Assembly: GCA_016192455.1 (NCBI GenBank)
Contig: JACPUC010000008.1
Span: 124,001-188,000 of the forward strand
DNA: 64,000 nucleotides
Reading direction: 5' to 3'
From: Candidatus Tectimicrobiota bacterium
Lineage (GTDB): Bacteria > JACPUC01
The notes below the pieces were generated by a model. The model saw nothing but the letters and a program-made list of their open reading frames with translations. It was not told where the DNA came from and ran no database searches. Shown one piece after another: positions 1 to 64,000 of this stretch. Numbering within the stretch: the stretch's first letter is position 1; every line of letters starts with the position of its first letter. A program made the position numbers and the translations under genes.

Positions 1-215
1 ACCCCATCGATGCCGCCGGCGCCGTTGATCTCCTCCAGAGCGATGTTCAGGGCGATCTCCTGGCTGTCTCCATAGTAAGCGAGGATACCCGTCTTCGAGA
101 GCAACGCGCCGATGCGAATCTCAGAGCCGGCAATCTTCGCCGGGGCGCTGCTCGCCACGGTCAGGCCCAAGCCGCCCAGGAGACAAAGAACGACAAAGGT
201 ACGGATGTGCTTCAC
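1..215 (-). CDS. Branched-chain amino acid ABC transporter substrate-binding protein, 5' part only
   Basis: The N-terminal 71 residues are visible; the rest lies beyond the window. The GTG start at 215 follows a strong ribosome binding site (AGGGGGAG). The product opens with a signal peptide (KHIRTFVVLCLLGG, then an Ala/Ser-rich cleavage region). It continues with EIRIGALLSKTGILAYYGDS and a run ending INGAGGIDGV. This is the usual start of the mature LivK-type type I periplasmic binding fold. Such proteins capture amino acids or aromatic or carboxylic compounds in the periplasm for a Liv-type importer. No liv permease gene is in view; the only related gene is the LivF ATPase at 5.7 kb. The family is confident, the ligand unknown. 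Confidence 0.85.
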   Translation of the reverse strand, partial: MKHIRTFVVLCLLGGLGLTVASSAPAKIAGSEIRIGALLSKTGILAYYGDSQEIALNIALEEINGAGGIDG

Positions 216-769
216 TGGCTCTCCCCCTCTGCTCTGCTGGTACGCGTGCTGCCCGCGGGGAAACCGCGCCGCGATCAAGCTTCGCCGCGCACGGGCAAGC
301 CCCCCTGGCAGGGATTCTATCGGGGCGCCGGAGCCGTGGCAACAGGTTTTGTGATGTGGCAAGTGGTGGAGGCGTGATCCTGCGGCAGCGGTTCTACGTT
401 GCGCTGCGCGAGCCGGCGCCCGAGACGCGCCCTCCCTGGGAATGGCGCGCTGCCGCCGGTGCCGGCGCCGAGCAGCTCAATGGCCCGCTCAGCCGCGCCC
501 CCGCGAGCCGGCGCCGCGGTCTCGCCAACCACTTGCGAAAGGCTCTCGTGATGCTTACCTGATGTGAAGAAGATGCCTGCCTGGCGCGAGGCCGCCTCCC
601 CGTGGGAGAAAAGCCGCCGGCGAGGCAGGCGCGGGACGCTGCGCGGCATGCTCCAGCAGAGGAGCCGTGGCGGAGCTGGGCCAGGGAACCGGCCGGCATC
701 CGCCCCGGCGTTCCGCTTGCATAAAGAGACGGTGGAGCAAACAGGGGATACCCGAAGGGGAGGGAGACT
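216..769. other. Intergenic region between livK-like and ubiD-like genes
   Basis: About 550 bases between two divergent genes. The short reading frames here are arginine- and proline-rich G+C artefacts with no recognisable domain. The promoters of both flanking genes should lie in it, but no clear -35/-10 pair is visible. Confidence 0.5.
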
Positions 770-2131
770 GTGGCTGCCGATCTTCGCTCATTCCTGCGGG
801 CCGCCGAGGAGGCCGGCCGCGTTCGCCGCGTGCGGCGCGAGGTTGATCCGGATGCGAACATGGGGGAGCTCTGCTCGCAGAGCGACAACCCTTTGCTGTT
901 TGAGAGCGTCAAGGGCTACCCCGGCTGGAGGGTCGCGGCGGCGCTCATGCAGGGCCGCGTCGATCAGGCGCTGGCCCTCGGCTGCTCCACGGGCGACGTG
1001 GTGTCGCATCTGGCGGCCCGTTTCGCCGAGGGTCCGGGTGAGATCGCGCGGGTGAGCCGCGCCCCCGTAAAAGCGAAGAAGTTCAGCGGCGGAGCGGCGG
1101 ACCTCTTTCGGCTGCCGGTCTGCCGCCACTCGGAGGAGGATGGGGGGCGGTACATCGGAGCCGGTATCAGCCTCGTCCGCGATCCGACGTCGGGGGTGCA
1201 GAACACCACCTACCCGCGCACGCAGCTTCTTCCTGGCCGGCATCCTCGCGTCTTCATCTCCTCCCGCCACACCTGGGAGATCATCAATGCCTGGCGCCGG
1301 CAGGGACATCCACGCATGCCGATGGCGCTCGTCATCGGTCACCACCCGGCCTACGAGGTGGCCGCGGGGTACAGCGGCGAGCACCCCGGCTGGGGCGAGG
1401 AGGCGTTGGCTCCGCGTCTGCTCGGCGAGCCGCTCGAGGTGATCGAGTGCGAGACGTGCGATCTCCTCGTGCCCGCCGCCGCGGAGATCGTCGTGGAGGG
1501 TGAGCTGAAGCTCACCGATTTCGAGGAAGAGGGCCCGTTCGGCAACTACATGGGGAACTACGAGTTCAGCTTCACGCCGAGCCCCGTCTTCGAAGTGCGC
1601 TGCATCACCATGCGCGAGGATGCCTATTACCGGCACATCCAGTCCACCACCTGGACGGACCATCAATCGCTCTTCTGCATGCAGACCGAGGCGCTCGTCT
1701 ACCGGGCCTGCCGAGAAGCCGGGCTCGAGGTGCACGACGTCCACATCCCGCCCTGGGGCTGCGCCTGTCTCACGGTGGTGCAGATGACGCCGCGTCACGA
1801 GGAGGATGTGGCGCGCGCCCTGGACCTGGCCGTGAAATGGCCCATCACGCCGGCGCGCATGTCAAAGCTCGGAGTGGCGGTGGACCGCGACGTGGACATC
1901 TACGACGCGCGCGATGTCTGGTGGGCCGTGAGCGTGCGCGCCAACACCCGCCGGGCCGTCCTGGAGATTCTCGATCCCGAGAAACGCAGCCAACGCAGCC
2001 ATCGTCTGGGGATCGACGCCACCTGCCCGCCGCCGAAGAACGAGCGGCAGCGTTTCTTCCAATCCAAGGCCCGGCCCTGCGGTTGGGGCAAGGTGCGGCT
2101 GGAAGACTTCCTGGCGCCGGCGGGATCCTGA
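770..2131 (+). CDS. UbiD-family (prenylated-FMN dependent) decarboxylase
   Basis: 453 residues from a GTG start at 770, preceded by a purine-rich site (AGGGGAGGGAG). The N-terminus (ADLRSFLRAAEEAGRVRRV) and the segments NTTYPRTQLL, ALVIGHHPAYEVAAGYSG, EGPFGNYMGNYEFS and PVFEVRCITMRED are typical of UbiD/AroY/Fdc enzymes. These (de)carboxylate aromatic or alpha,beta-unsaturated acids using prenylated FMN. EGPFGNYMGNY lies where family members contribute active-site acid and base residues. No UbiX prenyltransferase gene is in the window, so the cofactor must be made elsewhere. The gene converges on the selenoprotein pair. Substrate unknown; it need not act in ubiquinone synthesis. Confidence 0.9.
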   Translation: MAADLRSFLRAAEEAGRVRRVRREVDPDANMGELCSQSDNPLLFESVKGYPGWRVAAALMQGRVDQALALGCSTGDVVSHLAARFAEGPGEIARVSRAPVKAKKFSGGAADLFRLPVCRHSEEDGGRYIGAGISLVRDPTSGVQNTTYPRTQLLPGRHPRVFISSRHTWEIINAWRRQGHPRMPMALVIGHHPAYEVAAGYSGEHPGWGEEALAPRLLGEPLEVIECETCDLLVPAAAEIVVEGELKLTDFEEEGPFGNYMGNYEFSFTPSPVFEVRCITMREDAYYRHIQSTTWTDHQSLFCMQTEALVYRACREAGLEVHDVHIPPWGCACLTVVQMTPRHEEDVARALDLAVKWPITPARMSKLGVAVDRDVDIYDARDVWWAVSVRANTRRAVLEILDPEKRSQRSHRLGIDATCPPPKNERQRFFQSKARPCGWGKVRLEDFLAPAGS

Positions 2132-2208
2132 GGGGGCCGCGGCGTTGGCTCCCTGGGGTGGCGAGGGAGGGTGGCTCGTCGCGCTGGGGATGACCGGCCA
2201 CGCCTGCG

Positions 2209-3273
2209 CTACGGCTCGGCGATGAGCTTCGTCACGGCGCGGGAAACCGGCCCCTTGTAGTTCGCTCCCCAGCCGGGGATGAAGGCGGAGAACTTGCCGC
2301 CGGAGCCGCCCGCGGCGATGATCAAGTAGTCTTCGGGAGCCAGGACGACGGATTCGAGCTCATGGTCATGAGGCCCGAACTCCGCGAAGTCGAGGCCGCG
2401 ATGCTTCAGGTTGATGCGTTCGGCCTTGGCGTGCTCGACGAGGTAGGCCCGCACGTCATTCTTCGACCAGCCATGCTCCGCCAGCAGGCGCATGTGCTCG
2501 CCGCAGAGGATGACGGCGATCTCCGGGTGGCCGAGGGTGCGCGCCTCGCCGAGGGCAGAGAGGACGATGGACATGTGGTCGAGGATGCCCTCCGGGCGGT
2601 CGGTGATGTGGTCGCTGATCTGCACCGGCGAGTAGCAGGCGAAGACCGTCACCGCGCTGCGCCCGGCCGGCATGCCGCGCTCGACGCTGAACGGCGTCCA
2701 GGGGCTGTCGACCTCGTTCTCCGCGATGCAGAACGTGTACTTGCCGGGGCTGCCGAGGGTGGAGCGGTCGGTCACCTGGGAGACGGCGCCGCAGAGGTTC
2801 ATGACGACGAGGCGCAGGGCCCGCCCCAGCGTGGCGTTGGCCCGCACCCCCGGCCCGAAGATGTTGCCGCGGCAGTTGATCCGCAGGCGCTCGACGATGG
2901 GTCCATTGACGATCATGAGGAGTCCGGCCCCGCCGGTGCTGGAGGCCGGGCCGTTCAGGCAGAAGCGCTCTTCGCAGATGGCCTGCACCGCCGCCAGGAG
3001 CACCGGGAAGTACTCCGGCAGGCAGCCGGCCAGCACCGCATTGGCCGCCACCTGCTCGAGGGTCAGGGTGCGACGGCGCAGCGGGAACTCTCCCACGATC
3101 TCCTGGGCGTCACGCTCGGGGTCTCGACCCGCTCCCGCAATCATCGCTGCAACACGCTCGACCGTCGGGGGAACGACGGGCAGTCCATCGGTCCACCCCT
3201 GCTCGAAACAGTAGTCAAGGGCTCGGCCCTCCTCGACCGTAAGCCGCGCGGCCTTCGCTGCAGTGCCACCCAT
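2209..3273 (-). CDS. Conserved hypothetical protein encoded next to the UGSC selenoprotein
   Basis: 354 residues. I chose the ATG at 3273 because AAGGGAGG lies just upstream; an in-frame codon at 3306 is less likely. I cannot assign a known family. The N-terminus reads LTVEEGRALDYCFEQGWTDG. The middle is rich in Gly and Asn (LNGPASSTGGAGLLMIVNGP, NIFGPGVRANATLGRALRL), which suggests a compact alpha/beta enzyme. Several cysteines are present but no CxxC pair. There is no signal peptide or membrane segment, so it should be cytoplasmic. It is the second gene of a minus-strand pair, starting 103 bases after the UGSC gene. A joint redox or metabolic role is inferred from this context only. Confidence 0.75.
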   Translation of the reverse strand: MGGTAAKAARLTVEEGRALDYCFEQGWTDGLPVVPPTVERVAAMIAGAGRDPERDAQEIVGEFPLRRRTLTLEQVAANAVLAGCLPEYFPVLLAAVQAICEERFCLNGPASSTGGAGLLMIVNGPIVERLRINCRGNIFGPGVRANATLGRALRLVVMNLCGAVSQVTDRSTLGSPGKYTFCIAENEVDSPWTPFSVERGMPAGRSAVTVFACYSPVQISDHITDRPEGILDHMSIVLSALGEARTLGHPEIAVILCGEHMRLLAEHGWSKNDVRAYLVEHAKAERINLKHRGLDFAEFGPHDHELESVVLAPEDYLIIAAGGSGGKFSAFIPGWGANYKGPVSRAVTKLIAEP

Positions 3274-3376
3274 CCTGCGTGCCTCCCTTGAAGCCGGCAC
3301 GATCACCCCGCCCCCGTGCCGGCCGCATGTTGAATCTGCGCAGCTCCCCCCTGGAACGCTCCCAGGGGCGGCCGGC

Positions 3377-3973
3377 CTACGCCCTGCCGAGCTGCAAGGA
3401 GCGCCGCACCGCCGGCAGCGCCTGCTGCGCGCGCCGCTGCAACCCCTCCGCCGAGAGGTTGGCGATCGGGTGGGCGATGAGCGCCATGTCGTAATCCGCG
3501 AAACCCCACTGCGCCGCCGTGGCCCGCGCCGTGACCTCGAACTCCTCGGTGCAGATCACCGCCGCCGGTACGCCGCGCCGCTCCAACTGAATGCCGTCGA
3601 GCACACTGCCCGAACTGCACGACCCTCAGTCGCCGATGCCGACAAGGACGGCGGCGCACTTCCCGGCGAGCTCGGCCAGAATCTCCTCCTCGGCCCACGA
3701 GGACATCGATCTCTTGCGGCGGAAGATGATCTCCCCCACGCCGAACTCCTCCCGGAGCTGCGCCGCGACAGCTTCCAGGATCGGCGCGGCGCCCTGCTTG
3801 CGGTTCTCGAGGATGCCCAACGCCTTGCCCCGCAGATTGCCGGTGCGCGGCGCCGAGGTGATCGCCTCGCCTACCGCATGCGACACCGGTGAGACGAGGG
3901 TGACACGCCGGGACGCCGAAGCCGCCGGGGAAGGCGCCGGCCGGGCCGGGGTCCCAGGAAAGGACGCGCTCAT
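3377..3973 (-). CDS. UGSC-family selenoprotein (in-frame TGA read as selenocysteine)
   Basis: A conventional reading stops at TGA 3626-3628, but the frame continues without other stops to 3377. The junction reads VGIGD-U-GSCSSGSVLDG, which is the defining UGSC motif of a described bacterial selenoprotein family. With the ATG at 3973, preceded by AGGAGGAACC, the protein has 198 residues, Sec at position 116 and a possible resolving Cys at 119. The N-terminal half holds EAITSAPRTGNLRGKALGIL, then a Rossmann-like segment ending AAVLVGIGD. The C-terminal half (GVPAAVICTEEFEVTA, YDMALIAHPIANLS) resembles a second alpha/beta half. The U-x2-C pair suggests thiol/selenol redox chemistry, but the reaction is unknown. 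It is the first gene of the pair with 2209-3273. Confidence 0.88.
3596..3623 (-). promoter_or_regulatory. Candidate bacterial SECIS hairpin downstream of the UGA codon
   Basis: Starting two bases after the TGA, the minus-strand RNA can form GTCG (3623-3620) with CGAC (3599-3596), one T-T mismatch, then GCA with TGC. The 12-base apical loop (3615-3604) begins with G. A stem-loop immediately 3' of UGA with a G near the start of the loop fits bacterial SECIS elements that recruit SelB. The loop lies slightly closer to UGA than in typical examples. No folding was computed. Confidence 0.5.
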
Positions 3974-4149
3974 GATGGTTCCTCCTCTGCGCCGGCGGCG
4001 CCAGCTCTCGATTGCCACGCCGCACGCCGTCTCGATCGCCGCGGCGCGCGGTCCTGTGCCCACCGCTCCCCAGGGCGCTCGCCAGAGCGCCTCACGGATC
4101 GCCTGGAGGGGATGCCGCGCTCCAGGCGTGGAGATCTCTCCAGAGGGAC

Positions 4150-4178
4150 TTGAAAAACTCCGCCGCATCAGCTATATG
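4150..4178 (+). promoter_or_regulatory. Sigma70-like promoter of rpmB
   Basis: TTGAAA at 4150-4155, a 17-base spacer, and TATATG at 4173-4178, inside a locally A+T-richer stretch upstream of rpmB. This predicts a leader of roughly 105 bases. The 318-base gap between the divergent UGSC gene and rpmB holds nothing else that I recognise. Confidence 0.6.
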
Positions 4179-4291
4179 TGATATTCTCTTGTTCTTCATG
4201 ACATTTTCGCCAGGCGGGAGCTCACTGCCAAGCGTTGGTCTCCGCCGCACCGCGCCAGGCCGCAGTCGAGTGTACAACGGAGGTGATGGAG

Positions 4292-4483
4292 ATGGCGCAG
4301 CGCTGCGACATCTGCGGCAAGGGACCGCAGTACGGCAACGCGATCAGTCACGCGCATAACGTGACGCATCGGAAGTTCTTTCCCAACCTCCAGAAGAGGC
4401 GGGTGCTCTACCAGGGCTCGGTGCGCCGGTTGAAGGTGTGCACCCGTTGTCTGCGCTCGGGAAGCGTGCAGCGACCCGCCTGA
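4292..4483 (+). CDS. rpmB: 50S ribosomal protein L28
   Basis: 63 residues. The start is fixed by a near-perfect Shine-Dalgarno (GGAGGTGAT) just before ATG 4292. The protein begins AQRCDICGKGPQYGNAISH and ends with KVCTRCLRSG. The paired CxxC motifs (Cys5/Cys8 and Cys47/Cys50) mark the zinc-binding form of L28. L28 sits on the large ribosomal subunit near the E site. The gene is monocistronic here, behind its own promoter. The short length matches the zinc-ribbon type rather than the 78-residue enterobacterial form. Confidence 0.96.
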   Translation: MAQRCDICGKGPQYGNAISHAHNVTHRKFFPNLQKRRVLYQGSVRRLKVCTRCLRSGSVQRPA

Positions 4484-4755
4484 CGCCCCGCGCCGAGGCC
4501 CCGGCAGGCAGCCCCTCGGAGAGCCGGCGACGATCCCTCGGCGCTGCGCTTCCGGCGGGCCGCCACGCACCCTCCATCTTACGGCGCGGGGAGGAATTTG
4601 CCAAGACGGGAGCAGCTCCTCCCCCTGCGCTCCTGCTCCGTGCGTCACCCTCCCCAGAGATGAAGGTGGTCGTTTTCGCTCCCGCCGGGGGGCTGGGACG
4701 GCGCCTGGGCAATCGGGGCGTTCCCTCCTCCCCCGTCAGCGGTGAGGCTCGGGCC

Positions 4756-5346
4756 GTGAAGCTCCTCCTGCTCCCTCTCATCAGCGCGTTCATCGGCTGG
4801 ATCACGAACTACTTCGCCATCAAGATGATCTTCCGTCCCCTCGAGCCGGTGAGGGTGCTCGGCATCACCTTCCAGGGGATCGCCCCGAAGCGGCGTTACC
4901 ATATCGCGGAGAATATCGGCACCCTGGTCGCCAACGACCTCGTCATGCTCACCGACGTGACGGCCATGATCGACGAGCTCGGCGTGCATGCCGCCATCGA
5001 GCGGCTTGTGGACCTCGCCGGCGAGCGCATCCGCGAGCGGGTCACGGAAATGCTGCCGGCCGCCAGCCTGATGACGGAGGAGATGTACGAGGAGTTCAAG
5101 CGGTTGGTGAAGGAGGAGGTGCGCAACGAGCTGCACCTGGTCACGGATCACATCGTGCAGGGCCTGCACGACAAGATCGATATCCGGCGCATCGTGGTGG
5201 ATCGCCTCGCTTCCTACGATTACGAGAAGCTCGAGAAGCTCGCCCTCGATGTGGCGCGCCGCGAACTGAAACTCATCGAGCTCTTCGGCGGCGTGCTGGG
5301 GTTCTTCATCGGCATTGTGCAGGTGGCCATCCTGGTGTGGCTGTAA
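4756..5346 (+). CDS. DUF445 family membrane protein
   Basis: 196 residues from GTG 4756, with GGTGAG upstream. A longer in-frame extension upstream is low-complexity and unlikely to be translated. An N-terminal membrane segment (LLLLPLISAFIGWITNYFAIKMIF) is followed by the conserved FRPLEP and GIAPKRR stretch. A long amphipathic helical region comes next, and a C-terminal membrane segment (LFGGVLGFFIGIVQVAILVWL) closes the protein. This two-anchor topology with GWITNxxAIKMxFRP is diagnostic of DUF445 (YheB-like) proteins, whose function is unknown. It stands alone, about 270 bases after rpmB. Confidence 0.88.
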   Translation: MKLLLLPLISAFIGWITNYFAIKMIFRPLEPVRVLGITFQGIAPKRRYHIAENIGTLVANDLVMLTDVTAMIDELGVHAAIERLVDLAGERIRERVTEMLPAASLMTEEMYEEFKRLVKEEVRNELHLVTDHIVQGLHDKIDIRRIVVDRLASYDYEKLEKLALDVARRELKLIELFGGVLGFFIGIVQVAILVWL

Positions 5347-5659
5347 GCGCGCCGCGCCCCGGTCGAGGCGCCGGAGGATGAGGCGCCAGGGGACGAGGGC
5401 GCTCCGCTCCCAGCTTCGCTCGCAAACGTCACCACGAACCGCTCGCCGGGGGGATGCTCCGCTCCGTTGCAACTCCCCCGCTTGTGTGAACTGTGAGCTT
5501 CGTCTAGGCTGCCTGGACGCCAGCCAGCGATCGCCGCGGTAGGGTGCGAGTCCGTGGCGGGCGCCGCGCGGCGGTTCGCTCGGCTCGCTTGCCCCATGGC
5601 CGGGCCGGCGTGGTTCGCGCCGGCGGCAGGGGATAGGTCAAGGCGCGCGGGAGCCTCCG
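5347..5659 (+). other. Intergenic region upstream of the livF-like gene
   Basis: About 310 bases with no convincing gene, terminator or consensus promoter seen. Confidence 0.4.
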
Positions 5660-6385
5660 ATGCCAGACGCAACCAAGGCGCTCCTTGAGATTCGAGACCT
5701 GCGCGCCGGCTACGGCCGCATCGAGGTGCTGCACGGGGTCTCACTCCATGTCGACCCCGGCGAGGTGGTAGCGATCATCGGTCCCAATGGCGCGGGGAAG
5801 TCCACTGTTTTCCGCACCATGATGGGCTTCGTGCGCTGCACCGGCGGCGAGATGACGTTCAAGGGCTGCTCCCTTCACACCCTGCCCTCCTACGAGATCC
5901 TGCGCCTCGGCCTCGCCTACGTCCCCCAGGGCAGGATTGTCTTCCGCGACATGACCGTGCTCGAGAACCTGAAGATGGGAGCGTTCATCGAGCCCGATCG
6001 CCGGAAGGTGCGCCAGGCTCTCGAGCGCACCTACACGCTCTTCCCGGTCCTGCACGAGAAGCGCAGCCAGAAAGCCGGCACCCTCAGCGGCGGTCAGCAG
6101 CAGGTCCTGGCGATCAGCCGCGCCCTCATGGTGGAGCCGAAGCTGATTCTGCTGGATGAGCCCTCGTTGGGCCTGGCGCCAAACTTCGCGAAGTTCATCT
6201 TCGAGCGTCTCCTGGTGCTGCAAGAACACGGCATCACCATCATGATGGTGGAGCAGAACGCCGCCAAGGCGCTTGAGATCGCCGACCGGGGCTACGTCCT
6301 GGAGCTGGGGAACAACCGCTACAGCGGACGCGGTCGGGACCTTCTCCACGATCCGGAGGTGAAGCGCCTCTATCTTGGCGGCTAG
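5660..6385 (+). CDS. Branched-chain amino acid-type ABC transporter ATP-binding protein (LivF-like)
   Basis: 241 residues, the normal LivF length. Walker A GPNGAGKST is at about 41-49, the Q-loop around 89-90 (VPQGR), the signature LSGGQQQ at about 142-148 and Walker B LILLDEP at about 162-168. The LivF subfamily is indicated by YVPQGRIVFRDMTVLENL and LDEPSLGLAPNF. It energises uptake of amino acids or other small carboxylates together with LivG and the LivH/LivM permeases. None of those partners is adjacent: DUF445 lies upstream and a histidine kinase converges downstream. It is therefore an orphan ATPase in this window. Confidence 0.92.
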   Translation: MPDATKALLEIRDLRAGYGRIEVLHGVSLHVDPGEVVAIIGPNGAGKSTVFRTMMGFVRCTGGEMTFKGCSLHTLPSYEILRLGLAYVPQGRIVFRDMTVLENLKMGAFIEPDRRKVRQALERTYTLFPVLHEKRSQKAGTLSGGQQQVLAISRALMVEPKLILLDEPSLGLAPNFAKFIFERLLVLQEHGITIMMVEQNAAKALEIADRGYVLELGNNRYSGRGRDLLHDPEVKRLYLGG

Positions 6386-6473
6386 GCGGGACTGGACAGT
6401 CAAAGGAGGGGCGCCGCGGCCAGGTAGCCGCGGCCGGCGCGACGAGGCATGGGGGAGGGGCAGGGGTGGGCGC

Positions 6474-8453
6474 CTAGGAAGACTGCAGGGCCTTGGCGAC
6501 GACCCTGGAGAGCTCGACCATGCGCAGCGGCTTCTGGATGACGCCGCAGATGCCATTCGTGAGGTTCAACTGCTCTCGCTCCGAAAAGTCATACCCCGTG
6601 GAGAGGATCACCTTCACCCCCGGCTCCAACTGCTTGAGGATCTGGAAGCACTGCGCCCCACCCATGCGCGGCATGAGCAGGTCGAGGATCACCAGATCAC
6701 AGTGGGGCTCCAGGTTCTGGAAGCGCTCGACCGCTTCCTGGCCGTCGCCTGCCGTCACCACCTCGTAGCCGAGGCGGCGCAAGATGTCGGCCGCGGCGGT
6801 GCGCGCGAGCTCATCGTCGTCGACGAGGAGGATGCGGCCGCTGCCAAAGACCAGCTCTTCATCAGCGGCGGCCACAGCGATATCCGCCGAGGCGGAGGCG
6901 GCGGGCAGGTAAAGGCCGAAGGTCGTGCCCACCCCCTCCTGGCTCTGAACCTCAATCGAGCCGCCGTAGGCATTGACGATCCCGTAGACGGTGGCCAACC
7001 CCATCCCCGTCCCCTTCCCTTGCTCCTTCGTGGTGAAGAACGGCTCGAAGATGCGGGTGCGAATGCTCTCCGGGATGCCGCAGCCCGTATCGGTCACCGT
7101 GAGAAGGTAGTAGGGCCCAGGGGTGAGCCCAGCCCGGCCTCGGCACCAGGCGGCATCCAGCTCCACCCTTTGTAGGCCGAAGCAGAGTTCCCCCCCCTCC
7201 GGCATGGCGTCGCGCGCATTCACGGCAAGGTTCAGGAGCACCTGCTGCATCTGCCCGGGATCGCCGAGCACGATGGCCTTCTCGAGGCGCGCCGAGCGGC
7301 AGATGGTGATGTTCTTCTCCAGGGTCCGCCGCAACAGACTGATGGCCTCTTCAATGGTTGCCTCGAGGTCGATGGGGATATTCTGCCGTGTGCCATGGCG
7401 TGCGAAGCTGAGGAGTTGCGTCACCAGTTGGGAGCCGCGCAGCGCCGCTTTCTCGATCACCGTGGCGGCGTGCTCAATCTCGCTCTCGTTCCGCCACTGC
7501 ATTTTCAACAGCCCGGCGTAGCCCAGGACGCCGGTGAGGATATTGTTGAAATCATGCGCCACCCCGCCGGCAAGGGTGCCGATGGCCTCCAGCTTCTGCG
7601 ACTGGAAAAGCTGATCCTCAAGTTTGCGGCGCTCCTCCTCCGCTTGCTGCCGCTCGGCAATCTCCGCGCGCAACTGGCGGTTGGCCGCGACCAGCTCCAT
7701 GGTGCGCTCCTTCACCCGCGACTCGAGCTCGGTGCGCGCCGCCTGCAGCTCATCGTGCTGGCGATGGAGGATGCGATCGGCGCGGCGCACGATGAAGAAG
7801 AGGAAGGCATAGAGGCCCAGGAAGATGACGATGATGCGCAGGATGATAGAGCGCTGCTCGCGATTCGTCTGCTCCACCAACGAGGTCACGTCGGAGTAAA
7901 TCTCGAGGACGCTGGCGATCGCCGCGGGCTGGGTCGGCTGCCGAATGGGAATGTAACTCGCAAGCAGGTCGCGTTCCGCAACGGTTCCCTCGAAGGAGCT
8001 GGCGGCGTGGCGGTGCGTCAGCAAGCTCGTCACGTCGCCCTGGCGCGCCCTCAGGAAGCCGCTGTTCCCCTTATATTCCTTGCCGATGTTGCGCGCCTTT
8101 TTGCCGATGTCGCGCGGATCGGTGGAGAAGACCGTGCGCCCTTCGAGGTCGTAGACCTTAACCTTGACGACCGCAAGTCCCCGCATCATCGCCAACACTG
8201 CCTGCCGCAGGTCGGCTGTCTCCTGATGCGCCCGGAGGGCCTCGTCGTTCAGCTCCTCCACATGGGTGAGGAAGGGGGCGAAGCGCGGCCAGAGTGAGTT
8301 GGCGAAGGCCTGCGCGAGCGCCACATTCTTGCTCTCGGCGAACTCGAGGAGGTGTCGTTTGATCGACGACGGCGCGATCACGCCCGCAACGACGACGACC
8401 AGGCTGAAGGCAAGGAAACTTGTGATCGTGAAGTACCTGAGGAGCCTGAACAT
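6474..8453 (-). CDS. Membrane-bound hybrid sensor histidine kinase with C-terminal receiver domain
   Basis: 659 residues from ATG 8453; the frame is open further upstream, but the transmembrane start fits this codon. TM1 is at about 8-27, an extracytoplasmic sensor of about 175 residues follows (KVKVYDLEGRTVFSTDP resembles Cache-type sensors), and TM2 is at about 203-222. A coiled coil spans 228-285. The HisKA domain has His300 in GGVAHDFNNILTG and leads into an HATPase domain (ARDAMPEGG, DTGCGIPE, GKGTGMGLATVYG). A receiver domain covers about 540-659, with the acidic cluster DDD, phosphoacceptor Asp591 in LDLLMPRMGG and Lys641. His-to-Asp signalling within one protein is expected. No cognate regulator is adjacent, so output is unknown. 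Confidence 0.92.
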   Translation of the reverse strand: MFRLLRYFTITSFLAFSLVVVVAGVIAPSSIKRHLLEFAESKNVALAQAFANSLWPRFAPFLTHVEELNDEALRAHQETADLRQAVLAMMRGLAVVKVKVYDLEGRTVFSTDPRDIGKKARNIGKEYKGNSGFLRARQGDVTSLLTHRHAASSFEGTVAERDLLASYIPIRQPTQPAAIASVLEIYSDVTSLVEQTNREQRSIILRIIVIFLGLYAFLFFIVRRADRILHRQHDELQAARTELESRVKERTMELVAANRQLRAEIAERQQAEEERRKLEDQLFQSQKLEAIGTLAGGVAHDFNNILTGVLGYAGLLKMQWRNESEIEHAATVIEKAALRGSQLVTQLLSFARHGTRQNIPIDLEATIEEAISLLRRTLEKNITICRSARLEKAIVLGDPGQMQQVLLNLAVNARDAMPEGGELCFGLQRVELDAAWCRGRAGLTPGPYYLLTVTDTGCGIPESIRTRIFEPFFTTKEQGKGTGMGLATVYGIVNAYGGSIEVQSQEGVGTTFGLYLPAASASADIAVAAADEELVFGSGRILLVDDDELARTAAADILRRLGYEVVTAGDGQEAVERFQNLEPHCDLVILDLLMPRMGGAQCFQILKQLEPGVKVILSTGYDFSEREQLNLTNGICGVIQKPLRMVELSRVVAKALQSS

Positions 8454-8948
8454 CACGCCTGTCGCTTTCCACGTCGGCCGCGCCCACGGCTGGGCCGGCG
8501 GCCGATGGGCATCTGAAGCACCACGACCGCCGCTCTCCACGGCGCGCTTGCCGACAATCTTGGAGGCCCCCCGGCGGACCGCACCGTCCCTGAGTCTTCT
8601 ATCCTCCCGCGTGCAAGGATTGAGCCAGCAGTCACCTCCCTCGCCCAAGGGTTCCTCCCCGCCGCCGGCGCGGCGGCAGGGCCGCCACAGGCGTCGGGGA
8701 CGTCCATCGCCCCTCAGGCGTGAAGGCGGACCGGCAGGCGGCCGGCAGGGCTGCCGGGCGCAGCAGCACCACGCTCTGAGGAGAATCTTGACGTTAGCTG
8801 TCAACAGCTCGGCGCCGATCTCATCTGCACGCCCAGCCGCCCCCGGCTGGGGGTCCCCAGGCGTTGCGGCGCCGGGGAGGGCAGGCGCAGGCGCGGGGAG
8901 AGAGCGTGCGGAGGCGCCCAGGGGTGCGCGAGGCTCACTGGTTTGCAC
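8454..8948. other. Divergent intergenic region between the histidine kinase and tatA
   Basis: About 500 bases before the tatA promoter. Frames running through it are low-complexity and Pro/Arg/Ala-rich, and I see no gene. The kinase promoter should be here but is not obvious. Confidence 0.4.
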
Positions 8949-8977
8949 TTGACAGTGCTTGCGGCAACACCTATCGT
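8949..8977 (+). promoter_or_regulatory. Sigma70-like promoter of tatA
   Basis: A perfect -35 (TTGACA, 8949-8954), a 17-base spacer and a -10 of TATCGT (8972-8977), followed by an A+T-richer stretch. It lies about 60 bases upstream of the tatA start. Confidence 0.7.
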
Positions 8978-9033
8978 ACCGTATGATTGAGGAGTGTACG
9001 CTATCCCCTTCCCCTCCCTAAGGACCTTCCAGA

Positions 9034-9288
9034 ATGCTCGGCTTTATCGGCATGCCCGGACCACTTGAGCTGGTTATCATTGCGTTCATCGTCTTGGTTA
9101 TTTTTGGCAAGGGAAGGTTACCGGAGCTGGGCAGCGGCCTGGGGAAGGGAATCAGCAACTTCAAGCGCGCTCTCACTGGCAAAGAGGAGATCGACGTGAC
9201 GCCCACGGCGTCCAAAACCCAGCGGGCTGAAGTCGAAGAGTCCAACAGCAAGAAAAAGGCGGAGACCGAAAAACTTCCCGAATCCTAA
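9034..9288 (+). CDS. tatA: Sec-independent (twin-arginine) translocase subunit TatA/TatE
   Basis: 84 residues, ATG at 9034 with AAGGACC upstream. One N-terminal membrane helix ([14 protein letters not shown]) is followed by the hallmark [17 protein letters not shown] hinge and amphipathic helix. The tail is charged, rich in Lys and Glu, and cytoplasmic. TatA oligomers form the passage for folded proteins in the Tat pathway with TatC and TatB. No tatC is nearby, so the gene is a separate unit, with its own promoter upstream and a terminator downstream. Confidence 0.95.
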
Positions 9289-9470
9289 GCTCCCCTCCCA
9301 GCTTAGACCAGCAGCGAGCAGTGGTGCGAGCCTCGCCAGCTTCCCTCCCTGATAAGCCGTGGCATTTGGCGGAGGCGGAGCAGCGTCAAGGAAAGCAGCC
9401 CTGGCGTCTCGTGAACCTGTGGGATGGAGCGAGCTGGGGTGCCGAGCCCAGTGCGGCTCGGCATTTTTTT
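9289..9470 (+). ncRNA. Possible structured RNA between tatA and its terminator
   Basis: The stretch between the tatA stop and the terminator is long for a 3' UTR. CCCAGCT near 9297 is complementary to AGCTGGG near 9434, just before the terminator, so the ends could pair. The segment around 9390-9405 (AAGGAAAGCAGCC), followed by TGTGGGATGGAGC, faintly resembles the 3' half of small bacterial SRP RNA. The conserved 5' side of SRP domain IV (GUCAGG-YCC) is not intact, so I do not call it ffs. It may only be 3' UTR. Confidence 0.25.
9440..9470 (+). terminator. Rho-independent terminator after tatA
   Basis: Eight-base-pair G+C-rich stem GCCGAGCC (9441-9448) with GGCTCGGC (9455-9462), a 6-base loop, and seven T residues at 9464-9470. 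It is the clearest intrinsic terminator in the window. Confidence 0.9.
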
Positions 9471-9724
9471 CACCTGAGCCAGGCGGCGACGCTCTTCCCC
9501 TGCCGCAAGGCAGGCGGTTCGCGCCGCCGCGGCAACGCAACGCCGCGGGCGAGGAGAGGATGACGGTCGTCTCCCTTGTCGGGGCGAAGTTGCCGCGGGG
9601 GGTACAACTTCCCCGCCGCGTCGGCACTGCTCTCCGGCCCTACCAACAGAGAGGTCTTAGCACCGTGCGTGGCTGCCGGCGGCGACCTCATGACCGCAAC
9701 CTGAGACGCTTTCAGGCGTAACCT

Positions 9725-11962
9725 ATGATGCGACGGCTTGAAACGATCATCGAAATGGTCGGTTCCTACCACCCGGAGGACAACCTTGACCTCATCGGCA
9801 AGGCCTACGTCTTCACCGCCAAGGCGCACCGGGGGCAGGTGCGCCGCTCCGGCCAACCCTACCTCTCCCACCCCATGGAGGTAGGGGGCATCCTCGCCGA
9901 CATGAAGATGGATGCCATCACCGTCACCGCCGGCCTCCTGCACGACACCGTCGAAGACGCGAGCATTCAGATCAAGGAGCTGCGGGAGATTTTCGGCACC
10001 CATGTAGCCGATATCGTGGAGGGTTTGACGAAGATCAGCCAGATCGAGTTCGGCAGCCACCAGAAGCGGCAGGCCGAGAACTTCCGCAAGATGGTGCTGG
10101 CGATGGCCAAGGACATCCGCGTCATCATCGTCAAGCTGGCCGATCGGCTCCACAATATGCGCACGCTGGAGTACCTCAGCCCTGAGAAGCAGCGTCGCAT
10201 CGCGCGTGAGACCCTGGACATCTATGCGCCAATCGCCGATCGCCTCGGCATCGGCTGGGTGAAAAACGAGCTGGACGATATCTCCCTCTCCTACCTCGAC
10301 CCGCAGGCCTACCAGGAGATAGCCGCCCACGTGGCGAGCAACTTCGCGGCGCGTGAAGAGTATATCGCCAAGGTGACGAAGATCGTCTCCGACGAGCTCG
10401 CCAAGGAGGGGGTGCCGGCGACGATCAGCGGGCGACCGAAGCACTTCTACAGCATCTACCGGAAGATGCACGATCAACAGATCTCCTTCGACCAGGTCTA
10501 CGATATCGTCGCGTTGCGCCTCATCACCGACGAGGTGAAGCACTGCTACGCCAGCCTGGGCTTGATCCACTCCCTCTGGACACCGATCCCGGGACGTTTC
10601 AAGGACTTCATCGCCATCCCCAAGAGCAACCTCTACCGATCCCTGCACACCACGGTGATCGGTCCGGAGGGGAAGCGTGTCGAGTTTCAGATTCGCACGG
10701 AGGAGATGCACAGCATCGCCGAGAACGGCATCGCCGCGCACTGGCGCTACAAACAGGGCAGCCCGGCGGACGAGTCCATTGACCCCAAGTTCACCTGGCT
10801 GCGGCACCTCATCGAGTGGCAACAAGACCTGAAGGACCCCCAAGAGTTCCTCGACACGGTGAAGATCGACCTCTTCCCCGACGAGGTCTACGTCTTTACG
10901 CCGCGCGGCGAGGTGAAGGCGTTTCCTCGCGGGGCCACCCCCATCGACTTCGCCTACGCCGTGCATACAGAGATCGGCAACCATTGCGTGGGGTGCAAGC
11001 TGAACGGCCGCATGGTGCCGCTGAAGAGCGAATTGAAGAACGGCGAGATCGTCGAAATCCTCACCTCCTCACGGCACGTTCCCAGCAAAGACTGGCTGAA
11101 GATCGTCAAGACCAGTCGCGCCAAGGCGAAGATTCGGGCCTGGATCAAGAAGGAGCAGAAGGATCGCAGCATCGCCTTCGGCTGGGAGCTTTGCGAACGC
11201 GAGCTGCACCGTTGCGGCCTCAGCCCGGCTCAGACGCTGAAGGGAAAACAGGGCGTCGAGCTGGCGAAACGCTTCGGGTTCCTCACCCTCGATGACCTGA
11301 TGGGCGCCATTGGGTATGGCAAGGTGTCGGCCAAGCAGGTGGCGGCGAAGCTACTCGCGGAGCGGGCCGCGGAGCAGCCCGCTGGGCAGGAGAACGGCCA
11401 GGCCGAGATCGCGCCCAAGCCCCAACCCGCGGCGGCCAAGAAGCTCGGCGCGCCCGGCGGGGTGAAGCTCGACGGCATCGACAACGTCTTCATCCGTTTC
11501 GCTCGCTGTTGCAACCCGGTGCCGGGCGACTCCATCGTCGGCTTCATCACCCGAGGGCGCGGCGTCACCGTGCACGTGCACGACTGCCCCACCCTCCTTG
11601 ATGAAGGCGTGGAGACGGAGCGGCGCGTCGAGGTCGAGTGGGTTCAAGAGACCAGCGGCGAGCGCCGGCCGATGAAGATCTGCGCCGTCACCGAGGATCG
11701 CACCGGCATCCTCAGCGAGATTTGCAGCGCCATCTCCGCCAGCCAGGCGAATATCACCCAGGCCAACGTTGCCACCACCGAGGACAACCGGGCCTTCCAT
11801 GAGTTCTCGGTGGAGATCACCGATCTTCCCCACCTGCGTCGCGTGCTCGACGCCATCCGCAAGGTGAAGGGGGTCGAATGGGTGGAGCGGGCCCGAACGC
11901 GCCCGACGCGCTCTCGGCGGGCCTTGCGCTCCTACCTCAATCGGCGGCAGATCAAAGCCTAG
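9725..11962 (+). CDS. rel: Bifunctional (p)ppGpp synthetase/hydrolase (RelA/SpoT family)
   Basis: 745 residues. The HD hydrolase domain comes first, with HDTVED placing His73/Asp74 at the metal site. The synthetase domain has GRPKHFYSIYRKM and the RFKD motif in PGRFKDFIAIPKSNLYRSLHT; RxKD, rather than the RelA-type ExDD, marks a bifunctional enzyme. A TGS domain (DEVYVFTPRGEVKAFPRGATP), the helical and conserved-cysteine region (RFARCCNPVPGD) and a C-terminal ACT domain follow. It makes and degrades the stringent-response alarmones. The ribosome binding site before ATG 9725 is weak. The gene lies alone after the tatA terminator. Confidence 0.96.
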   Translation: MMRRLETIIEMVGSYHPEDNLDLIGKAYVFTAKAHRGQVRRSGQPYLSHPMEVGGILADMKMDAITVTAGLLHDTVEDASIQIKELREIFGTHVADIVEGLTKISQIEFGSHQKRQAENFRKMVLAMAKDIRVIIVKLADRLHNMRTLEYLSPEKQRRIARETLDIYAPIADRLGIGWVKNELDDISLSYLDPQAYQEIAAHVASNFAAREEYIAKVTKIVSDELAKEGVPATISGRPKHFYSIYRKMHDQQISFDQVYDIVALRLITDEVKHCYASLGLIHSLWTPIPGRFKDFIAIPKSNLYRSLHTTVIGPEGKRVEFQIRTEEMHSIAENGIAAHWRYKQGSPADESIDPKFTWLRHLIEWQQDLKDPQEFLDTVKIDLFPDEVYVFTPRGEVKAFPRGATPIDFAYAVHTEIGNHCVGCKLNGRMVPLKSELKNGEIVEILTSSRHVPSKDWLKIVKTSRAKAKIRAWIKKEQKDRSIAFGWELCERELHRCGLSPAQTLKGKQGVELAKRFGFLTLDDLMGAIGYGKVSAKQVAAKLLAERAAEQPAGQENGQAEIAPKPQPAAAKKLGAPGGVKLDGIDNVFIRFARCCNPVPGDSIVGFITRGRGVTVHVHDCPTLLDEGVETERRVEVEWVQETSGERRPMKICAVTEDRTGILSEICSAISASQANITQANVATTEDNRAFHEFSVEITDLPHLRRVLDAIRKVKGVEWVERARTRPTRSRRALRSYLNRRQIKA

Positions 11963-12035
11963 CGCATCCCCTAAGTTCCATCACCTAATTCTGCGGGACC
12001 TTCTCCCCTCACGCACCCGCAAGGGCTGATCGTAG

Positions 12036-12054
12036 GGGCGGGGCTTCCCCGCCC
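12036..12054. repeat. G+C-rich palindromic hairpin (REP-like)
   Basis: GGGCGGGG (12036-12043), a 3-base loop CTT, then CCCCGCCC (12047-12054): a perfect 8-bp stem just after rel, without a following T-run. It resembles the dispersed intergenic palindromes found in high-G+C genomes. No second copy is evident in this window. Confidence 0.4.
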
Positions 12055-12496
12055 GAAACCAAGGCGGCGAGGGAACCTTGTCCCCTCGCGCACCCCGCTT
12101 ACGCAAGCCGCTACGCAGCTCGCGGGGAGGAGGGGTGTGGGAGAGCCTGGGCCCCTCACCAGCCCCTTGGCAATGCAGCGAACAACGCCGCACATAGGTG
12201 CGCGAACGTGCGAGACGCCACACGAGCCCGCCGCATCGCACGGCCTCCCCACGCCGCCTCTCCGCCTCCTTCCAGGTCCCATCTCGGACGCGCCGCGCCC
12301 TGCGTCGCAGCGATGGCCATGCCGCAAATTTTGGGCGGCGAGCCTCGAAATCACCTTGCAGCAGATCGCCTGCCTGTTCATACTGGAAGAGATTTACCCC
12401 GTAGAGCGGGGCGTGAGAGAGCGGCGCTTCTCTTCGCGGCAGGTCGTGCGGCGACCTTAGGTCTGAAGCCTCAGGGATGAAGGTTTCCAGGTAGAA

Positions 12497-12526
12497 TTGA
12501 CAGCGCGGCAGGAGATTGGCTATAGT
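12497..12526 (+). promoter_or_regulatory. Sigma70-like promoter upstream of the cox operon
   Basis: TTGACA (12497-12502), an 18-base spacer and TATAGT (12521-12526). Transcription would start about 550 bases before coxB, so either the oxidase operon has a long leader or a separate short transcript begins here. Confidence 0.6.
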
Positions 12527-13084
12527 TCGTCTTTGTTGTTGCCGGAAGTTCTACTATTTACTGTGAGCATGCGCGCCACCGGAGGAGCCTCATGCCGGCA
12601 CGGAGGCCAGCCTCTCCCGGGTTGCACGAAGAGAGCCTGAGTTTCTCTTCTCCACGCAGGCGAGGGTGATGCAGTTCGTGTCATGGTGCCGCTGCGGGCA
12701 CCTAGCCTATAGATGGTGATGTTATTTCAGGGGGAAACGCGCCGCGGTGGTGCTAAGGAGGGTTGCTGAGGGTTGGTACGAAGTGGCCCGCCGTGCTGAG
12801 CCGGGCGGATTTCTACCAAATTCTTAGCCCACTCACGACTCAGTCGCCGCAAGTGCCCGCCCATCCCTGAGAGTGCCTGACTCATAACGTTTGGCTCCGC
12901 GCCCTTAACACATGGCCCAGAGACAGCCCGCCAGGAGGCCAGGATTGCCGTCGCGGCTGAAGCCTGCGAGGCCCGCCGCGGCCCGCCTCCGTCGACGGCG
13001 GCGGCTGGTTTCGGCTCCTGCTCGGCGTCGGGCAGATTTGCCGTTTCGACACCGCGCTGATCCCCAGAGGAAGGAAACCGCCAC

Positions 13085-13756
13085 ATGCTGAGTTGGCTCC
13101 CTGAGAATATCGCCTCGTACGGCGACAAGATCGACTCGCTCATGTACCTCGTGTACTACATCACGGGGACGGCCTTCGTGGTCACCGAGCTGGCTCTGAT
13201 CATCTTCCTCATCCTCTACCGGAGGAAACCGGGCCGACCGGCCGCCTACATCACCGGGAACCGCGCCAGGCAGGCGCTCTGGACCCTCGTCCCCCTGGCC
13301 GTCATCCTGGCGATCGACCTCTCCCTCGACTTCAAGGGGACGCCAGTGTGGAACGAGGTCAAGGCGGCGATCCCGCCGAGCAACGTCTTGGTTCAGGTGC
13401 AGGCCAAGCAGTTCAATTGGGAGGTCCACTACCCGGGCCCCGATGGCAAGCTCGGCACGGCTGATGACCTCGTCATGGACAACCAGCTCCATGTGCCGGT
13501 CAACCAGGTGGTGAAGGTCCGCCTCAAGTCGCAGGATGTCATCCACAGCCTCTTCCTGCCAAACCTGCGCTTCAAGCAGGATGTCCTCCCTGGGCGCGAG
13601 ATCGACGGCTGGTTCAAGGCCACCAAGACCGGCACCTACCCGATGCCCTGCGCGGAGCTCTGCGGCTTCGGACATTCCGGCATGTACGGCCAGATCACGG
13701 TCCACAGCGCCGAGGACTACCAAGCCTGGGTTCGGCAGCAGTGGCCCTCCTCGTAG
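13085..13756 (+). CDS. coxB: Cytochrome c oxidase subunit II
   Basis: 223 residues, ATG 13085 after AGAGGAAGG. Two N-terminal membrane helices lie at about 24-46 and 64-82, followed by the periplasmic cupredoxin domain. All CuA ligands are present: His154, Cys189, Glu191, Cys193, His197 and Met200 (CAELCGFGHSGM). The aromatic electron-entry segment is QFNWEVHYPG. There is no C-terminal cytochrome c domain (no CxxCH), so this is aa3-type rather than caa3-type and needs a separate cytochrome c. It is the first gene of a ten-gene oxidase operon and lies 75 bases before coxA. Confidence 0.96.
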   Translation: MLSWLPENIASYGDKIDSLMYLVYYITGTAFVVTELALIIFLILYRRKPGRPAAYITGNRARQALWTLVPLAVILAIDLSLDFKGTPVWNEVKAAIPPSNVLVQVQAKQFNWEVHYPGPDGKLGTADDLVMDNQLHVPVNQVVKVRLKSQDVIHSLFLPNLRFKQDVLPGREIDGWFKATKTGTYPMPCAELCGFGHSGMYGQITVHSAEDYQAWVRQQWPSS

Positions 13757-13831
13757 CCGCTGGCAGGGCCGAGCCGCGGACGCCACCGTGAACCGCCACA
13801 GGTTGGTGCGATTCCAGAGAGAGGTTCCCCG

Positions 13832-15622
13832 ATGAACGAAACCGCCGCCGTTGCGCACGCCACGCATGAATCCCCTGGATTCGTGCGGACCTACCTCTTC
13901 TCCACCGATCACAAGATGATCGCCAAGCAGTTCCTCTGGCTCGGCTTGATCATGATGCTGCTGGGCGGGCTGCTGGCCCTCATGGTGCGCTGGGAACTCG
14001 CCTGGCCCGAAACCCAGCTTCCTCTCATGAACCTCATCTCCGAGAAGACCTGGGAGGCCCTCAACGAATCCGGCTCCTGGATCGCCCGCATGATCCCCAA
14101 TGGCTTTATCAGCCCGGAATCCTACAACTCGCTGTTCACCATGCACGCCACGATCATGGTCTTCCTCGTGGTCATGCCCATTCTCGTCGGCACCTTCGGC
14201 AATTTCCTCATCCCGCTGCAGATCGGCGCGCCGGACATGGCCTTTCCGGTCCTCAACATGCTGTCGTTCTGGACCACGGCGCTGGGTGGCCTGGTGATGC
14301 TCGCCGGCTTCTTCGTCCCGGGCGGACACGCCGCCGGCGGCTGGACCGCCTATGCCCCCCTCTCGGCCCAGGCGATCTACACCGGCGTCAACTGGGGCCA
14401 GCACCTCTGGCTGATCAGCCTCTTCATCCTGGGCGTCGGCTCGCTCATGGGCTCGATCAACTACATCACCACCGTCATCAACATGCGGGCCCGCGGCATG
14501 ACCTGGTTCCGCATGCCGTTGACCATCTGGTCGTTGTTCATCACCGCCGTCCTCCTGCTCTTCGCGCTTCCCGTGCTGCAGGCGGCGGCCGTCCTGCTGC
14601 TCTTTGACCGCACCCTGGGAACGAGTTTCTACCTCCCCGCCGGCGGCGGCGAGCCGCTGCTCTGGCAGCACCTCTTCTGGTTCTTCGGGCACCCCGAAGT
14701 CTACGTCCTCATCCTGCCCGCCATGGGGATTGTCTGCGACATCCTGCCCGTTTTCTCCCGCAAGCCGATCTTCGGCTACAAGGCCATGGCCGTGGCGATG
14801 ATCTCGATCGCCTTCCTCGGCTTCATCGTCTGGGGCCACCACATGTTCATCAGCGGCATGAACCCGAGCCTAGCGGTGGGCTTCTCGATCACCACCATCC
14901 TCATCTCGGTGCCCGCCGCCCTCATCACCATGAACTGGATCGCCACCCTCTTCCGCGCTTCGATCCGCTTCACCACCCCGATGCTGTTCGCCCTCGGGGT
15001 GGTCTCGATGTTCATCATCGGCGGCCTGTCGGGCATCTTCCTGGGACTGGCGCCGACCGATATCTTCCTCCACGACACCTACTTCGTCGTAGCCCACTTC
15101 CACTATATCGTCTTCGGGTTCAGCATCCTCGGCATCTTCGCCGGCATCTATTTCTGGTTCCCGAAGATGTTCGGCCGCAAGCTGAACGAAACGCTGGGGA
15201 AGATTCACTTCCTCGCCACCTTCATCACCTTCAACCTGGTCTTCTTTCCGATGCACATGCTGGGCATCGGCGGCCACATGCGCCGCATCTACAACCCGCT
15301 GCAGTACCCCTTCCTGGAGCCGCTGCAGCCGATGAACGTCTTCATCACCGTCAGCGCCTTCCTCCTCGGGGCATCGCAGATTCTCTTCATGATCAACTTC
15401 TTCTGGGGCCTGGCCGGGAAGAAGACGTGGGAGCAGAACCCCTGGGAGGCGAATACCCTGGAGTGGACGGCCGCGCCGCCGCGGCCGCCGCATGGGAACT
15501 TCCTCACGCCGCCGATCGTGCATCACGGTCCTTATGTCTACAGCCTGCCTGGGAGTACGCAGGACTGGGCGCCGCAGAACGAGGAGCTCCCAGGCAAGCT
15601 TGCCAGGGCCGCCGCCGGCTAG
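13832..15622 (+). CDS. coxA: Cytochrome c oxidase subunit I
   Basis: 596 residues, ATG 13832 with GAGAGG upstream. It is the catalytic haem-copper subunit that reduces O2 to water and pumps protons. Ligands are visible: His105 (MHATIMVF) and His424 for haem a, His422 for haem a3 (AHFHYIVFG), and His287, His336 and His337 for CuB. Tyr291 is the crosslinked tyrosine in GHPEVY. D-channel residues are present: Asn124, Asp135 (IGAPDMAFP), Asn142 and Glu289. The helix VIII segment that is normally PTGIK reads PAALI, so the K-channel lysine and its neighbouring threonine are missing. That is unusual for a type A enzyme with an intact D channel. Confidence 0.96.
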   Translation: MNETAAVAHATHESPGFVRTYLFSTDHKMIAKQFLWLGLIMMLLGGLLALMVRWELAWPETQLPLMNLISEKTWEALNESGSWIARMIPNGFISPESYNSLFTMHATIMVFLVVMPILVGTFGNFLIPLQIGAPDMAFPVLNMLSFWTTALGGLVMLAGFFVPGGHAAGGWTAYAPLSAQAIYTGVNWGQHLWLISLFILGVGSLMGSINYITTVINMRARGMTWFRMPLTIWSLFITAVLLLFALPVLQAAAVLLLFDRTLGTSFYLPAGGGEPLLWQHLFWFFGHPEVYVLILPAMGIVCDILPVFSRKPIFGYKAMAVAMISIAFLGFIVWGHHMFISGMNPSLAVGFSITTILISVPAALITMNWIATLFRASIRFTTPMLFALGVVSMFIIGGLSGIFLGLAPTDIFLHDTYFVVAHFHYIVFGFSILGIFAGIYFWFPKMFGRKLNETLGKIHFLATFITFNLVFFPMHMLGIGGHMRRIYNPLQYPFLEPLQPMNVFITVSAFLLGASQILFMINFFWGLAGKKTWEQNPWEANTLEWTAAPPRPPHGNFLTPPIVHHGPYVYSLPGSTQDWAPQNEELPGKLARAAAG

Positions 15623-15759
15623 TCGGCCCGCGGCCGCGCTCGAGATGACCGTCGTGGCGTCGCTGCTCCGCGGATGAGGCAAGGGCCCCGCCCAGAGGCG
15701 GCCACCGCGTCCATCGCCGCGCTTCTCGTGAACGAGAATGTCGCGTAGGAAGAAGAACC

Positions 15760-16794
15760 ATGCCGGCAGGTTTCCCGGCCACACGCGAGCATCAGCCTGA
15801 CGCCGCCGGGGCGGCCGCCTCCCGCGCGCTGCACCACTACACCATCGCCACGGCCGCCGCCACGCTCTTCCTCATCTTCGTGGGGGGGCTGGTCACCAGC
15901 ACGGGGTCGGGGCTGGCAGTGCCGGACTGGCCTCTCTCCTTCGGGCGCCTCTTCCCGCCCATGGTCGGCGGCGTCTTCTACGAGCACGGGCACCGCATGG
16001 TGGCGGCCTCGGTCGGCATTCTCACCGTCATCCTGGCGATCTGGGTCTGGCAGCGGGAGCCGCGACCGTGGGTCCGCCGCCTCGCCGCCGCAAGCCTGGC
16101 GGCGATCATCGTGCAGGGGTTGCTCGGCGGGCTCACCGTGCTGCTGCGGCTGCCCACGGCGGTCTCGGTGCTGCATGCCAGCCTGGCGCAGTTCTTCTTC
16201 GGCCTCGTGGTGACGCTGGCGGTCTGCACGGGTCCCTGGTGGCGGCGCCTTGAGCAGCACGGCGCAGCCGTGGTGACGGAGGCGGCGGGCCCGCGCGGCT
16301 CCGCCGGCATGCTCTTCCTCGGCAGCCTGCTCACCACGCTCCTCATCTACGCCCAGATCATTCTTGGGGCGGTAATGCGACACCTCGGCGCCGGGCTGGC
16401 GATTCCAGACTTCCCCCTGGCGTTCGGCCGCTTGGTGCCCCCCCTCGCCTTCCCGCCGGTCATCATCCATTACCTGCATCGGCTCGGCGCGCTCGCCGTC
16501 ACGCTCGCCGTCATCTACCTGGTGACGCGCGTGCGCGCCCGCAGCGGTCCCCACGATGGCCTGCGGGGAACGGCCTGGATGCTCCTCGGGATACTCTTCG
16601 CGCAGCTTGCCCTGGGCGCGGCGACGATCTGGAGCCATCGTGCCGTGCCTCCCACCACGCTGCACGTTGCGGGAGGCGCCGCACTTCTGGCCGTCAGCCT
16701 CATCCTGACCCTGCGTTCGTTCCGCGTCTGGCGAGCCGCCGCCGGGCGCTTCGCCGCCACGCATGGCCTCATCTCGGAGCAGGCGCCGGCATGA
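15760..16794 (+). CDS. ctaA: Heme A synthase (COX15/CtaA)
   Basis: 344 residues, ATG 15760 after AGGAAGAAG. It oxidises the C8 methyl group of haem O to give haem A for the oxidase. About eight membrane helices form two homologous halves. Haem-ligand histidines appear in EHGHRMVA and LHASLAQ in the first half, and in HYLHRLGALA and TLHVAGG in the second. The signature GGLVTSTGSGLAVPDWPLSFG is clear and is echoed in the second half by RHLGAGLAIPDFPLAFG. The stop codon overlaps the ctaB start (ATGA), so the two haem-modifying enzymes are translationally coupled. Confidence 0.95.
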   Translation: MPAGFPATREHQPDAAGAAASRALHHYTIATAAATLFLIFVGGLVTSTGSGLAVPDWPLSFGRLFPPMVGGVFYEHGHRMVAASVGILTVILAIWVWQREPRPWVRRLAAASLAAIIVQGLLGGLTVLLRLPTAVSVLHASLAQFFFGLVVTLAVCTGPWWRRLEQHGAAVVTEAAGPRGSAGMLFLGSLLTTLLIYAQIILGAVMRHLGAGLAIPDFPLAFGRLVPPLAFPPVIIHYLHRLGALAVTLAVIYLVTRVRARSGPHDGLRGTAWMLLGILFAQLALGAATIWSHRAVPPTTLHVAGGAALLAVSLILTLRSFRVWRAAAGRFAATHGLISEQAPA

Positions 16795-17696
16795 TGATCC
16801 AATCGCAGACCTTCTCTTTGGAGCGGGAGACCATGCGGCAACGCGTGGCGGACTACCTGACGCTCACCAAGCCGCGCGTGGTGCCCATGGTGCTGCTGGC
16901 CACGGCGATCGGCTACTACCTCGGCGTTGGCGCCGAGGCGAGCTGGTGGCCGCTGCTGCATACGCTCATCGCCACCGCCCTCGCCGCCGGGGGCACGATG
17001 GCACTGAACCAGTACCTGGAGCGCGATCTCGACGCCCTCATGCAGCGCACCTGCCGACGCCCCCTCCCCGATGGGCGCCTGCAGCCGCGGGCGGCTCTCA
17101 TCTTCGGCACCCTCCTCATCTCGGCGGGGCTGCTCCACCAAGCCGCCGCGGTGAGCCTGCTGAGCGCCTCGGCGACTGCCACCACGGTCGCCGGCTACCT
17201 CTTCGCCTACACGCCGCTGAAGTCGCGGACACCGTGGTGCAGCATCCCGGGCGCCCTCGCCGGCGCGCTGCCGCCGGCAACCGGCTGGATCGCCGCGCGG
17301 GGAACCATCAACGTCGAGACGGCGGTCCTCGTGGCCCTCCTCTTCGTGTGGCAGTTGCCGCACTCCCTGGCCATCGCCTGGCTGTACCGAGAAGACTACG
17401 CGCGGGCCGGCTTCCGATTGCTGCCAGTGGTGCAGCCCGATGGTCGCAGCACGGCGCTCCAGGTGGCGCTCAACAGCGTCGCCCTCCTCGCCGCGGGCCT
17501 CCTTCCCAGCCTCGTGGGGATGACCGGCAGCACCTCCTTCTTCGTTGCTCTCGGTCTCGGCGCGGCCTTTCTGGCCTGCTGCCTGCACTTGGCGCTGCGC
17601 CTCTCGAACGCCGCGGCGCAGCGCGTGGTCCTCGCCTCGCTCCTCTACCTGCCGGTGCAGTTCGCCATCATGGCCTGGGATAAGGTGCCGTGGTGA
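16791..17696 (+). CDS. ctaB: Protoheme IX farnesyltransferase (heme O synthase)
   Basis: 301 residues. It attaches farnesyl to the haem B vinyl group to make haem O, the substrate of CtaA. UbiA-type prenyltransferase features are visible: LTKPRVVPMVLLATAIGYYLG at the N-terminus and the Asp-rich motif NQYLERDLDALMQRTCRRPL. The second conserved loop is YTPLKSRTPWCSIPGALAGALPP. About eight membrane helices are expected. The start overlaps the ctaA stop by 4 bases; a second in-frame ATG lies one codon downstream. Confidence 0.95.
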   Translation: MMIQSQTFSLERETMRQRVADYLTLTKPRVVPMVLLATAIGYYLGVGAEASWWPLLHTLIATALAAGGTMALNQYLERDLDALMQRTCRRPLPDGRLQPRAALIFGTLLISAGLLHQAAAVSLLSASATATTVAGYLFAYTPLKSRTPWCSIPGALAGALPPATGWIAARGTINVETAVLVALLFVWQLPHSLAIAWLYREDYARAGFRLLPVVQPDGRSTALQVALNSVALLAAGLLPSLVGMTGSTSFFVALGLGAAFLACCLHLALRLSNAAAQRVVLASLLYLPVQFAIMAWDKVPW

Positions 17697-17805
17697 TGCG
17701 GGTGGGAAGTACGAGGAAGGGTGAGTTGGACGCGGGGGAGGACGTACCGGCAGGCGATAGCGTGCGAGGAACGACTGCTCGTTCCTCTGGAGGAGGAGGA
17801 GTACC

Positions 17806-18492
17806 GTGACCTCCCTGCTCAAAGATCAGCCGCCGAGGGCGGCGCCGGCGCAGCCCCTGCCGGGCGCTCCGCCACCCCCCGGACGGCGACCAGGCTGGGG
17901 AGATGACGAGGGAGGGCCGCGGCGCGACGACTCGCCGATGCCAGGCATGGCAACCGCGCAGCTCGGCATGCTGATGTTCCTCGCCGCGGAGGGGATGCTC
18001 TTCGCCGGGTTCATCGGCGCGTTCCTCGTCTTTCGCTTCGGCAACGCAAGCTGGCCGCCGCCCATGCAACCGCGCCTGCCGGTGGCGGTGACCGGCGTCA
18101 ATACCGCAATCTTGTTGCTGAGCGGCTACACGATGATCCGTGCCCTGCGCGCGGCGGCGCGCCGCAAGCCCGCGCAGCTCCGCGCCTCCATCATCGCCAC
18201 GGCGCTGCTCGGCATCCTTTTCCTCGCCGTCCAGGGGTATGAGTGGGTGCGGCTGGTGAGCTTCGGCCTCACCATGGCCTCCGGCATCTATGGCGCCACG
18301 TTCTATACCCTCATCGGCACGCATGGGCTGCATGTGGTGGGCGCCGTCACCTGGCTGCTCATCATCTCCCTCCTCCTGGCGAGGAGCCGCTTCCGCCCGG
18401 CGCGGCGGCTGCCGCTCGAACTCTGCGGCATGTACTGGTTCTTCGTCGTGGGGGTCTGGCCGCTGCTCTACGTCCTCGTTTACCTCCACTAA
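17806..18492 (+). CDS. coxC: Cytochrome c oxidase subunit III, first copy
   Basis: 228 residues, GTG 17806 after a GGAGGAGGAGGAG site. A 45-residue Pro/Gly-rich cytoplasmic N-terminus precedes five membrane helices (MLMFLAAEGMLFAGFIGAFLVF onward). The conserved AVQGYEWVRL and TFYTLIGTHGLHVVGAVTWL, then LCGMYWFFVVGVWPLLYVLVYL, identify COX3. It is the short five-helix form lacking the first two helices of mitochondrial COX3. A second, different subunit III gene follows at 19107, with a small membrane protein between them. Confidence 0.92.
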   Translation: MTSLLKDQPPRAAPAQPLPGAPPPPGRRPGWGDDEGGPRRDDSPMPGMATAQLGMLMFLAAEGMLFAGFIGAFLVFRFGNASWPPPMQPRLPVAVTGVNTAILLLSGYTMIRALRAAARRKPAQLRASIIATALLGILFLAVQGYEWVRLVSFGLTMASGIYGATFYTLIGTHGLHVVGAVTWLLIISLLLARSRFRPARRLPLELCGMYWFFVVGVWPLLYVLVYLH

Positions 18493-18669
18493 GCGCGGCG
18501 ACCCTTCGAGAAGGGAGGGGAAGGGCGATGGGGGAAAGGCGGGGAACATGCCGGACGGAGGCGCAGGCCCAAAGGCGCCCGACATGTGGCGCGGCGGTAG
18601 GCTTGGGTCCGCGGCACGCGCAGAGGGTCCAACGCGCAGCCGGGCTTCGGCTGCGAGGAGGATAGACAG

Positions 18670-19110
18670 ATGGTCATCGGGCGGTCTCGCAGGAGTTATC
18701 TAGCAGTCCTAGCGCACTCCCTTTCGCCACGCCTCGGGAGCGTGGCGGGAGCGATTATCCGGACTCTCGTGGGCGGAGTCGGATTGGCCGGGGCGACGGT
18801 GGCCGGCGGGGCGCTCCTCCTGGCACCGGCGGAGGCTTTCGCCTGCGCGGTCTGTTGGATCGCCGATGATCCTTTGGGCAACGGCTTGTTCTGGAGCACC
18901 CTCTTCCTTGCCGGCGCGCCGTTCATGCTCGGTGGCGGCATGATCGGCCTGGTGCTCTACTTGCAGCGGCGCCAGGCCAGGTCGCAGTCGCCAACGAGGG
19001 AAGCGGCGCAACCATACCTGGCGACGAGCCTCCACCCACGGATGCGCGGCGAGCCGATCTGGTCCTTGAGAGACCGACTCGTCCAAACTGCTCGGGAGGA
19101 ACGGAATTGA
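18670..19110 (+). CDS. Small membrane protein with CAVC motif, cox operon
   Basis: 146 residues, ATG 18670 after GGCGAGGAGG-type purines. An N-terminal hydrophobic segment (LVGGVGLAGATVAGGALLL) is followed by PAEAFACAVCWIADDPLG, then a second membrane helix (FLAGAPFMLGGGMIGLVLYL) and a basic cytoplasmic tail. The CxxC at the outer face after a signal-like helix could bind copper or exchange disulfides during oxidase assembly; this is inference. Lying between two subunit III genes and overlapping the second by its stop codon, it is clearly part of the operon. I do not recognise the family. Confidence 0.75.
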   Translation: MVIGRSRRSYLAVLAHSLSPRLGSVAGAIIRTLVGGVGLAGATVAGGALLLAPAEAFACAVCWIADDPLGNGLFWSTLFLAGAPFMLGGGMIGLVLYLQRRQARSQSPTREAAQPYLATSLHPRMRGEPIWSLRDRLVQTAREERN

Positions 19111-19721
19111 GTGACGTAGCATCGCACAGCGTCGCCTACGCGGCGGAATCTCCACTGACCCCGGAGAGCTGGGGGAAGCTCGGCATGTGGGTGTTCCTCG
19201 CCGGCGACGCCATGATGTTCGGCGCCTTGCTCGCCGGTTACGGCGCGCTCCGGTATGGCAGCCTCACCTGGCCCGTCCCGGCGCACGTTTTGGGCATCTC
19301 CCTCACCGCCTTCATGACGTTCCTGCTCATTTGCAGCAGCGTGACGATGGTCAAGGCCCTGGAAGCCATCCGCATGGGCAAACCTGAGCGGATGCGCAAT
19401 TTCCTCCTCCTGACGATGCTGGGCGGGGCGATCTTCCTGGGTCTGCAGGCGTATGAGTGGAACCACCTCATCCACACAGGGCTCGGGTTCAGCGGCAACC
19501 CATGGGGCGGCGCGCTCTTCGGCACCACGTTCTTCATCATCACCGGGTTCCATGGCATGCACGTCACGGGCGGGGTGATCTACCTCGGCATCGTCATGCT
19601 GCGCGGCGTCGGGGGCCACTACAGCGCCGCACGCTATCAACCCGTCGAGGTGGCTGGGCTTTACTGGCATTTCGTCGATCTCGTCTGGATCATGGTCTTC
19701 ACCTTCATCTATCTCTTGTAA
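19107..19721 (+). CDS. coxC: Cytochrome c oxidase subunit III, second copy
   Basis: 204 residues. The start is a TTG at 19107 overlapping the preceding stop (TTGA), with GGGAGGA at good spacing; no ATG fits. Five membrane helices are expected. Subunit III is identified by WGKLGMWVFLAGDAMMFGALLAGYG, GLQAYEWNHL, GTTFFIITGFHGMHVTGGVIYL and AGLYWHFVDLVWIMVFTFIYLL. The WHFVDLVWIMVFTFIYL ending is the classical COX3 signature and is closer to canonical than the first copy. Two subunit III types in one operon is noteworthy; both may be needed in one enzyme. Confidence 0.93.
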   Translation: MSDVASHSVAYAAESPLTPESWGKLGMWVFLAGDAMMFGALLAGYGALRYGSLTWPVPAHVLGISLTAFMTFLLICSSVTMVKALEAIRMGKPERMRNFLLLTMLGGAIFLGLQAYEWNHLIHTGLGFSGNPWGGALFGTTFFIITGFHGMHVTGGVIYLGIVMLRGVGGHYSAARYQPVEVAGLYWHFVDLVWIMVFTFIYLL

Positions 19722-19807
19722 GGCTAGGGGGGCCCACGGTCCCGGCCATGGCAGGCCGGCGACTTCGGCCGTCACCCCAAGCAGCGCTACCATCGGGAGA
19801 GGTAACC

Positions 19808-20143
19808 ATGGCGACGCACTCCAAGGCAGAGCGGCATCATCCGAACTACATGGCCATCTTCTGGTGGCTCTTGGGGCTTACCATCGGGGAGGTCATCGCC
19901 GTCCTCCTTCCCCTCCCCCGTTCGATGGTGGTCGTGCTCCTTGTCGGCTTCGCCCTCTCGAAGGCGACGCTCGTGGCGATGTACTTCATGCACCTGCGCT
20001 TCGAGCGCGTGCCCCTCGGTGTGATCGCGGTCACGCCGTTGATCCTCTGCGTCTTCCTGGTCCTGATGCTGCTTCCCGACCTCTCCACCGAGACGCAGCC
20101 GTCCAACGTCCCGACCCAGAAGGTCATCATTCAGCAGAAGTAG
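19808..20143 (+). CDS. coxD: Cytochrome c oxidase subunit IV (prokaryotic type)
   Basis: 111 residues, ATG 19808 (GAGAGGTAACC upstream). Three membrane helices: YMAIFWWLLGLTIGEVIAVLL, MVVVLLVGFALSKATLVAMYFMHL and VIAVTPLILCVFLVLMLLP. The core KATLVAMYFMHLRFE is the hallmark of the bacterial COX4 family. It is an accessory subunit thought to stabilise the CuB site or assembly. The gene follows the second coxC and precedes sco by 11 bases. Confidence 0.92.
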   Translation: MATHSKAERHHPNYMAIFWWLLGLTIGEVIAVLLPLPRSMVVVLLVGFALSKATLVAMYFMHLRFERVPLGVIAVTPLILCVFLVLMLLPDLSTETQPSNVPTQKVIIQQK

Positions 20144-20154
20144 GGTCCATCGCC

Positions 20155-21072
20155 ATGTCCCACCAGGAACGCAGCGAGGCACTCCCCACTCCCAGGCAGA
20201 CTCCGGACGGGCAGCGGAGCTGGCAGGAGAAGGTCCTGCTTCCCCTGGTGGTTCTCATCCTCGTGCTGCTGCTCGGCGTCGGCGCCTGGAGGATGTTCAG
20301 CAAGGCCGCAACGCTGCGCGCCGCGCAGCTCGCCCGAGACACCTCCCTGCCGGCGTATGGCAGGGTCCCCCCTTTCATGCTCCTGGAACGCACGGGACAG
20401 CCGCTCGATCTGGCTGACCTCATCGGCAAGGTGTGGATCGCCGACTTCATCTACACCCGCTGCGAGCTCGAGTGCCCGCTCGCCAGCGCGCGCCTGGCGC
20501 AGCTCCAGGATCGTTTCCACGAGGAGGCCGATCTGCGGCTCGTCTCCTTCAGCGTCGACCCGGAGTACGACACGCCTGCCGTTCTGCTGGCCTATGCGCG
20601 GCGCTTCCACGCCGATCCCCAACGCTGGCTCTTCCTGACCGGTGAGAAGGAGGCGATCCGGACCCTCATCCGCGACGGGTTCAAGCTCAGCTTAGGGGAA
20701 AGGGACGATGACCGCGCCGGGGGAGAAAGGACCTCCGTGAACGGCGCCGTCCGGCCCGGCTTCAGCGCAGCGCGGCGTGGCGCCGAGGGGACCTCGAGGA
20801 TGGCAGCGCAGCCTCGCGTCGGGCGCGGGTGGGAGCGCGCCTGGCGGAAGCTGGGCGAGGTGCGGAGCGCCTTGTCACCGGCGGTCGCCTGGGCCCACGA
20901 GGGACATGGACCCTCCATCAAGCACACCGCTCCCACCGCGCAGGTGACCCATAGCAGCCGCTTCGTGCTTGTTGACCGACAGGCCAGGATACGCGGCTAC
21001 TACCACAGTAACGACCCGGATGCGCTGCGCCGCCTGATCGACGACGCCGAGCGGCTCCTGCGGCAACGGTAA
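20155..21072 (+). CDS. sco: SCO1/SenC-family copper chaperone with a large insertion
   Basis: 305 residues against about 200 for usual Sco proteins. A membrane anchor at about 28-46 is followed by a thioredoxin-like domain. It delivers copper to the CuA centre of CoxB: Cys103 and Cys107 (TRCELECP) and His266 (THSSRFVLVD) are the metal ligands, and SFSVDPEYDTPAVL is typical. Between GFKLSLGE (about 181) and THSSRF (about 265) lies an insertion of about 80 residues. It is Arg/Ala/Gly-rich and ends in the His-rich AHEGHGPSIKH, where other Sco proteins have a short loop. The insertion may bind metal or be disordered. Spacing (11 bases after coxD, 2 before DUF420) supports operon membership. Confidence 0.9.
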   Translation: MSHQERSEALPTPRQTPDGQRSWQEKVLLPLVVLILVLLLGVGAWRMFSKAATLRAAQLARDTSLPAYGRVPPFMLLERTGQPLDLADLIGKVWIADFIYTRCELECPLASARLAQLQDRFHEEADLRLVSFSVDPEYDTPAVLLAYARRFHADPQRWLFLTGEKEAIRTLIRDGFKLSLGERDDDRAGGERTSVNGAVRPGFSAARRGAEGTSRMAAQPRVGRGWERAWRKLGEVRSALSPAVAWAHEGHGPSIKHTAPTAQVTHSSRFVLVDRQARIRGYYHSNDPDALRRLIDDAERLLRQR

Positions 21073-21074
21073 CC

Positions 21075-21503
21075 GTGTTCTCCCTTTCCAATCTCCCCAC
21101 CGTCAACGCCGTTCTCAACAGCGCGAGCGCCATTCTGCTTTGCGCCGGCTACCTCTGCATCCGGCGGCGGCGCATCACCGCGCACAAGAGCTGCATGATC
21201 GCCGCCTTTGTGGTCTCGCTCCTCTTCCTCGTTTCGTACCTGACGTACCACTACCAGGTTGGGTCCAAATCGTTCGCGGGCGAAGGAGCCGTCCGCCTCG
21301 TCTACTTCGTCATCCTCATCTCGCACACGCTGTTTGCGGCGGCGGTCGTGCCGCTGGTACTCGTCACCCTGCGGCGCGCCTTGCGCGGCCAGTTCCCGCG
21401 CCACTTGCGCATCGCCCGCGTGACGCTCCCCATCTGGCTGTACGTCTCCGTGACGGGAGTGGTGGTGTACGTCTTGCTGTACCACATCTATGGCTACCGC
21501 TGA
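21075..21503 (+). CDS. DUF420 family membrane protein, cox operon
   Basis: 142 residues from GTG 21075, two bases after the sco stop. Four membrane helices, with the conserved ITAHKSCMIAAFVVSLLFLVSYLTYHY and HTLFAAAVVPLVLVTLRRALRGQFPRH, then a final helix ending YVLLYHIYG. These histidine-bearing helices are typical of DUF420 (CtaM-like) proteins, which in other bacteria are needed for oxidase assembly. Its place at the end of this operon agrees with an assembly role. Confidence 0.9.
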   Translation: MFSLSNLPTVNAVLNSASAILLCAGYLCIRRRRITAHKSCMIAAFVVSLLFLVSYLTYHYQVGSKSFAGEGAVRLVYFVILISHTLFAAAVVPLVLVTLRRALRGQFPRHLRIARVTLPIWLYVSVTGVVVYVLLYHIYGYR

Positions 21504-21530
21504 GCGCGGCGGCAGGCGAAGAGACACGAA

Positions 21531-21559
21531 AGCCGCGGCCCGTGTTGTGGGCCGCGGCT
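21531..21559 (+). terminator. Strong hairpin at the end of the cox operon
   Basis: AGCCGCGGCCC (21531-21541), a 7-base loop, then GGGCCGCGGCT (21549-21559): a perfect 11-bp stem 28 bases after the DUF420 stop. It lacks a T-tract, so it may end transcription weakly or protect the 3' end. Confidence 0.55.
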
Positions 21560-21653
21560 CTCCGGCGCCGCACCTCCTCGCACCGTTCACGCCGCGCGCG
21601 CCCCCGCGGCTGGCGCCCGGCCGCCTCAGCGCGGGGGGTGTCCGCGGGCGCCG

Positions 21654-21968
21654 CTAATGCGCGGCAACCGTCCTCCTCGCCTCACGCACCTTCATCTCGC
21701 TCTCCGGCAGTTCCACGCACTCCTGCTCACATCCCTGACGCTGCGGCCAGAGGGAGCAGTTCTCCACCTCGAGGACGGAGTCTCCGAAGGCGGCGGTCAC
21801 CGCGGCCTTGCGCGCGTCGATGTTCACCTCCACCGTCTCTCCCGTCTCGGGACACCGCAGGAGACGCTTCTTGCGATAGCTCGACCAGGCGCCCGCGACC
21901 ACCGGCAGCAGCACATAGAGAGCCCCCAAGGCGAGAACTGCGAGGATGACGTAGACTGGATACCTCAC
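21654..21968 (-). CDS. Small membrane-anchored protein, unknown function
   Basis: 104 residues, GTG 21968 preceded by GGAAAGGAGT at good spacing. An N-terminal membrane helix (YVILAVLALGALYVLLPVVAG) is followed by a basic patch and a small cytoplasmic domain (RCPETGETVEVNIDARKAAVTA, then EVENCSLWPQRQGCEQECV). The CPxTG-like and later Cys residues could form a metal site. The family is unrecognised. It converges on the cox operon and diverges from the ABC exporter genes. Confidence 0.7.
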   Translation of the reverse strand: MRYPVYVILAVLALGALYVLLPVVAGAWSSYRKKRLLRCPETGETVEVNIDARKAAVTAAFGDSVLEVENCSLWPQRQGCEQECVELPESEMKVREARRTVAAH

Positions 21969-22328
21969 CGTGCACTCCTTTCCCCGAGCTTGTCCCTCCG
22001 GTCCATGCTGGACCTATGCACTCGGTCGGCAGAGGGGTGCGCGGGAGGGTGCTCGGCTCCTCCCGGCGCAGCCTCCACTCCGCCTCCGCACGACCCACGG
22101 GAATGCGCCACCGCCTCGATCGTGAGATCTTCGCACTATAACATTCAGCCTCGCCCTCCTCTCCGCAAGCCTTTCATGCAAGGGCTGCCGCGGGACGCCC
22201 GGCAGCGCAGCCGCTCCACCACCAAGGGAGCCGACCAGGAGGCAGGGAGACGCCGGCGGCGAGCCGGCGCCTCCTCCCTGTTCGGCGCGAGGTATGCTAG
22301 GATCGGTCGGTTCGCAAAAAATCCTGGA
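21969..22328. other. Divergent intergenic region before the ABC-2 exporter
   Basis: About 360 bases. A TATAAC at 22137 could be a -10 box for the exporter genes, but no convincing -35 is seen. Nothing else recognised. Confidence 0.35.
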
Positions 22329-23354
22329 ATGCACGCCGAGGCCATGCCGACCCCCACGCCCTGCAAGGAACCCCCTCCCGTGAGTGATGCCGCCGCGATC
22401 GAGGTCGAGAACCTGCGCCACCGCTATGGCAAACGCGAGGCCCTGGCGGGCGTGAGCCTGCGGGTCGCTGAGCGCGACATCGTGAGCTTACTGGGTCCGA
22501 ATGGAAGTGGCAAGACGACCCTGTTCAAGATCCTCTCCACGCTGCTTCCCCCCGTCGCAGGCTCGGTGCGCATCTTCGGCCATGACGTGGCTCGCCAGCC
22601 ACACGCCGTGCGGCGCTGCCTGGGAATCGTCTTCCAGCATCCGAGCCTGGACCCCAAGCTCACCGTGCGCGAGAACCTGCTCCACCAGGGACACCTCTAC
22701 GGCCTCCATGGACGACCCCTGCGCCTTCGCCTCGAGGGGTTGCTGGCCGAGTTCGGCTTGGCGGAGCGCGGCGCGGACCTCGTCGCTACGCTCTCAGGAG
22801 GGCTGCAGCGGCGCGTCGAGCTGGCGAAGGCGCTCCTCCACGAGCCCCGGCTGCTGCTCCTGGACGAGCCGAGCACCGGCCTCGATCCCGGCGCGCGGCA
22901 CGACCTCACGAGGATGCTGCAGCGCGTCCGCCACGAGCGCGGCGCGACGATCCTGCTCACGACGCATATCCTCGACGACGCCGAGCAGAGCGATCGCGTG
23001 GGGATCATCGATCAGGGCCGCGTCATCGCGGAGGGGACCCCAGCGGAGCTGAAAGCGCGCGTCGGAGGAGACGTCATCAGCCTGCTGGCCGCGCGGCCCG
23101 ACGCGCTGCTGGAGAAGCTGCGCGCGCGTTTCGCCTGCGAGGCGGTGCTCGTCGACGGGATGGTGCGGATTGAACGGGCGCAGGGACATGAGTTCGTGCG
23201 GGATGTGGTGGAGGCGTTTCCCGAGGAGGTGCAGTCCATCACCTTCGGCAAGCCGACGCTCGAAGACGTCTTCGTCCATCTGACGGGGCACCGGTTGTGG
23301 CTGGCGCAGGAGGGGGGAGATCGGCAGGGACGGGTTCAGGGAGGCTCGCCGTGA
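22329..23354 (+). CDS. ABC-2 type exporter ATP-binding protein
   Basis: About 341 residues from ATG 22329; starts at ATG 22344 or GTG 22380 (AAGGAA upstream) are also possible. The Walker A stretch is LGPNGSGKTT, the signature LSGGLQRRVELAKALLHEPRL, Walker B LLLLDEPSTGLD and the H-loop TTHILDDAE. The extended C-terminal domain (LARFACEAV to PTLEDVFVHLTGH) is typical of DrrA/NodI/CcmA-like drug and polysaccharide exporters. It overlaps the permease start by 4 bases (GTGA). Such pairs often sit beside cox and haem genes, but the substrate is unknown. Confidence 0.92.
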   Translation: MHAEAMPTPTPCKEPPPVSDAAAIEVENLRHRYGKREALAGVSLRVAERDIVSLLGPNGSGKTTLFKILSTLLPPVAGSVRIFGHDVARQPHAVRRCLGIVFQHPSLDPKLTVRENLLHQGHLYGLHGRPLRLRLEGLLAEFGLAERGADLVATLSGGLQRRVELAKALLHEPRLLLLDEPSTGLDPGARHDLTRMLQRVRHERGATILLTTHILDDAEQSDRVGIIDQGRVIAEGTPAELKARVGGDVISLLAARPDALLEKLRARFACEAVLVDGMVRIERAQGHEFVRDVVEAFPEEVQSITFGKPTLEDVFVHLTGHRLWLAQEGGDRQGRVQGGSP

Positions 23355-24136
23355 AGCATCACTTCTTGACCGTGATGACCCTCTGGCGGCGCGAGATAGT
23401 GCGCTTCGCGCGCCAACGCAGCCGGGTCACCGGAGCCTTTGCGCAGCCGCTGGTGTTCTGGATTCTGCTCGGCGGTGGTCTGCGCGCCTCCTTCCGGCCC
23501 CCCGGCCTGCCGGACGGCATGAGTTCGGTGGAGTACTTCTACCCCGGCATCATCGCCCTGATGCTGCTCTTCACGGCGATCTTCTCGACCATCTCCGTGG
23601 TCGAGGACCGCCAGGCCGGCTTTCTGCAAGGCGTGCTCGTCGCTCCGGTGAGCCGCGCGGCCGTGGTCCTAGGGCAGGCCCTCGGCTCGACCACCCTCGC
23701 CATGCTCCAGGGACTGCTCTTCCTCGTCCTGGCGCCGATCGCCGGCGTGCCGCTGACGCCCCTCTCGGCGCTGGCGGCGCTGGCGGTCATGCTCATCATG
23801 GCGTTCAGCCTCAGCAACCTCGGCCTGACGATCGCCTGGCGGATGACCTCCACGCAGGGCTTCCACGCCATCATGAACTTGCTCCTGCTGCCCCTCTGGC
23901 TGCTCTCAGGCGCTTTCTTTCCCGCCACTGGTGCGCCCTGGTGGATCGCCTGGATCATGACGGTCGATCCGCTCACTTACGGGATTACGCTTTTGCGGCG
24001 GGCGTTCTACCTTGCCAATCCCGTGGCGGCAGGTCAGCTTCCGCCGGCCGCGATCTCCCTTGGCATTACCCTCCTCTTCTGCTGCGTCGCCGCCGCGGCC
24101 GCGGTCGGCTCGGCGCGGCGCAGCACGGTCCGCTGA
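23351..24136 (+). CDS. ABC-2 type transporter permease
   Basis: 261 residues from GTG 23351, coupled to the ATPase by GTGA. Six membrane helices are expected. Sequence marks of the ABC-2 family (DrrB/NodJ type) are EYFYPGIIALMLLFTAIFSTISVVEDRQ followed by GFLQGVLVAPVSR. The later segment LLLLPLWLLSGAFFP and VDPLTYGI, with an alanine-rich last helix, complete the pattern. With the ATPase it forms a homodimeric exporter for a lipid, drug or glycan intermediate. It converges on the first gene of the glycan locus 20 bases away, with no clear terminator between. Confidence 0.9.
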   Translation: MKHHFLTVMTLWRREIVRFARQRSRVTGAFAQPLVFWILLGGGLRASFRPPGLPDGMSSVEYFYPGIIALMLLFTAIFSTISVVEDRQAGFLQGVLVAPVSRAAVVLGQALGSTTLAMLQGLLFLVLAPIAGVPLTPLSALAALAVMLIMAFSLSNLGLTIAWRMTSTQGFHAIMNLLLLPLWLLSGAFFPATGAPWWIAWIMTVDPLTYGITLLRRAFYLANPVAAGQLPPAAISLGITLLFCCVAAAAAVGSARRSTVR

Positions 24137-24155
24137 GAGGAGCCGCGGCCGTACC

Positions 24156-25373
24156 TCAGGCTGCCCCGGCATGGAGGTCGGCGTAGAGACGCGCGTAGGC
24201 CGCCACCCCGGCCTCGAGGTCGAAGTGCTTCGCGGCCGCGCCGACACAGCGCTGCGAAATGTCCGGCTCCTCCGTCAGGGCGAGGAGGCGCGCCAGACCG
24301 TGGCGCATCGCCTCGGGCGTGAACTCGCGGATCGCCACCCCGACCCGCTCCCCTTCCAAAATCTCTTCCACATCCCCCACCCCCGCGTTGCTGAGGCAGG
24401 GAATGCCGCAGCTCAGGAACTCGCCGAGCACCGTGGGCGCCGAGGCGAGCTTGGAGAAGACCGGTTTGATGAAGAAGACGCCGGCATGCATGCGCCCCAT
24501 CTCGCGGGGGACGTCGGGGTAGTCCACGGCCTTCACCTCCACCTGCGAGGAGGGCGCCGCGTGCGCCGCGAGGCGGTCGCGGATAAATTCGTGGGCATCA
24601 CGGTTGAGGATGAGGAAGCGCGCTCGCGGCTGCATCGAGAGGAGGAGCGCGAAGCAGGCCGCGGTGGCCTCGAACTGGTACCAGAGACCCACCGCGCCGA
24701 CATGCCCAAGCGTGAAGGGCTCGCCGGCCGCGCCCGGCGGCCGCCGGGGCTCTGCGCAGGTTTGAGGTTTGAAGAGGCCGCGGTTCGTGCACGTTGGAAT
24801 CACCGCGAACCGAGGCGCGCGAACCTCCAGGCAGGGAAACCGACGCATCGCCTCAACGCCCGCATGGGTGAGGGAGACGACCGCATCGGCATGCGTGAGG
24901 AAGCGGCGCTCCCACCACTTGGCCAGGCGATACAGCCTGCCCCCCTTCGGCCACAGCCCTCCCTCCACGCGCTCGTCAGCCCAGAAGCCGCGCATATCGA
25001 AGAGGAAGCGCGCGCCGAAAAGTTTTTTCATCGCCAGGGCGAGCAGCGCGGCCACGTAGCTGCGGGCATGCACGACGCGGATGCGGTAGAGCAGCACGAT
25101 GGCGCCGCAGACGAGCAGGCCGCGCAGCAGATCATAGCTCGTGGCGATGGGCGAGATTCGTTTATGGTAGCGGAGCGGAATCCAGCGAACGCCAGCCTTG
25201 CGAACCTGCTCCTCGATGGCGCGGCGCTTCGTGGTCTGCCGCCAGTCCGCGCGCTTCTCGAAGGTCAGCAGGGTAAGCGGGTAGCGCGCCGCCAGCCTAG
25301 TGACGTACTGGAGGACCTGCGACTGGCCCAACGGCTCCAGCAGGCCGTCATAGCTGATGTAGAGGATCGCCAC
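24156..25373 (-). CDS. Glycosyltransferase, GT4-like (GT-B fold)
   Basis: 405 residues, GTG 25373 with GGGAGG upstream. The N-terminal Rossmann half (ILYISYDGLLEPLGQSQVLQYV) is a known start of GT4 proteins that act on surface glycans. The C-terminal nucleotide-sugar domain includes FTLGHVGAVGLWYQFE and EFLSCGIPCLSNAGVGDVEEIL, the region holding the donor-binding Glu pair. It should transfer a sugar on the cytoplasmic face of the membrane. As the last gene of the minus-strand glycan locus it lies 55 bases after the DUF4330 gene. Donor and acceptor unknown. Confidence 0.85.
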   Translation of the reverse strand: MAILYISYDGLLEPLGQSQVLQYVTRLAARYPLTLLTFEKRADWRQTTKRRAIEEQVRKAGVRWIPLRYHKRISPIATSYDLLRGLLVCGAIVLLYRIRVVHARSYVAALLALAMKKLFGARFLFDMRGFWADERVEGGLWPKGGRLYRLAKWWERRFLTHADAVVSLTHAGVEAMRRFPCLEVRAPRFAVIPTCTNRGLFKPQTCAEPRRPPGAAGEPFTLGHVGAVGLWYQFEATAACFALLLSMQPRARFLILNRDAHEFIRDRLAAHAAPSSQVEVKAVDYPDVPREMGRMHAGVFFIKPVFSKLASAPTVLGEFLSCGIPCLSNAGVGDVEEILEGERVGVAIREFTPEAMRHGLARLLALTEEPDISQRCVGAAAKHFDLEAGVAAYARLYADLHAGAA

Positions 25374-25427
25374 CTCGCCACCACCTCCCGGGTTGCCGGC
25401 CGCCGCGGAGAGAGGAGCGGCACGCCC

Positions 25428-26891
25428 CTACGGCAGGCGCCGCAGGCCAGGCAGCTCCCGGAAGCCGAGCACGACCCCCGCCGCCTTATAGCTGGAGGTC
25501 TTCAGGATGAAGCTCTCGTTGATGAGGAGCTCCTTGCCGTTGAAGGTGTAGGTTCCTTCCGAATTGACCGGCGCATGGGCCTCCACGTGCAGCAGGGCTC
25601 TGACATCCCGGCGTTCAGGCGCCCGTTCAGGGAACATGGTGCCCGGCGGCAGCGCCGAAGGCTGGCGCGAGATGACGCGCACCACGCGCGCCCGCAAGGG
25701 ATCCTTGTCGCTGTAGCCAATATCGCCGGCCCCGATGACCTCCGCCAAGGAGGGGATGAGGTTCTCGAAGTTAACGTCCACCTCCAGCACCTTAACCCTG
25801 CCGGTGAGCAGCGCCTGCATGCTCGCCTCCACCTCATACTTGGAGGTCGTGAAGGTGAAGGGGACTCCCTCCTCGAGCAGCGTACCGCGGTAGACCGGCG
25901 GCGTGCCGAGATCGAGGGCAAGGCGCATGCGCACGAGGAGGTCGCGCCGGACATCGCCGGAGGCAACCTCGCGCCCCCGTCCGGACGGCAGCCATGGCTT
26001 GGTCCCGCTTGGCCGCTCCCCCACGATGTCGAGCACCTCGGCGACGACGGTGCCGCGCTCCTCCCGCTGCGCGTCGCCCACGGCGATTTGCGCCACCAGG
26101 CCAGCCGGCAGGTGACTCCACACCGTCAGGAACTCGGCGGCAAGACCGCCCTGAACCGGCGGAAAGCCGAGGACCTTGCCGCTGATCGCGTGTCGGGGCA
26201 TCTGGAGGGTGAGGGGGGCGTTCACCTCCAGCGGCTTGTCGCCGAACAGGAGCCGCCCGTCCCGGTAGGACGCGAGCAGGTGCAGCCTCAGAGTCACGTC
26301 GAAGTGCTCGGGCACGGCGCGCTCGAAGAACTGCTCTTTGCCGAGACGAATCCGTTCGACGGCCGGCCGGAACCTCCCCAGACGCTGGAGCCGCGCCACT
26401 TCCTGGCCATCGCGATCCTGAAAGACCTGGCCCGGCGTGAGGAAGGCGCGATCTTCCGCGCGCAGCATTTGGAATCTGACAAAGGCATCAACCTCGATAT
26501 CAGGCTTGACGAGGCGCGCGAACTTCATGGCCGACTTGGCGGTGAGCCCATTCGGATTCATGACGAGAACGTCATGCTCCCCAGGAGGAAGCTCGGCAGC
26601 CGGCAACTCCACGGAGATGGCTCGCCCATCGGCGGGCGTTTTCGGCGTCAAGGTCAGCGGTCCAACGCGAACCTGGAGGGGTGGGTAAAAGTTCTCTCCC
26701 CGAATGGTGAGGGTGATCACATCGTTGGAGGATGAACGCGCCGGGTGAATCGAGACGATCTTGGGCGTCTCCACGTTCAGGACGCGGAAGGCGACGACCC
26801 CAAGGGGAATGAGTGCAGCCAGGATCACCAGCACGCAGGCGTCCAGCAGGTTCACCTTGCCGAGAAGTCTGCCGTGTCGATCAACGATCAT
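25428..26891 (-). CDS. Membrane-anchored DUF4330/IPT-TIG domain protein
   Basis: 487 residues. The N-terminus has the DUF4330 pattern (DRHGRLLGKVNLLDACVLVILAALIPLGV) with one membrane helix at about 14-36. An IPT/TIG immunoglobulin-like domain follows at about 44-128 (PKIVSIHPARSS, LTIRGENFYPPLQVRVG, VMNPNGL). Then come extracytoplasmic beta-rich repeats, in which the segment ending ISGKVLGF and the C-terminal AAGVVLGF echo each other. DUF4330 proteins occur in polysaccharide loci and are thought to act in export or assembly at the outer face. The function here is inferred from location. Confidence 0.8.
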   Translation of the reverse strand: MIVDRHGRLLGKVNLLDACVLVILAALIPLGVVAFRVLNVETPKIVSIHPARSSSNDVITLTIRGENFYPPLQVRVGPLTLTPKTPADGRAISVELPAAELPPGEHDVLVMNPNGLTAKSAMKFARLVKPDIEVDAFVRFQMLRAEDRAFLTPGQVFQDRDGQEVARLQRLGRFRPAVERIRLGKEQFFERAVPEHFDVTLRLHLLASYRDGRLLFGDKPLEVNAPLTLQMPRHAISGKVLGFPPVQGGLAAEFLTVWSHLPAGLVAQIAVGDAQREERGTVVAEVLDIVGERPSGTKPWLPSGRGREVASGDVRRDLLVRMRLALDLGTPPVYRGTLLEEGVPFTFTTSKYEVEASMQALLTGRVKVLEVDVNFENLIPSLAEVIGAGDIGYSDKDPLRARVVRVISRQPSALPPGTMFPERAPERRDVRALLHVEAHAPVNSEGTYTFNGKELLINESFILKTSSYKAAGVVLGFRELPGLRRLP

Positions 26892-27063
26892 GTCGAGGGT
26901 AACATCCTTGCCTGCCGATCAGGCAGGCCTGTTCGCTGGCGGGCATCCCACCCGGCCCAGCGGTCGAGCGTGCCTGGCGCGTCGAGGGCGCCCATCCCGA
27001 GGTGACGCAGCACGCGAAACTTCACCTCAGTTCCCGCGCGTCAGGGCGTCGGCCCTGTCATCT

Positions 27064-28470
27064 TCATCCTGCCGAGTCCTCATCCCTTCCCAGACCGCAG
27101 AGGAGGCGGGTGATCCCGGCAGCTCCAAAGAGGAGCACGAAGGGCGTGATCATGTCGCGATGGCGGAACGCAGTGCCGACATTGCCGCTGGCCAGCGCAA
27201 TAACGGAGATGAAGGAGAAGAGAACGAGCGGAAAACCCCACGCGCCAGCCGCGCCGATCCGCACCACACACATCAACCCCAGGCCTGCAAGGGGGAGGAG
27301 CAGATACCAGAAGAGATTCTGCGGCATGACCGCCTTCTCGCGCAGGCTCTCCGCATTCCAGACGAACGGTTCCAACAAGAAATGCCACCAGGCCCGTGCG
27401 AAAGCTTTGAGCACCTCGAACGCGGAGACATCAAGCGCCCCAAGATCACTGGTGTAGTACCTCGGATCGTCGTAGAGATGGTAGATCTGACCTCCCGTAC
27501 TCACCACGCCACGGTGGTAGTTGATAAGATTCTTCACTTCACCGCCAAGCCGTTGCGTCGTCGCCTGGCGAAGCGGCCCAACGAACAAAAGAAGCAGCGC
27601 CAACCCCAGCAGGATGGCGACCTTTACCTTCAGCCTCATTCCGAGTTCGAAGAAGGAGGCAAGGAGGAGCGCCGCCGCGAGAACCGCCACGAGCCCTGTC
27701 CTCAAGGTGTGCGTCAAGAGAACGAGGAGTCCGCCGATCACCACCACCCTGGCGACGCGAAAGTTTCGACAGACTCTCGTGTACAAGAGCATGATAACGC
27801 CCACCAAGAAGATGCGCAGGGCCTCCTTCAGATTCGTGATCGACCACATCACCAACGACGGCCAGAGCAGCACGAGAAAGAACGTGAAGCGTGCAACCAA
27901 TCTGCCGAAGTACTGCCTCGCAATCGCGTAGAAAACGACGCCCGTCGTGCTTGCCAGCATGGCGTTGAAGACCTTACTGGCTATTGGACTATAGCCGAAC
28001 AAATAGTAGAGAATCCCCAGCAGCTTCATGTTGATCGAATATCCGTAGTAGTCTCGATGCATCATGTAGCCAATGGACGAACCATGAACAAGCGGTTGCG
28101 ACTCACCCGAAGCATACTCCGCATACAATCTGCCCCACAAAGTGATGAACTCCTGATCGCCGATACCCAGCACATCTTCACTCACGGAAGTTGACAGCTC
28201 ATAGTACGAAAAGAGGAGAATTAGCGTCGTGCGGGCCGCCATACTTACAAGCAGAAGGATGAGCACGAAGCTTCGCTCGTCCTCCTCGATGAAGTAAGCA
28301 ACCATTGTCACAAGGACGAGAGTGGCGGCAAAAACGAGACTCGTTCCGGCCGGCGAGATGAAGAGTGCAATTCCAGTGGCGGCGCCAAGACAGAAGAGCC
28401 ATGCGAAGGTCCTGCCGGAGCGGGGAAGAACTCCTCGAACAAGTCTCTCTCCGTGCAGCGCCTGATTCAT
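27064..28470 (-). CDS. Polytopic glycan membrane protein (GT-C-like or O-antigen polymerase-like)
   Basis: 468 residues. I chose ATG 28470 over 28488 because GGAGGAGGGG lies directly before it. About 11-12 membrane helices. A large early loop carries GIGDQEFITLWGRLYAEY, and HRDYYGYSINMKLLGILYYLFG is reminiscent of GT39/ArnT-like enzymes. A late extracytoplasmic loop is LGGEVKNLINYHRG to PRYYTSDLG. It could be the chain polymerase or a lipid-linked sugar transferase. Base composition is visibly lower in G+C than in neighbouring genes, suggesting separate acquisition. Confidence 0.7.
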   Translation of the reverse strand: MNQALHGERLVRGVLPRSGRTFAWLFCLGAATGIALFISPAGTSLVFAATLVLVTMVAYFIEEDERSFVLILLLVSMAARTTLILLFSYYELSTSVSEDVLGIGDQEFITLWGRLYAEYASGESQPLVHGSSIGYMMHRDYYGYSINMKLLGILYYLFGYSPIASKVFNAMLASTTGVVFYAIARQYFGRLVARFTFFLVLLWPSLVMWSITNLKEALRIFLVGVIMLLYTRVCRNFRVARVVVIGGLLVLLTHTLRTGLVAVLAAALLLASFFELGMRLKVKVAILLGLALLLLFVGPLRQATTQRLGGEVKNLINYHRGVVSTGGQIYHLYDDPRYYTSDLGALDVSAFEVLKAFARAWWHFLLEPFVWNAESLREKAVMPQNLFWYLLLPLAGLGLMCVVRIGAAGAWGFPLVLFSFISVIALASGNVGTAFRHRDMITPFVLLFGAAGITRLLCGLGRDEDSAG

Positions 28471-28648
28471 CCCCTCCTCCCGCATCATCGCCGAAGAGCG
28501 GCACGCGCCGCGGTGCTCATCTTCGCCGTTGACCCAGCCGTGCGCCCGCCTGCGGGAGCGGCGCCGGATCGTTCTGCCGCTTTGTCCCGATTCCTCAAGC
28601 TGTGTCGCTGCTGGAACCAGGGCGGCGGCGAAAAGGCAGCAAGGGCGC

Positions 28649-29926
28649 TCACGGGACGGCCTTAGAGCGGTCGCGCGGCAACACCGCCGGCGCGCGCCGC
28701 ACGTAGCGATAGCACGTCACCATGCCGAGGGCTGAAAACATCAAGACCTGCGGCATGATGGGGATTTGATAGCGCGACGTGGAGAAGAGGAAGGTATGCA
28801 CCAACGCCGTATAGGCAAACGGAACGGCAAGGATCAGCCAGGTTCGCCAGGCGCCGCGTCCAGCGACAAGGCCGACGCCCGCCAGGGCAAGGAGGAAGAG
28901 GTTGATCCCAAGCAGCATCCCTTTGATCAGCAGGCGCAGGTAGTGGCCGTCACGCCAGGTCTGCGTGAAGCTCCTCTCCAGCCCCGCCACCATATTGCTG
29001 TGGCTGCCGATCCAGAATCGGAAGAAGCGCTTCGCCGACATCAGCAGGTACGTGCCCGGATAGTCGCGCAGGTTGCGCAGCCCGGCGACGGCGAGGGCGC
29101 GATCGCGCTCCCAGGGGGAGAGGACTTGCGTCCTCTTCATGGTCTCATGCTCGCGCCACTCCTGCCAATCTTCGGGATAGGTGGAGAGCCAGAGCGTCTG
29201 CCCGAAATCCGTCGCCAGGTAGAAGCGGCGAAACTCCGCGTAGTTGCGCGCCAACCCAAGACCCAGGACGATGAAGAAGGCAAGGAACAGCGGCCCGGTG
29301 CGCCGCAGCGTCAGCCGCAGGCCGCGCCAGCAGAGCGCCAGGGCCGCGGCGAGGAGGAACGGCAGCGGCAGGAACTCCGCCCGCGTCAGCGTGGCGACGG
29401 CGAGGACCGCACCCGCCGCCACGGCTGCGGACGCACGCACCTGCTGCGGGAACGCCACGCAGAGCATCAGCGCCCAGGCGAGGAGAAACGTCAGGAAGGA
29501 CTCGCTGAGGAACTTCCCGCTGTAGAAGAGGAACGGCGGGTAGAACGCCGCCAGGATGGCGGCCGCCCCGGCGGCGGAGCGCCCGAAGAGCGGCTCCGCG
29601 GTTCTCCAGACGAAGAGCGGCAGAAGTCCGAGAAGGACCGCCTGCCCAAGCCGGATTGCCAGGAGGGGGCGTCCCGGCGAGATCGACATGAGGAGCGCAA
29701 GAAAGGCGGGGTACCCCACGCCGCGCAAGGTGGTGCCAAGGGTGCCGTCGTGCTGGAGGTTGCGGGCGAGTGCGAGATAGTCCCCCTCATCAGCGCTGGA
29801 GGCTTGCTGGAGCACCAGCGTCGCATACAGCACTTTCAGCCCGATGCTCAGGAGGCAGAGGAGAAGAATGAGCCTCAGCCAACTCCGCGAGCTGCTCCTC
29901 TCCTTGACAGCCGCTTCAGAAACCAC
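28649..29926 (-). CDS. GT39/ArnT-like membrane glycosyltransferase
   Basis: 425 residues, GTG 29926. After the first membrane helix the acidic motif SSADEGDYLALARNL appears. This matches the catalytic first loop of GT-C enzymes that use polyprenyl-phosphate sugars, and GVGYPAFLALLM and PPFLFYSGKFLSESFLTFLLAW are also typical. About 10-11 helices are predicted, with a short periplasmic C-terminal portion (HTFLFSTSRYQIPIMP). It should transfer a sugar to the glycan or lipid at the periplasmic face. It is paired with the similar gene at 30023-31399, suggesting two decoration steps. Confidence 0.82.
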   Translation of the reverse strand: MVSEAAVKERSSSRSWLRLILLLCLLSIGLKVLYATLVLQQASSADEGDYLALARNLQHDGTLGTTLRGVGYPAFLALLMSISPGRPLLAIRLGQAVLLGLLPLFVWRTAEPLFGRSAAGAAAILAAFYPPFLFYSGKFLSESFLTFLLAWALMLCVAFPQQVRASAAVAAGAVLAVATLTRAEFLPLPFLLAAALALCWRGLRLTLRRTGPLFLAFFIVLGLGLARNYAEFRRFYLATDFGQTLWLSTYPEDWQEWREHETMKRTQVLSPWERDRALAVAGLRNLRDYPGTYLLMSAKRFFRFWIGSHSNMVAGLERSFTQTWRDGHYLRLLIKGMLLGINLFLLALAGVGLVAGRGAWRTWLILAVPFAYTALVHTFLFSTSRYQIPIMPQVLMFSALGMVTCYRYVRRAPAVLPRDRSKAVP

Positions 29927-30022
29927 CGCCCTGCTCCACCCCGGCAGCCGGACCCCGGGACGCGTTTCTTTTCACCCACGCCGGCAAAAAGCGGCTCCCC
30001 CCGCAGCGGCCGCGCGCCATCG

Positions 30023-31399
30023 TTACCCCAGGCCGATGAGCCTCGCAACGCCGCGAAGTGCCGGGAAGATCTCCTCCCAGTAGAAATAGCCCAGGGCGTT
30101 CGCCACCGCCCAGAGACCAACGCCGGTGGCAACGACGGGCCGCGCCAGCCGTTCCGCGAGAACCCAGCCGGCGTACGCCGCCAGCAGGATCAAAAACGCC
30201 TCGATGCTGTAACGGTAGCGCGGCTCGCCGAAGAAGAGCATGGCGATGACCAAGTAGTGGACCAGGAGCGCCACGAAGAGCAGCGGCAGCGTGTTGGCGC
30301 GCCCTCGCCGCAGCGCCAGCACCGCCCCCAGCAGGGCGAACGGCAGCATGAAGCTGTAGAAGGCGTTGAAGAGGACGCGCACATCCTCGTTGTAGACCGC
30401 CATCAGCGTCAGGAGCTTCTTGGTGAAGAGCTTCGGCAGGCTGCCGGGATGGCGGCGCCAGAACTCCACGCCCAGCCGGTAGTACTCCCGGTCGCGTTGC
30501 GCCTCGGGCAGGGCAGCCAGCCTCAGCTTGTCGGCCGGGGTCAAGTCCTCGCCGACGTGCCCCCTTCCCCCCGTGTTGTTCCCCAGGTAGAAGTTTCGCC
30601 CTCCCATGGTGGCAAGCGCCACGAAGCGTCCGTGGACGTAATAGTTCCGCACCATCCACGGAGAGAGCACCACGAGCATGGCCGCCGCCACCAGGCCGCC
30701 GTGCAGCAGCGCTGCCTTGTAGCGCGGCGCCTCGTGCCAGAGGATGAGCAGGAGCGCGAAGATGAGGAAGGGGGCGACCTCCGGGCGCGTCAGGGCGGCC
30801 AGGCCGAGGAGTGCCCCCGACGTCGGCCACCACCAGGCGCGGCGACTCCGCAGCGCCGCCAGGAACGCCAGGCCGAAGCAGACGAGGAGGAAGCTCAAGA
30901 AGTACTCCGGGAAGAGCGAGCCCGGTCCGCCGTAGTAGTAGTAGTGAATGAAGGGCTGGTAGATGACGGCGAACCCTGCCGCCGTGAGGCCGATCTGCCA
31001 GTTCCACGCCAGAAGGCCGAGGCGGTATATCAGCAGGCAGGCGATAGTCCCCAGGATGGCCTGCGCGATGCGCAGCACCACGTGGTTGACGCCGAAGACA
31101 CAGTAGATGGACGCCTGAAAGATGGGGTACAAGGGCACCCGACCCGAGCTCGGCCGCGCGGGACTGACCTCGGGCGACGTCTCCGAGACCCCGCGCCCCA
31201 GGCAGAGATTCACGGCCATGGCTTGGTAGGTCTCCGCATCGCCGCCCAGCATGTAGGAGACGGGTTTCGCCCACAGCACCCCGAAGAGGAGGCGCAGCAC
31301 CAGCGCCACCAGCGCCATGCCCGCCAGGATGCGGCGCAGGCGACGCTTCAGCCTCGGAGTCATCTCAGCCGCGTGCAAGCAGCGGCCCGGCCTTGCCAC
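30023..31399 (-). CDS. GT39/ArnT-like membrane glycosyltransferase
   Basis: 458 residues from GTG 31399, whose GAGGGGG site lies between the upstream stop and the start; ATG 31363 is an alternative. The GT-C first-loop motif is GGDAETYQAMAVNLCLG, followed by VPLYPIFQASIYCVFG. Further marks are FIHYYYYGGPGSLFPEYFLSFLL and LTRPEVAPFL, and FGEPRYRYSIEAFLILLAAYAG ends the helical bundle. About 11 helices. Like its neighbour it should use an undecaprenyl-phosphate-linked donor. It starts 9 bases after the GT4 gene, so the two are probably co-translated. Confidence 0.82.
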   Translation of the reverse strand: MARPGRCLHAAEMTPRLKRRLRRILAGMALVALVLRLLFGVLWAKPVSYMLGGDAETYQAMAVNLCLGRGVSETSPEVSPARPSSGRVPLYPIFQASIYCVFGVNHVVLRIAQAILGTIACLLIYRLGLLAWNWQIGLTAAGFAVIYQPFIHYYYYGGPGSLFPEYFLSFLLVCFGLAFLAALRSRRAWWWPTSGALLGLAALTRPEVAPFLIFALLLILWHEAPRYKAALLHGGLVAAAMLVVLSPWMVRNYYVHGRFVALATMGGRNFYLGNNTGGRGHVGEDLTPADKLRLAALPEAQRDREYYRLGVEFWRRHPGSLPKLFTKKLLTLMAVYNEDVRVLFNAFYSFMLPFALLGAVLALRRGRANTLPLLFVALLVHYLVIAMLFFGEPRYRYSIEAFLILLAAYAGWVLAERLARPVVATGVGLWAVANALGYFYWEEIFPALRGVARLIGLG

Positions 31400-31408
31400 G
31401 GCGCCCCC

Positions 31409-32623
31409 TCAGCCTCGCACCACGGGCAAGGCGTCGTAGATCGCTTCCAGCCCGGCGATGTAGCGCGACACGGAGAAGAGGTCCCGCACGCGCCGGCGTC
31501 CCGCCTCGCCCCAGCGCCTGGCCCGCGCGGGGTCCTCCAGCAGCTCGAGCATCGCCGCCGCCAGGGCGCGGCTCTCCCCCACCCCCACGAGGAGGCCCGT
31601 CTCGCCGGGTGCGACGATCTCCGGGACGCCGCCCACTAGCGTCGCCACCACCGGCAGGCCGGCGGCCATCGCCTCGAGAACCGCCATCGGCAGCGCGTCA
31701 TAGTGAGAAGGGGAGACGTAGAGATCGAAAAGGTGGAGGAGCCGCCCAACGTCGCGGCGCTCGCCAGGAAAGAGGACGTGCTTCGCCAGGCCCGCCGCCT
31801 CGAATTGCGCCCGCAGCCTGCGGCCATGTTCCGTCGCGGCGTTGCCGACGAGCACCAGCCTGGCCTCGGGGAAGAGGCGCACCACCTCCCCCAGCGCCGG
31901 CACCAGATCGTCCTTCCCCTTCCACGGCGCGAACGAGCCGATGCTGCCGATGACCGGCCCCGCCCCGATCAGGCCCAGCTCCTCGCGCAGCCCTGCTTGC
32001 TCCGACGCCCGCAGCGGCGCCTCGATGTCGGTGGCGTCCAGGCCGTTGTGAAGGACGCGGAACTTCCGCGCGTCGATGCGCTCCATCCCCGCGACATGCG
32101 CTCGCACCGCCTCGGCGCAGCAGATAATGATGTCGGTGCGGCGAGCGAGCCATTCATCGAGCCAGCGGTAAAGGAACGTCAGGCGCTTGCCGAAGCGGTC
32201 CGCGACGCTGTGCTCCTCGATGATCCGATGCGGCACCCCCGCCAGGATCGCCGCCAGCCGCGCATGCAGGTTGGCGAGGAAGAGGCTCGACTGCACCACG
32301 TCGAACCGCTTCGCCTTCAGGAAGCGGTAGAGCCGCCAGGCGGCGCGCAGGTTGTAGCTCTTGCCGCGGGTGTTGAGGCAGGTCACCGGCACGCCGAGGC
32401 GCCGCAGCTCCTCGCCGATGGCGCCCACCTCCTCAATGCAGCAGACCTCCACCTCATAGCGCTGCCGCGGCAAGTGCCGCAGCGCCATGGCGCGCACCTT
32501 CTCCGCGCCGCCGATGCGCAACGTCTCATGCACGAAGAGGATGCGCAGCCGAGGAACCTCTCCCCCGCACGAAGGCTCGCCACAGGGTTGCGGCAACGCC
32601 TCCAAGGGGGTACGCGATATCAT
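31409..32623 (-). CDS. Glycosyltransferase family 4 enzyme
   Basis: 404 residues, ATG 32623 after GAGGGATCG. Classic GT4 architecture: N-terminal RILFVHETLRIGGAEKVRAMALRHL, the domain linker VLHNGLDATD and GSIGSFAPWKGKDDL. The nucleotide-sugar part holds VSPSHYDALPMAVLEAMAAGLPVVATLVGG, with the donor-contacting E(x7)E, and GETGLLVGVG. It is a retaining transferase acting on a nucleotide-sugar in the cytoplasm. Residues 1-25 before VPRLRILFVHE look dispensable, so translation may begin later. It precedes the two GT-C genes. Confidence 0.9.
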   Translation of the reverse strand: MISRTPLEALPQPCGEPSCGGEVPRLRILFVHETLRIGGAEKVRAMALRHLPRQRYEVEVCCIEEVGAIGEELRRLGVPVTCLNTRGKSYNLRAAWRLYRFLKAKRFDVVQSSLFLANLHARLAAILAGVPHRIIEEHSVADRFGKRLTFLYRWLDEWLARRTDIIICCAEAVRAHVAGMERIDARKFRVLHNGLDATDIEAPLRASEQAGLREELGLIGAGPVIGSIGSFAPWKGKDDLVPALGEVVRLFPEARLVLVGNAATEHGRRLRAQFEAAGLAKHVLFPGERRDVGRLLHLFDLYVSPSHYDALPMAVLEAMAAGLPVVATLVGGVPEIVAPGETGLLVGVGESRALAAAMLELLEDPARARRWGEAGRRRVRDLFSVSRYIAGLEAIYDALPVVRG

Positions 32624-32715
32624 CGATCCCTCACAAGAATCTCACTCGTTTCGAATCAAGCACGACGCGCCTACGCTCCACGGAGCCATCCACGCATGCC
32701 TGCGTTGAGAACATC

Positions 32716-34668
32716 TCAGGTTGGATTAGCCCTCCGCGCCTCCCATGCCCGCGATGGCACATTTGCGTACATCCCGGTAAGCTTCGTTAACGCAAGCCTG
32801 GCCGCTTCGTGTCGATTGATGTGCCCCTGCCAAATCTCCGGGACCCACGTCTCCCCGTAGTCGCGATAAACCTGAAAGAACTGCTCAAAATCGATGTCAC
32901 CCGTGCCGATTTGAACTCCCTCTCCTTCGATGCCTCGCGCATCGGCCACATGAACGTGCTTCACATAGGGTTTGAGCTTCTTGATGTACTCCGCAAACGA
33001 TACATGCATATACGTACAGGCCATCTGGGCATGCGAGAGGTCCAAACAGACTGATTGCCCCGTCGCCTCGCAGAATGCTATGAGTTCTTCCGCTTTAATG
33101 AAATAATGTCCCTTCCACTGACCTCCAAAATACCAGGGATTAGGTGGCATATTCTGAGCTACTAGATGAGTATTCCTGAGATCGAGGCTTTTGATGATCG
33201 CATGAAAGGCATCAGGGTCTATTTGTACATCGCGAAAATCATTCCTTAATGACATCGCCCCGACGTTGAAAACGATCAACGGAATTTCAGGCTTGAAGTA
33301 CCCTGAAAGCTCGGCGGTAAGATCAATGACACGCTGCAACGTTGCTCTTGAACGCGCGAGAATATCAGGATACTTCGAGCAAAGATCAAAGAGATTCTCG
33401 CCGATGTATTCACAGCAATGGACGCGAAGCGCGATCCGTGAAAGCTCCTGACGAAAATCGTTCAGCTTTTGATGGGGCGCCTCAAGAAGGGTGTCGTTGT
33501 AGGTTAAGTGAAACTCGAGGGCTTCGGGCGCATACGGCAGCGCCGTCTCAAAATCGTGATACCTGACGACGAATCCCAACCTTCCCCAATTAGGAGTGGC
33601 GACAGCCATCCCACGGTTGTCATCTACAAGGTCTGATTCATAGAAGATCGCATCTTTCTCGAAATCCCGCGGAGCGACCTTGCCGACGAGCTCCGGCATC
33701 CGCTGGCCGCTGAGGCCGATGCCCGGCGATTTGACTCCGACCATAGCTCGTTCGATCCGCTCTCCCTTCTTGATTGGCTTTAGGGCAACGACAGACTTAC
33801 GAAAGACCATCTTATTGAGCACCTCGCCCGGCAGAATATGGTCTCGTACATCAAGGATAGCCTCTTCGCACTCCCGCACGCTGGCAACCAGGCGCTTAAG
33901 CTCCTCCGGCAGCAGGGATATCTTATGATCCGGTCCTCTCATTTCCCTGTCGAGAGTTATGTGTTTCTCAATAATGCAGCAGCCCAGCGTTGTAGCAACG
34001 ATCGACAGGGCCGTACCGATATCATGCCCAGAATAGCCCACCGGCACTTGGTATTTATCAATCATATGGGTAATACGTCGAAGCTTCGCATCCCGAGGGT
34101 CCACCGGGTAAGCAGACACGCAGTGCAGAAGGGCGAACTGCGCGTCACGTTTTCTGAGGTGCTCGACGGTGCAGTCGATCTCACTCTCAAGACTCATCCC
34201 CGTAGACAACAGGAGGGGTTTCTGGAACGTCACGAGTTCGTCAATCAGCTCGAAGTTGGTGAGATCTGCCGATGCAACCTTGAACGCCGGGATGTTCATG
34301 CTCTGGAGGAGCGCTGCGCTGTGCGGGTCAAACGGCGTACACAGAAACACGATGCCAACCTCATCGCAATACCGCTTGATCTCCCACATCTGCTCAGGTG
34401 ACAACTCGTAGAGGTTCAGGATAGGTATGATGTATTGGAAAGCCTGCTCGCAATGGTTTAAGTTGGTCAAAACATTCGTGGTATAGATACTTTTAAGATG
34501 GCGTTTTTGAAATTTTACCGCATCGCAGCCGGCTTCCACGGCGACATCAATCAGACGCTTTACAATGTGCATGTCGCCGTTGTGGTTGATGCCGATCTCG
34601 GCAATGATGTAAACAGGATGATCGTTTCCCACCGAGCGATCGCCGATGCGAATCGTCGTCTGACGCAT
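32716..34668 (-). CDS. NeuB-like nonulosonate synthase fused to a TIM-barrel (AP-endonuclease 2-like) domain
   Basis: 650 residues; ATG 34668 follows AGAGGAAAG. Residues 1-285 form the NeuB domain (VYIIAEIGINHNGD, AGCDAVKFQKR, GYSGHD at 211-216, IEKHITLDR at 234-242), which condenses phosphoenolpyruvate with an amino-hexose. Residues 288-347 form the SAF antifreeze-like domain (LKPIKKGERIER, VGKVAPRDFEKD). Residues about 360-640 form a sugar-phosphate isomerase/AP-endonuclease-type barrel (SGYFKPEIPLIVFNVG, CLDLSHAQMACTY, HVHVADARGIEGEG). Ordinary NeuB ends near residue 350, so this is a fusion that may supply or modify the sugar substrate. G+C is close to 50% by eye, unlike the flanks. Confidence 0.9.
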   Translation of the reverse strand: MRQTTIRIGDRSVGNDHPVYIIAEIGINHNGDMHIVKRLIDVAVEAGCDAVKFQKRHLKSIYTTNVLTNLNHCEQAFQYIIPILNLYELSPEQMWEIKRYCDEVGIVFLCTPFDPHSAALLQSMNIPAFKVASADLTNFELIDELVTFQKPLLLSTGMSLESEIDCTVEHLRKRDAQFALLHCVSAYPVDPRDAKLRRITHMIDKYQVPVGYSGHDIGTALSIVATTLGCCIIEKHITLDREMRGPDHKISLLPEELKRLVASVRECEEAILDVRDHILPGEVLNKMVFRKSVVALKPIKKGERIERAMVGVKSPGIGLSGQRMPELVGKVAPRDFEKDAIFYESDLVDDNRGMAVATPNWGRLGFVVRYHDFETALPYAPEALEFHLTYNDTLLEAPHQKLNDFRQELSRIALRVHCCEYIGENLFDLCSKYPDILARSRATLQRVIDLTAELSGYFKPEIPLIVFNVGAMSLRNDFRDVQIDPDAFHAIIKSLDLRNTHLVAQNMPPNPWYFGGQWKGHYFIKAEELIAFCEATGQSVCLDLSHAQMACTYMHVSFAEYIKKLKPYVKHVHVADARGIEGEGVQIGTGDIDFEQFFQVYRDYGETWVPEIWQGHINRHEAARLALTKLTGMYANVPSRAWEARRANPT

Positions 34669-34824
34669 TGATCTTTCCTCTCGTCGTTTCACGAAAGAAT
34701 CAATGCCCTGCAACCGCTGCAGGCATTGACCAGTGGCTGTTGTGAGACCCGGCGGCAAGTGAGCCGGAGACCGCTCTCCCAGGTCTGCGTGACCGCGGCG
34801 GTGCAACGTGGTTCCGTGCCGTCC

Positions 34825-35652
34825 CTACCATGCGGTCCATCCGCCGTCTACGACCAAGTTGGCTCCCGTCATGTAGGACGAGGCATCGGAAACGAGAAAG
34901 AGCAAGGCGCCGATATACTCGGCTCGCTCTGCCATGCGGCCGAGCGGCACCCGCGAACTGTAACGTTGCACGAATTCCGGGTGGTGGTCGCTGAACACGC
35001 CGCCCGGCGTGAGGGCGTTGACGCGGATATTCTTTCCGGCCCAGTAGGTGGCGAGGTACCGTGTCAGACCAAGAACGGCGCTTTTTGTCACAGGATAATC
35101 AACCGGCTTATAACCTTGCGGTTCAGCGTCCGAGCGTTCATACAACCGCTGATCCGGCCCTACGAGCCCATACATCGAGGAGACATTCACAATGACGCCG
35201 CGCCCAGCAGTGAGCATCAGCGGGGCCACAGCCTGGGCGCACAGGAACATCCCGGTGAGATTCACCGCCAGACTCTCGTTCCATAAGTCGAGCGGATAGT
35301 CTTCAAACCTCGAGATACGTTTTGAAGCCGACCGGGCGTCAAATGTCGGATCTATGGCGGCATTATTGACCAAGACATCCACCCGGCCAAACAGGGCGTG
35401 CGTTTTTTGCACCATTTCTTGTACGGACGGTTTCCGGGTCACGTCGGTTTCAATCCCCACGCACGTGACCCCGATGGCATCAGTAACTTCATGCGCCAGC
35501 CTTTCAGCCGCGTCGCCCCTGAGGTCGGCGACCGCCACGTGCGCGCCGGCTTCCGCGAGGGCGAAGGCGTACTCGCGGCCGAGCAGCCCAGCCCCCCCGG
35601 TGAGGATCACCGTCCGACCTTCCAAGCTGAAAAGCCTCGGCAGTCCGGCCAT
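34825..35652 (-). CDS. Short-chain dehydrogenase/reductase, PtmA-like
   Basis: 275 residues, ATG 35652 one base after the stop of the Gfo/Idh gene, with TAGAGG upstream. SDR motifs: the nucleotide-binding TGGAGLLG, VNNAAI, the catalytic Ser in NVSSMYG, and Tyr/Lys in YPVTK. The segment DYPVTKSAVLGLTRYLATYW and the overall organisation recall PtmA proteins encoded with legionaminic/pseudaminic-type sugar genes. It probably oxidises or reduces a sugar intermediate for the adjacent NeuB-fusion protein and NeuA1. Base composition is moderately low in G+C, like the NeuB fusion. Confidence 0.85.
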   Translation of the reverse strand: MAGLPRLFSLEGRTVILTGGAGLLGREYAFALAEAGAHVAVADLRGDAAERLAHEVTDAIGVTCVGIETDVTRKPSVQEMVQKTHALFGRVDVLVNNAAIDPTFDARSASKRISRFEDYPLDLWNESLAVNLTGMFLCAQAVAPLMLTAGRGVIVNVSSMYGLVGPDQRLYERSDAEPQGYKPVDYPVTKSAVLGLTRYLATYWAGKNIRVNALTPGGVFSDHHPEFVQRYSSRVPLGRMAERAEYIGALLFLVSDASSYMTGANLVVDGGWTAW

Positions 35653-35653
35653 C

Positions 35654-36640
35654 TCAAACCTCTACGACGCGCCCTTCGCTCGCCGAGCGCTTCGCCGCCA
35701 CGGCGATTTCCAGTGCCCGCACGCCGTCCTCCAGGTTCGCTCCAGCCGCAACCTCTCCCTCGAGACACGCCAGGAAATGTTGCATCTCATCGAGGAACAT
35801 GGTGTTGCGCTCGAAACCCGGCGGGAGAGCATGGTGCGTCCACTGGCCGTCTGAGGCGCGGTAGCACGAGGCCTTCCCATTCGCGGCCTCCCAATAGATG
35901 GTGCCGCCGTGGCCCGTGATCTGCAGCCAGTGGCCGGGGGGGCGCTGCACGTAATCCAGGTGCACGGTGCCGATCATGCCAGACGCGAAGTGGAGGGTGA
36001 TCTCCGCCACGTCTTCCACGTCAAGTTCCAGGTCACTGAGGCGGCGGGTTACCGCCGACACCGCGTGGATCTCCCCCAGCAGCCAGCGGAGGTAGTCGAA
36101 GGGATGGCTCAAGGTCAAGACCACGCCGCCCCCCAGGTCGCTCCGCGCGCTATACCCCTGGCGGTAATCTTCGCCGGGATGCCAGCCCGGCAAGTACTCA
36201 CCCCAATGGGCATGGACGCTGCTTACCGTGCCGATCGCCTGCTCTGCGAGCCACTGCTTGATCTGCCGCAGCGCCGGGTGAAAGCGAAACTGATACCCCA
36301 CCAAGACCTTCAGTGACTTCTCTCTCACGATCCGAAGCAGCTCCGAGACTCGCTCCAACGTGTGGGAAACAGGTTTCTCGATCAGAAGGTGACAGCCGGC
36401 ATCGGCGGCCGGGATTGCGATATCAAGGTGAAGCGCCGTCGGATTGGCGACAATCACCGCGGTTGGATGGTGAAGTAAGGCCTTCCGCACCTCGGTTTCG
36501 ACGGGCAGATCGCTCACCTCCTCATCGCGAGAGGTGGAACGGCCTGAACGCAGCAGCAGGAGATCACGCATCCCAAGGTGCCGGAGATTTCGCAGGTGGC
36601 GGCGGCCGATCGATCCCACTCCCGCGATAAGGATGCTCAC
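35654..36640 (-). CDS. Gfo/Idh/MocA family oxidoreductase
   Basis: 328 residues, GTG 36640, five bases after the neuA1 stop. The N-terminal Rossmann domain starts ILIAGVGSIGRRHLRNLRHLG; EKPVSHTLERVSEL contains the conserved EKP lysine. The C-terminal alpha/beta domain has the FRFHPALRQIKQWL and YSARSDLGGGVVLTLSHPFDYLRWLLG stretches, with a DxxxHxxD-like catalytic pattern. Members act on sugars or inositols with NAD(P). It could work in the nonulosonate module or supply an inosose for the DegT aminotransferase. Confidence 0.88.
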   Translation of the reverse strand: MSILIAGVGSIGRRHLRNLRHLGMRDLLLLRSGRSTSRDEEVSDLPVETEVRKALLHHPTAVIVANPTALHLDIAIPAADAGCHLLIEKPVSHTLERVSELLRIVREKSLKVLVGYQFRFHPALRQIKQWLAEQAIGTVSSVHAHWGEYLPGWHPGEDYRQGYSARSDLGGGVVLTLSHPFDYLRWLLGEIHAVSAVTRRLSDLELDVEDVAEITLHFASGMIGTVHLDYVQRPPGHWLQITGHGGTIYWEAANGKASCYRASDGQWTHHALPPGFERNTMFLDEMQHFLACLEGEVAAGANLEDGVRALEIAVAAKRSASEGRVVEV

Positions 36641-36644
36641 GAAC

Positions 36645-37382
36645 TCAGAGGTCCTTGGCGGACGGAGGGGCTACCCGGAGCGCGGCATTGGTCAAATCGC
36701 GTTGGCTGTCGATGTCCACGTCATCGTCCGCCGACATGACCAGGGGAAGCATGCGCCGGCCGGTCATGGACCCCTGCTCCATCACCGTGCGCCAGCGGGT
36801 GATGTCGAGGTTGGCGTTCTGCCAGTAGACGGCCGGCAGAAGCTGCCGGGGCTGGTTGTAGGGCTCCTGGTAGGTCGGGTGGGTGAGGAGGGGCACGAGG
36901 TAGTCCCCCTCCAGGCGCCACATCTTGTACGGCGTGTGCGGGGCGGGGATGACGCTGCGCAGGGCGTCGGCCTCGGGGTGGGCGAGCAGGCGCTCGATGC
37001 CGGCGTCAATCAGCTCGGGTGGGCGCAGCGGCGAGGTGGGGCGCAGGTGCACGATGAGATCGGGCCGATAGCTCTCGTGCTCCCACAGCCAGTTCAGGGC
37101 GTGCTGGAAGACCTCGAGGTCGGTCGAGTAGTCCCCCGCCAGCTCCGCCGGGCGCAGGAACGGCAGCTCGGCGCCGGCCTGTCGGCTTACCTCGGCGATG
37201 CGCTCGCTGTCGGTGCTGACAATGACGCGCTCGATGAGCCGCGCCGCCAAGCCGTGCTCAATCGAGTGCACGACCAGGGGTTTTCCCTGAAACAGCAGGA
37301 GGTTCTTGTCCGGCGGGTTCTTCGAGCCGCCGCGCGCCGGAATAAGGGCAAGGACAGAGGGAGGCATGGCGTGGTCAGGCAC
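36645..37382 (-). CDS. Acylneuraminate (CMP-sugar) cytidylyltransferase, NeuA-like, copy 1
   Basis: 245 residues. The CTP-binding motif LALIPARGGSKNPPDKN is clear, followed by GKPLVVHSIEHG, IVSTDSERIAEV, HLRPTSPLRPPELID and the metal/sugar-contacting DDDVDIDSQRDL near the C-terminus. It activates a nonulosonic (sialic-like) acid as its CMP form. The start at GTG 37382 overlaps the preceding stop by 8 bases; ATG 37367 is an alternative. It begins a four-gene module: NeuA1, Gfo/Idh, SDR, NeuB fusion. Confidence 0.92.
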   Translation of the reverse strand: MPDHAMPPSVLALIPARGGSKNPPDKNLLLFQGKPLVVHSIEHGLAARLIERVIVSTDSERIAEVSRQAGAELPFLRPAELAGDYSTDLEVFQHALNWLWEHESYRPDLIVHLRPTSPLRPPELIDAGIERLLAHPEADALRSVIPAPHTPYKMWRLEGDYLVPLLTHPTYQEPYNQPRQLLPAVYWQNANLDITRWRTVMEQGSMTGRRMLPLVMSADDDVDIDSQRDLTNAALRVAPPSAKDL

Positions 37383-38613
37383 TAATCTCGTGGGTGATGA
37401 GGCGGTAGGCGGTCTCCACGGCGCGGCCGGTGAAGAGGCAAGAGTAGGCGCGGAAGACTTCGTCCGTCACCGGATCGGTCTCGCGGCACGCCGTCGCCTC
37501 CGCGCCCGCCCACGCCTCGATGCGCTTCAGGTAGGCGGCGTAGCTGTCGAGGAAGATGCTCTCGAAGAAGGAGAACTTTTCGCTGCGGGCCTTGCCTTCG
37601 AAGTTGCAGACGTAGACATTGCGCAGCCCGGCTGACCAGAGCTCGTAGATCGAGGAGGAGCCGAAGGTGAGGATGACGCGGCTCCTGAAGGCACTCTCCC
37701 AGTACCACGCCTCCGGGCCGAGCCACTCAACGCAGCCGGACGGCAGGCGCCGCTCGCGGGCGATGTCGGCGAAGATGGCCTGCACGTCCGCCAGGTCGTG
37801 GTGGCGCGCCCGCAGCGGATGGATCTTGATCACCACCCTGAACCCGGCCTCGATGAGGGGCAGGCAGAGCCGCTCGAGGAACACCTTCTGCTTCGCGTAG
37901 CAGGCCGCCTTGCCTTCGCCGAACTGCGTCACCACGCCGCGGTAGCCCCCCGGGTGGAAGAGGAAGGCCAGGGGTCGGGGGGGGCTGGCCGGCTCTGCCG
38001 CGGGCACGCCGCCCGACTGCGCTTCCTCGCCCGCCTGGCCGCCGCCGGCAACGCGCGCGTGCACCCGGTCGAGGTAGAGGAACGAGCAGGCCCGCAGCGC
38101 GTAGCCCTGGAAAATCTCGCTCACCCCGTGGGCCTGGGCAAATGGATGCTCCGAGAGGAAGAGGCTGGTCACCTCCGGCGCCTCGTCGGGCAGCGCGAAC
38201 CCGCCATCCACCCGCGCCACGAACGGCAGGTGCTGGTAGCCCACGGCGAAGGCCGGCACCTTCCACTCCGCCGCAACCTCCCGCAGCCACGGCAGGTCCT
38301 TCGTCGTCGCCACCACCGCGTCATAGCCGCCGTAGCGTTTGCCGCGATGGTAGCGCAGCCGGCCGCGCAGCTCCTCCCACTGCCGCTCGTAGTCGATGAG
38401 GCGCGCCACGTAGCGCAGCGCCTGCGGGTTGACGATCCCCACCGTGGTGGGGTGCCGCCGGATGCTGCCCTGGGAGAACCCCCACGACCAGCCGAGGAAC
38501 TGCGGGCGGTTGATGTGGTAGGCCACCTCGTGTCCCTGACCGGCGAAGTACCAGGCCAGCGGCAGGATCACCTTGGCATAGAGCGACTGGTGGTGCGCGA
38601 AGAGGAGACGCAT
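37375..38613 (-). CDS. Putative glycan-modifying protein, GT-B-like, function unknown
   Basis: 412 residues, ATG 38613 overlapping the preceding stop by one base (TGATG). It begins MRLLFAHHQSLYAKVILPLAWYF and GHEVAYHINRPQ, like the donor-free N-domain of GT-B transferases. A linker of about 25 residues (GGGQAGEEAQSGGVPAAEP) precedes LAFLFHPGGYRG, RVVIKIHPLRARHH and RVILTFGSSSIYELW. This last region resembles CDP-glycerol or polysialyl-type GT-B transferases (HP and SS motifs). No sure family; location implies surface glycan synthesis. Confidence 0.65.
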   Translation of the reverse strand: MRLLFAHHQSLYAKVILPLAWYFAGQGHEVAYHINRPQFLGWSWGFSQGSIRRHPTTVGIVNPQALRYVARLIDYERQWEELRGRLRYHRGKRYGGYDAVVATTKDLPWLREVAAEWKVPAFAVGYQHLPFVARVDGGFALPDEAPEVTSLFLSEHPFAQAHGVSEIFQGYALRACSFLYLDRVHARVAGGGQAGEEAQSGGVPAAEPASPPRPLAFLFHPGGYRGVVTQFGEGKAACYAKQKVFLERLCLPLIEAGFRVVIKIHPLRARHHDLADVQAIFADIARERRLPSGCVEWLGPEAWYWESAFRSRVILTFGSSSIYELWSAGLRNVYVCNFEGKARSEKFSFFESIFLDSYAAYLKRIEAWAGAEATACRETDPVTDEVFRAYSCLFTGRAVETAYRLITHEISA

Positions 38614-39512
38614 CAGGCGTCGAGGAGCTCCAGCAGGTTACGGGGCGACTGGGGCGTCAGGGCGAAGCTCTCGATGACCAGCCGGGCCACCGCCTGCCGC
38701 GCCGCGGTCGAACGACCACGGTAGTCCTCATAGCCCGCCAGGAACGCGGCGCGGAAGGTCTCCGGCGTCTGAGCGCGTGACTCGGGCAGGCGGGCGAGCG
38801 GCTCCTCCTGCCCGAGGAAACGCAACACCTCCGCGTACGTCCGCGTCTCGTACGGAACGTCCTTCGAGCGCAGCAGCCGCGCCGGGCCGGTGAGCGCTCC
38901 GAGGAGCGCCCCGAGGAGGCGATGCGGCTCGGCCGGGTAGGCGGCGATGGCGGCGTCGAGGGCGGCCAGGGCGTAGGCGCCAGCGGGGCGCTTCAGGAAG
39001 CGCCACTTCTCGACATCGCTCTTCGACTTCAGGTAGAGCGAGAAGAGAGAGTGACGCGGCCGGTGGATGCCGAGCACGCTGGCGAGGTCCTGGCGCCGCA
39101 GCCCGAAGCGCCGCGTGCGCTGGAAGAGGTCGCGGTCCACGGTGCGCACGTCGCGGAAGCGAAAGAAGCGGAAGAGGCTGCGCTTCCAGCACTTCACCGC
39201 GCCGCCGACGCCGAAGCCCTCCTCGTAGAGGCGGCCGTAGACCATGTAGGTCCGCCAGCCGCTGCGGCGGATCGCCTCGTAGAGCGTGTGGATGGCGTGC
39301 GGCTCCAGGATCATGTCGGCGTCCACCTGCGCGAAGTAGAGCGTGCCGCAGCGCTCGGGCATTGCCTGGAACGCCCGGCTCATCGGCGCCACGTCGCGGA
39401 TGTGCTCGAGGCGGAAGGCGCGGCTCTGCTTGTCGAGGGCGGCCAAGCAGTCGGCGGTGGTCTCCTCGCCGCTACGCAGGAGGAAGACCGTCAGGTCATC
39501 CCCGGCCGGCAT
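38613..39512 (-). CDS. Glycosyltransferase family 2-like protein
   Basis: 299 residues using ATG 39512 (GAGGTGG just upstream); GTG 39524 adds four. GT-A features: DDLTVFLLRSGEETTADCLAAL at the start, and FAQVDADMILEPHAIHTLYEAI with the metal-binding DxD. After that it becomes less typical (CWKRSLFRFFRFRDVRTVDRD), so it may be a divergent transferase. The start lies inside the end of the next GT2 gene upstream, and its stop overlaps the gene at 37375, so three genes are tightly coupled. Confidence 0.75.
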   Translation of the reverse strand: MPAGDDLTVFLLRSGEETTADCLAALDKQSRAFRLEHIRDVAPMSRAFQAMPERCGTLYFAQVDADMILEPHAIHTLYEAIRRSGWRTYMVYGRLYEEGFGVGGAVKCWKRSLFRFFRFRDVRTVDRDLFQRTRRFGLRRQDLASVLGIHRPRHSLFSLYLKSKSDVEKWRFLKRPAGAYALAALDAAIAAYPAEPHRLLGALLGALTGPARLLRSKDVPYETRTYAEVLRFLGQEEPLARLPESRAQTPETFRAAFLAGYEDYRGRSTAARQAVARLVIESFALTPQSPRNLLELLDA

Positions 39513-40377
39513 TCGCCACCTCACCCCACCCTGGGGAGTCCGGGTTGTCGTTCGGCTGGAAGAAGGGGTAGCAGTCCTTGATCTTCGCCGCCAGCCAGCG
39601 TTTGCTGTAGCGCCGCCCGTAGACGCACTCGTAGAGGAACCCTTGGTGCTGCTGCTGGTCGCGGCTCAGGTTCGGCCCCACCGGCAGCGGCCCGACGCTG
39701 AAGAAGCTCACCTTGCGGAAGAGCACGCTCCCCGCCGCCCAGACGTTCAGCTCGCCGCCGCGCGTCGGCAGCCAGGTCCAGAACTCCGCGCCGCTGGCGG
39801 TGGCCCGCAGCGGGCCGATGATGCGGTACGGCTTCCACCAGTTGTTCTGATTCTTCAGTCGGATGATGCCGATCTCGGGATGCTCGGCGAAGACCTCCAG
39901 GCAGGTGCGCAGAAAGGGGCGCGGGTGGTCTAGGACAAAGTCGTCCTCGACGAAGAGGATGTACTCGCCGCGGCACTTCGGGTAGGCATCGTTGAGCGCC
40001 ACCGCCATGCCGAGGTTCACGGGATGGGCGATGATCTGGTCGAAGCACCGCGCCTGGCGCGCCGCGGCCAGGAGCTCGTCGCCGGAACCGTTGTCCACAA
40101 GAATCTTCTCGACCTTGGGGTAGTCCTCGATCTCGTCGAAGAAGCGCCGCAGGCTGTCACAGAGGCGCAGCAGCGCCGGCAGCCGCTTGCAGGAGAGGAC
40201 GACGAGGGAAACCAGCCCCGGCTCGAAGTCGCAGTAGCCGCGGCCGGCCGCCAGGACGCGCGCGGCGCGCCGCCGCCTGCGCCACACCGCCAGGTCCAGC
40301 CGCCAGCGCGGCACCAGTCTGGCCTGCCCGAAGTTGAGCGGATCAGGCTGTTTTTCTAATGACCACTGCGGTCTCAT
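39496..40377 (-). CDS. Glycosyltransferase family 2 protein
   Basis: 293 residues. A basic leader (about 45 residues) precedes the GT-A domain: LVSLVVLSCKRLPALLRLCDSL, KILVDNGSGDE, NLGMAVALNDAYPKC, and EYILFVEDDFVLDH with its acidic metal-binding pair. A late acceptor region includes QGFLYECVYGRRYSK. It is a soluble inverting transferase of the glycan locus. It follows the carbamoyltransferase after a 70-base gap and overlaps the next gene. Confidence 0.85.
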   Translation of the reverse strand: MRPQWSLEKQPDPLNFGQARLVPRWRLDLAVWRRRRRAARVLAAGRGYCDFEPGLVSLVVLSCKRLPALLRLCDSLRRFFDEIEDYPKVEKILVDNGSGDELLAAARQARCFDQIIAHPVNLGMAVALNDAYPKCRGEYILFVEDDFVLDHPRPFLRTCLEVFAEHPEIGIIRLKNQNNWWKPYRIIGPLRATASGAEFWTWLPTRGGELNVWAAGSVLFRKVSFFSVGPLPVGPNLSRDQQQHQGFLYECVYGRRYSKRWLAAKIKDCYPFFQPNDNPDSPGWGEVANAGRG

Positions 40378-40448
40378 CGGTCAGTCCGTCGGCTGCTCGC
40401 TCGAGGGCGAAGGCGAGCATCCCTCCGTCCACGGCGCCGCCAGAAAGG

Positions 40449-42113
40449 TCAAGCTTCGAGGCGCACGTCGCCGGGTCGGTGCAGGCGGTTGCCGGCCACC
40501 AGGAGGTCGATGCGTCCCTCCTTGAGGGACTGGAGGCCGTGCTCGACGGTGCGCAGCATCGGCTCGCCGTGGACGTTGAAGCTGGTGTTGATGAGCACCG
40601 GGATGCCGGTGCGCTTGAAGTACTCGCGCAGGACGTCGTAGTAGACCGGGTTTTCGGCCCGACCGATCACCTGGGGGCGCACCGTGCCATCGACGTGCAC
40701 GACTCCTTCGAGCTTCTTCGCCCAGGCCGGGTTGACCTGGTAGGTGAGGGTCATGTGCCGCGCGGAGAGGTGCTCCGGCCGCCAGCCGACGAGGACTTCG
40801 GCGGCGTGCTCCTCCATGATCACCGGCGCGAAGGGCATATACTCCACGCGGTCGAGGCGCTCGTTGATTGTCCAGTTGGCGTGGTTGTCCTGAGCATCGG
40901 AGAGGATCGAGCGCGCCCCGAGCGCCCGCGGCCCAAACTCCATGCGCCCCTCGATGAGGCCGACGATCTCCCTGTTTACAAGGCATTCGGCCACCCTGGC
41001 GGAGTCAACGTCGGCATTCGAGCCGGCATCGAACCCCAGGGTCATGCCGGGGCACTCGAGGCGTTCGATGCCTTCCAGGTACGCCCCCCACGCCGCCGCC
41101 CCCAGGGCCAGGCCGTCATCCCCCATCGGCGGCGTGACGAAGAGGCGGTAGCGCTGATTGAGAAGGCCGTTGGTGACGACGTTCGAGAACGTGCCGCCGG
41201 AGACAACGACCGGCATCTCGGGGGTGAAGTTCGCCGCGAAGAGGTCGAGGAGGATGCGGTTCGTGCGCTGCTGCAACAGCGCCCCGAAGTTGGCCGCGAA
41301 CCTGCGGTCGTCCACCTTGTCGAGGTCGTACTCCGCGACGATGACCTTCTCCTGCTTGCGCAGGCGGCGCACCTCCTGGAGGGTGAGCTGGCGCCCGTCG
41401 GAGGTGCGGCAGAGGTGCTCCTCGCCGATCTTCGGGTGGCCGCGGGTGACGAGGTAGTGGTAGTCCCCGTAGCGCTTCAGCTCGAATGCCGCGTCGTAGC
41501 CGGCCTGCCGGCAGTCGAAGGCGTCGGCATCGCCCCACCCCGCCAGGCCCATCAGCTTGCCTTCGTAGCCGGCGACGCCGTGGCGGTCCACCAGGCCGAA
41601 GTTGATCACCGACGGCACCGACCAGTACGACCCGAACGTATGCCCCGTCTTCGGGCGCCCCAGGAGACCGCGCCGCACGACGTTGCCCTTCGCCAGCCGG
41701 CTGCCGCAGTTCGATTCCCAGTGCACCAGCTTGCGGTCGCGCACCGCCCCAAAGGACTCCCAGGAGCCGAGATCGCCGCCGCCGTCGATGCTCACGCAGT
41801 CGAAGTCGCCCCACGGCGCCAGGGCCCAGCCGCTCATGACGTGCGCCAGGTGGTGGTGGACGAGGATGGTGCGGCGCGCGTTGAGGCGCTTGCCGAGGCG
41901 CTCGGCCGTCTGCACGTCGCTCAGCACGCAGAGGTCGATGTCGGCCTCCTGCAGGCCGAAGTGACCGAGGAGGTAGCGCAGGCTCTGCTCCGGCCAGCCC
42001 TTATGCCGCCGCCGCCTCGAGAAGCGGTCCTCCTCCTGGGCGAAGACGATGCGTTCGTCCTCGATCAGGCAGACGCCGCAGCAGTGACTCAAGCCTATGC
42101 CGAGAATCCGCAT
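40449..42113 (-). CDS. Carbamoyltransferase (NodU/CmcH family)
   Basis: 554 residues, near the family's usual 570. The N-terminal ASKHA domain has MRILGIGLSHCCGVCLIED, EEDRFSRRRRHKGWP, the metal-binding HHHLAHVMSG and VSIDGGGD. The C-terminal carbamoyl-AMP-forming domain has EGRMEFGPRALGARSILSD and YMPFAPVIM. It transfers a carbamoyl group from carbamoyl phosphate to a hydroxyl, as on Nod factors or antibiotics; here a sugar of the glycan is the likely acceptor. The usual HDSSAA-type motif near the start reads SHCCGV, so the first pocket deviates. Confidence 0.92.
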   Translation of the reverse strand: MRILGIGLSHCCGVCLIEDERIVFAQEEDRFSRRRRHKGWPEQSLRYLLGHFGLQEADIDLCVLSDVQTAERLGKRLNARRTILVHHHLAHVMSGWALAPWGDFDCVSIDGGGDLGSWESFGAVRDRKLVHWESNCGSRLAKGNVVRRGLLGRPKTGHTFGSYWSVPSVINFGLVDRHGVAGYEGKLMGLAGWGDADAFDCRQAGYDAAFELKRYGDYHYLVTRGHPKIGEEHLCRTSDGRQLTLQEVRRLRKQEKVIVAEYDLDKVDDRRFAANFGALLQQRTNRILLDLFAANFTPEMPVVVSGGTFSNVVTNGLLNQRYRLFVTPPMGDDGLALGAAAWGAYLEGIERLECPGMTLGFDAGSNADVDSARVAECLVNREIVGLIEGRMEFGPRALGARSILSDAQDNHANWTINERLDRVEYMPFAPVIMEEHAAEVLVGWRPEHLSARHMTLTYQVNPAWAKKLEGVVHVDGTVRPQVIGRAENPVYYDVLREYFKRTGIPVLINTSFNVHGEPMLRTVEHGLQSLKEGRIDLLVAGNRLHRPGDVRLEA

Positions 42114-42161
42114 CCGTGCTTCACCTGGTGTCTGCTTCGCAGCTTGTCGTCTGCCTCTCCG

Positions 42162-43178
42162 TCACGGCGCCGTGAGGCGGGAGAAGGCGTCGACGAAGTT
42201 CTCGATGCGCACCTGCCAGGACCAGTCCTGGAGGATGCGCGCCCGCATGGCCTGCCGCAGGGCGGCGTAGTCCTCCCGGCGCAAGGCGCGCAGGGAGAGG
42301 AAGCAATCGACGATCGACTCCACCGCCGGTTCGATGAAGAAGCCGTTCACCCCCGGCTCGATCAGCTCGCGCATGTTCCCTACGCGGGTGGTGACCACGG
42401 GAAGGCCGCAGGCGCCAGCCTCCAGGGCGGGGTTCGGCGTCCCTTCGTTCCAGCTCGCGCAGAGGTAGAAGTCGATGCCGTGATAGAAGCGGCGCATCTC
42501 GTCGCGATTGAGCGGCGCCCGCTTGAACTCCTTCGGCACGCGCAGCAGCTCGGCGCGAAACCCGCCCCGTTCCTGCAGAATGTTGCAGGCTTTCTCGATG
42601 GCGGCGAAGTTCTTCGGTCCCCGCTCCTTCCCCACCCAGCCGATGCGGATGAGCCGCGGGTCGAACGTAAGCTGCGGCGGCGGCGTGAAGAAGGACGCAT
42701 CCACGCCGTTCGGGCAGGAGAGAAGGTTTTCCAGCCCCGGCGCCAGCAGCTCGTGCAGGATGCGCGAGTTCACGGTGACGTAGCGGAAGCGGCCGAGCAG
42801 GTCAACCGCGAGGCGATAGGCCTCCTCGACGGTCCGTCCCGGAATCGGGTTCTGCGGATCGAGGCCGCCGCCGATATTCGAGTGGCTGGTCACGGCCGCC
42901 ATGAAGTAGCGGAAATCGTCGCCCCGGAAGAGGCGCGGGGACCTCTTCAGGAGGCCATGCACGATGCGCCAGGTGGCGAAGTAGATGGGCCGTCGGCGCA
43001 GCAGGCCGCAGCGCCAAAGGAGCGCGAACCGCCGCGTGGTGAGGAGGCGGAAGCGGAAGCGCGCCTGGTGCCACCGCAGGGACTCCAGGCGGGAGTGCTG
43101 GATCCAGCCGCGGCTATCGACGACGTAGAAGATCGTCGTGGCTGGGGTCGTTCTGGAAGCGCCGCGCATGCCCATCAT
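42162..43178 (-). CDS. Glycosyltransferase family 4-like protein
   Basis: 338 residues; ATG 43178 overlaps the upstream stop (ATGA). The N-domain is short and divergent. The C-terminal GT-B domain is clear: RIGWVGKERGPKNFAAIEKA, FYLCASWNEGTPNPALEAGACGLPVVTTRVG with the E(x7)E-type donor site, then GVNGFFIEPAV. NCPNG-like linker residues (LLSCPNGVDASFF) match GT4. It probably adds one hexose; specificity unknown. Confidence 0.87.
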   Translation of the reverse strand: MMGMRGASRTTPATTIFYVVDSRGWIQHSRLESLRWHQARFRFRLLTTRRFALLWRCGLLRRRPIYFATWRIVHGLLKRSPRLFRGDDFRYFMAAVTSHSNIGGGLDPQNPIPGRTVEEAYRLAVDLLGRFRYVTVNSRILHELLAPGLENLLSCPNGVDASFFTPPPQLTFDPRLIRIGWVGKERGPKNFAAIEKACNILQERGGFRAELLRVPKEFKRAPLNRDEMRRFYHGIDFYLCASWNEGTPNPALEAGACGLPVVTTRVGNMRELIEPGVNGFFIEPAVESIVDCFLSLRALRREDYAALRQAMRARILQDWSWQVRIENFVDAFSRLTAP

Positions 43179-44086
43179 CCCAGGAGAACGCGCCGCAGCC
43201 GCCGCGCCAGCCGGGCGGGCGCCTGCCGCAGGCGGCGCAGCCTCGCGCGCCGCAGCTCACGCTCGACGAGAGCCAGGAGGTGATCGCCGTCAAGTTGCAT
43301 GGCCACGGCATCGCGGTGCAGGAAGGGCCGCTGGTTGCCGTAGTAGTGCTGCGCGGTCTCGTAGCCGGTACCCATTCCCGGCGGCGTCTCGGCGATGGCG
43401 AAGACCGCCGTCGGCCGCGTCGCGGCGCCGTGCTCGATGCCCAGGTGCTTGATGTTCGCGCGGTCGCAGACCGGCGTGACGCCGAGCTCGGCGTAGGCGA
43501 GCGACAGCAGCGCCTCGGTCATGATCATCTGCGACGGCGGCACGGCGCGGATCATCGCCACCCAGCGCTCCAGGACCGGCCGGAACTGCGCCGCCGGCAG
43601 CATGAAGAGGCCGCAGTTGAGGTGGTAGTTCGGGTAGACGGCGAGGCCGCGCTGCTGCTTGTAGTGCACCATGGTGCGCAGCCCGATGCGCCGCTGGGCA
43701 ATCTCCACCATGTCGAGGTCGCGCGGGTCCAGCGAGGTGATCTTGTGCACCCAGGCGCGGCCGCGGAAGCGCGCGAAGAGGGGGCGCGGGTCCTGCTTCC
43801 AGAGGATGTCCGCGTCGCAGACGACGACCGCGCGGTCGGCGTCCTTGATGCGGTACTGCTCCAGGGCGAAGGGCCGGTAGGCCCACATGCCGTAGCCCTG
43901 GCGATCCACCGGGATGACCTCGCACGACAGCGCGCCGAGGCGCGCCTCGAGGAACGCCTTCTCCCACGGCTCGCCGACGATGACCTCGATGCACTGGTAG
44001 TCGAGGGCGCGCAGCGAGCGCACCGACCAGACGCAGTAGACGAGGTGCGTCAGGCCGGTGACGCAGTAGATGATGACGGGGTCCAT
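43175..44086 (-). CDS. GT8-like (GT-A) glycosyltransferase
   Basis: 303 residues. ATG 44086 overlaps the preceding stop by one base (TGATG). The protein begins DPVIIYCVTGLTHLVYCVWSVRSL. A DxD motif is present in VVVCDADILWKQDPRPLF, and YPNYHLNCGLFMLPAAQFRP carries the conserved NCGLF typical of GT8-like enzymes. The C-terminus is very Arg-rich (ELRRARLRRLRQAPARLARRL), which may bind membrane lipids. No GT8 partner proteins are seen, so family membership is moderately sure. Confidence 0.75.
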   Translation of the reverse strand: MDPVIIYCVTGLTHLVYCVWSVRSLRALDYQCIEVIVGEPWEKAFLEARLGALSCEVIPVDRQGYGMWAYRPFALEQYRIKDADRAVVVCDADILWKQDPRPLFARFRGRAWVHKITSLDPRDLDMVEIAQRRIGLRTMVHYKQQRGLAVYPNYHLNCGLFMLPAAQFRPVLERWVAMIRAVPPSQMIMTEALLSLAYAELGVTPVCDRANIKHLGIEHGAATRPTAVFAIAETPPGMGTGYETAQHYYGNQRPFLHRDAVAMQLDGDHLLALVERELRRARLRRLRQAPARLARRLRRVLLG

Positions 44087-44952
44087 CAGCACCCCTGAGG
44101 CCGCAGGCGGCGCATGATCCCGCCTCGCAGCCGCTGGAACTCCTTGTGCAGGCTCAGCCACGACTCAGCCAGGCGCTCCCGCGGCGGGAAGCGACGGGGC
44201 CACGGGGCGGCCTCCGTGCGCCAGGTGAGGGCCAGCCCTTTCTTGAACTCGTCGAGGAGCAGCAGCGTCTCCACCGCCGGGCCAAAGTAGGCCTGCCAAT
44301 TGCGCAGGTAGCGCTGCTCGCGCTGGCGTCGATTCGCATCATCGAGGAGGACGAGGCTGCCGGGGGCAAGATGCTCGAAGAGGAGGTAGAGGGCCGGCTC
44401 GCGGCTGTTGAAGAAGTAGGGGGGACCGTCGATAAGAACGAGATCAAGGCGGCCGAGCTGTTTCAGGAAGGCGCGCGACAGGGCGTAGTGCTGGAAGACC
44501 TTGCCGGCCACGTAGCGCAACCTGATCGGGCAGGTGACGAACTGCACGAACTGTTGCAGCCCTTGCGCGGCCAGGCCAAAGCGCGGATGACCGGGGAAGT
44601 CCGGCAGGTGGTCGATGGACCAGACCTGCTGAACATGGCCCCGAGCCGCTTCGTGGGCCAGGATGCGCGTCGAGACCCCGCTGCCGAACTCGAGCACCCG
44701 CTTGGGCCGAACCTCCTCGCAGTACCTGCCGAGGAACTGACAGGTGTCCCGCTGCAAGCGCCAGCCGCCGAAGCTGATATCGCCGAGGTAACCAAGGTCG
44801 TAGCCCTGCCGCGTCGCCACCAGCCGCAGGAGGTCAGCGCGCCGCCCCGCTTGCTCCACGCAGGCTCCTTGTGGCTCACGATCACCGGCCCGCGGCACCC
44901 TCCGCGTCGCGGCTCGTTGAGTGGCAGGAAAGACGGCCGTTGCCGCGCTCAT
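44086..44952 (-). CDS. Class I SAM-dependent methyltransferase-like protein
   Basis: 288 residues, ATG 44952 after GGGGGG. Motif I is RVLEFGSGVSTRILAHEA, motif II-like VWSIDHLPDFPG, and LDLVLIDGPPYFFNSREPALYLLFEHL covers motif IV. This pattern occurs in O-methyltransferase/TylF-like proteins that act on sugars or small molecules. The first 45 residues are poorly conserved in appearance and translation might start later. It ends exactly at the next gene's start. Confidence 0.75.
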   Translation of the reverse strand: MSAATAVFPATQRAATRRVPRAGDREPQGACVEQAGRRADLLRLVATRQGYDLGYLGDISFGGWRLQRDTCQFLGRYCEEVRPKRVLEFGSGVSTRILAHEAARGHVQQVWSIDHLPDFPGHPRFGLAAQGLQQFVQFVTCPIRLRYVAGKVFQHYALSRAFLKQLGRLDLVLIDGPPYFFNSREPALYLLFEHLAPGSLVLLDDANRRQREQRYLRNWQAYFGPAVETLLLLDEFKKGLALTWRTEAAPWPRRFPPRERLAESWLSLHKEFQRLRGGIMRRLRPQGC

Positions 44953-44964
44953 TGCGCCCCCCGG

Positions 44965-46206
44965 TTAGCAGATTTCCCGCGCACTGATATCGTGGCGGGT
45001 ATTGCGGATGGCCGGGATCACCTTGCCGAGGGAGCGGCGCAACGGAAAGAGCACCTTCGAGGCCCTCGTGCGGCGCTTCGACGAGTGGCGATCGAGGATG
45101 CTCGCGACCGCCTCGCGCTTCCCCACCCACCAGCTCGGCAACCGCCGCTCCCGGCAGGGAATGCCGTCCTGTTTGAGCTGCTCGAGGTAGACGCCGATCG
45201 AGGCGCCGCGGTCGCGCTGCCAGGGCTCCGGCCGGGGGTTCGTGCGCGGGTACTTCACCTCGCGCCCCAGCAGGAGGGCGCCGATCGCCGGCCGCACGTC
45301 CCCCGCGCGGTCCACGAAGTAGGGGTCGAAGCGGTAGAATAGGGTGTCGAGGAAGCGCGGCGACTGGTAGGGGCTGACGACGGGGATGCCGAGGATGTTC
45401 TTGAACATCTGGTGCCAGATGCCCATCGCCATGCCCACGTGCAGGTCGTGCACGGCGTAGTAGTCGCGGTCGCGGTGGTTGTTGTTGCGCGAGAAGACGC
45501 CGTCGCCAGAGGTCCCTAGCCAGAGGACGGCCTTGTTACCGTGCTCGAGCACCAGGTCGCGGATCGTCCGCACCCAGCGGAAATGCGCCGGGTCGAACAT
45601 GCAGTCGCTGGCGATGATCTCCTCGCGCAGCAGGCTGTTGTCGGTATCGTTCGTCTGCGGCACGAAGCGTTCGACCTCGATGCCGTTCTCTTCCAGGAAG
45701 GTCTCGTTCAAGGGCGCGTTCGGCTCGCCGCTGAGGACGATCCAGCGCTCGCGGCGCCGCGCCAGGATGATGTTCTCGCTGTCCTTGCCGCCCATCGAGA
45801 GGATGTGTACCCAGCCCGGGTAGCGCGCTTCGATCTCGCTCACGTACTCCTGGATGAGCCGCGCCCCCAGCTCGATGATCGCGCCCGGCTCGAGCAGCTC
45901 CATGGTGCTGCGGCGGTAGGTCGTGCGCGCCCGCATGACCTCGGCGTCGATGGTGAGGAAACTCGGACGGTAGAAGTGGGTGGTCTGGAAGCGCGGCTGG
46001 CGCACGAAGCGCTGCTTGGCGTGGATGAGGGCGTAGACCGAGCTGCTGACGAGGTAGTCGCCGCCGTCCCGCAGGTAGTACATCGGGTAGAGGTAGTTGT
46101 CGGCTTGAATCTCCCTGGCGCGGTAGATGCCGTTCGGCCAGGTGAAGAGCTCGTAGTTCGTGATCTTCTCGTAGCGCCCTGGCTGGAGATTGAAGTTCAA
46201 CAGCAC
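44965..46206 (-). CDS. Stand-alone PP-loop (asparagine synthase-like) protein without a glutaminase domain
   Basis: 413 residues, GTG 46206. It lacks the N-terminal Ntn glutaminase of AsnB. The centre has a PP-loop, WVHILSMGGKDSENIILARR, corresponding to SGGxDS that binds ATP pyrophosphate, and WLGTSGDGVFSRNN, similar to the later GDGGDE loop of AsnB. The N-terminal approximately 100 residues (YELFTWPNGIYRAREIQADNY) are a distinct domain. Such proteins adenylate a carboxyl or keto group and form amides; the amine donor may be ammonia or a partner. Role in amidating a uronic or ulosonic acid is inferred from location. Confidence 0.7.
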   Translation of the reverse strand: MLLNFNLQPGRYEKITNYELFTWPNGIYRAREIQADNYLYPMYYLRDGGDYLVSSSVYALIHAKQRFVRQPRFQTTHFYRPSFLTIDAEVMRARTTYRRSTMELLEPGAIIELGARLIQEYVSEIEARYPGWVHILSMGGKDSENIILARRRERWIVLSGEPNAPLNETFLEENGIEVERFVPQTNDTDNSLLREEIIASDCMFDPAHFRWVRTIRDLVLEHGNKAVLWLGTSGDGVFSRNNNHRDRDYYAVHDLHVGMAMGIWHQMFKNILGIPVVSPYQSPRFLDTLFYRFDPYFVDRAGDVRPAIGALLLGREVKYPRTNPRPEPWQRDRGASIGVYLEQLKQDGIPCRERRLPSWWVGKREAVASILDRHSSKRRTRASKVLFPLRRSLGKVIPAIRNTRHDISAREIC

Positions 46207-46321
46207 GGCATTGTTTCCCTGGCGCTCAGCGCCCGCGGCTCCCTTGGGGCGGGTTCACATCGATGCATCGTTATGAACTCTTCCTCTTCCGAGGGAGGCG
46301 CGCCGGCCTCCGCCATCGGGG

Positions 46322-47461
46322 TCAGGGTGCTCCGACGGAAACGCTTGCGACCTCGAGGAAGAGGCTGCGCTCCAGCCGGGCGCGGCTCTCCTCGCCGGCG
46401 AGGCTGCGGTAGGTGAGGCCGGTTCGCTGGAGGTAGGCTTCCCAGACATCGACATGATGCCCATCGAGGCGCGCGCAGCGCTGCACCGGCAGTCCTTCGT
46501 CTTCGAGCGCCGCGGCTGCTTGCCGCGCCGCTTCGGGCGATTCGGCGACGAGGCAGAGGAAGGCGTGGTTGCGCGCGGCTCCAGGCGGCGTCGGGCGCTC
46601 GCGGAGGCCCAGCGCCGCCAGCCTCTCCGCGCCCATCTCCAACGCGGCCGCATACGAGGCCTGGAGTCCCCCCAGGATGCGCGGCAGCTTCTCGAGCTGC
46701 GCCAGCAGGAGCGCCGCCTGCAGCTCGGTGATGCGGTAGTTCATGCCGAACGAGGCGATGGCCTCCAGGCCTTCGGGGTCGCCCCCGCCGGCGTGCCGCA
46801 GCATGCCGAGATCGTGGAAGCGATAGGCGCGCTCATGGAGCTGGGGATCATCCGTCAGGAGCATCCCCCCCTCGCCGGCGGTGATGAGCTTGTTGTACTG
46901 GAAGGAGAGGACGGAGACGTCGCCCCCGGCCCCGACCGGCTTGCCGGCCACCACGCCCCCCAGGCACTGGGCGCCGTCCTCCACCACGCCGATGCCGCGC
47001 CGCCGCGCCAGGTCGCGGATGGCGGGAAGGTCGCAGGGGACGCCCCGCATGTGCACCGCCAGGATCGCCCGGGTGCGCTCGCCGCAGCACGCCCCAAGCC
47101 GCTCCGCGTCGAGGCCGAGGGTGGCGTCGATCGGCGCGATGACCGGCGCGCCGCCGAGGGCGAGGATCGCCATGAGGTCGGAGACCCAGGCGTAGGCGGG
47201 CATGATCACTTCGTCCCCGGCTCCCACCCCGAGGGCGAAGAGGGCCGCGTGCAGCGCCGAGGTGCCGGAGCTGAGCGCCACGGCATGGCGCCGCCCGAAG
47301 AGCTCGCAGGCCCGCCGCTCCAGCTCTTCCGCCTTGCCCTTCAGCGCCAGGCCGTAGAATCGGTACGGCGACTGCGCCGCCACCACCTCGGCCACGGCGT
47401 CGCGCTCCTCGCCGCCGTAGAAGCGCGCCCCGGGGAAGCCGCCGAAGAACTCCGGCCTCAC
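46322..47461 (-). CDS. DegT/DnrJ/EryC1/StrS-family PLP aminotransferase
   Basis: 379 residues from GTG 47461, which overlaps the stop of the inositol phosphate synthase (GTGA) and has GGGGGAG upstream. Features: ALSSGTSALHAALFALGVGAGDEVIMPAYAWVS, VVEDGAQCLGG with the cofactor Asp, and the PLP lysine in FQYNKLITAGEGG. These enzymes aminate keto-sugars or keto-inositols. Direct translational coupling to MIPS makes an inosose-type substrate attractive, as in aminocyclitol pathways, although a nucleotide keto-sugar is possible. Confidence 0.92.
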   Translation of the reverse strand: MRPEFFGGFPGARFYGGEERDAVAEVVAAQSPYRFYGLALKGKAEELERRACELFGRRHAVALSSGTSALHAALFALGVGAGDEVIMPAYAWVSDLMAILALGGAPVIAPIDATLGLDAERLGACCGERTRAILAVHMRGVPCDLPAIRDLARRRGIGVVEDGAQCLGGVVAGKPVGAGGDVSVLSFQYNKLITAGEGGMLLTDDPQLHERAYRFHDLGMLRHAGGGDPEGLEAIASFGMNYRITELQAALLLAQLEKLPRILGGLQASYAAALEMGAERLAALGLRERPTPPGAARNHAFLCLVAESPEAARQAAAALEDEGLPVQRCARLDGHHVDVWEAYLQRTGLTYRSLAGEESRARLERSLFLEVASVSVGAP

Positions 47462-48702
47462 GTCTGCTCCCCCGGCGTGAGGTAGTGCTTCATCACGTGC
47501 GTCTTCAGCATGCGCACCTGCTCGAAGAAGTCGCACTCATCCGTGCCCATGGGCTGCTTGAAGTAGGAGGCAAGTTGCGGCAGGACCCCCACCTCCCCCT
47601 TGCCGGCAAAGAAGTCCACCCAGCGAATGAGGTCGGCGACCAGCGGCGCCGCCAGGATCGAGTCATCGCCGAGCCAGTCGATCTTCATCTGCATGGGGAC
47701 ATCGAACCAGCCGGTGAAGTCGATGTTGTCCCACGCCTCCTTGCTGTCGCCGCGCGGCAGGTAGTAGTGGATGTGCACCTGGTGATCGAAGTCGTCGTAG
47801 CCGAGGATCTTGCCCAGCACCGAGGTCTTGCTCCGCACCTTGCTGTCGCGGTGCGCCGGGTCGTGGAGCACCTGGCCGTCGCGGTTGCCGAGGATGTTCG
47901 TGCTGTACCAGCCGGTGAGCTTCAAGGCGCGGTGTTTGAGGAGCGGCGCGATGGAGGTCTTGTAGAGCGTCTGGCCGGTCTTGCCATCCTTGCCGGTGAC
48001 GACGACCCGGCGGGCCTGGGCGAACTCGACGAGCGCCGGGATATCGACCGTCAGGGAAGGCGTGAAGTTGATGAAGTGGCAGCCGTTCTTGATCGCCGTG
48101 TAGGCGTAGAGCATGCCCGAGGTGATGCCCGGATTGTTGGCGCGCAGTCCGTCCTCGAAGGCCGCCAGCGAGGCGTGCACCTCGGTGCGCGGCACCGTGG
48201 GCTCCGTCGAGGAGAGGTTGACGACGATGAGGCGGGTGAGGTGGTGCTTCGTCCTGAACGCCTCGATATCGTACTCCAGGCTGCGCACCAGCTCGGCCAG
48301 GGGACGGCGGGTGAAGACCGTGGTGGCGAACTCGATGTCCTGCATGCGCGGCTGCGAGGCGCGCGACTCGAGAATCTTCTCGATCGTGGCATCGCGCTCC
48401 GCCAGGATGGCCGGGTAGGTGTCGGTGGCGTCGATGAGCTGGGCGATCTGGCTGATCAGCTCCTTCGGAACCACCTTGTGGACGCGGCAGGACTCCGCAT
48501 AGGTGTCCGGCACGATATCCCAGCCGCCGAAGACGACGTCCCGCAGGTCCACGAGACCGAGCGACTTGTAGGCCGGCTCGACTTCGGAGGGGACGCGGAA
48601 GCCGAGATCGGTCCCCAGCCGCAGGCTACAGTGCGCCGCCAAGAGGGTGGTGGCGACCGCCCCCTTGGAGCCGATCACGAGCGCCCCAACCTTACCGTCC
48701 AT
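47458..48702 (-). CDS. ino1: Myo-inositol-1-phosphate synthase
   Basis: 414 residues; ATG 48702 preceded by GGAGGGCAGGGAG. It converts glucose-6-phosphate to 1L-myo-inositol-1-phosphate with NAD. Rossmann start LVIGSKGAVATTLLAAH; IVVNLSSTEP, GMLYAYTAIKNGCHFINFTPS, VVTGKDGKTGQTLYKTSIAP (the KDxKTGQT catalytic segment with lysines) and GWYSTNILGNRDGQVL are diagnostic. The C-terminus carries DFFEQVRMLKTHVMKHY. Its place within a glycan locus and its 4-base overlap with a DegT aminotransferase suggest inositol is made for a glycan component rather than general metabolism. Confidence 0.94.
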   Translation of the reverse strand: MDGKVGALVIGSKGAVATTLLAAHCSLRLGTDLGFRVPSEVEPAYKSLGLVDLRDVVFGGWDIVPDTYAESCRVHKVVPKELISQIAQLIDATDTYPAILAERDATIEKILESRASQPRMQDIEFATTVFTRRPLAELVRSLEYDIEAFRTKHHLTRLIVVNLSSTEPTVPRTEVHASLAAFEDGLRANNPGITSGMLYAYTAIKNGCHFINFTPSLTVDIPALVEFAQARRVVVTGKDGKTGQTLYKTSIAPLLKHRALKLTGWYSTNILGNRDGQVLHDPAHRDSKVRSKTSVLGKILGYDDFDHQVHIHYYLPRGDSKEAWDNIDFTGWFDVPMQMKIDWLGDDSILAAPLVADLIRWVDFFAGKGEVGVLPQLASYFKQPMGTDECDFFEQVRMLKTHVMKHYLTPGEQT

Positions 48703-48808
48703 GGGTACTCCCTGCCCTCCTGAAGAGGGGGCGTTGCGCCGAATCAACCTGAGAAATCAGACCGGGGGAAGGCCACGGATCATCGACCGCGCCGCGCCAA
48801 GCTGTGGC

Positions 48809-49714
48809 TCAGCCGACGGCATCCTCAGGCTTGCCGGCAGACGAACGCCCCACGCGGAAGAGCGCCTGCACCACCTCGTTCCCCGCCACGAACGAGAAGC
48901 CAGCGCTCTCCAGCAGGCGGCGCAGGTTGTCGAGGCGGAAGTGCATGAGGTGCCCGAGCTGCAGGAACTGCCGGCGCCTGTCTTTCGCGGCGGCCAGGCC
49001 CGGCACCTCGACGTAGAGGACCCCGGCCGAGGCGAGGGCGTGCCGCACCGTTTCGAGGAAGGCATGCGGCTCCTCGATGTGTTCGAGCACGTGGCTGAGG
49101 ATGAGGAGATCGACCTGCTGGCGGCTTCCTTGCAGCAGCTCCACCGAGCCCACCGCCAGGTCGAGTCCCCTCGACCGCCCGTACGCAACCGCAACCGCGC
49201 TGACATCGCAGCCCCGCACCCTGCAGCCACGGCTCTGGAAGTAGGCGAGGATTCCACCGTAAGCGCACCCCACCTCGTAGACCTGCTTCCCCGAAAGCGT
49301 GACACCATGCTCTTCGAGGAAGCCGGCGATGTAGGTCCCGCGGCGGATGCCGCGCTGGAAGAGCGGCTCGCAGTGCGCCGCATCCACGCCGCGTTTGAGG
49401 CTGGCGCGGTACTCCCTCCGGTAGTAGCGCGCCAGGGAGCCGCTGGTGAGCCGCGGCGACTGCACCACCAGTCCACACTCCTGACAGGCCTGGAATCGAA
49501 GCCCCAGCAGGCCCTGACGGTAGGAGGCAGAGGGCAGCAGCACTGTCCCCGCGCAGAGGGGACACCTCTTCACCTCCTGCCAGGTGTAGGTCGTGCGCAG
49601 ACGGAGCGACTGGGCAAGATTCTCGACCCTCAGCTTCGCGGCCCGCAGCAGCGCACCACTGCTGCGGGGGCGGCTGGAGCATGCCGCCTCGCCCTCACCC
49701 CAGCGCTGGGCCAT
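48809..49714 (-). CDS. Zinc-ribbon class I SAM methyltransferase
   Basis: 301 residues. A cysteine-rich N-terminal region (KRCPLCAGT and QACQECGLVVQSPRL) resembles the zinc-ribbon of C-methyltransferase-like proteins from sugar pathways. The SAM domain follows: QVYEVGCAYGGILAYF (motif I), DLLILSHVLEHIEEPHAFLETV and AGVLYVEVPG. Such proteins often methylate glycan sugars. The start is unsure: residues 1-30 are low-complexity. It lies between the MIPS gene and an orphan binding protein. Confidence 0.82.
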   Translation of the reverse strand: MAQRWGEGEAACSSRPRSSGALLRAAKLRVENLAQSLRLRTTYTWQEVKRCPLCAGTVLLPSASYRQGLLGLRFQACQECGLVVQSPRLTSGSLARYYRREYRASLKRGVDAAHCEPLFQRGIRRGTYIAGFLEEHGVTLSGKQVYEVGCAYGGILAYFQSRGCRVRGCDVSAVAVAYGRSRGLDLAVGSVELLQGSRQQVDLLILSHVLEHIEEPHAFLETVRHALASAGVLYVEVPGLAAAKDRRRQFLQLGHLMHFRLDNLRRLLESAGFSFVAGNEVVQALFRVGRSSAGKPEDAVG

Positions 49715-49761
49715 TCTCTCCCTGCTTGCGGCAGAGCCGCAGACTCCCGCTCCGCCGGCGG

Positions 49762-50775
49762 CTACTTGACGGGGACGAAATCAGCAATGATCCCCCGCGC
49801 CGGGAAGGGCGCCTTGATGTAGCCGAACTCCGCCGCCAGGTCGATGACCACTTGGAGGTGCGCGAGGCGCAGCTCCGGGGGGATTTCCGGCATCACCATC
49901 CTGCGCGCCAGCTCCGCCTTCAAGCCCGTGTTGGTCTCCAGCACCTGGGGCATCTCGTCGGGATGCGCGTTGAGGTATTCAATGGCCTTCATCAAGCCAC
50001 GGTGGAAGGTCTGCGCCTCCTCGCGGTGGGTCGCCATCCACGACTTCTTGGCGACGAACGTCGCCACCAGGAAGCGCGGCGCGATCGCTCCGTAGGGGTC
50101 GTCGAGCCGGCGCGCCACGCCGTGCCCGATCGGCAGGGCGACGAACGGCTCCGGCGCCACGACGGCCTCCACGAAGCCGTTCTTCAGGCTCGTCTCCATC
50201 TGCGGGAACGGCAGCTCGAGGGAGATGAACTTGGCATAGTCGGCGCCGCGCTTCCTGGCCAGGGCGCGCAGCCCCATGGTGATGACGCTCGGCCCGATGG
50301 TGTTGACGGCGATCTTCTTCCCTTCGAGATCCTTCACACTCTGAATTGGGGAATCCTTGCGCACCAGAAGGAGGGCGCCCGGTTTCTCGCTGTTGAAGAC
50401 CCAGCCGGGCGCCACGTACTGAATATCGAAGCCGCGCTCATGGGCGAGGATGATGGCGGTAATGTTCACGAAGCCGAAGTTGATGTCGCCCGACTCCACC
50501 GCCGGCACCGTCACCGCTCCGCCCACCATCTTCTTGATGGCGGCGGTGTAGCCGAGCTCCTTGAAGAACCCCTTGTCGTTGGCGACGAAGAGGGCCAGCG
50601 CAGGCGCGATGGGCGACGTGCCCACCTTGAAGACCTTCGACTGCGCCGCGCTCGGAACCGGCACCAGGCTGGCGCCGAGGAGGAAGACGAGGAGCCACGC
50701 GCCTCCCCGCCAGCCGGATCGCACGGCGATCGCGCTGGACCGGCGACGTTGAAGAATCTTTGCGCTCTGCTGCAT
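49762..50775 (-). CDS. ABC transporter substrate-binding protein (SsuA/TauA/NMT1-like)
   Basis: 337 residues. ATG 50775 has GGAGGGAGCACC upstream; longer frames are not supported. A signal peptide (RGGAWLLVFLLGASLVPVPSAAQ) precedes KVFKVGTSPIAPALALFVANDKGFFKELG, the usual start of this periplasmic family. DLEGKKIAVNTIGPS and HREEAQTFHRGLMKAIEYL are also typical. It should bind a sulfonate, a pyrimidine precursor or another small anion. No cognate permease or ATPase is present: it sits alone among glycan genes, so it may share a distant importer or act as a sensor. Confidence 0.88.
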   Translation of the reverse strand: MQQSAKILQRRRSSAIAVRSGWRGGAWLLVFLLGASLVPVPSAAQSKVFKVGTSPIAPALALFVANDKGFFKELGYTAAIKKMVGGAVTVPAVESGDINFGFVNITAIILAHERGFDIQYVAPGWVFNSEKPGALLLVRKDSPIQSVKDLEGKKIAVNTIGPSVITMGLRALARKRGADYAKFISLELPFPQMETSLKNGFVEAVVAPEPFVALPIGHGVARRLDDPYGAIAPRFLVATFVAKKSWMATHREEAQTFHRGLMKAIEYLNAHPDEMPQVLETNTGLKAELARRMVMPEIPPELRLAHLQVVIDLAAEFGYIKAPFPARGIIADFVPVK

Positions 50776-50903
50776 GAGGTGCTCCCTCCAGGTAGGTGGG
50801 CAAGCGGTGTGTATGTCGTGATGGGCGATGGTGGTCAACAACGGCGGTCTGCCCATTCGACCGCGCCCCGCGCGCCGGCCGACAGGAAGACGCCGGCCCC
50901 GCC

Positions 50904-51860
50904 TCAGGTTGACTGCCCCAAGACCCCACGCAGCCGCGCCGCCAGCATCGGCCAACGACGTGGCTGCGGCAGGGGAGGCAGCGTGGTCGGCTCGTAGGCA
51001 AAGCCGGACTTGTTCAGGAAGACGAGAAGCTTCTGCGTCCCGAAGAGGCAATCGGCCACGGGGGTCTCGGGGAAGTAGAGGCGCACGACGTCCGTCAGGC
51101 CCGTCTCGGCCTCCGTGACGTTGAAGGCCTGCGCCCCCTCGAGCTCCGCCTGCAAGGACGCCCGCAGCGTGTTCCGCAGGAGGCCGGCGGTTGCCACGCC
51201 GCCGGCGCCATACACAAACAGCTTCCTGGACCTAGGCTCGCCCCGTCGCGCGTCATCCCGCAACTGCAACAGACGGCGAACCCACTTAGACGTCTTCTCC
51301 CCAGCCCCGGTTAAGCGCAAGCTGATGAAGGTGAACCGTTCATCGGCGAGCGCCTCCCCCTCGCGTTCGGCGCGGGCCTTGCTCTCCCCGTACCACTTGC
51401 CGCCCCACTCGAAGAGGTTCTTGTACTCCAGGATGGAGGGATGGTCCTCATCAATCGGCAGGTAGCGGGGCACCGCCACGTCCTCGCCGGTGATCGGGCC
51501 GGTCTCCTCCCGATTGCGCATCCAGGAATCGACGCCGTAGCGTGCCAGGGAGCTGAAGAAGATGAACTTCCTCACCCCCGCCTCCTTGGCGAGGCGGAGG
51601 AGGCGGCAGGTGCCCTGGAAGTTCACCGCGTCGTAGGCTTCCGGCGAGGGGGCGCCAAGGGGACCGCGGATGGCGGCGGTGTGGATGACGTAGTCGATCC
51701 CTTTGATCTTTTCGGCAATGCTGTCCTGATCACCGAGGTCATCGCCCAACTTGAGATCGAAGCCGATGAGGTGGTAGGTGTCGCTCAAGGCGGGCTTGAT
51801 GATGGTCGTTGCTATGAGGCCCTCGCTGCCGGTGAGCAGTACAGTCTTGCGGCGCATCAT
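50904..51860 (-). CDS. NAD-dependent epimerase/dehydratase family protein
   Basis: 318 residues from ATG 51860 (CAGGAG upstream; a second ATG follows immediately). Extended SDR: nucleotide-binding TGSEGLIATTIIK (last Gly replaced by Ala), DYVIHTAAIRGPLG, KFIFFSSLARYG and the catalytic Tyr/Lys in WYGESKARAE. Members epimerise, reduce or dehydrate nucleotide-sugars. The variant glycine motif and the unusual C-terminus (CLFGTQKLLVFLNKSGF) make the exact reaction unpredictable. It lies 111 bases after the HAD gene. Confidence 0.85.
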   Translation of the reverse strand: MMRRKTVLLTGSEGLIATTIIKPALSDTYHLIGFDLKLGDDLGDQDSIAEKIKGIDYVIHTAAIRGPLGAPSPEAYDAVNFQGTCRLLRLAKEAGVRKFIFFSSLARYGVDSWMRNREETGPITGEDVAVPRYLPIDEDHPSILEYKNLFEWGGKWYGESKARAEREGEALADERFTFISLRLTGAGEKTSKWVRRLLQLRDDARRGEPRSRKLFVYGAGGVATAGLLRNTLRASLQAELEGAQAFNVTEAETGLTDVVRLYFPETPVADCLFGTQKLLVFLNKSGFAYEPTTLPPLPQPRRWPMLAARLRGVLGQST

Positions 51861-51971
51861 ACGCTCCTGTCCCGTTTCCTTCTCCACCCTGTCGTCCGCG
51901 GTCGCCACGGCGTCCAGGCTGGACCTCCGCTGCCCACCCAAACCTTCCGTCGCTCCCCTTCCCCCAACCGC

Positions 51972-52646
51972 TTAGTGCGCCGTCAATCCCGCGAACCGCC
52001 CAACCTCCGTTAAGTCCGGCAGGACGGGCACTCCCAGCTCCCGCCAGGCCTCGTGCTGCTCCGGCGTATCCCGGGCAACGAACGCCACCCCACTCCGCAG
52101 CGCCGCCTGGTAATCGGAGACGCCGTCGCCGATGAAGAGCGCTTCGCGCGGCTGCAGCGCGAAGTCGCGCAGAATGGTCTCGACAATCTCGACCTTGCCG
52201 CGGGGCGCCCCCCAGACGCCGCTGAAGAACTTGCCCAGCCTCCGTTCCTCGATGATGAAGCGCAGCTCCTCCTCCGGAGTTCCGGAGGCGACAAAGAGAA
52301 GGCAGCGCGAATAGAGCGCATCCAGGGTCTCGCAGGCGCCGGGCACGAACGGGCAGCGCAGGAGCTTGTCGAGCACCAGCGCCGAGAACCGTTCTCCCAG
52401 CGCCTCGCCCTCCGCCGCGGAGAGCTCGCGCCGCAACAGTTCCCGGTAAATCCAGGCAAACTTGGCGTGGCGGGAGACCCCTAGGTTCTCCAGGTGGTAG
52501 CGCAGAATCGCCGGCTGGTGCTCGGGGTAGCTCGCGAAGAGCTCGAGAAAGGCGGACGTTTTGATGGAGTTCGATTCCAGGATCACCCCATCGAAGTCGA
52601 AGATGATCGCTCGCAGCTCTTGCCCTACCACTCGCTGGCTGTTCAT
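51972..52646 (-). CDS. HAD-superfamily phosphatase, subfamily IA
   Basis: 224 residues; ATG 52646 overlaps the upstream stop by one base (TGATG). HAD motifs: AIIFDFDGVILESNS with nucleophile and general acid Asp residues, LLFVASGTPEEEL (motif II), an RGKVEIV lysine (motif III), and IGDGVSDYQAA (motif IV). It dephosphorylates a small phosphorylated sugar or acid. Its coupling to NeuA2 suggests it removes the phosphate from the acid that NeuA2 then activates, analogous to KdsC before KdsB. Confidence 0.88.
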   Translation of the reverse strand: MNSQRVVGQELRAIIFDFDGVILESNSIKTSAFLELFASYPEHQPAILRYHLENLGVSRHAKFAWIYRELLRRELSAAEGEALGERFSALVLDKLLRCPFVPGACETLDALYSRCLLFVASGTPEEELRFIIEERRLGKFFSGVWGAPRGKVEIVETILRDFALQPREALFIGDGVSDYQAALRSGVAFVARDTPEQHEAWRELGVPVLPDLTEVGRFAGLTAH

Positions 52647-53365
52647 CAGAGGTTCTTGATGTGCGGCTCGTGGCTCAGCCACCACTCCCCCACGCTCACA
52701 TCGAGCAGCGTGTGGATGTCGCGTCCCGTCACCCAGTTTCTGATGATGGGATGACAGCGCTTGCCCATCCACCACCAGGGGTTGGGACCCTCCCGCCGCT
52801 GCACGCACTCCTTGCGAAAGGCCCAGATGCCCTGGTCGTAGTAGTACGCCTTGGCGTACGACTGGCGCTCGGTGGAGACCTGCCGGTGCGGATCACCCCA
52901 CGGACGCAGGCGCCCCTCGTGGATCTCCAGGGCGCGCAGGGGGTGGTCATCCGCCGCCTCCCAGACGGTCATCACGGAATCCAGCTCCGGCTGCGCTGCA
53001 AGGATGCCCATGGCTTCATCAATGAGCGCCGCGTCCACCATGACGGTGTTGCCAAGGAGGAGGACGACGTTGCGCAGCTCGGGGCGCTCCGCGGCGACAA
53101 CCTCGACCGCGTGCTTGATCACCTCGCCGTGGTTCACGTGGTCACCGCTCAGTTCCTCGGGGCGGTCGATGATCCGGCAGCCAAGACACCGCCCCACCGC
53201 CGCAATGGCGGGGCCGTCGGTCGACAGGTAGACCACGCTGATCGAATGCGCCGCCAGGGCGGCCCGCAGCGGGTACGCCACGAGCGGCCGGCCGCCCACC
53301 TCGTAGACGTTCTTGTTGTGGATCGACTTGCTGCCGGCGCGCGCCGTGATGATGGCGGCGTTCAT
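52646..53365 (-). CDS. CMP-sugar cytidylyltransferase, NeuA-like, copy 2
   Basis: 239 residues, ATG 53365. NeuA/KdsB-like start AAIITARAGSKSIHNKN with the P-loop-like ARAGSKS, VVYLSTDGPAIAAV, then LLLGNTVMVDAALIDEAM where canonical enzymes have the QPTSP-like stretch. The Trp/Arg-rich C-terminus (GPNPWWWMGKRCHPI) is unlike copy 1. It is clearly diverged from 36645-37382, so it should activate a different acid. It is encoded with a HAD phosphatase, an SDR and a PGDH-like enzyme. Confidence 0.88.
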   Translation of the reverse strand: MNAAIITARAGSKSIHNKNVYEVGGRPLVAYPLRAALAAHSISVVYLSTDGPAIAAVGRCLGCRIIDRPEELSGDHVNHGEVIKHAVEVVAAERPELRNVVLLLGNTVMVDAALIDEAMGILAAQPELDSVMTVWEAADDHPLRALEIHEGRLRPWGDPHRQVSTERQSYAKAYYYDQGIWAFRKECVQRREGPNPWWWMGKRCHPIIRNWVTGRDIHTLLDVSVGEWWLSHEPHIKNL

Positions 53366-53372
53366 CGTTCGC

Positions 53373-54284
53373 TCAGGTCCTCGATCCTTCCTCGGCGGCG
53401 GAGGACGAGAGGTCGTGGTGGAGCTGCTCGAGGAGCTGCAGGATGCCTTGTCCCATGTCCACGTAAGAAGAGGAGGTCAGTTTGCGCCCCAGCCGCGGGG
53501 TGTAGGCGTAGGGAGTGACGCGGTAGTGGCCGTCCTGCTCCTCGCCCACCGGCGAGACGTACTCGATCTCCAGCTCCCGGCCCAGAATCTCGCTGAACAT
53601 CGTAAAGAGGTCAGCGAGACGCGTCGAGGAGTGCCCGGTGATGATGATGTGCTGGTTGACGTACTCCTCGGCCAGCGCCTCGACGCTGAGGCGCGCCGCA
53701 TCCTCGACGTGCACGTACTCGCGGCTGTCCTGCGGCGTGCCGACGTGGCGGATGCGCCCTTCGAGCAGCGCTTGGCGCAGCAGGCGGTAGACGCCGTTGC
53801 GCTCATCGGCGCGCGGCCCGTAGAGGCTGCCGTAGCGCAGGATCGTGTACTCCAGCCCGGAGGTGCGGAAGTACTCCTCGATGAAGGCTTCGCAGGCCTG
53901 CTTGCTGCAGCGGTAGAACCCCCCCTGGCGGCTGTAGACATAGACTGTGCTGGCGAACATGAAACGCTGCGTCCCGGCACGGCGCGCCGCTTCCAGGGCA
54001 TTGATCGTCCCCAGGATGTTGAGGCGGGCGGTTGCAAACGGTTCCCGCCGCGCCGTCGTAAGGTCCGCAAGCGCCGCCAGGTGGAAGATCACCTCGCAGC
54101 CTGCCGCCGCCGCTTCGAGGCCGGCGCCATCGAGCACGTCGCCGACGACCATCTGCTGGTTCGAACGCAGGTGGGGCGACGGCCGCGTATCGAAGAGAGT
54201 GACCGCGTAGCCGCGCGTCGAGAGCGTGTCGGCAATATGGCTGCCGAGGAAGCCGGAGCCGCCGGTGACAAGCGCGCGTCTCAT
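53373..54284 (-). CDS. NAD-dependent sugar epimerase/dehydratase
   Basis: 303 residues; ATG 54284 overlaps the upstream stop (ATGA). Extended SDR with a canonical TGGSGFLGSHIADTL, DVLDGAG, EVIFHLAALAD, the active-site Tyr/Lys in FYRCSKQACE, and LRYGSLYGPRADERNG. It ends in SYVDMGQGILQLLEQL. Probably acts on a nucleotide-sugar or activated acid in the NeuA2 module. It ends 7 bases before the neuA2 start. Confidence 0.88.
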   Translation of the reverse strand: MRRALVTGGSGFLGSHIADTLSTRGYAVTLFDTRPSPHLRSNQQMVVGDVLDGAGLEAAAAGCEVIFHLAALADLTTARREPFATARLNILGTINALEAARRAGTQRFMFASTVYVYSRQGGFYRCSKQACEAFIEEYFRTSGLEYTILRYGSLYGPRADERNGVYRLLRQALLEGRIRHVGTPQDSREYVHVEDAARLSVEALAEEYVNQHIIITGHSSTRLADLFTMFSEILGRELEIEYVSPVGEEQDGHYRVTPYAYTPRLGRKLTSSSYVDMGQGILQLLEQLHHDLSSSAAEEGSRT

Positions 54285-55219
54285 GCGCCCCTCTCATTGC
54301 GGAAGAACCGCAGCACGTTCTCCACCGCCTCGACTTCCATGCGGACGCGGCACTCGGCCGCGTAGGAGCCGATGTGCGGCGACAGGAGGACGTTGGGCAG
54401 CTCGGTCAAGGGCCCCACATAGGGTTCAAGCTCAAAGGTGTCGAGGTAGGCGCCCGCCAGCCTCCCGGCCCGCAGGAGCTCGTAGAGCGCCTGCTCGTCG
54501 ACGAGGCCGCCCCGCGCGCAGTTGACGAGGATCGCCCCCGGCTTCATCACCGACAACGTGGCCCGGTCCAGCAGGTGGTGCAGCGTGGGGCTGTAGGCGC
54601 AGTGCAGGGTGAGGATTTCCGCCTCCTGCACCACCTTCGCAAAGTCGGTGTAGGAGACGCCGTACTGCGCGGCGAAGGCGTCGTCGCGCTGCGGATCGAA
54701 GGCCAGGAGGCGCACCGCGAAGGGTTGCAGGAGCTTGACCACCGCCTTGCCGACGCGGCCCAAGCCGATGATCCCCACGGTCCTGCCGCGCAGCAGCCCC
54801 CCCATCGGCTTCTCCCACGCCCCCGCGCGCAGCCGCCGATCTGCCTCGCCCAGGCGCCGCAGCACGTTCAGCATGCCGGCGAGGGTCACCTCGGCGGCGC
54901 CGTCGACAGGGGCTTCGGGGGTCGTGCAGACCCGCAGCCCGCGCTCCGCGGCGGCCTCGAGGTCGATGTTGTCGACCCCCGTGCCGCAGCGGGAGATGAT
55001 GCGCAGGCGCGGCGCCTGCTCCAGGACGGCGCGGTCCAGCCGCTCGGTGCCGGCGATAACGCCGTGCGCCTCCCGCAGCAGCTCCATGCTCTCCTCCGCC
55101 CGCAGCTTGCGGCCATAGGGATTCAGCGCGTACTCCGCGCCGAAGGCCTCGAGCAGCTCCAGCGGCCGGCGACTCATGACGCCGAACGAGGAGGTGGAGA
55201 TGACGATGCGCGGTTTCAT
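54281..55219 (-). CDS. D-isomer-specific 2-hydroxyacid dehydrogenase (PGDH-like)
   Basis: 312 residues from ATG 55219 (GAGACGGA upstream). Lid and Rossmann domains: RCGTGVDNIDLEAAAERG, VGIIGLGRVGKAVVKLL (NAD site), and the catalytic triad Arg in NCARGGLVDEQAL, Glu in FELEP and His in LSPHIGS. There is no ACT domain, so it is not a standard feedback-regulated SerA. Embedded between a flippase and NeuA2, it probably interconverts a 2-hydroxy and 2-keto acid for glycan synthesis rather than serine synthesis. Confidence 0.88.
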   Translation of the reverse strand: MKPRIVISTSSFGVMSRRPLELLEAFGAEYALNPYGRKLRAEESMELLREAHGVIAGTERLDRAVLEQAPRLRIISRCGTGVDNIDLEAAAERGLRVCTTPEAPVDGAAEVTLAGMLNVLRRLGEADRRLRAGAWEKPMGGLLRGRTVGIIGLGRVGKAVVKLLQPFAVRLLAFDPQRDDAFAAQYGVSYTDFAKVVQEAEILTLHCAYSPTLHHLLDRATLSVMKPGAILVNCARGGLVDEQALYELLRAGRLAGAYLDTFELEPYVGPLTELPNVLLSPHIGSYAAECRVRMEVEAVENVLRFFRNERGA

Positions 55220-55390
55220 GATCCGTCTCGTTTCGTGGGCGCCCGGCTCTTCAAGGCTTCTTGCGCCAACCCGCGCCTCGGCGGCGTTCATCACCGCGGG
55301 ATGCCTCTGGAAGGAAGCCTCAGAAGGGCTCGGGTGCCGCCTGCCGCAGCTCGCCACGCCGCTCTCCGGCCGGGCAGCCGTAGCCCCCCT

Positions 55391-57403
55391 CTACTTCGCC
55401 GCGCCCGGCTGGCGGGCCGTGTCGAGCATGCCATCCTCTTGCAGCTTGATCAAGTGGAAGTAGAGGGATTTCTCTTCCATGAGCATGGCGTGGGTCCCCG
55501 CCTCGTGCACCCGGCCACGGTGGAGCACGGAGATCCAGTCGAAATCCCGCACGGCGCTCAAGCGGTGCGCGGCGGCGATGACGATGCGGTTGCGCTTCAG
55601 CGCCTCGAGGCTGCGGTAGATGCGCATCTCGGTGTCGTAGTCGAGGGCGTTCGTCGCCTCGTCGAGGAGGAGGATGGGGGCGTCCTGGAGGAAGACGCGG
55701 GCGAGGCCGAGCCGCTGCCGCTCTCCCCCCGAGACGGTGAGGCCGCGCTCGCCCACGCCGGTCTCCAAGCCCTGCGGCAGGGAGCGCACGAACTCCTCGG
55801 CGGCGGCCAGGCGAAGGGCCTCCCAAATCTCCGCCTCGCTCGCCTCCGGCCGGAAGTAGGCGACGTTGGCCCGCACCGTGTCATGGAAGATGATCGGCTC
55901 CTGGTTCACGTAGCCGAGGAGTCGGCGGTAGTCCGCCGCGTCGAGTTCCGCCAGCGGCACATCGTTGATGCGGACCTCTCCGGCGCCCGGCCAACGCAAC
56001 CCCGAGAGGAGGTCCAGGAGGGTTGACTTGCCGGAGCCTGAAAAACCCACCAGCGCCGACAGGCGGCCGGCGGGGAACTCCAGGCTGATCCCCTCGAGGG
56101 CGGGCGCCGGGGCGGTGCGGTAGCGGTAGCTCACCTTCCGCACCGCCAGGTGCGTGATCGGCCCCGCCGGCAAGCCGGCCCGCGCTCCGGCCGCTGCCGG
56201 CTCCCGTATCGTTTCCTTCTGCCGCGCCTGGGCCGCGGTTCCATCGGTCGTTTCGCGCCGGGTGGGAGCTGCGGCTTCGTTGTTCAAGAGAAGCTGCACA
56301 ACCCGCGCCAGCGGGCCATAGGTCTCGATGACCGAGGTGCGCGTCTGGTGCAGGCCGGTGATGGCGTTCAAGGTCCGCGTCAACAGGAAGAGGTAGGCGA
56401 GAATCCTGCCGGGGTCGCCGAGGAGGGCGGCGCCGTCCCGCGCCAGCCAGAGGTAGAGGAAAACAAGGAGGAGGACGACGGCGCCGGCAAGCTCCTGCCC
56501 CAGCATCGAGACGCCCCGCAGCAGCACCTGCTGGATGGTCTGGCGCTCGAAGTGGCGATGCTCCTTGAAGTAGCGGCGCTTCTCCCACTCCTCCATGCCG
56601 CCGATCCGGATCATCTTGATGCCGTAGATGATCTGGTGGAAGAAATGCGACAGGCGGTTCTTCGACAGGTTGGCTATCCAGCTCTTTTCTTTCAGCCGCG
56701 CGTCAATCCGGGTATGCAGGGCAAAGAAGAGCGCCGCGGCGACGAAGACGACGAGCGTGAAATCCCAGTAGAGGTAGGCCAGGGAGAGCGCGAAGATGAG
56801 GGTGAGGATGCCGTAAGTAAAGAACTCACAACCGAGCGCAATGATGTTGGAGAACCGGCTCACCTCCGTGTTCATGAGGAAGATGAGTTCCCCGCTCGAC
56901 GCTTGCGAGAAGAAGTCGAGATCAAAAGAGAAAATCTTCCCCAGGGCGGCGGCCCGCAGGTCGCGGATGACGCGGAGCTGCAGGCGGGCCAGGAGCCAGA
57001 CGTTGAGGAGCTTCACCCCCGCGGTCAGGAGCACGGCGCCGAGCAGCAGGAGGAAGAGGAGGATGAGGAACCCCTCGCGCGTCGCGGCCGGCGCCCAGCG
57101 GCCAAGATCGTAGGTCCGGCCGAGGAGGGAGAAGGAGAGGAGCCGCGCCAGCTCCGCCGGCGAGGCCACGAGGCCCTTGATCACCCCCACCATGAGGAGC
57201 GCCTTCATCCCCTGGAGGGCGGCGAGCCCGAACGACAACCCTGTGAGGATCGCGAAGGCGAAGGCGTGCGGGCGCAGGAAGGAGCGCAGCACCCGCGCCT
57301 CGTCCGCCGTGAAGATGCGCCAGAGAACCGGCTTCCTGCGCCAGAGGCCGATGCGCGCCTCGTCCGCCTGCACGTTGCGGTTGTAGTTGTTGAGTTCGAC
57401 CAT
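55391..57403 (-). CDS. ABC-type lipid/glycan flippase (MsbA/PglK-like, TM and ATPase fused)
   Basis: 670 residues. An N-terminal cytoplasmic segment of about 50 residues precedes six membrane helices (about 50-350). A Thr/Ala-rich linker (APTRRETTDGTAAQARQ) leads to the nucleotide-binding domain: Walker A GFSGSGKST, Q-loop YVNQEP, signature VSGGERQRLGLARVFL, Walker B PILLLDEATNALD and the H-loop AAHRLSAV. PglK-type proteins flip undecaprenyl-linked oligosaccharides. It is the only candidate glycan transporter in the locus: no Wzx or Wzm/Wzt was found. Substrate inferred from location. Confidence 0.93.
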   Translation of the reverse strand: MVELNNYNRNVQADEARIGLWRRKPVLWRIFTADEARVLRSFLRPHAFAFAILTGLSFGLAALQGMKALLMVGVIKGLVASPAELARLLSFSLLGRTYDLGRWAPAATREGFLILLFLLLLGAVLLTAGVKLLNVWLLARLQLRVIRDLRAAALGKIFSFDLDFFSQASSGELIFLMNTEVSRFSNIIALGCEFFTYGILTLIFALSLAYLYWDFTLVVFVAAALFFALHTRIDARLKEKSWIANLSKNRLSHFFHQIIYGIKMIRIGGMEEWEKRRYFKEHRHFERQTIQQVLLRGVSMLGQELAGAVVLLLVFLYLWLARDGAALLGDPGRILAYLFLLTRTLNAITGLHQTRTSVIETYGPLARVVQLLLNNEAAAPTRRETTDGTAAQARQKETIREPAAAGARAGLPAGPITHLAVRKVSYRYRTAPAPALEGISLEFPAGRLSALVGFSGSGKSTLLDLLSGLRWPGAGEVRINDVPLAELDAADYRRLLGYVNQEPIIFHDTVRANVAYFRPEASEAEIWEALRLAAAEEFVRSLPQGLETGVGERGLTVSGGERQRLGLARVFLQDAPILLLDEATNALDYDTEMRIYRSLEALKRNRIVIAAAHRLSAVRDFDWISVLHRGRVHEAGTHAMLMEEKSLYFHLIKLQEDGMLDTARQPGAAK

Positions 57404-57504
57404 CCGTTCAGGACATCCTTACGCGCTGGTCCAAGGCGTTGCAGGAGGCCCGCCCGCAACCCCCATGGCGCCTCTGTGACCAGAGGGGGGCAGGCGCCTA
57501 ACCA

Positions 57505-58515
57505 TCAAGTAGGAAGCCCGAGGGAGGAGCGGATGAAGCGATGCCATCTCGCCGCGCATATCTCCCAGGTCCACTTCGCCTCGATTTCCGCGCGACTTTG
57601 CGCCCCCATGCGTCTCAGGAGCTGCCGGTCCTCGTGCAGCTCGGCAAGCCTGGCGGTGATGCTCTCGAGACGCCGCTCGATGAAGAAGCCGTTGACGCCG
57701 TCTTGAATAAGCTCCTCGCAGCCGCCCACGGGCGTCGTGACGATGGGCCGCCCGCAGGCCGCCGCTTCGAGGACGGCAAGCGAGAAGCCCTCGGACCTGG
57801 AGGCGCAGACGTAGACATCACTGGCGTTGTAGAACCGCGGCATCTTCTCATGAGGAACGTAGCAGCCCTCCTCCGGCATGGCGATGCGGACATCGAGCCA
57901 GGAGACCTGCCGCAGCGGTTCGATGAACTCACTGATGCCCTCTTTCCAGTCGCGCTTCTTCGTTCCCGCGTAGCAAACGCGCAGCGGCCCCGAGCTGCTC
58001 AACGGCTCCACCGACGTGAAGGCCTTGTGGTCCACTCCGTTCGGGGTGTAGGCCACGCCGTCGAGGCCGGCTTCGCGGAAGAGCTGCGCCAGCCGCTGAC
58101 TCACCGCGTTCACGCCGCGGTACCTGGCGAGGAACTCGACGAGCGGCGCCGGCGGCGGGACGTAGGAGCCGGGATCGGTGCGGCGCTCGTCCCAGTCGTG
58201 GTGCCCGTGGATGCCGGTGATCGTGCGGCTCGGCTCGAGGAAGGAGAAGCGCTCGCGGAGGTGGGTCACCGTGCTGGGCTTGCGGGACCGGAACCGCCGC
58301 AGGTACCAAGGCGGATCGAGGTCGGCGAGGAGCGACCAGTGCATGGCGAAGTAGGCGTCGTAATCGCGGCTCACTTCCGCCAGCGGGCGCGTGGTGTCCT
58401 TAAGATAGGCGACGCCGAACTCGACCTCATCGCCGACGGGGTTGCCGAGCAACGCCTTGGCGATGGCGTCGAAGGCCCAGCCGGGACGGTCGAGGATGAG
58501 GAGCACCCTGATCAC
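57505..58515 (-). CDS. Glycosyltransferase family 4-like protein
   Basis: 336 residues from GTG 58515, coupled by GTGA to the methyltransferase gene upstream. N-domain VIRVLLILDRPGWAFDAIAKAL; linker YTPNGVDHKAF; RVCYAGTKKRDWKEG; and the donor site in CASRSEGFSLAVLEAAACGRPIVTTPVGGCEEL, then GVNGFFIERRL. Typical retaining GT-B transferase. Upstream in-frame residues to 58803 are overlap with the neighbour and not translated. Confidence 0.9.
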   Translation of the reverse strand: MIRVLLILDRPGWAFDAIAKALLGNPVGDEVEFGVAYLKDTTRPLAEVSRDYDAYFAMHWSLLADLDPPWYLRRFRSRKPSTVTHLRERFSFLEPSRTITGIHGHHDWDERRTDPGSYVPPPAPLVEFLARYRGVNAVSQRLAQLFREAGLDGVAYTPNGVDHKAFTSVEPLSSSGPLRVCYAGTKKRDWKEGISEFIEPLRQVSWLDVRIAMPEEGCYVPHEKMPRFYNASDVYVCASRSEGFSLAVLEAAACGRPIVTTPVGGCEELIQDGVNGFFIERRLESITARLAELHEDRQLLRRMGAQSRAEIEAKWTWEICAARWHRFIRSSLGLPT

Positions 58516-59374
58516 GGCAGCGTGGCCCCATCGCTGGAGGAGGCCGGCGCCTCGAAGACGAATTCGTTGTTGCTCAACCCACCCTTGATGCGCGTCTTCC
58601 GGCACCGCATCCCCAGCGACCTCTCGCAGAAGGCGATGATCTCGTCCGGTTTCGCAAACTCGTAGGGATAGCCGCCCAACCAGTCGATCACGTCCGTCAG
58701 GTAGCCCATGCCACGGGCTTTCTTCTTCACCTTGAAGGGATTGCCGAAGTTCCTGAGGCTCGGAATCACCTGGTTTTCGAGGATGTAGCTTGCCACCATC
58801 CACCCACGCATCAGGCGTCCATGATCGACGTACCGGCTTTGCGTTGCGCCCAGTAGTGTGATCCCTTCGCTCCCTCGTCGTGATTGTAGATGGCGATGTA
58901 AAATTGGCCGCCCGCTTTGACTAACCCCGCGGCATGCTTCAGCGCCGTCCACATGGCGCCGGTGTGATGGAGACATCCCCAGGCGTAGACGATATCAAAA
59001 CTCCCGAGGTTCGCGACGAAGGCGTCATCGAGAATGGAGCCGGTGCGGACGTCCCAGTGCGTTGGATGCTCAACCGTGGCCCGCAGCATCTTCGTCGCTT
59101 CGACCGACTCATGGTCCACGTCGAAACTGACGGTGCGCTCTGCGCCCAGTTCATACGCGGCGAGTGAATGGATGCCCGATCCACAGCCAATATCGAGGAA
59201 GGTCCGCCCCTCGAGGGTCTCCAGCACGAGCATTTGGCTGAGATGCTGGCGCGCCGCGGCGAGGCGCTCGTCCGTGAGATAGCTCTTCACGAACCGTTTC
59301 CAGTTCCTGCCGAACTCGAAGCTCTTTTCCACCTGACCGGTCAACCGAGATCTCTCCAACGAACGGTCCGGCAC
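58512..59374 (-). pseudogene. Class I SAM methyltransferase interrupted by a frameshift
   Basis: The first part, from GTG 59374, is a clean methyltransferase: FLDIGCGSGIHSLAAYELGA (motif I), VSFDVDHESVEATKML, FDIVYAWGCLHHTGAMW and GGQFYIAIYNHDEGAKGSHYW. It runs out of frame near 58838-58850 and stops at 58811. The family's conserved C-terminus continues in another frame: ARGMGYLTDVIDWLGGYPYEFAKPDEI and GGLSNNEFVFEA, to a stop at 58512. One extra base or two missing bases near AAAGCC would join them. It may be a genuine mutation or an assembly error; the intact GTGA coupling to the next gene favours a recent event. Confidence 0.82.
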
Positions 59375-59500
59375 GCGGAAGAGGTGCGGGCGCCGGATCC
59401 TGCCGCTGGGCGTTCACCGGGATTTCGATCCACGGCTGAGCTCCACGGCAGCCCGGTGGTACGCCCGCCGGCGCCGGCAGGCAGTCCGCACCTCATCCGG

Positions 59501-61447
59501 CTACGTGAGGTGATGGCGCCACCAGAGGGAGAGGCAGAAGAGCAGCCACACCGTCTTGCCGGCGCGGCGCTGCTCGTGCCGCCGGATCGCCAGCTCGACG
59601 CCGGCGGGCCGCAGGCCGAGCGCCTGCTGGAAGGAACGGCTGCGCAGGGAGTCGAGAATCTGCGGCTTCAGCAGGCTGTCCATGTAGCGGCCAATAGGGA
59701 ACCGGAAGCCGTGCTTCTCCCGGGTGACCGCGGCGAGGACGCGCGGATCCTCAATGAGGTGCCGCTGCAGGTAGCGCTTCAGGAAGTACTTCTGCACGCC
59801 GGCGCGGAGCTTGACCTGCGTGGGCAGGCTCATGGCGAACTCCACGATGCGGTGATCGAGGAGCGGGATGCGCACTTCCAACGCATGCTGCATGCTCATC
59901 CGATCGACCTTCGTGAGGATGTCGTTCGGCAGGTAGGTGTGGAGATCAAGGAGAGCGAGCTGGGTCACAGGCTCGCACGCCGCCGTCCGGCGGAGCGTCG
60001 CGCGCAGCCCCGCGGCGTCGTCCTCCTCGCCCGCCTCGCCGAGCAGGCCGCGGCGCAGCTCCGGCGGCGTGTGGGCATAACCTGCCAGGAACTGCTCCGG
60101 CCAATCCCGGTACGGTCTGCAGAAGAGCGAGTCTTCGAGGCGCCGCTTCGCCTGGGGCAACGTTCCAGCCGGAGCGCATCGGGAGATGGCCGCGCAGGCG
60201 GCACGGCGCATCGCCCGTGGCAGGCGCTCGAACCAGGCGCGCCGCGTCCCGTTGCCGCCTGCCTGCTCCTCATAGGCCCGGCGGCGCTCGTAGCTGACCA
60301 GGCGCTGCAGCAGGTGCTTGTAACCGAAGAAGAGCTCGTCGCCGCCGTCGCCACTCAAGGCGACGGTGACCGAGCGCCGCGCCAGCTCGGAGACGAGATA
60401 GGTGGGAACGGCGGAGTGGTCGTAGAAGGGCTCGTCGAAGCTCCCCATGATCCGCACGATGGTCGAGGAGAGGTCCTCGTCGCTGAGGATCAGCTCGGTA
60501 TGCTTGGTGCCGAAGTAGGCGGCGACGTCGCGCGCATGCCGTGCCTCATCAAAGGTTGCGTCGTCGTAGCCGATGGAGAAGGTCTGCACCGGCATCTCAG
60601 CGAGCGATGCGGCCACCCCGACGACGCACGTCGAGTCCACCCCGCCGCTGAGGAAGGCGCCCAAGGGCACGTCGCTGCGCATGCGCCGGCGTACCGACGC
60701 TTGCAGCGCCTCGTGGAAGCGATCCAGCAACTCCTCCTCGGGCGCCTCGCCGCGCGGCGCCGCGATTGGAACCTCCCAGTACCGCTTCGTCGTACACGCT
60801 CCCCGGCGCAGCACGAGGAACTCGCCGGGACAGAGCTTGCGCACCTTCGTGAAGATGGTGGCGGGGGCCGGGATGCACCCGAAGATCAAGTACTGGCGCA
60901 GCGCTGCGGCATCGATGCGCAGGTCGAGCTCGGCGTGGCGACTCTTGATGATCGCGCCCAGCTCCGAGGCGAAGAGCAGGCGCTGGCCGTCGAGGTAGTA
61001 GTAGAGGCTCTTCTCGCCCAGGCGGTCGCGCGCCAGGACGAGCGTCTCCTTGCGGTGATCCCAGACGGCCAATCCGAACATGCCGTCGAGGTGATCCACG
61101 AACTCCAGCCCGAACTCCTCGTAGGCGTGCACGATCACCTCGGTGTCGGTGTGCGAGGCGAAGGTGTGACCCCGCTGTTGAAGGTCGCGCCGCAGCTCCT
61201 GGTAATTGTAGATCTCGCCATTGAAGGTCACCCACACCGAGCCATCCTCGTTGGCGAGCGGCTGGTGACCTTGCTCGGAGACGTCGATCACCGCGAGACG
61301 TCGATTCCCCAGGCCGATGTTCCCCGCGACGTAGACCCCTTCATCATCAGGTCCGCGGTGTGCGAGCAACGCACACATGCGCCTGAGAGCCGATTCGTCA
61401 ATCGCCTCGCTGGCATGGAGTTGGATGATACCCGCAATACCGCACAT
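59501..61447 (-). CDS. asnB: Asparagine synthetase (glutamine-hydrolysing)
   Basis: 648 residues. Met1-Cys2-Gly gives the Ntn glutaminase nucleophile Cys2; LAHRGPDDEGVY, FNGEIYNYQEL and SHTDTEVIVHAYEEFG complete the glutaminase domain (1-200). The synthetase domain has the PP-loop GAFLSGGVDSTCVVG and the conserved LSGDGGDELFFGYKH. It forms an amide from aspartate or, in glycan loci, from a carboxylated sugar. Here WbpS-like amidation of a uronic or ulosonic acid is plausible. The C-terminal extension (MDSLLKPQILDSLRSRSFQQALG) is family-typical. Confidence 0.94.
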   Translation of the reverse strand: MCGIAGIIQLHASEAIDESALRRMCALLAHRGPDDEGVYVAGNIGLGNRRLAVIDVSEQGHQPLANEDGSVWVTFNGEIYNYQELRRDLQQRGHTFASHTDTEVIVHAYEEFGLEFVDHLDGMFGLAVWDHRKETLVLARDRLGEKSLYYYLDGQRLLFASELGAIIKSRHAELDLRIDAAALRQYLIFGCIPAPATIFTKVRKLCPGEFLVLRRGACTTKRYWEVPIAAPRGEAPEEELLDRFHEALQASVRRRMRSDVPLGAFLSGGVDSTCVVGVAASLAEMPVQTFSIGYDDATFDEARHARDVAAYFGTKHTELILSDEDLSSTIVRIMGSFDEPFYDHSAVPTYLVSELARRSVTVALSGDGGDELFFGYKHLLQRLVSYERRRAYEEQAGGNGTRRAWFERLPRAMRRAACAAISRCAPAGTLPQAKRRLEDSLFCRPYRDWPEQFLAGYAHTPPELRRGLLGEAGEEDDAAGLRATLRRTAACEPVTQLALLDLHTYLPNDILTKVDRMSMQHALEVRIPLLDHRIVEFAMSLPTQVKLRAGVQKYFLKRYLQRHLIEDPRVLAAVTREKHGFRFPIGRYMDSLLKPQILDSLRSRSFQQALGLRPAGVELAIRRHEQRRAGKTVWLLFCLSLWWRHHLT

Positions 61448-61483
61448 ACGATCAGCCGAAGCCCTTAATTCGAGATAAGCCGG

Positions 61484-62245
61484 TCACCCGGCGCTCGGTT
61501 CCCCTGCTCGGGAACCGCAGCCTGGAGAGAGGGTGGACGCCTGATCTCGATCAGCACCTGCATTCCGGGATGATCCGCTCCACCCTTTGAACCGCAAAAG
61601 AATCACCTCGGCAGCATGGGAGCCATTGACCACCAGACTCGCGGCACGATGATGCCCGCTCCAGATTTCGTACGGCCTCCATGAGAGGCATTTCCCAAAC
61701 CGTTGGACTTCGTACGGTGCTTCGAGGACCAGGATCGAACGATTCTCAAAACCTCTGCCAAGGTAACCTACCTGCTTGATACTTTGGTGGATGCGCACGA
61801 ATTTTTTAATCTTGTCTCTGATCTGCTCATTGGAATAGCTGAACGGTTCCCGCGCTCCGCTGGCCCAATTGATGTAGTACCCAAGGCTCCGTCTCCGCAT
61901 AAACATGCGGTAGTAGTCCGTGTCTCGGTACGAGCTGAGCAGTTTCCTCAGTCCCCGCGCTTCATAGGACTCGAGCACGCGACACAAGGGGCTGCCGATG
62001 ATGCGCGTGTTCGGCCGCGAACAAGGGTCATCGTGCAGCCCGGCTGCTGCAATTTCACCACGATACTGAAAGTGGAGGTCAGCGAGAGAAAGCCGCACGC
62101 GGCCAACAATGACGAGGCCATAATGTTCGTGATTGGAGCTCTCACTCGGCAGGACGAAGCCGGAGAGATCATCTCCCTCTCTTCCGTTCAAGTGGATAGC
62201 GTCCCCTGGTATCTGCAACCCTGCTCTCCCCGTGAAGTGCTGCAT
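61484..62245 (-). CDS. ParB-like/GHHRAA-motif protein, unknown function
   Basis: 253 residues, ATG 62245 with GGAACCG nearby. It has no confident domain at the N-terminus. SPLCRVLESYEARG and SSYRDTDYYRMFM precede a basic helical region. A late IWSGHHRAASLVVNGSHAAEVILL is reminiscent of the ParB/sulfiredoxin nucleotide-binding motif GHHRxxA. Related proteins with this motif occur in surface-glycan loci, but their role is unknown. G+C is lower here (roughly half by eye) than in asnB. A plus-strand frame across it looks like a shadow. Confidence 0.6.
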   Translation of the reverse strand: MQHFTGRAGLQIPGDAIHLNGREGDDLSGFVLPSESSNHEHYGLVIVGRVRLSLADLHFQYRGEIAAAGLHDDPCSRPNTRIIGSPLCRVLESYEARGLRKLLSSYRDTDYYRMFMRRRSLGYYINWASGAREPFSYSNEQIRDKIKKFVRIHQSIKQVGYLGRGFENRSILVLEAPYEVQRFGKCLSWRPYEIWSGHHRAASLVVNGSHAAEVILLRFKGWSGSSRNAGADRDQASTLSPGCGSRAGEPSAG

Positions 62246-62495
62246 CGGTTCCGGAAAATTCTTCCCTTGCTTTCCGGTGCTTCCCTAGCTAGAGAACTAC
62301 GCTCATGTGCCGTGCCCCGTGAGAAATCGACTGCCTCCTTGGGTCCACGCTGAAATTTGGGTCTGGATCTTAGAGCCATCTGGAAAGACAAGCAGCCTGC
62401 CGAGCGCTAAGCGAAGCCATGGCGTCCGCACCGACTTCATGGGAACCTTGCTGATCGCAGGCGAAAACACGAGTCGGAATTTTCTTTCCAAACTC

Positions 62496-63239
62496 TCACG
62501 GATAGGGATGAACAACACGCAGACCGCGCTGCGCCACGGCATCCAGCGCCAGGCGGGAGAGCTCCGGCACATCTTCCTTCATGCCAAGGATAACGAGATG
62601 ATCTCCTGTGCGCACACCGCGTGGATCATCGGAGTAGTTTTCGCCGATGGCGTCTCCTTTAAGTATAAGGAAGCTCAGAACAGCATGGAGCCGCTTGCGC
62701 ATAAAGTCAATAAGAGGGACCAATGCGTAACTATTTTGGTAATACTTTTTCCTTGTAATAATGTCCCCCTCACCAGGTTTTGCCCATTGAAACATGTTAA
62801 TGATAATCAGCCGCCTTGACACCCGGATCAATTCACTTACTGGTCTCTCATAGTGTCGCTGATGCTCAATCACGCTCTTCACATAACTTACATCAAAAGC
62901 GCCATCGGAGAAGGGGAGACGCCGGATATTTGCTTTCCTGAATTGCACCTGAGGGAACTCTTTCTTTCCCGCCCGCAGGAATTGCGAGGCACCGTCAACA
63001 ACAGTGTAGTTCGTTGCCGCCAGACCGCCCCGCGCCGCCAACATTCGCAGCTCATGACAGCTCCCTGCCCCCACCTCCAAGATCGACGAAAGACGCCGCA
63101 GGAGCATGAAGGAGACGAACCACTCACGATCGGGATGGTGATCTTCGAGATACCCGTGGGCAGGCCTTTCAGCCCAGCGTGGGTCTGGGATGAGACCAAG
63201 TGCGGCAAGATAGTTCTTCACGCGCCGAAGACCACGCAT
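62496..63239 (-). CDS. Class I SAM-dependent methyltransferase (Methyltransf_11-like)
   Basis: 247 residues. ATG 63239 follows AAAGGGGAGGAGG, a strong site that excludes the longer frame. ILEVGAGSCHELRMLAARGG is motif I, NYTVVDGASQFL motif II, and LPFSDGAFDVSYVKSVIEH motif IV. The C-terminal part (PRGVRTGDHLVILGM) is less conserved. It probably methylates a sugar or lipid intermediate. The gene lies in the lower-G+C patch with the ParB-like gene, 26 bases after the radical SAM stop. Confidence 0.8.
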   Translation of the reverse strand: MRGLRRVKNYLAALGLIPDPRWAERPAHGYLEDHHPDREWFVSFMLLRRLSSILEVGAGSCHELRMLAARGGLAATNYTVVDGASQFLRAGKKEFPQVQFRKANIRRLPFSDGAFDVSYVKSVIEHQRHYERPVSELIRVSRRLIIINMFQWAKPGEGDIITRKKYYQNSYALVPLIDFMRKRLHAVLSFLILKGDAIGENYSDDPRGVRTGDHLVILGMKEDVPELSRLALDAVAQRGLRVVHPYP

Positions 63240-63265
63240 CCTCCTCCCCTTTGAGACCGGAGTCG

Positions 63266-64000
63266 TTATCGGACTGAACGCGAGTAGAGCAACCTGGGAT
63301 TGCGCTCCTTCACCACGGCAGCCCAGGCGTAGGCCGGATGCCGCACGGTGGTCGCCAGGGCGCGCCAGGCGGCTCGGACGCGACTGTAAGTGGCGCTCCG
63401 CCGCACCACGTCCTTCAACGCACGCCAGGCCAGGCCCGGGGCATAGCAGGCGTAGAGGCGCACGTGGAAGTACTTCACGAAGCGCACGATCTCGGCTTCG
63501 GAGAGGAGGTCGTTCTTGATGACACTGTGGGCGAAGTAGTTGTCGTAGTGGCCGGTCACCAGTTTCTTCTCGAAGCACTCATCGCCCAGCGCCGTGCCGC
63601 GATAGGGATAGAAGATGCTGATCTGCGCGCGCGCCGGCTTGATGCGGCGATTGAACGCCAAGGTCTTGCGCATCGTCTCCCTGGTCTCGCCCGGCACCCC
63701 CACCATGTTGAACGAGTGCATCGGAATGCCGACCTTGCGAGCCAGCTCAAAGACTTCAATGATCTGCCGGTCTTTCATCCTGCGCTTCAGGATATGCGTG
63801 CGCAGGTCTTCATCACCCGTCTCAACGCCGACCTGGATGAGACTGCACCCCATGTCCTTCAGCGCCTCCAGGACCTCGCGATCGATGGTCTCGACGCGAC
63901 CGTTGACCATGAAGTTGACGCGCTTGAGGTGCTCCGGGTAATGGTTCGCCAGCTCCAGCAGCCATTTCTTGTTGATGGTAAAGAGATCATCATCGATGAC
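63266..64000 (-). CDS. Radical SAM protein, C-terminal part (5' end beyond window)
   Basis: 245 residues are visible. The fragment enters at VIDDDLFTINKKWLLEL, the conserved stretch of B12-binding-domain radical SAM proteins, then VNFMVNGRVETIDREVL, SLIQVGVETGDEDLRTHIL and NMVGVPGETRETMRKTL (the barrel's GxPGET). The Cys cluster and B12 domain would lie upstream, outside the window. These enzymes methylate or rearrange sugars and lipids. The C-terminus (YSRVRAAWRALATTV) is helical and basic. Confidence 0.88.
   Translation of the reverse strand, partial: VIDDDLFTINKKWLLELANHYPEHLKRVNFMVNGRVETIDREVLEALKDMGCSLIQVGVETGDEDLRTHILKRRMKDRQIIEVFELARKVGIPMHSFNMVGVPGETRETMRKTLAFNRRIKPARAQISIFYPYRGTALGDECFEKKLVTGHYDNYFAHSVIKNDLLSEAEIVRFVKYFHVRLYACYAPGLAWRALKDVVRRSATYSRVRAAWRALATTVRHPAYAWAAVVKERNPRLLYSRSVR

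Follow-up and report, generated by a model that had tools for sequence, protein, structure and literature searches.

A UGSC-family selenoprotein gene and its constant partner point to a possible two-part reductase related to glycine reductase

The window, a stretch of 64,000 nucleotides from a Candidatus Tectimicrobiota bacterium, carries a UGSC-family selenoprotein gene and, 3' of it on the same strand, a gene for a partner protein. The features of this locus are as follows.

3981..3985, minus strand, Shine-Dalgarno sequence GGAGG of the UGSC gene, read from the sequence
3377..3973, minus strand, UGSC-family selenoprotein gene, 198 aa with Sec116, stop codon TAG at 3379-3377, assigned from the reading of the frame and matches to PF24696 and NF041046
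3626..3628, minus strand, in-frame TGA predicted to be read as Sec116, the first residue of U-G-S-C, with TGA or a Cys codon at that column in all homologues
3597..3613, minus strand, bacterial SECIS hairpin of 6 bp with the 5-base apical loop AGUGU, starting 15 bases past the first base of the TGA
3282..3287, minus strand, Shine-Dalgarno sequence GGGAGG of the partner gene, read from the sequence
2209..3273, minus strand, partner gene, 354 aa, beginning 103 bases past the UGSC stop and fused to UGSC in other genomes

The start codon of the UGSC gene is ATG 3973, and GGAGG lies a few bases before it. The frame (3973-3377) has TGA 3628-3626 as the sole internal stop, exactly as in the original prediction, which had also correctly recognised the U-G-S-C motif around this codon (...GIGD-U-GSCSS...). 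The predicted splitting by ordinary gene calling does occur, and translation table 11 yields ORFs of 180 and 75 aa. When the TGA is read through, the merged 198-aa product scores 185 bits against Pfam PF24696 (curated cut-off 25 bits) and 142.3 bits against NCBIfam NF041046, UGSC_fam (curated cut-off 125 bits), and the PF24696 match covers both flanks of the TGA. The codon-position GC is gene-like to the same degree before and after it, and the columns of Sec116 and Cys119 show no variation across 20 homologues. The window gene is a real Sec-encoding gene, and a chance match is excluded. On its profile matches it is an additional member of the already known, uncharacterised UGSC selenoprotein family, with which it has in common the sequence family, the U-G-S-C motif, the in-frame TGA and the SECIS element. 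Three top candidates for further TGA read-through in the window were also tested; these are stops between adjoining genes (glycosyltransferase/carbamoyltransferase) or have no family match.

The source genome (4.46 Mb in 31 contigs, 88% complete) encodes the selenocysteine machinery that had been anticipated for this organism. It possesses a tRNA-Sec with a tca anticodon (75.5 bits, cut-off 47 bits), SelA (596 bits) in a gene adjoining that of SelB (366 bits), and SelD (389 bits), whose gene itself contains an in-frame TGA. Two more UGSC genes of this genome have one TGA each at the same position. A true stop at the Sec116 column was sought among 105 homologues, and 93 of them were found to have TGA and the other 12 a Cys codon (TGC or TGT). 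Just 3' of the TGA the homologues keep a 6-bp stem with a 5-base AGU-type loop. In the SECIS alignment 95.8% of the cells are paired and three pairs are altered on both sides. Covariation scores 0.419 here and 0.116 in shuffled alignments, with none of 500 shuffles as high and slid positions reaching at most 0.104; the stem overlaps the coding sequence, so that protein conservation constrains it as well, but the two-sided changes are not readily explained thereby. If the TGA were a true stop, the gene would be a pseudogene or a split pair, and the two ORFs obtained under the standard code would fit such a reading. It is nonetheless extremely improbable, given the distribution of TGA and Cys codons over homologues from many phyla, the covarying SECIS, the full Sec machinery and the coding signal both 5' and 3' of the TGA. 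A pseudogene or a sequencing error was ruled out by the covarying SECIS together with the census of 105 homologues. The assignment of the TGA to Sec in the window gene is thus supported to the limit of what sequence evidence allows.

TGA-form homologues are spread over many phyla. The Cys forms that come from named organisms belong to Mycobacterium, Candidimonas, Parapusillimonas, Acetobacteraceae and haloarchaea, among others. A quick tree needs six changes between Sec and Cys, at least three of them forced by well-supported branches. Since Cys forms are uncommon but do exist, Sec is not indispensable in UGSC. Two other homologues (L108 5333-5839 and L131 5221-5724) read U-G-S-S, with the TGA kept and the second Cys replaced by Ser.

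Profile comparison shows homology between UGSC and the C-terminal Sec domain of GrdB, the protein B of glycine reductase. Alignment by hhalign gave a probability of 96.3% (P 1.8e-9) over 93 columns and placed U-G-x-C on U-G-x-C. The register was unchanged when four motif columns were masked (87.9%, 3e-6) or eight (81.9%, 1e-5), whereas the reversed, shuffled and GrdB N-terminal controls all remained below 2%. PF07355, the N-terminal GRDB domain of about 347 aa, has no match in UGSC up to E 10; lacking this domain, UGSC is not a GrdB. GrdB, FarB and PrdB nevertheless resemble it in the homologous C-terminal Sec domain with U-G-T/S-C, in Sec encoded by TGA, in having a second subunit and, as far as can be inferred, in the use of thioredoxin. 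Nucleophilic attack by Sec is described as the means by which GrdB-type proteins break the C-N bond in glycine or sarcosine and, in the case of FarB, the C-F bond in monofluoroacetate (PMC10838667). In the literature searched, whose coverage was partial, no statement of a relation between UGSC and GrdB was found.

In the three GrdB genes of the source genome and those of its relatives, the TGA lies exactly at the end of the Pfam GRDB model, and from that codon on the sequence reads UGTCTRCG...KELERAGLPT...HPLGN. The model thus seems to end at the Sec codon. The source genome also encodes a GrdA with an in-frame TGA; this gene and the three GrdB genes are at loci L180, L137, L146 and L149. Short ORFs of about 140 to 280 aa whose match is confined to positions 203-347 of the GRDB model, its last third, were observed at L139-L145, L148, L151 and L153, and these are possibly a further stand-alone GrdB-like family.

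A Pfam search up to E 10 gave no match for the partner protein, and none of 54 members of its family, the window partner included, was matched by NCBIfam. The source genome has exactly three UGSC and three partner genes, paired one to one, though at one locus (C9) the two are 2.9 kb apart. Among 80 partner loci from public genomes, scored for UGSC within the fetched stretch around each, 73 have UGSC near or fused, and 72 have it on the same strand. The median gap is 91 bases, and about 0.8% would be expected by chance. In several genomes natural UGSC fusions carry a partner homologue as the second half. Judged from these gene arrangements, the partner is a constant companion of UGSC, and the pairing suggests that the two make up one reducing enzyme, a relative of glycine reductase. 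A UGSC-containing protein fused to a domain named Unknown_1, with a supposed thioredoxin-like fold, appears in a 2008 GOS metagenome survey (PMC2398784). In the window, unlike in that fusion, the partner is a separate adjoining gene. Unknown_1 is presumably the partner family described here.

Exceptions and unusual settings of the pair were also noted. Poribacterial partner homologues at L105, L115 and L130 are about 270 aa long, shorter at one end, and have no UGSC in the fetched stretch. TGA-type UGSC and partner genes occur on conjugative plasmids, namely the IncP plasmid p2-T1 of Acidovorax sp. T1 (L176) and plasmid pBEN of Paracoccus versutus (L173). On p2-T1 no full-length annotation corresponds to the two genes (6428-7954), and the 15-kb stretch that contains them also holds IS1071 and an IS91-like element.

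The partner was predicted by AlphaFold2 with a pLDDT of 91.6, and structural searches with the model gave no convincing relative. In the family D29, R144, N146, R151 and E185 are invariant and C84 and C182 near-invariant, and these residues look like an active site. Matches to GrdE (PF09338) were absent up to E 10, and no match of the partner to GrdB was found either; in having no GrdE as partner UGSC differs from GrdB, whose second subunit is GrdE. The partner model weakly resembles alpha chains of class I fumarase (Foldseek E 4e-4 with a TM of only 0.29; VIA Z 5.3 over 182 residues), but comparison of profiles found nothing to support this (0.4%). As the partner is without detectable kinship to GrdE, GrdB and class I fumarase, the chemistry may differ from that of protein B. 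UGSC and partner might, for instance, catalyse a non-cleaving reaction of an organic acid, such as reduction of a double bond, addition forming a thioether or selenoether, or a hydratase-like step with the partner catalytic and Sec as a redox switch. The fumarase likeness, the invariant and near-invariant residues, and aconitase X and CoA ester lyase genes in the neighbourhood are consistent with it. The profile comparison speaks against it, however, and so do the cysteines: the Fe-S cluster of fumarase is held by three, and the partner has just two conserved. We regard a non-cleaving reaction as rather unlikely.

The UGSC model (pLDDT 90.8) shows a Rossmann-like alpha/beta sheet with the topology b-a-b-a-b-U-a-b-a-b-a, in which Sec116 starts the helix following strand 3. 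Structural searches place flavodoxin-like, receiver-type and other Rossmannoid folds closest to it. The top match is chain H of 8S7V, a methyl-coenzyme M reductase activation complex (Z 10.2, 131 residues, 3.4 A); from its length this chain is probably Mmp7, which has an McrC-like domain. This match is a lead only, about one Z unit above unrelated folds; the likeness is one of the predicted structure, with no match in sequence, and the complex carries Fe-S clusters. Sequence searches of the PDB with UGSC, partner and GrdB gave no meaningful match, and no solved GrdB structure for comparison was found there. Thioredoxin is not among the structural matches listed, an absence that excludes nothing. 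The modelled fold appears to differ from the thioredoxin-like one suggested by the GOS survey. In line with that survey, UGSC might have the thioredoxin-like fold of a general thiol oxidoreductase or of a peroxidase and serve to protect cells or repair disulfides, with the partner as substrate protein or adaptor. Such a function would agree with the U-x-x-C motif and with AhpC/TSA and redoxin genes in 5 of 150 neighbours scanned. It is improbable, however, in view of the confidently modelled Rossmann-like fold and of the sequence homology leading to GrdB. Furthermore, genomes carry multiple paralogues that each have a separate partner and lie beside genes of organic-acid catabolism, which suggests substrate-specific enzymes instead.

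Neighbours of UGSC and partner genes serve the transport and catabolism of organic acids and include TctC, TRAP, SDR, CoA transferase, CoA ester lyase and aconitase X. A tally of neighbour families for a common substrate returned generic catabolic genes only, and the neighbourhoods vary too much to name one. One UGSC paralogue of the source genome lies about 3.3 kb 3' of GrdE-GrdB genes, together with a fumarate-reductase-like flavoprotein. At L043 (2623-13547; C5:52000-71000 of the source genome) a single strand carries, over about 11 kb, GrdE, Sec-containing GrdB, an AMP-ligase, partner, UGSC, a fumarate-reductase-like flavoprotein, a 2Fe-2S protein and an NMT1-type binding protein. UbiD-type decarboxylase genes occur close to two UGSC loci out of the three in the source genome (window 770-2131 and L042 5651-7297); such genes were not seen among the commonest neighbours in other genomes. 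Diverged UGSC-partner fusions are found near aconitase X and DUF126 on plasmids of Sporomusa (L172 3884-9038) and Vibrio europaeus (L174 4049-8056), a context that is a possible substrate clue.

Thioredoxin genes accompany several Cys-type pairs on plasmids. The gene order is trxB-trxA-partner-UGSC in Arthrobacter and partner-UGSC-trxB in Roseovarius, and in Variovorax trxB is close by. Thioredoxin reductase (trxB) was found in the fetched stretch at 5 of 12 Cys-form loci versus 1 of 70 Sec-form loci; the Fisher P of 1.6e-4 is only indicative, since two of the Cys loci are closely related, one of the matches, in Neorhizobium, is broken into two frames, and the stretches are of unequal length.

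The homology to GrdB, the constant partner and its fusions, the thioredoxin genes, the Grd-adjacent paralogue and the organic-acid neighbours favour a two-part reductase. We propose, with about even confidence, a two-subunit thioredoxin-driven enzyme that would apply GrdB-type selenol chemistry to a small carboxylic acid, a substrate class suggested by the transporter and catabolic neighbours and the GrdB analogy. UGSC and partner would form one enzyme, in which the selenol of Sec116 may attack a substrate held jointly with the partner and Cys119 of U-x-x-C may resolve the intermediate as a selenide-sulfide. Thioredoxin would then re-reduce the enzyme and be recharged by thioredoxin reductase. 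GrdB, PrdB and FarB serve as the analogy for the likely reaction, in which a C-X bond beside the carboxylate would be cleaved reductively; the substrate probably differs among UGSC paralogues. The existence of Cys forms, the small number of Sec forms with trxB beside them, the incomplete independence of the Cys loci, and a partner unlike GrdE all weigh against this proposal, as do neighbourhoods too varied to name a substrate. The original prediction called the function of the family unknown; experimentally this still holds, although the range has been narrowed by the partner gene, the homology to GrdB and the nearby genes for thioredoxin reductase.

More tentatively, protein-B-type reductases may have a second branch, so far unrecognised, in which UGSC serves as a stand-alone Sec domain. 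UGSC and the partner of about 350 aa would there form a two-subunit enzyme, driven by thioredoxin, that reductively cleaves C-X bonds of environmental carboxylic acids and occurs across many bacterial phyla and, in its Cys forms, among haloarchaea. What is added here is evidence for an abundant family as one half of a two-part, GrdB-related reductase. Its constant partner, its GrdB-type Sec domain and the Cys forms near thioredoxin genes make UGSC a testable enzyme: the natural Cys forms need no Sec machinery for their production and could be assayed together with the thioredoxin system that belongs to them.
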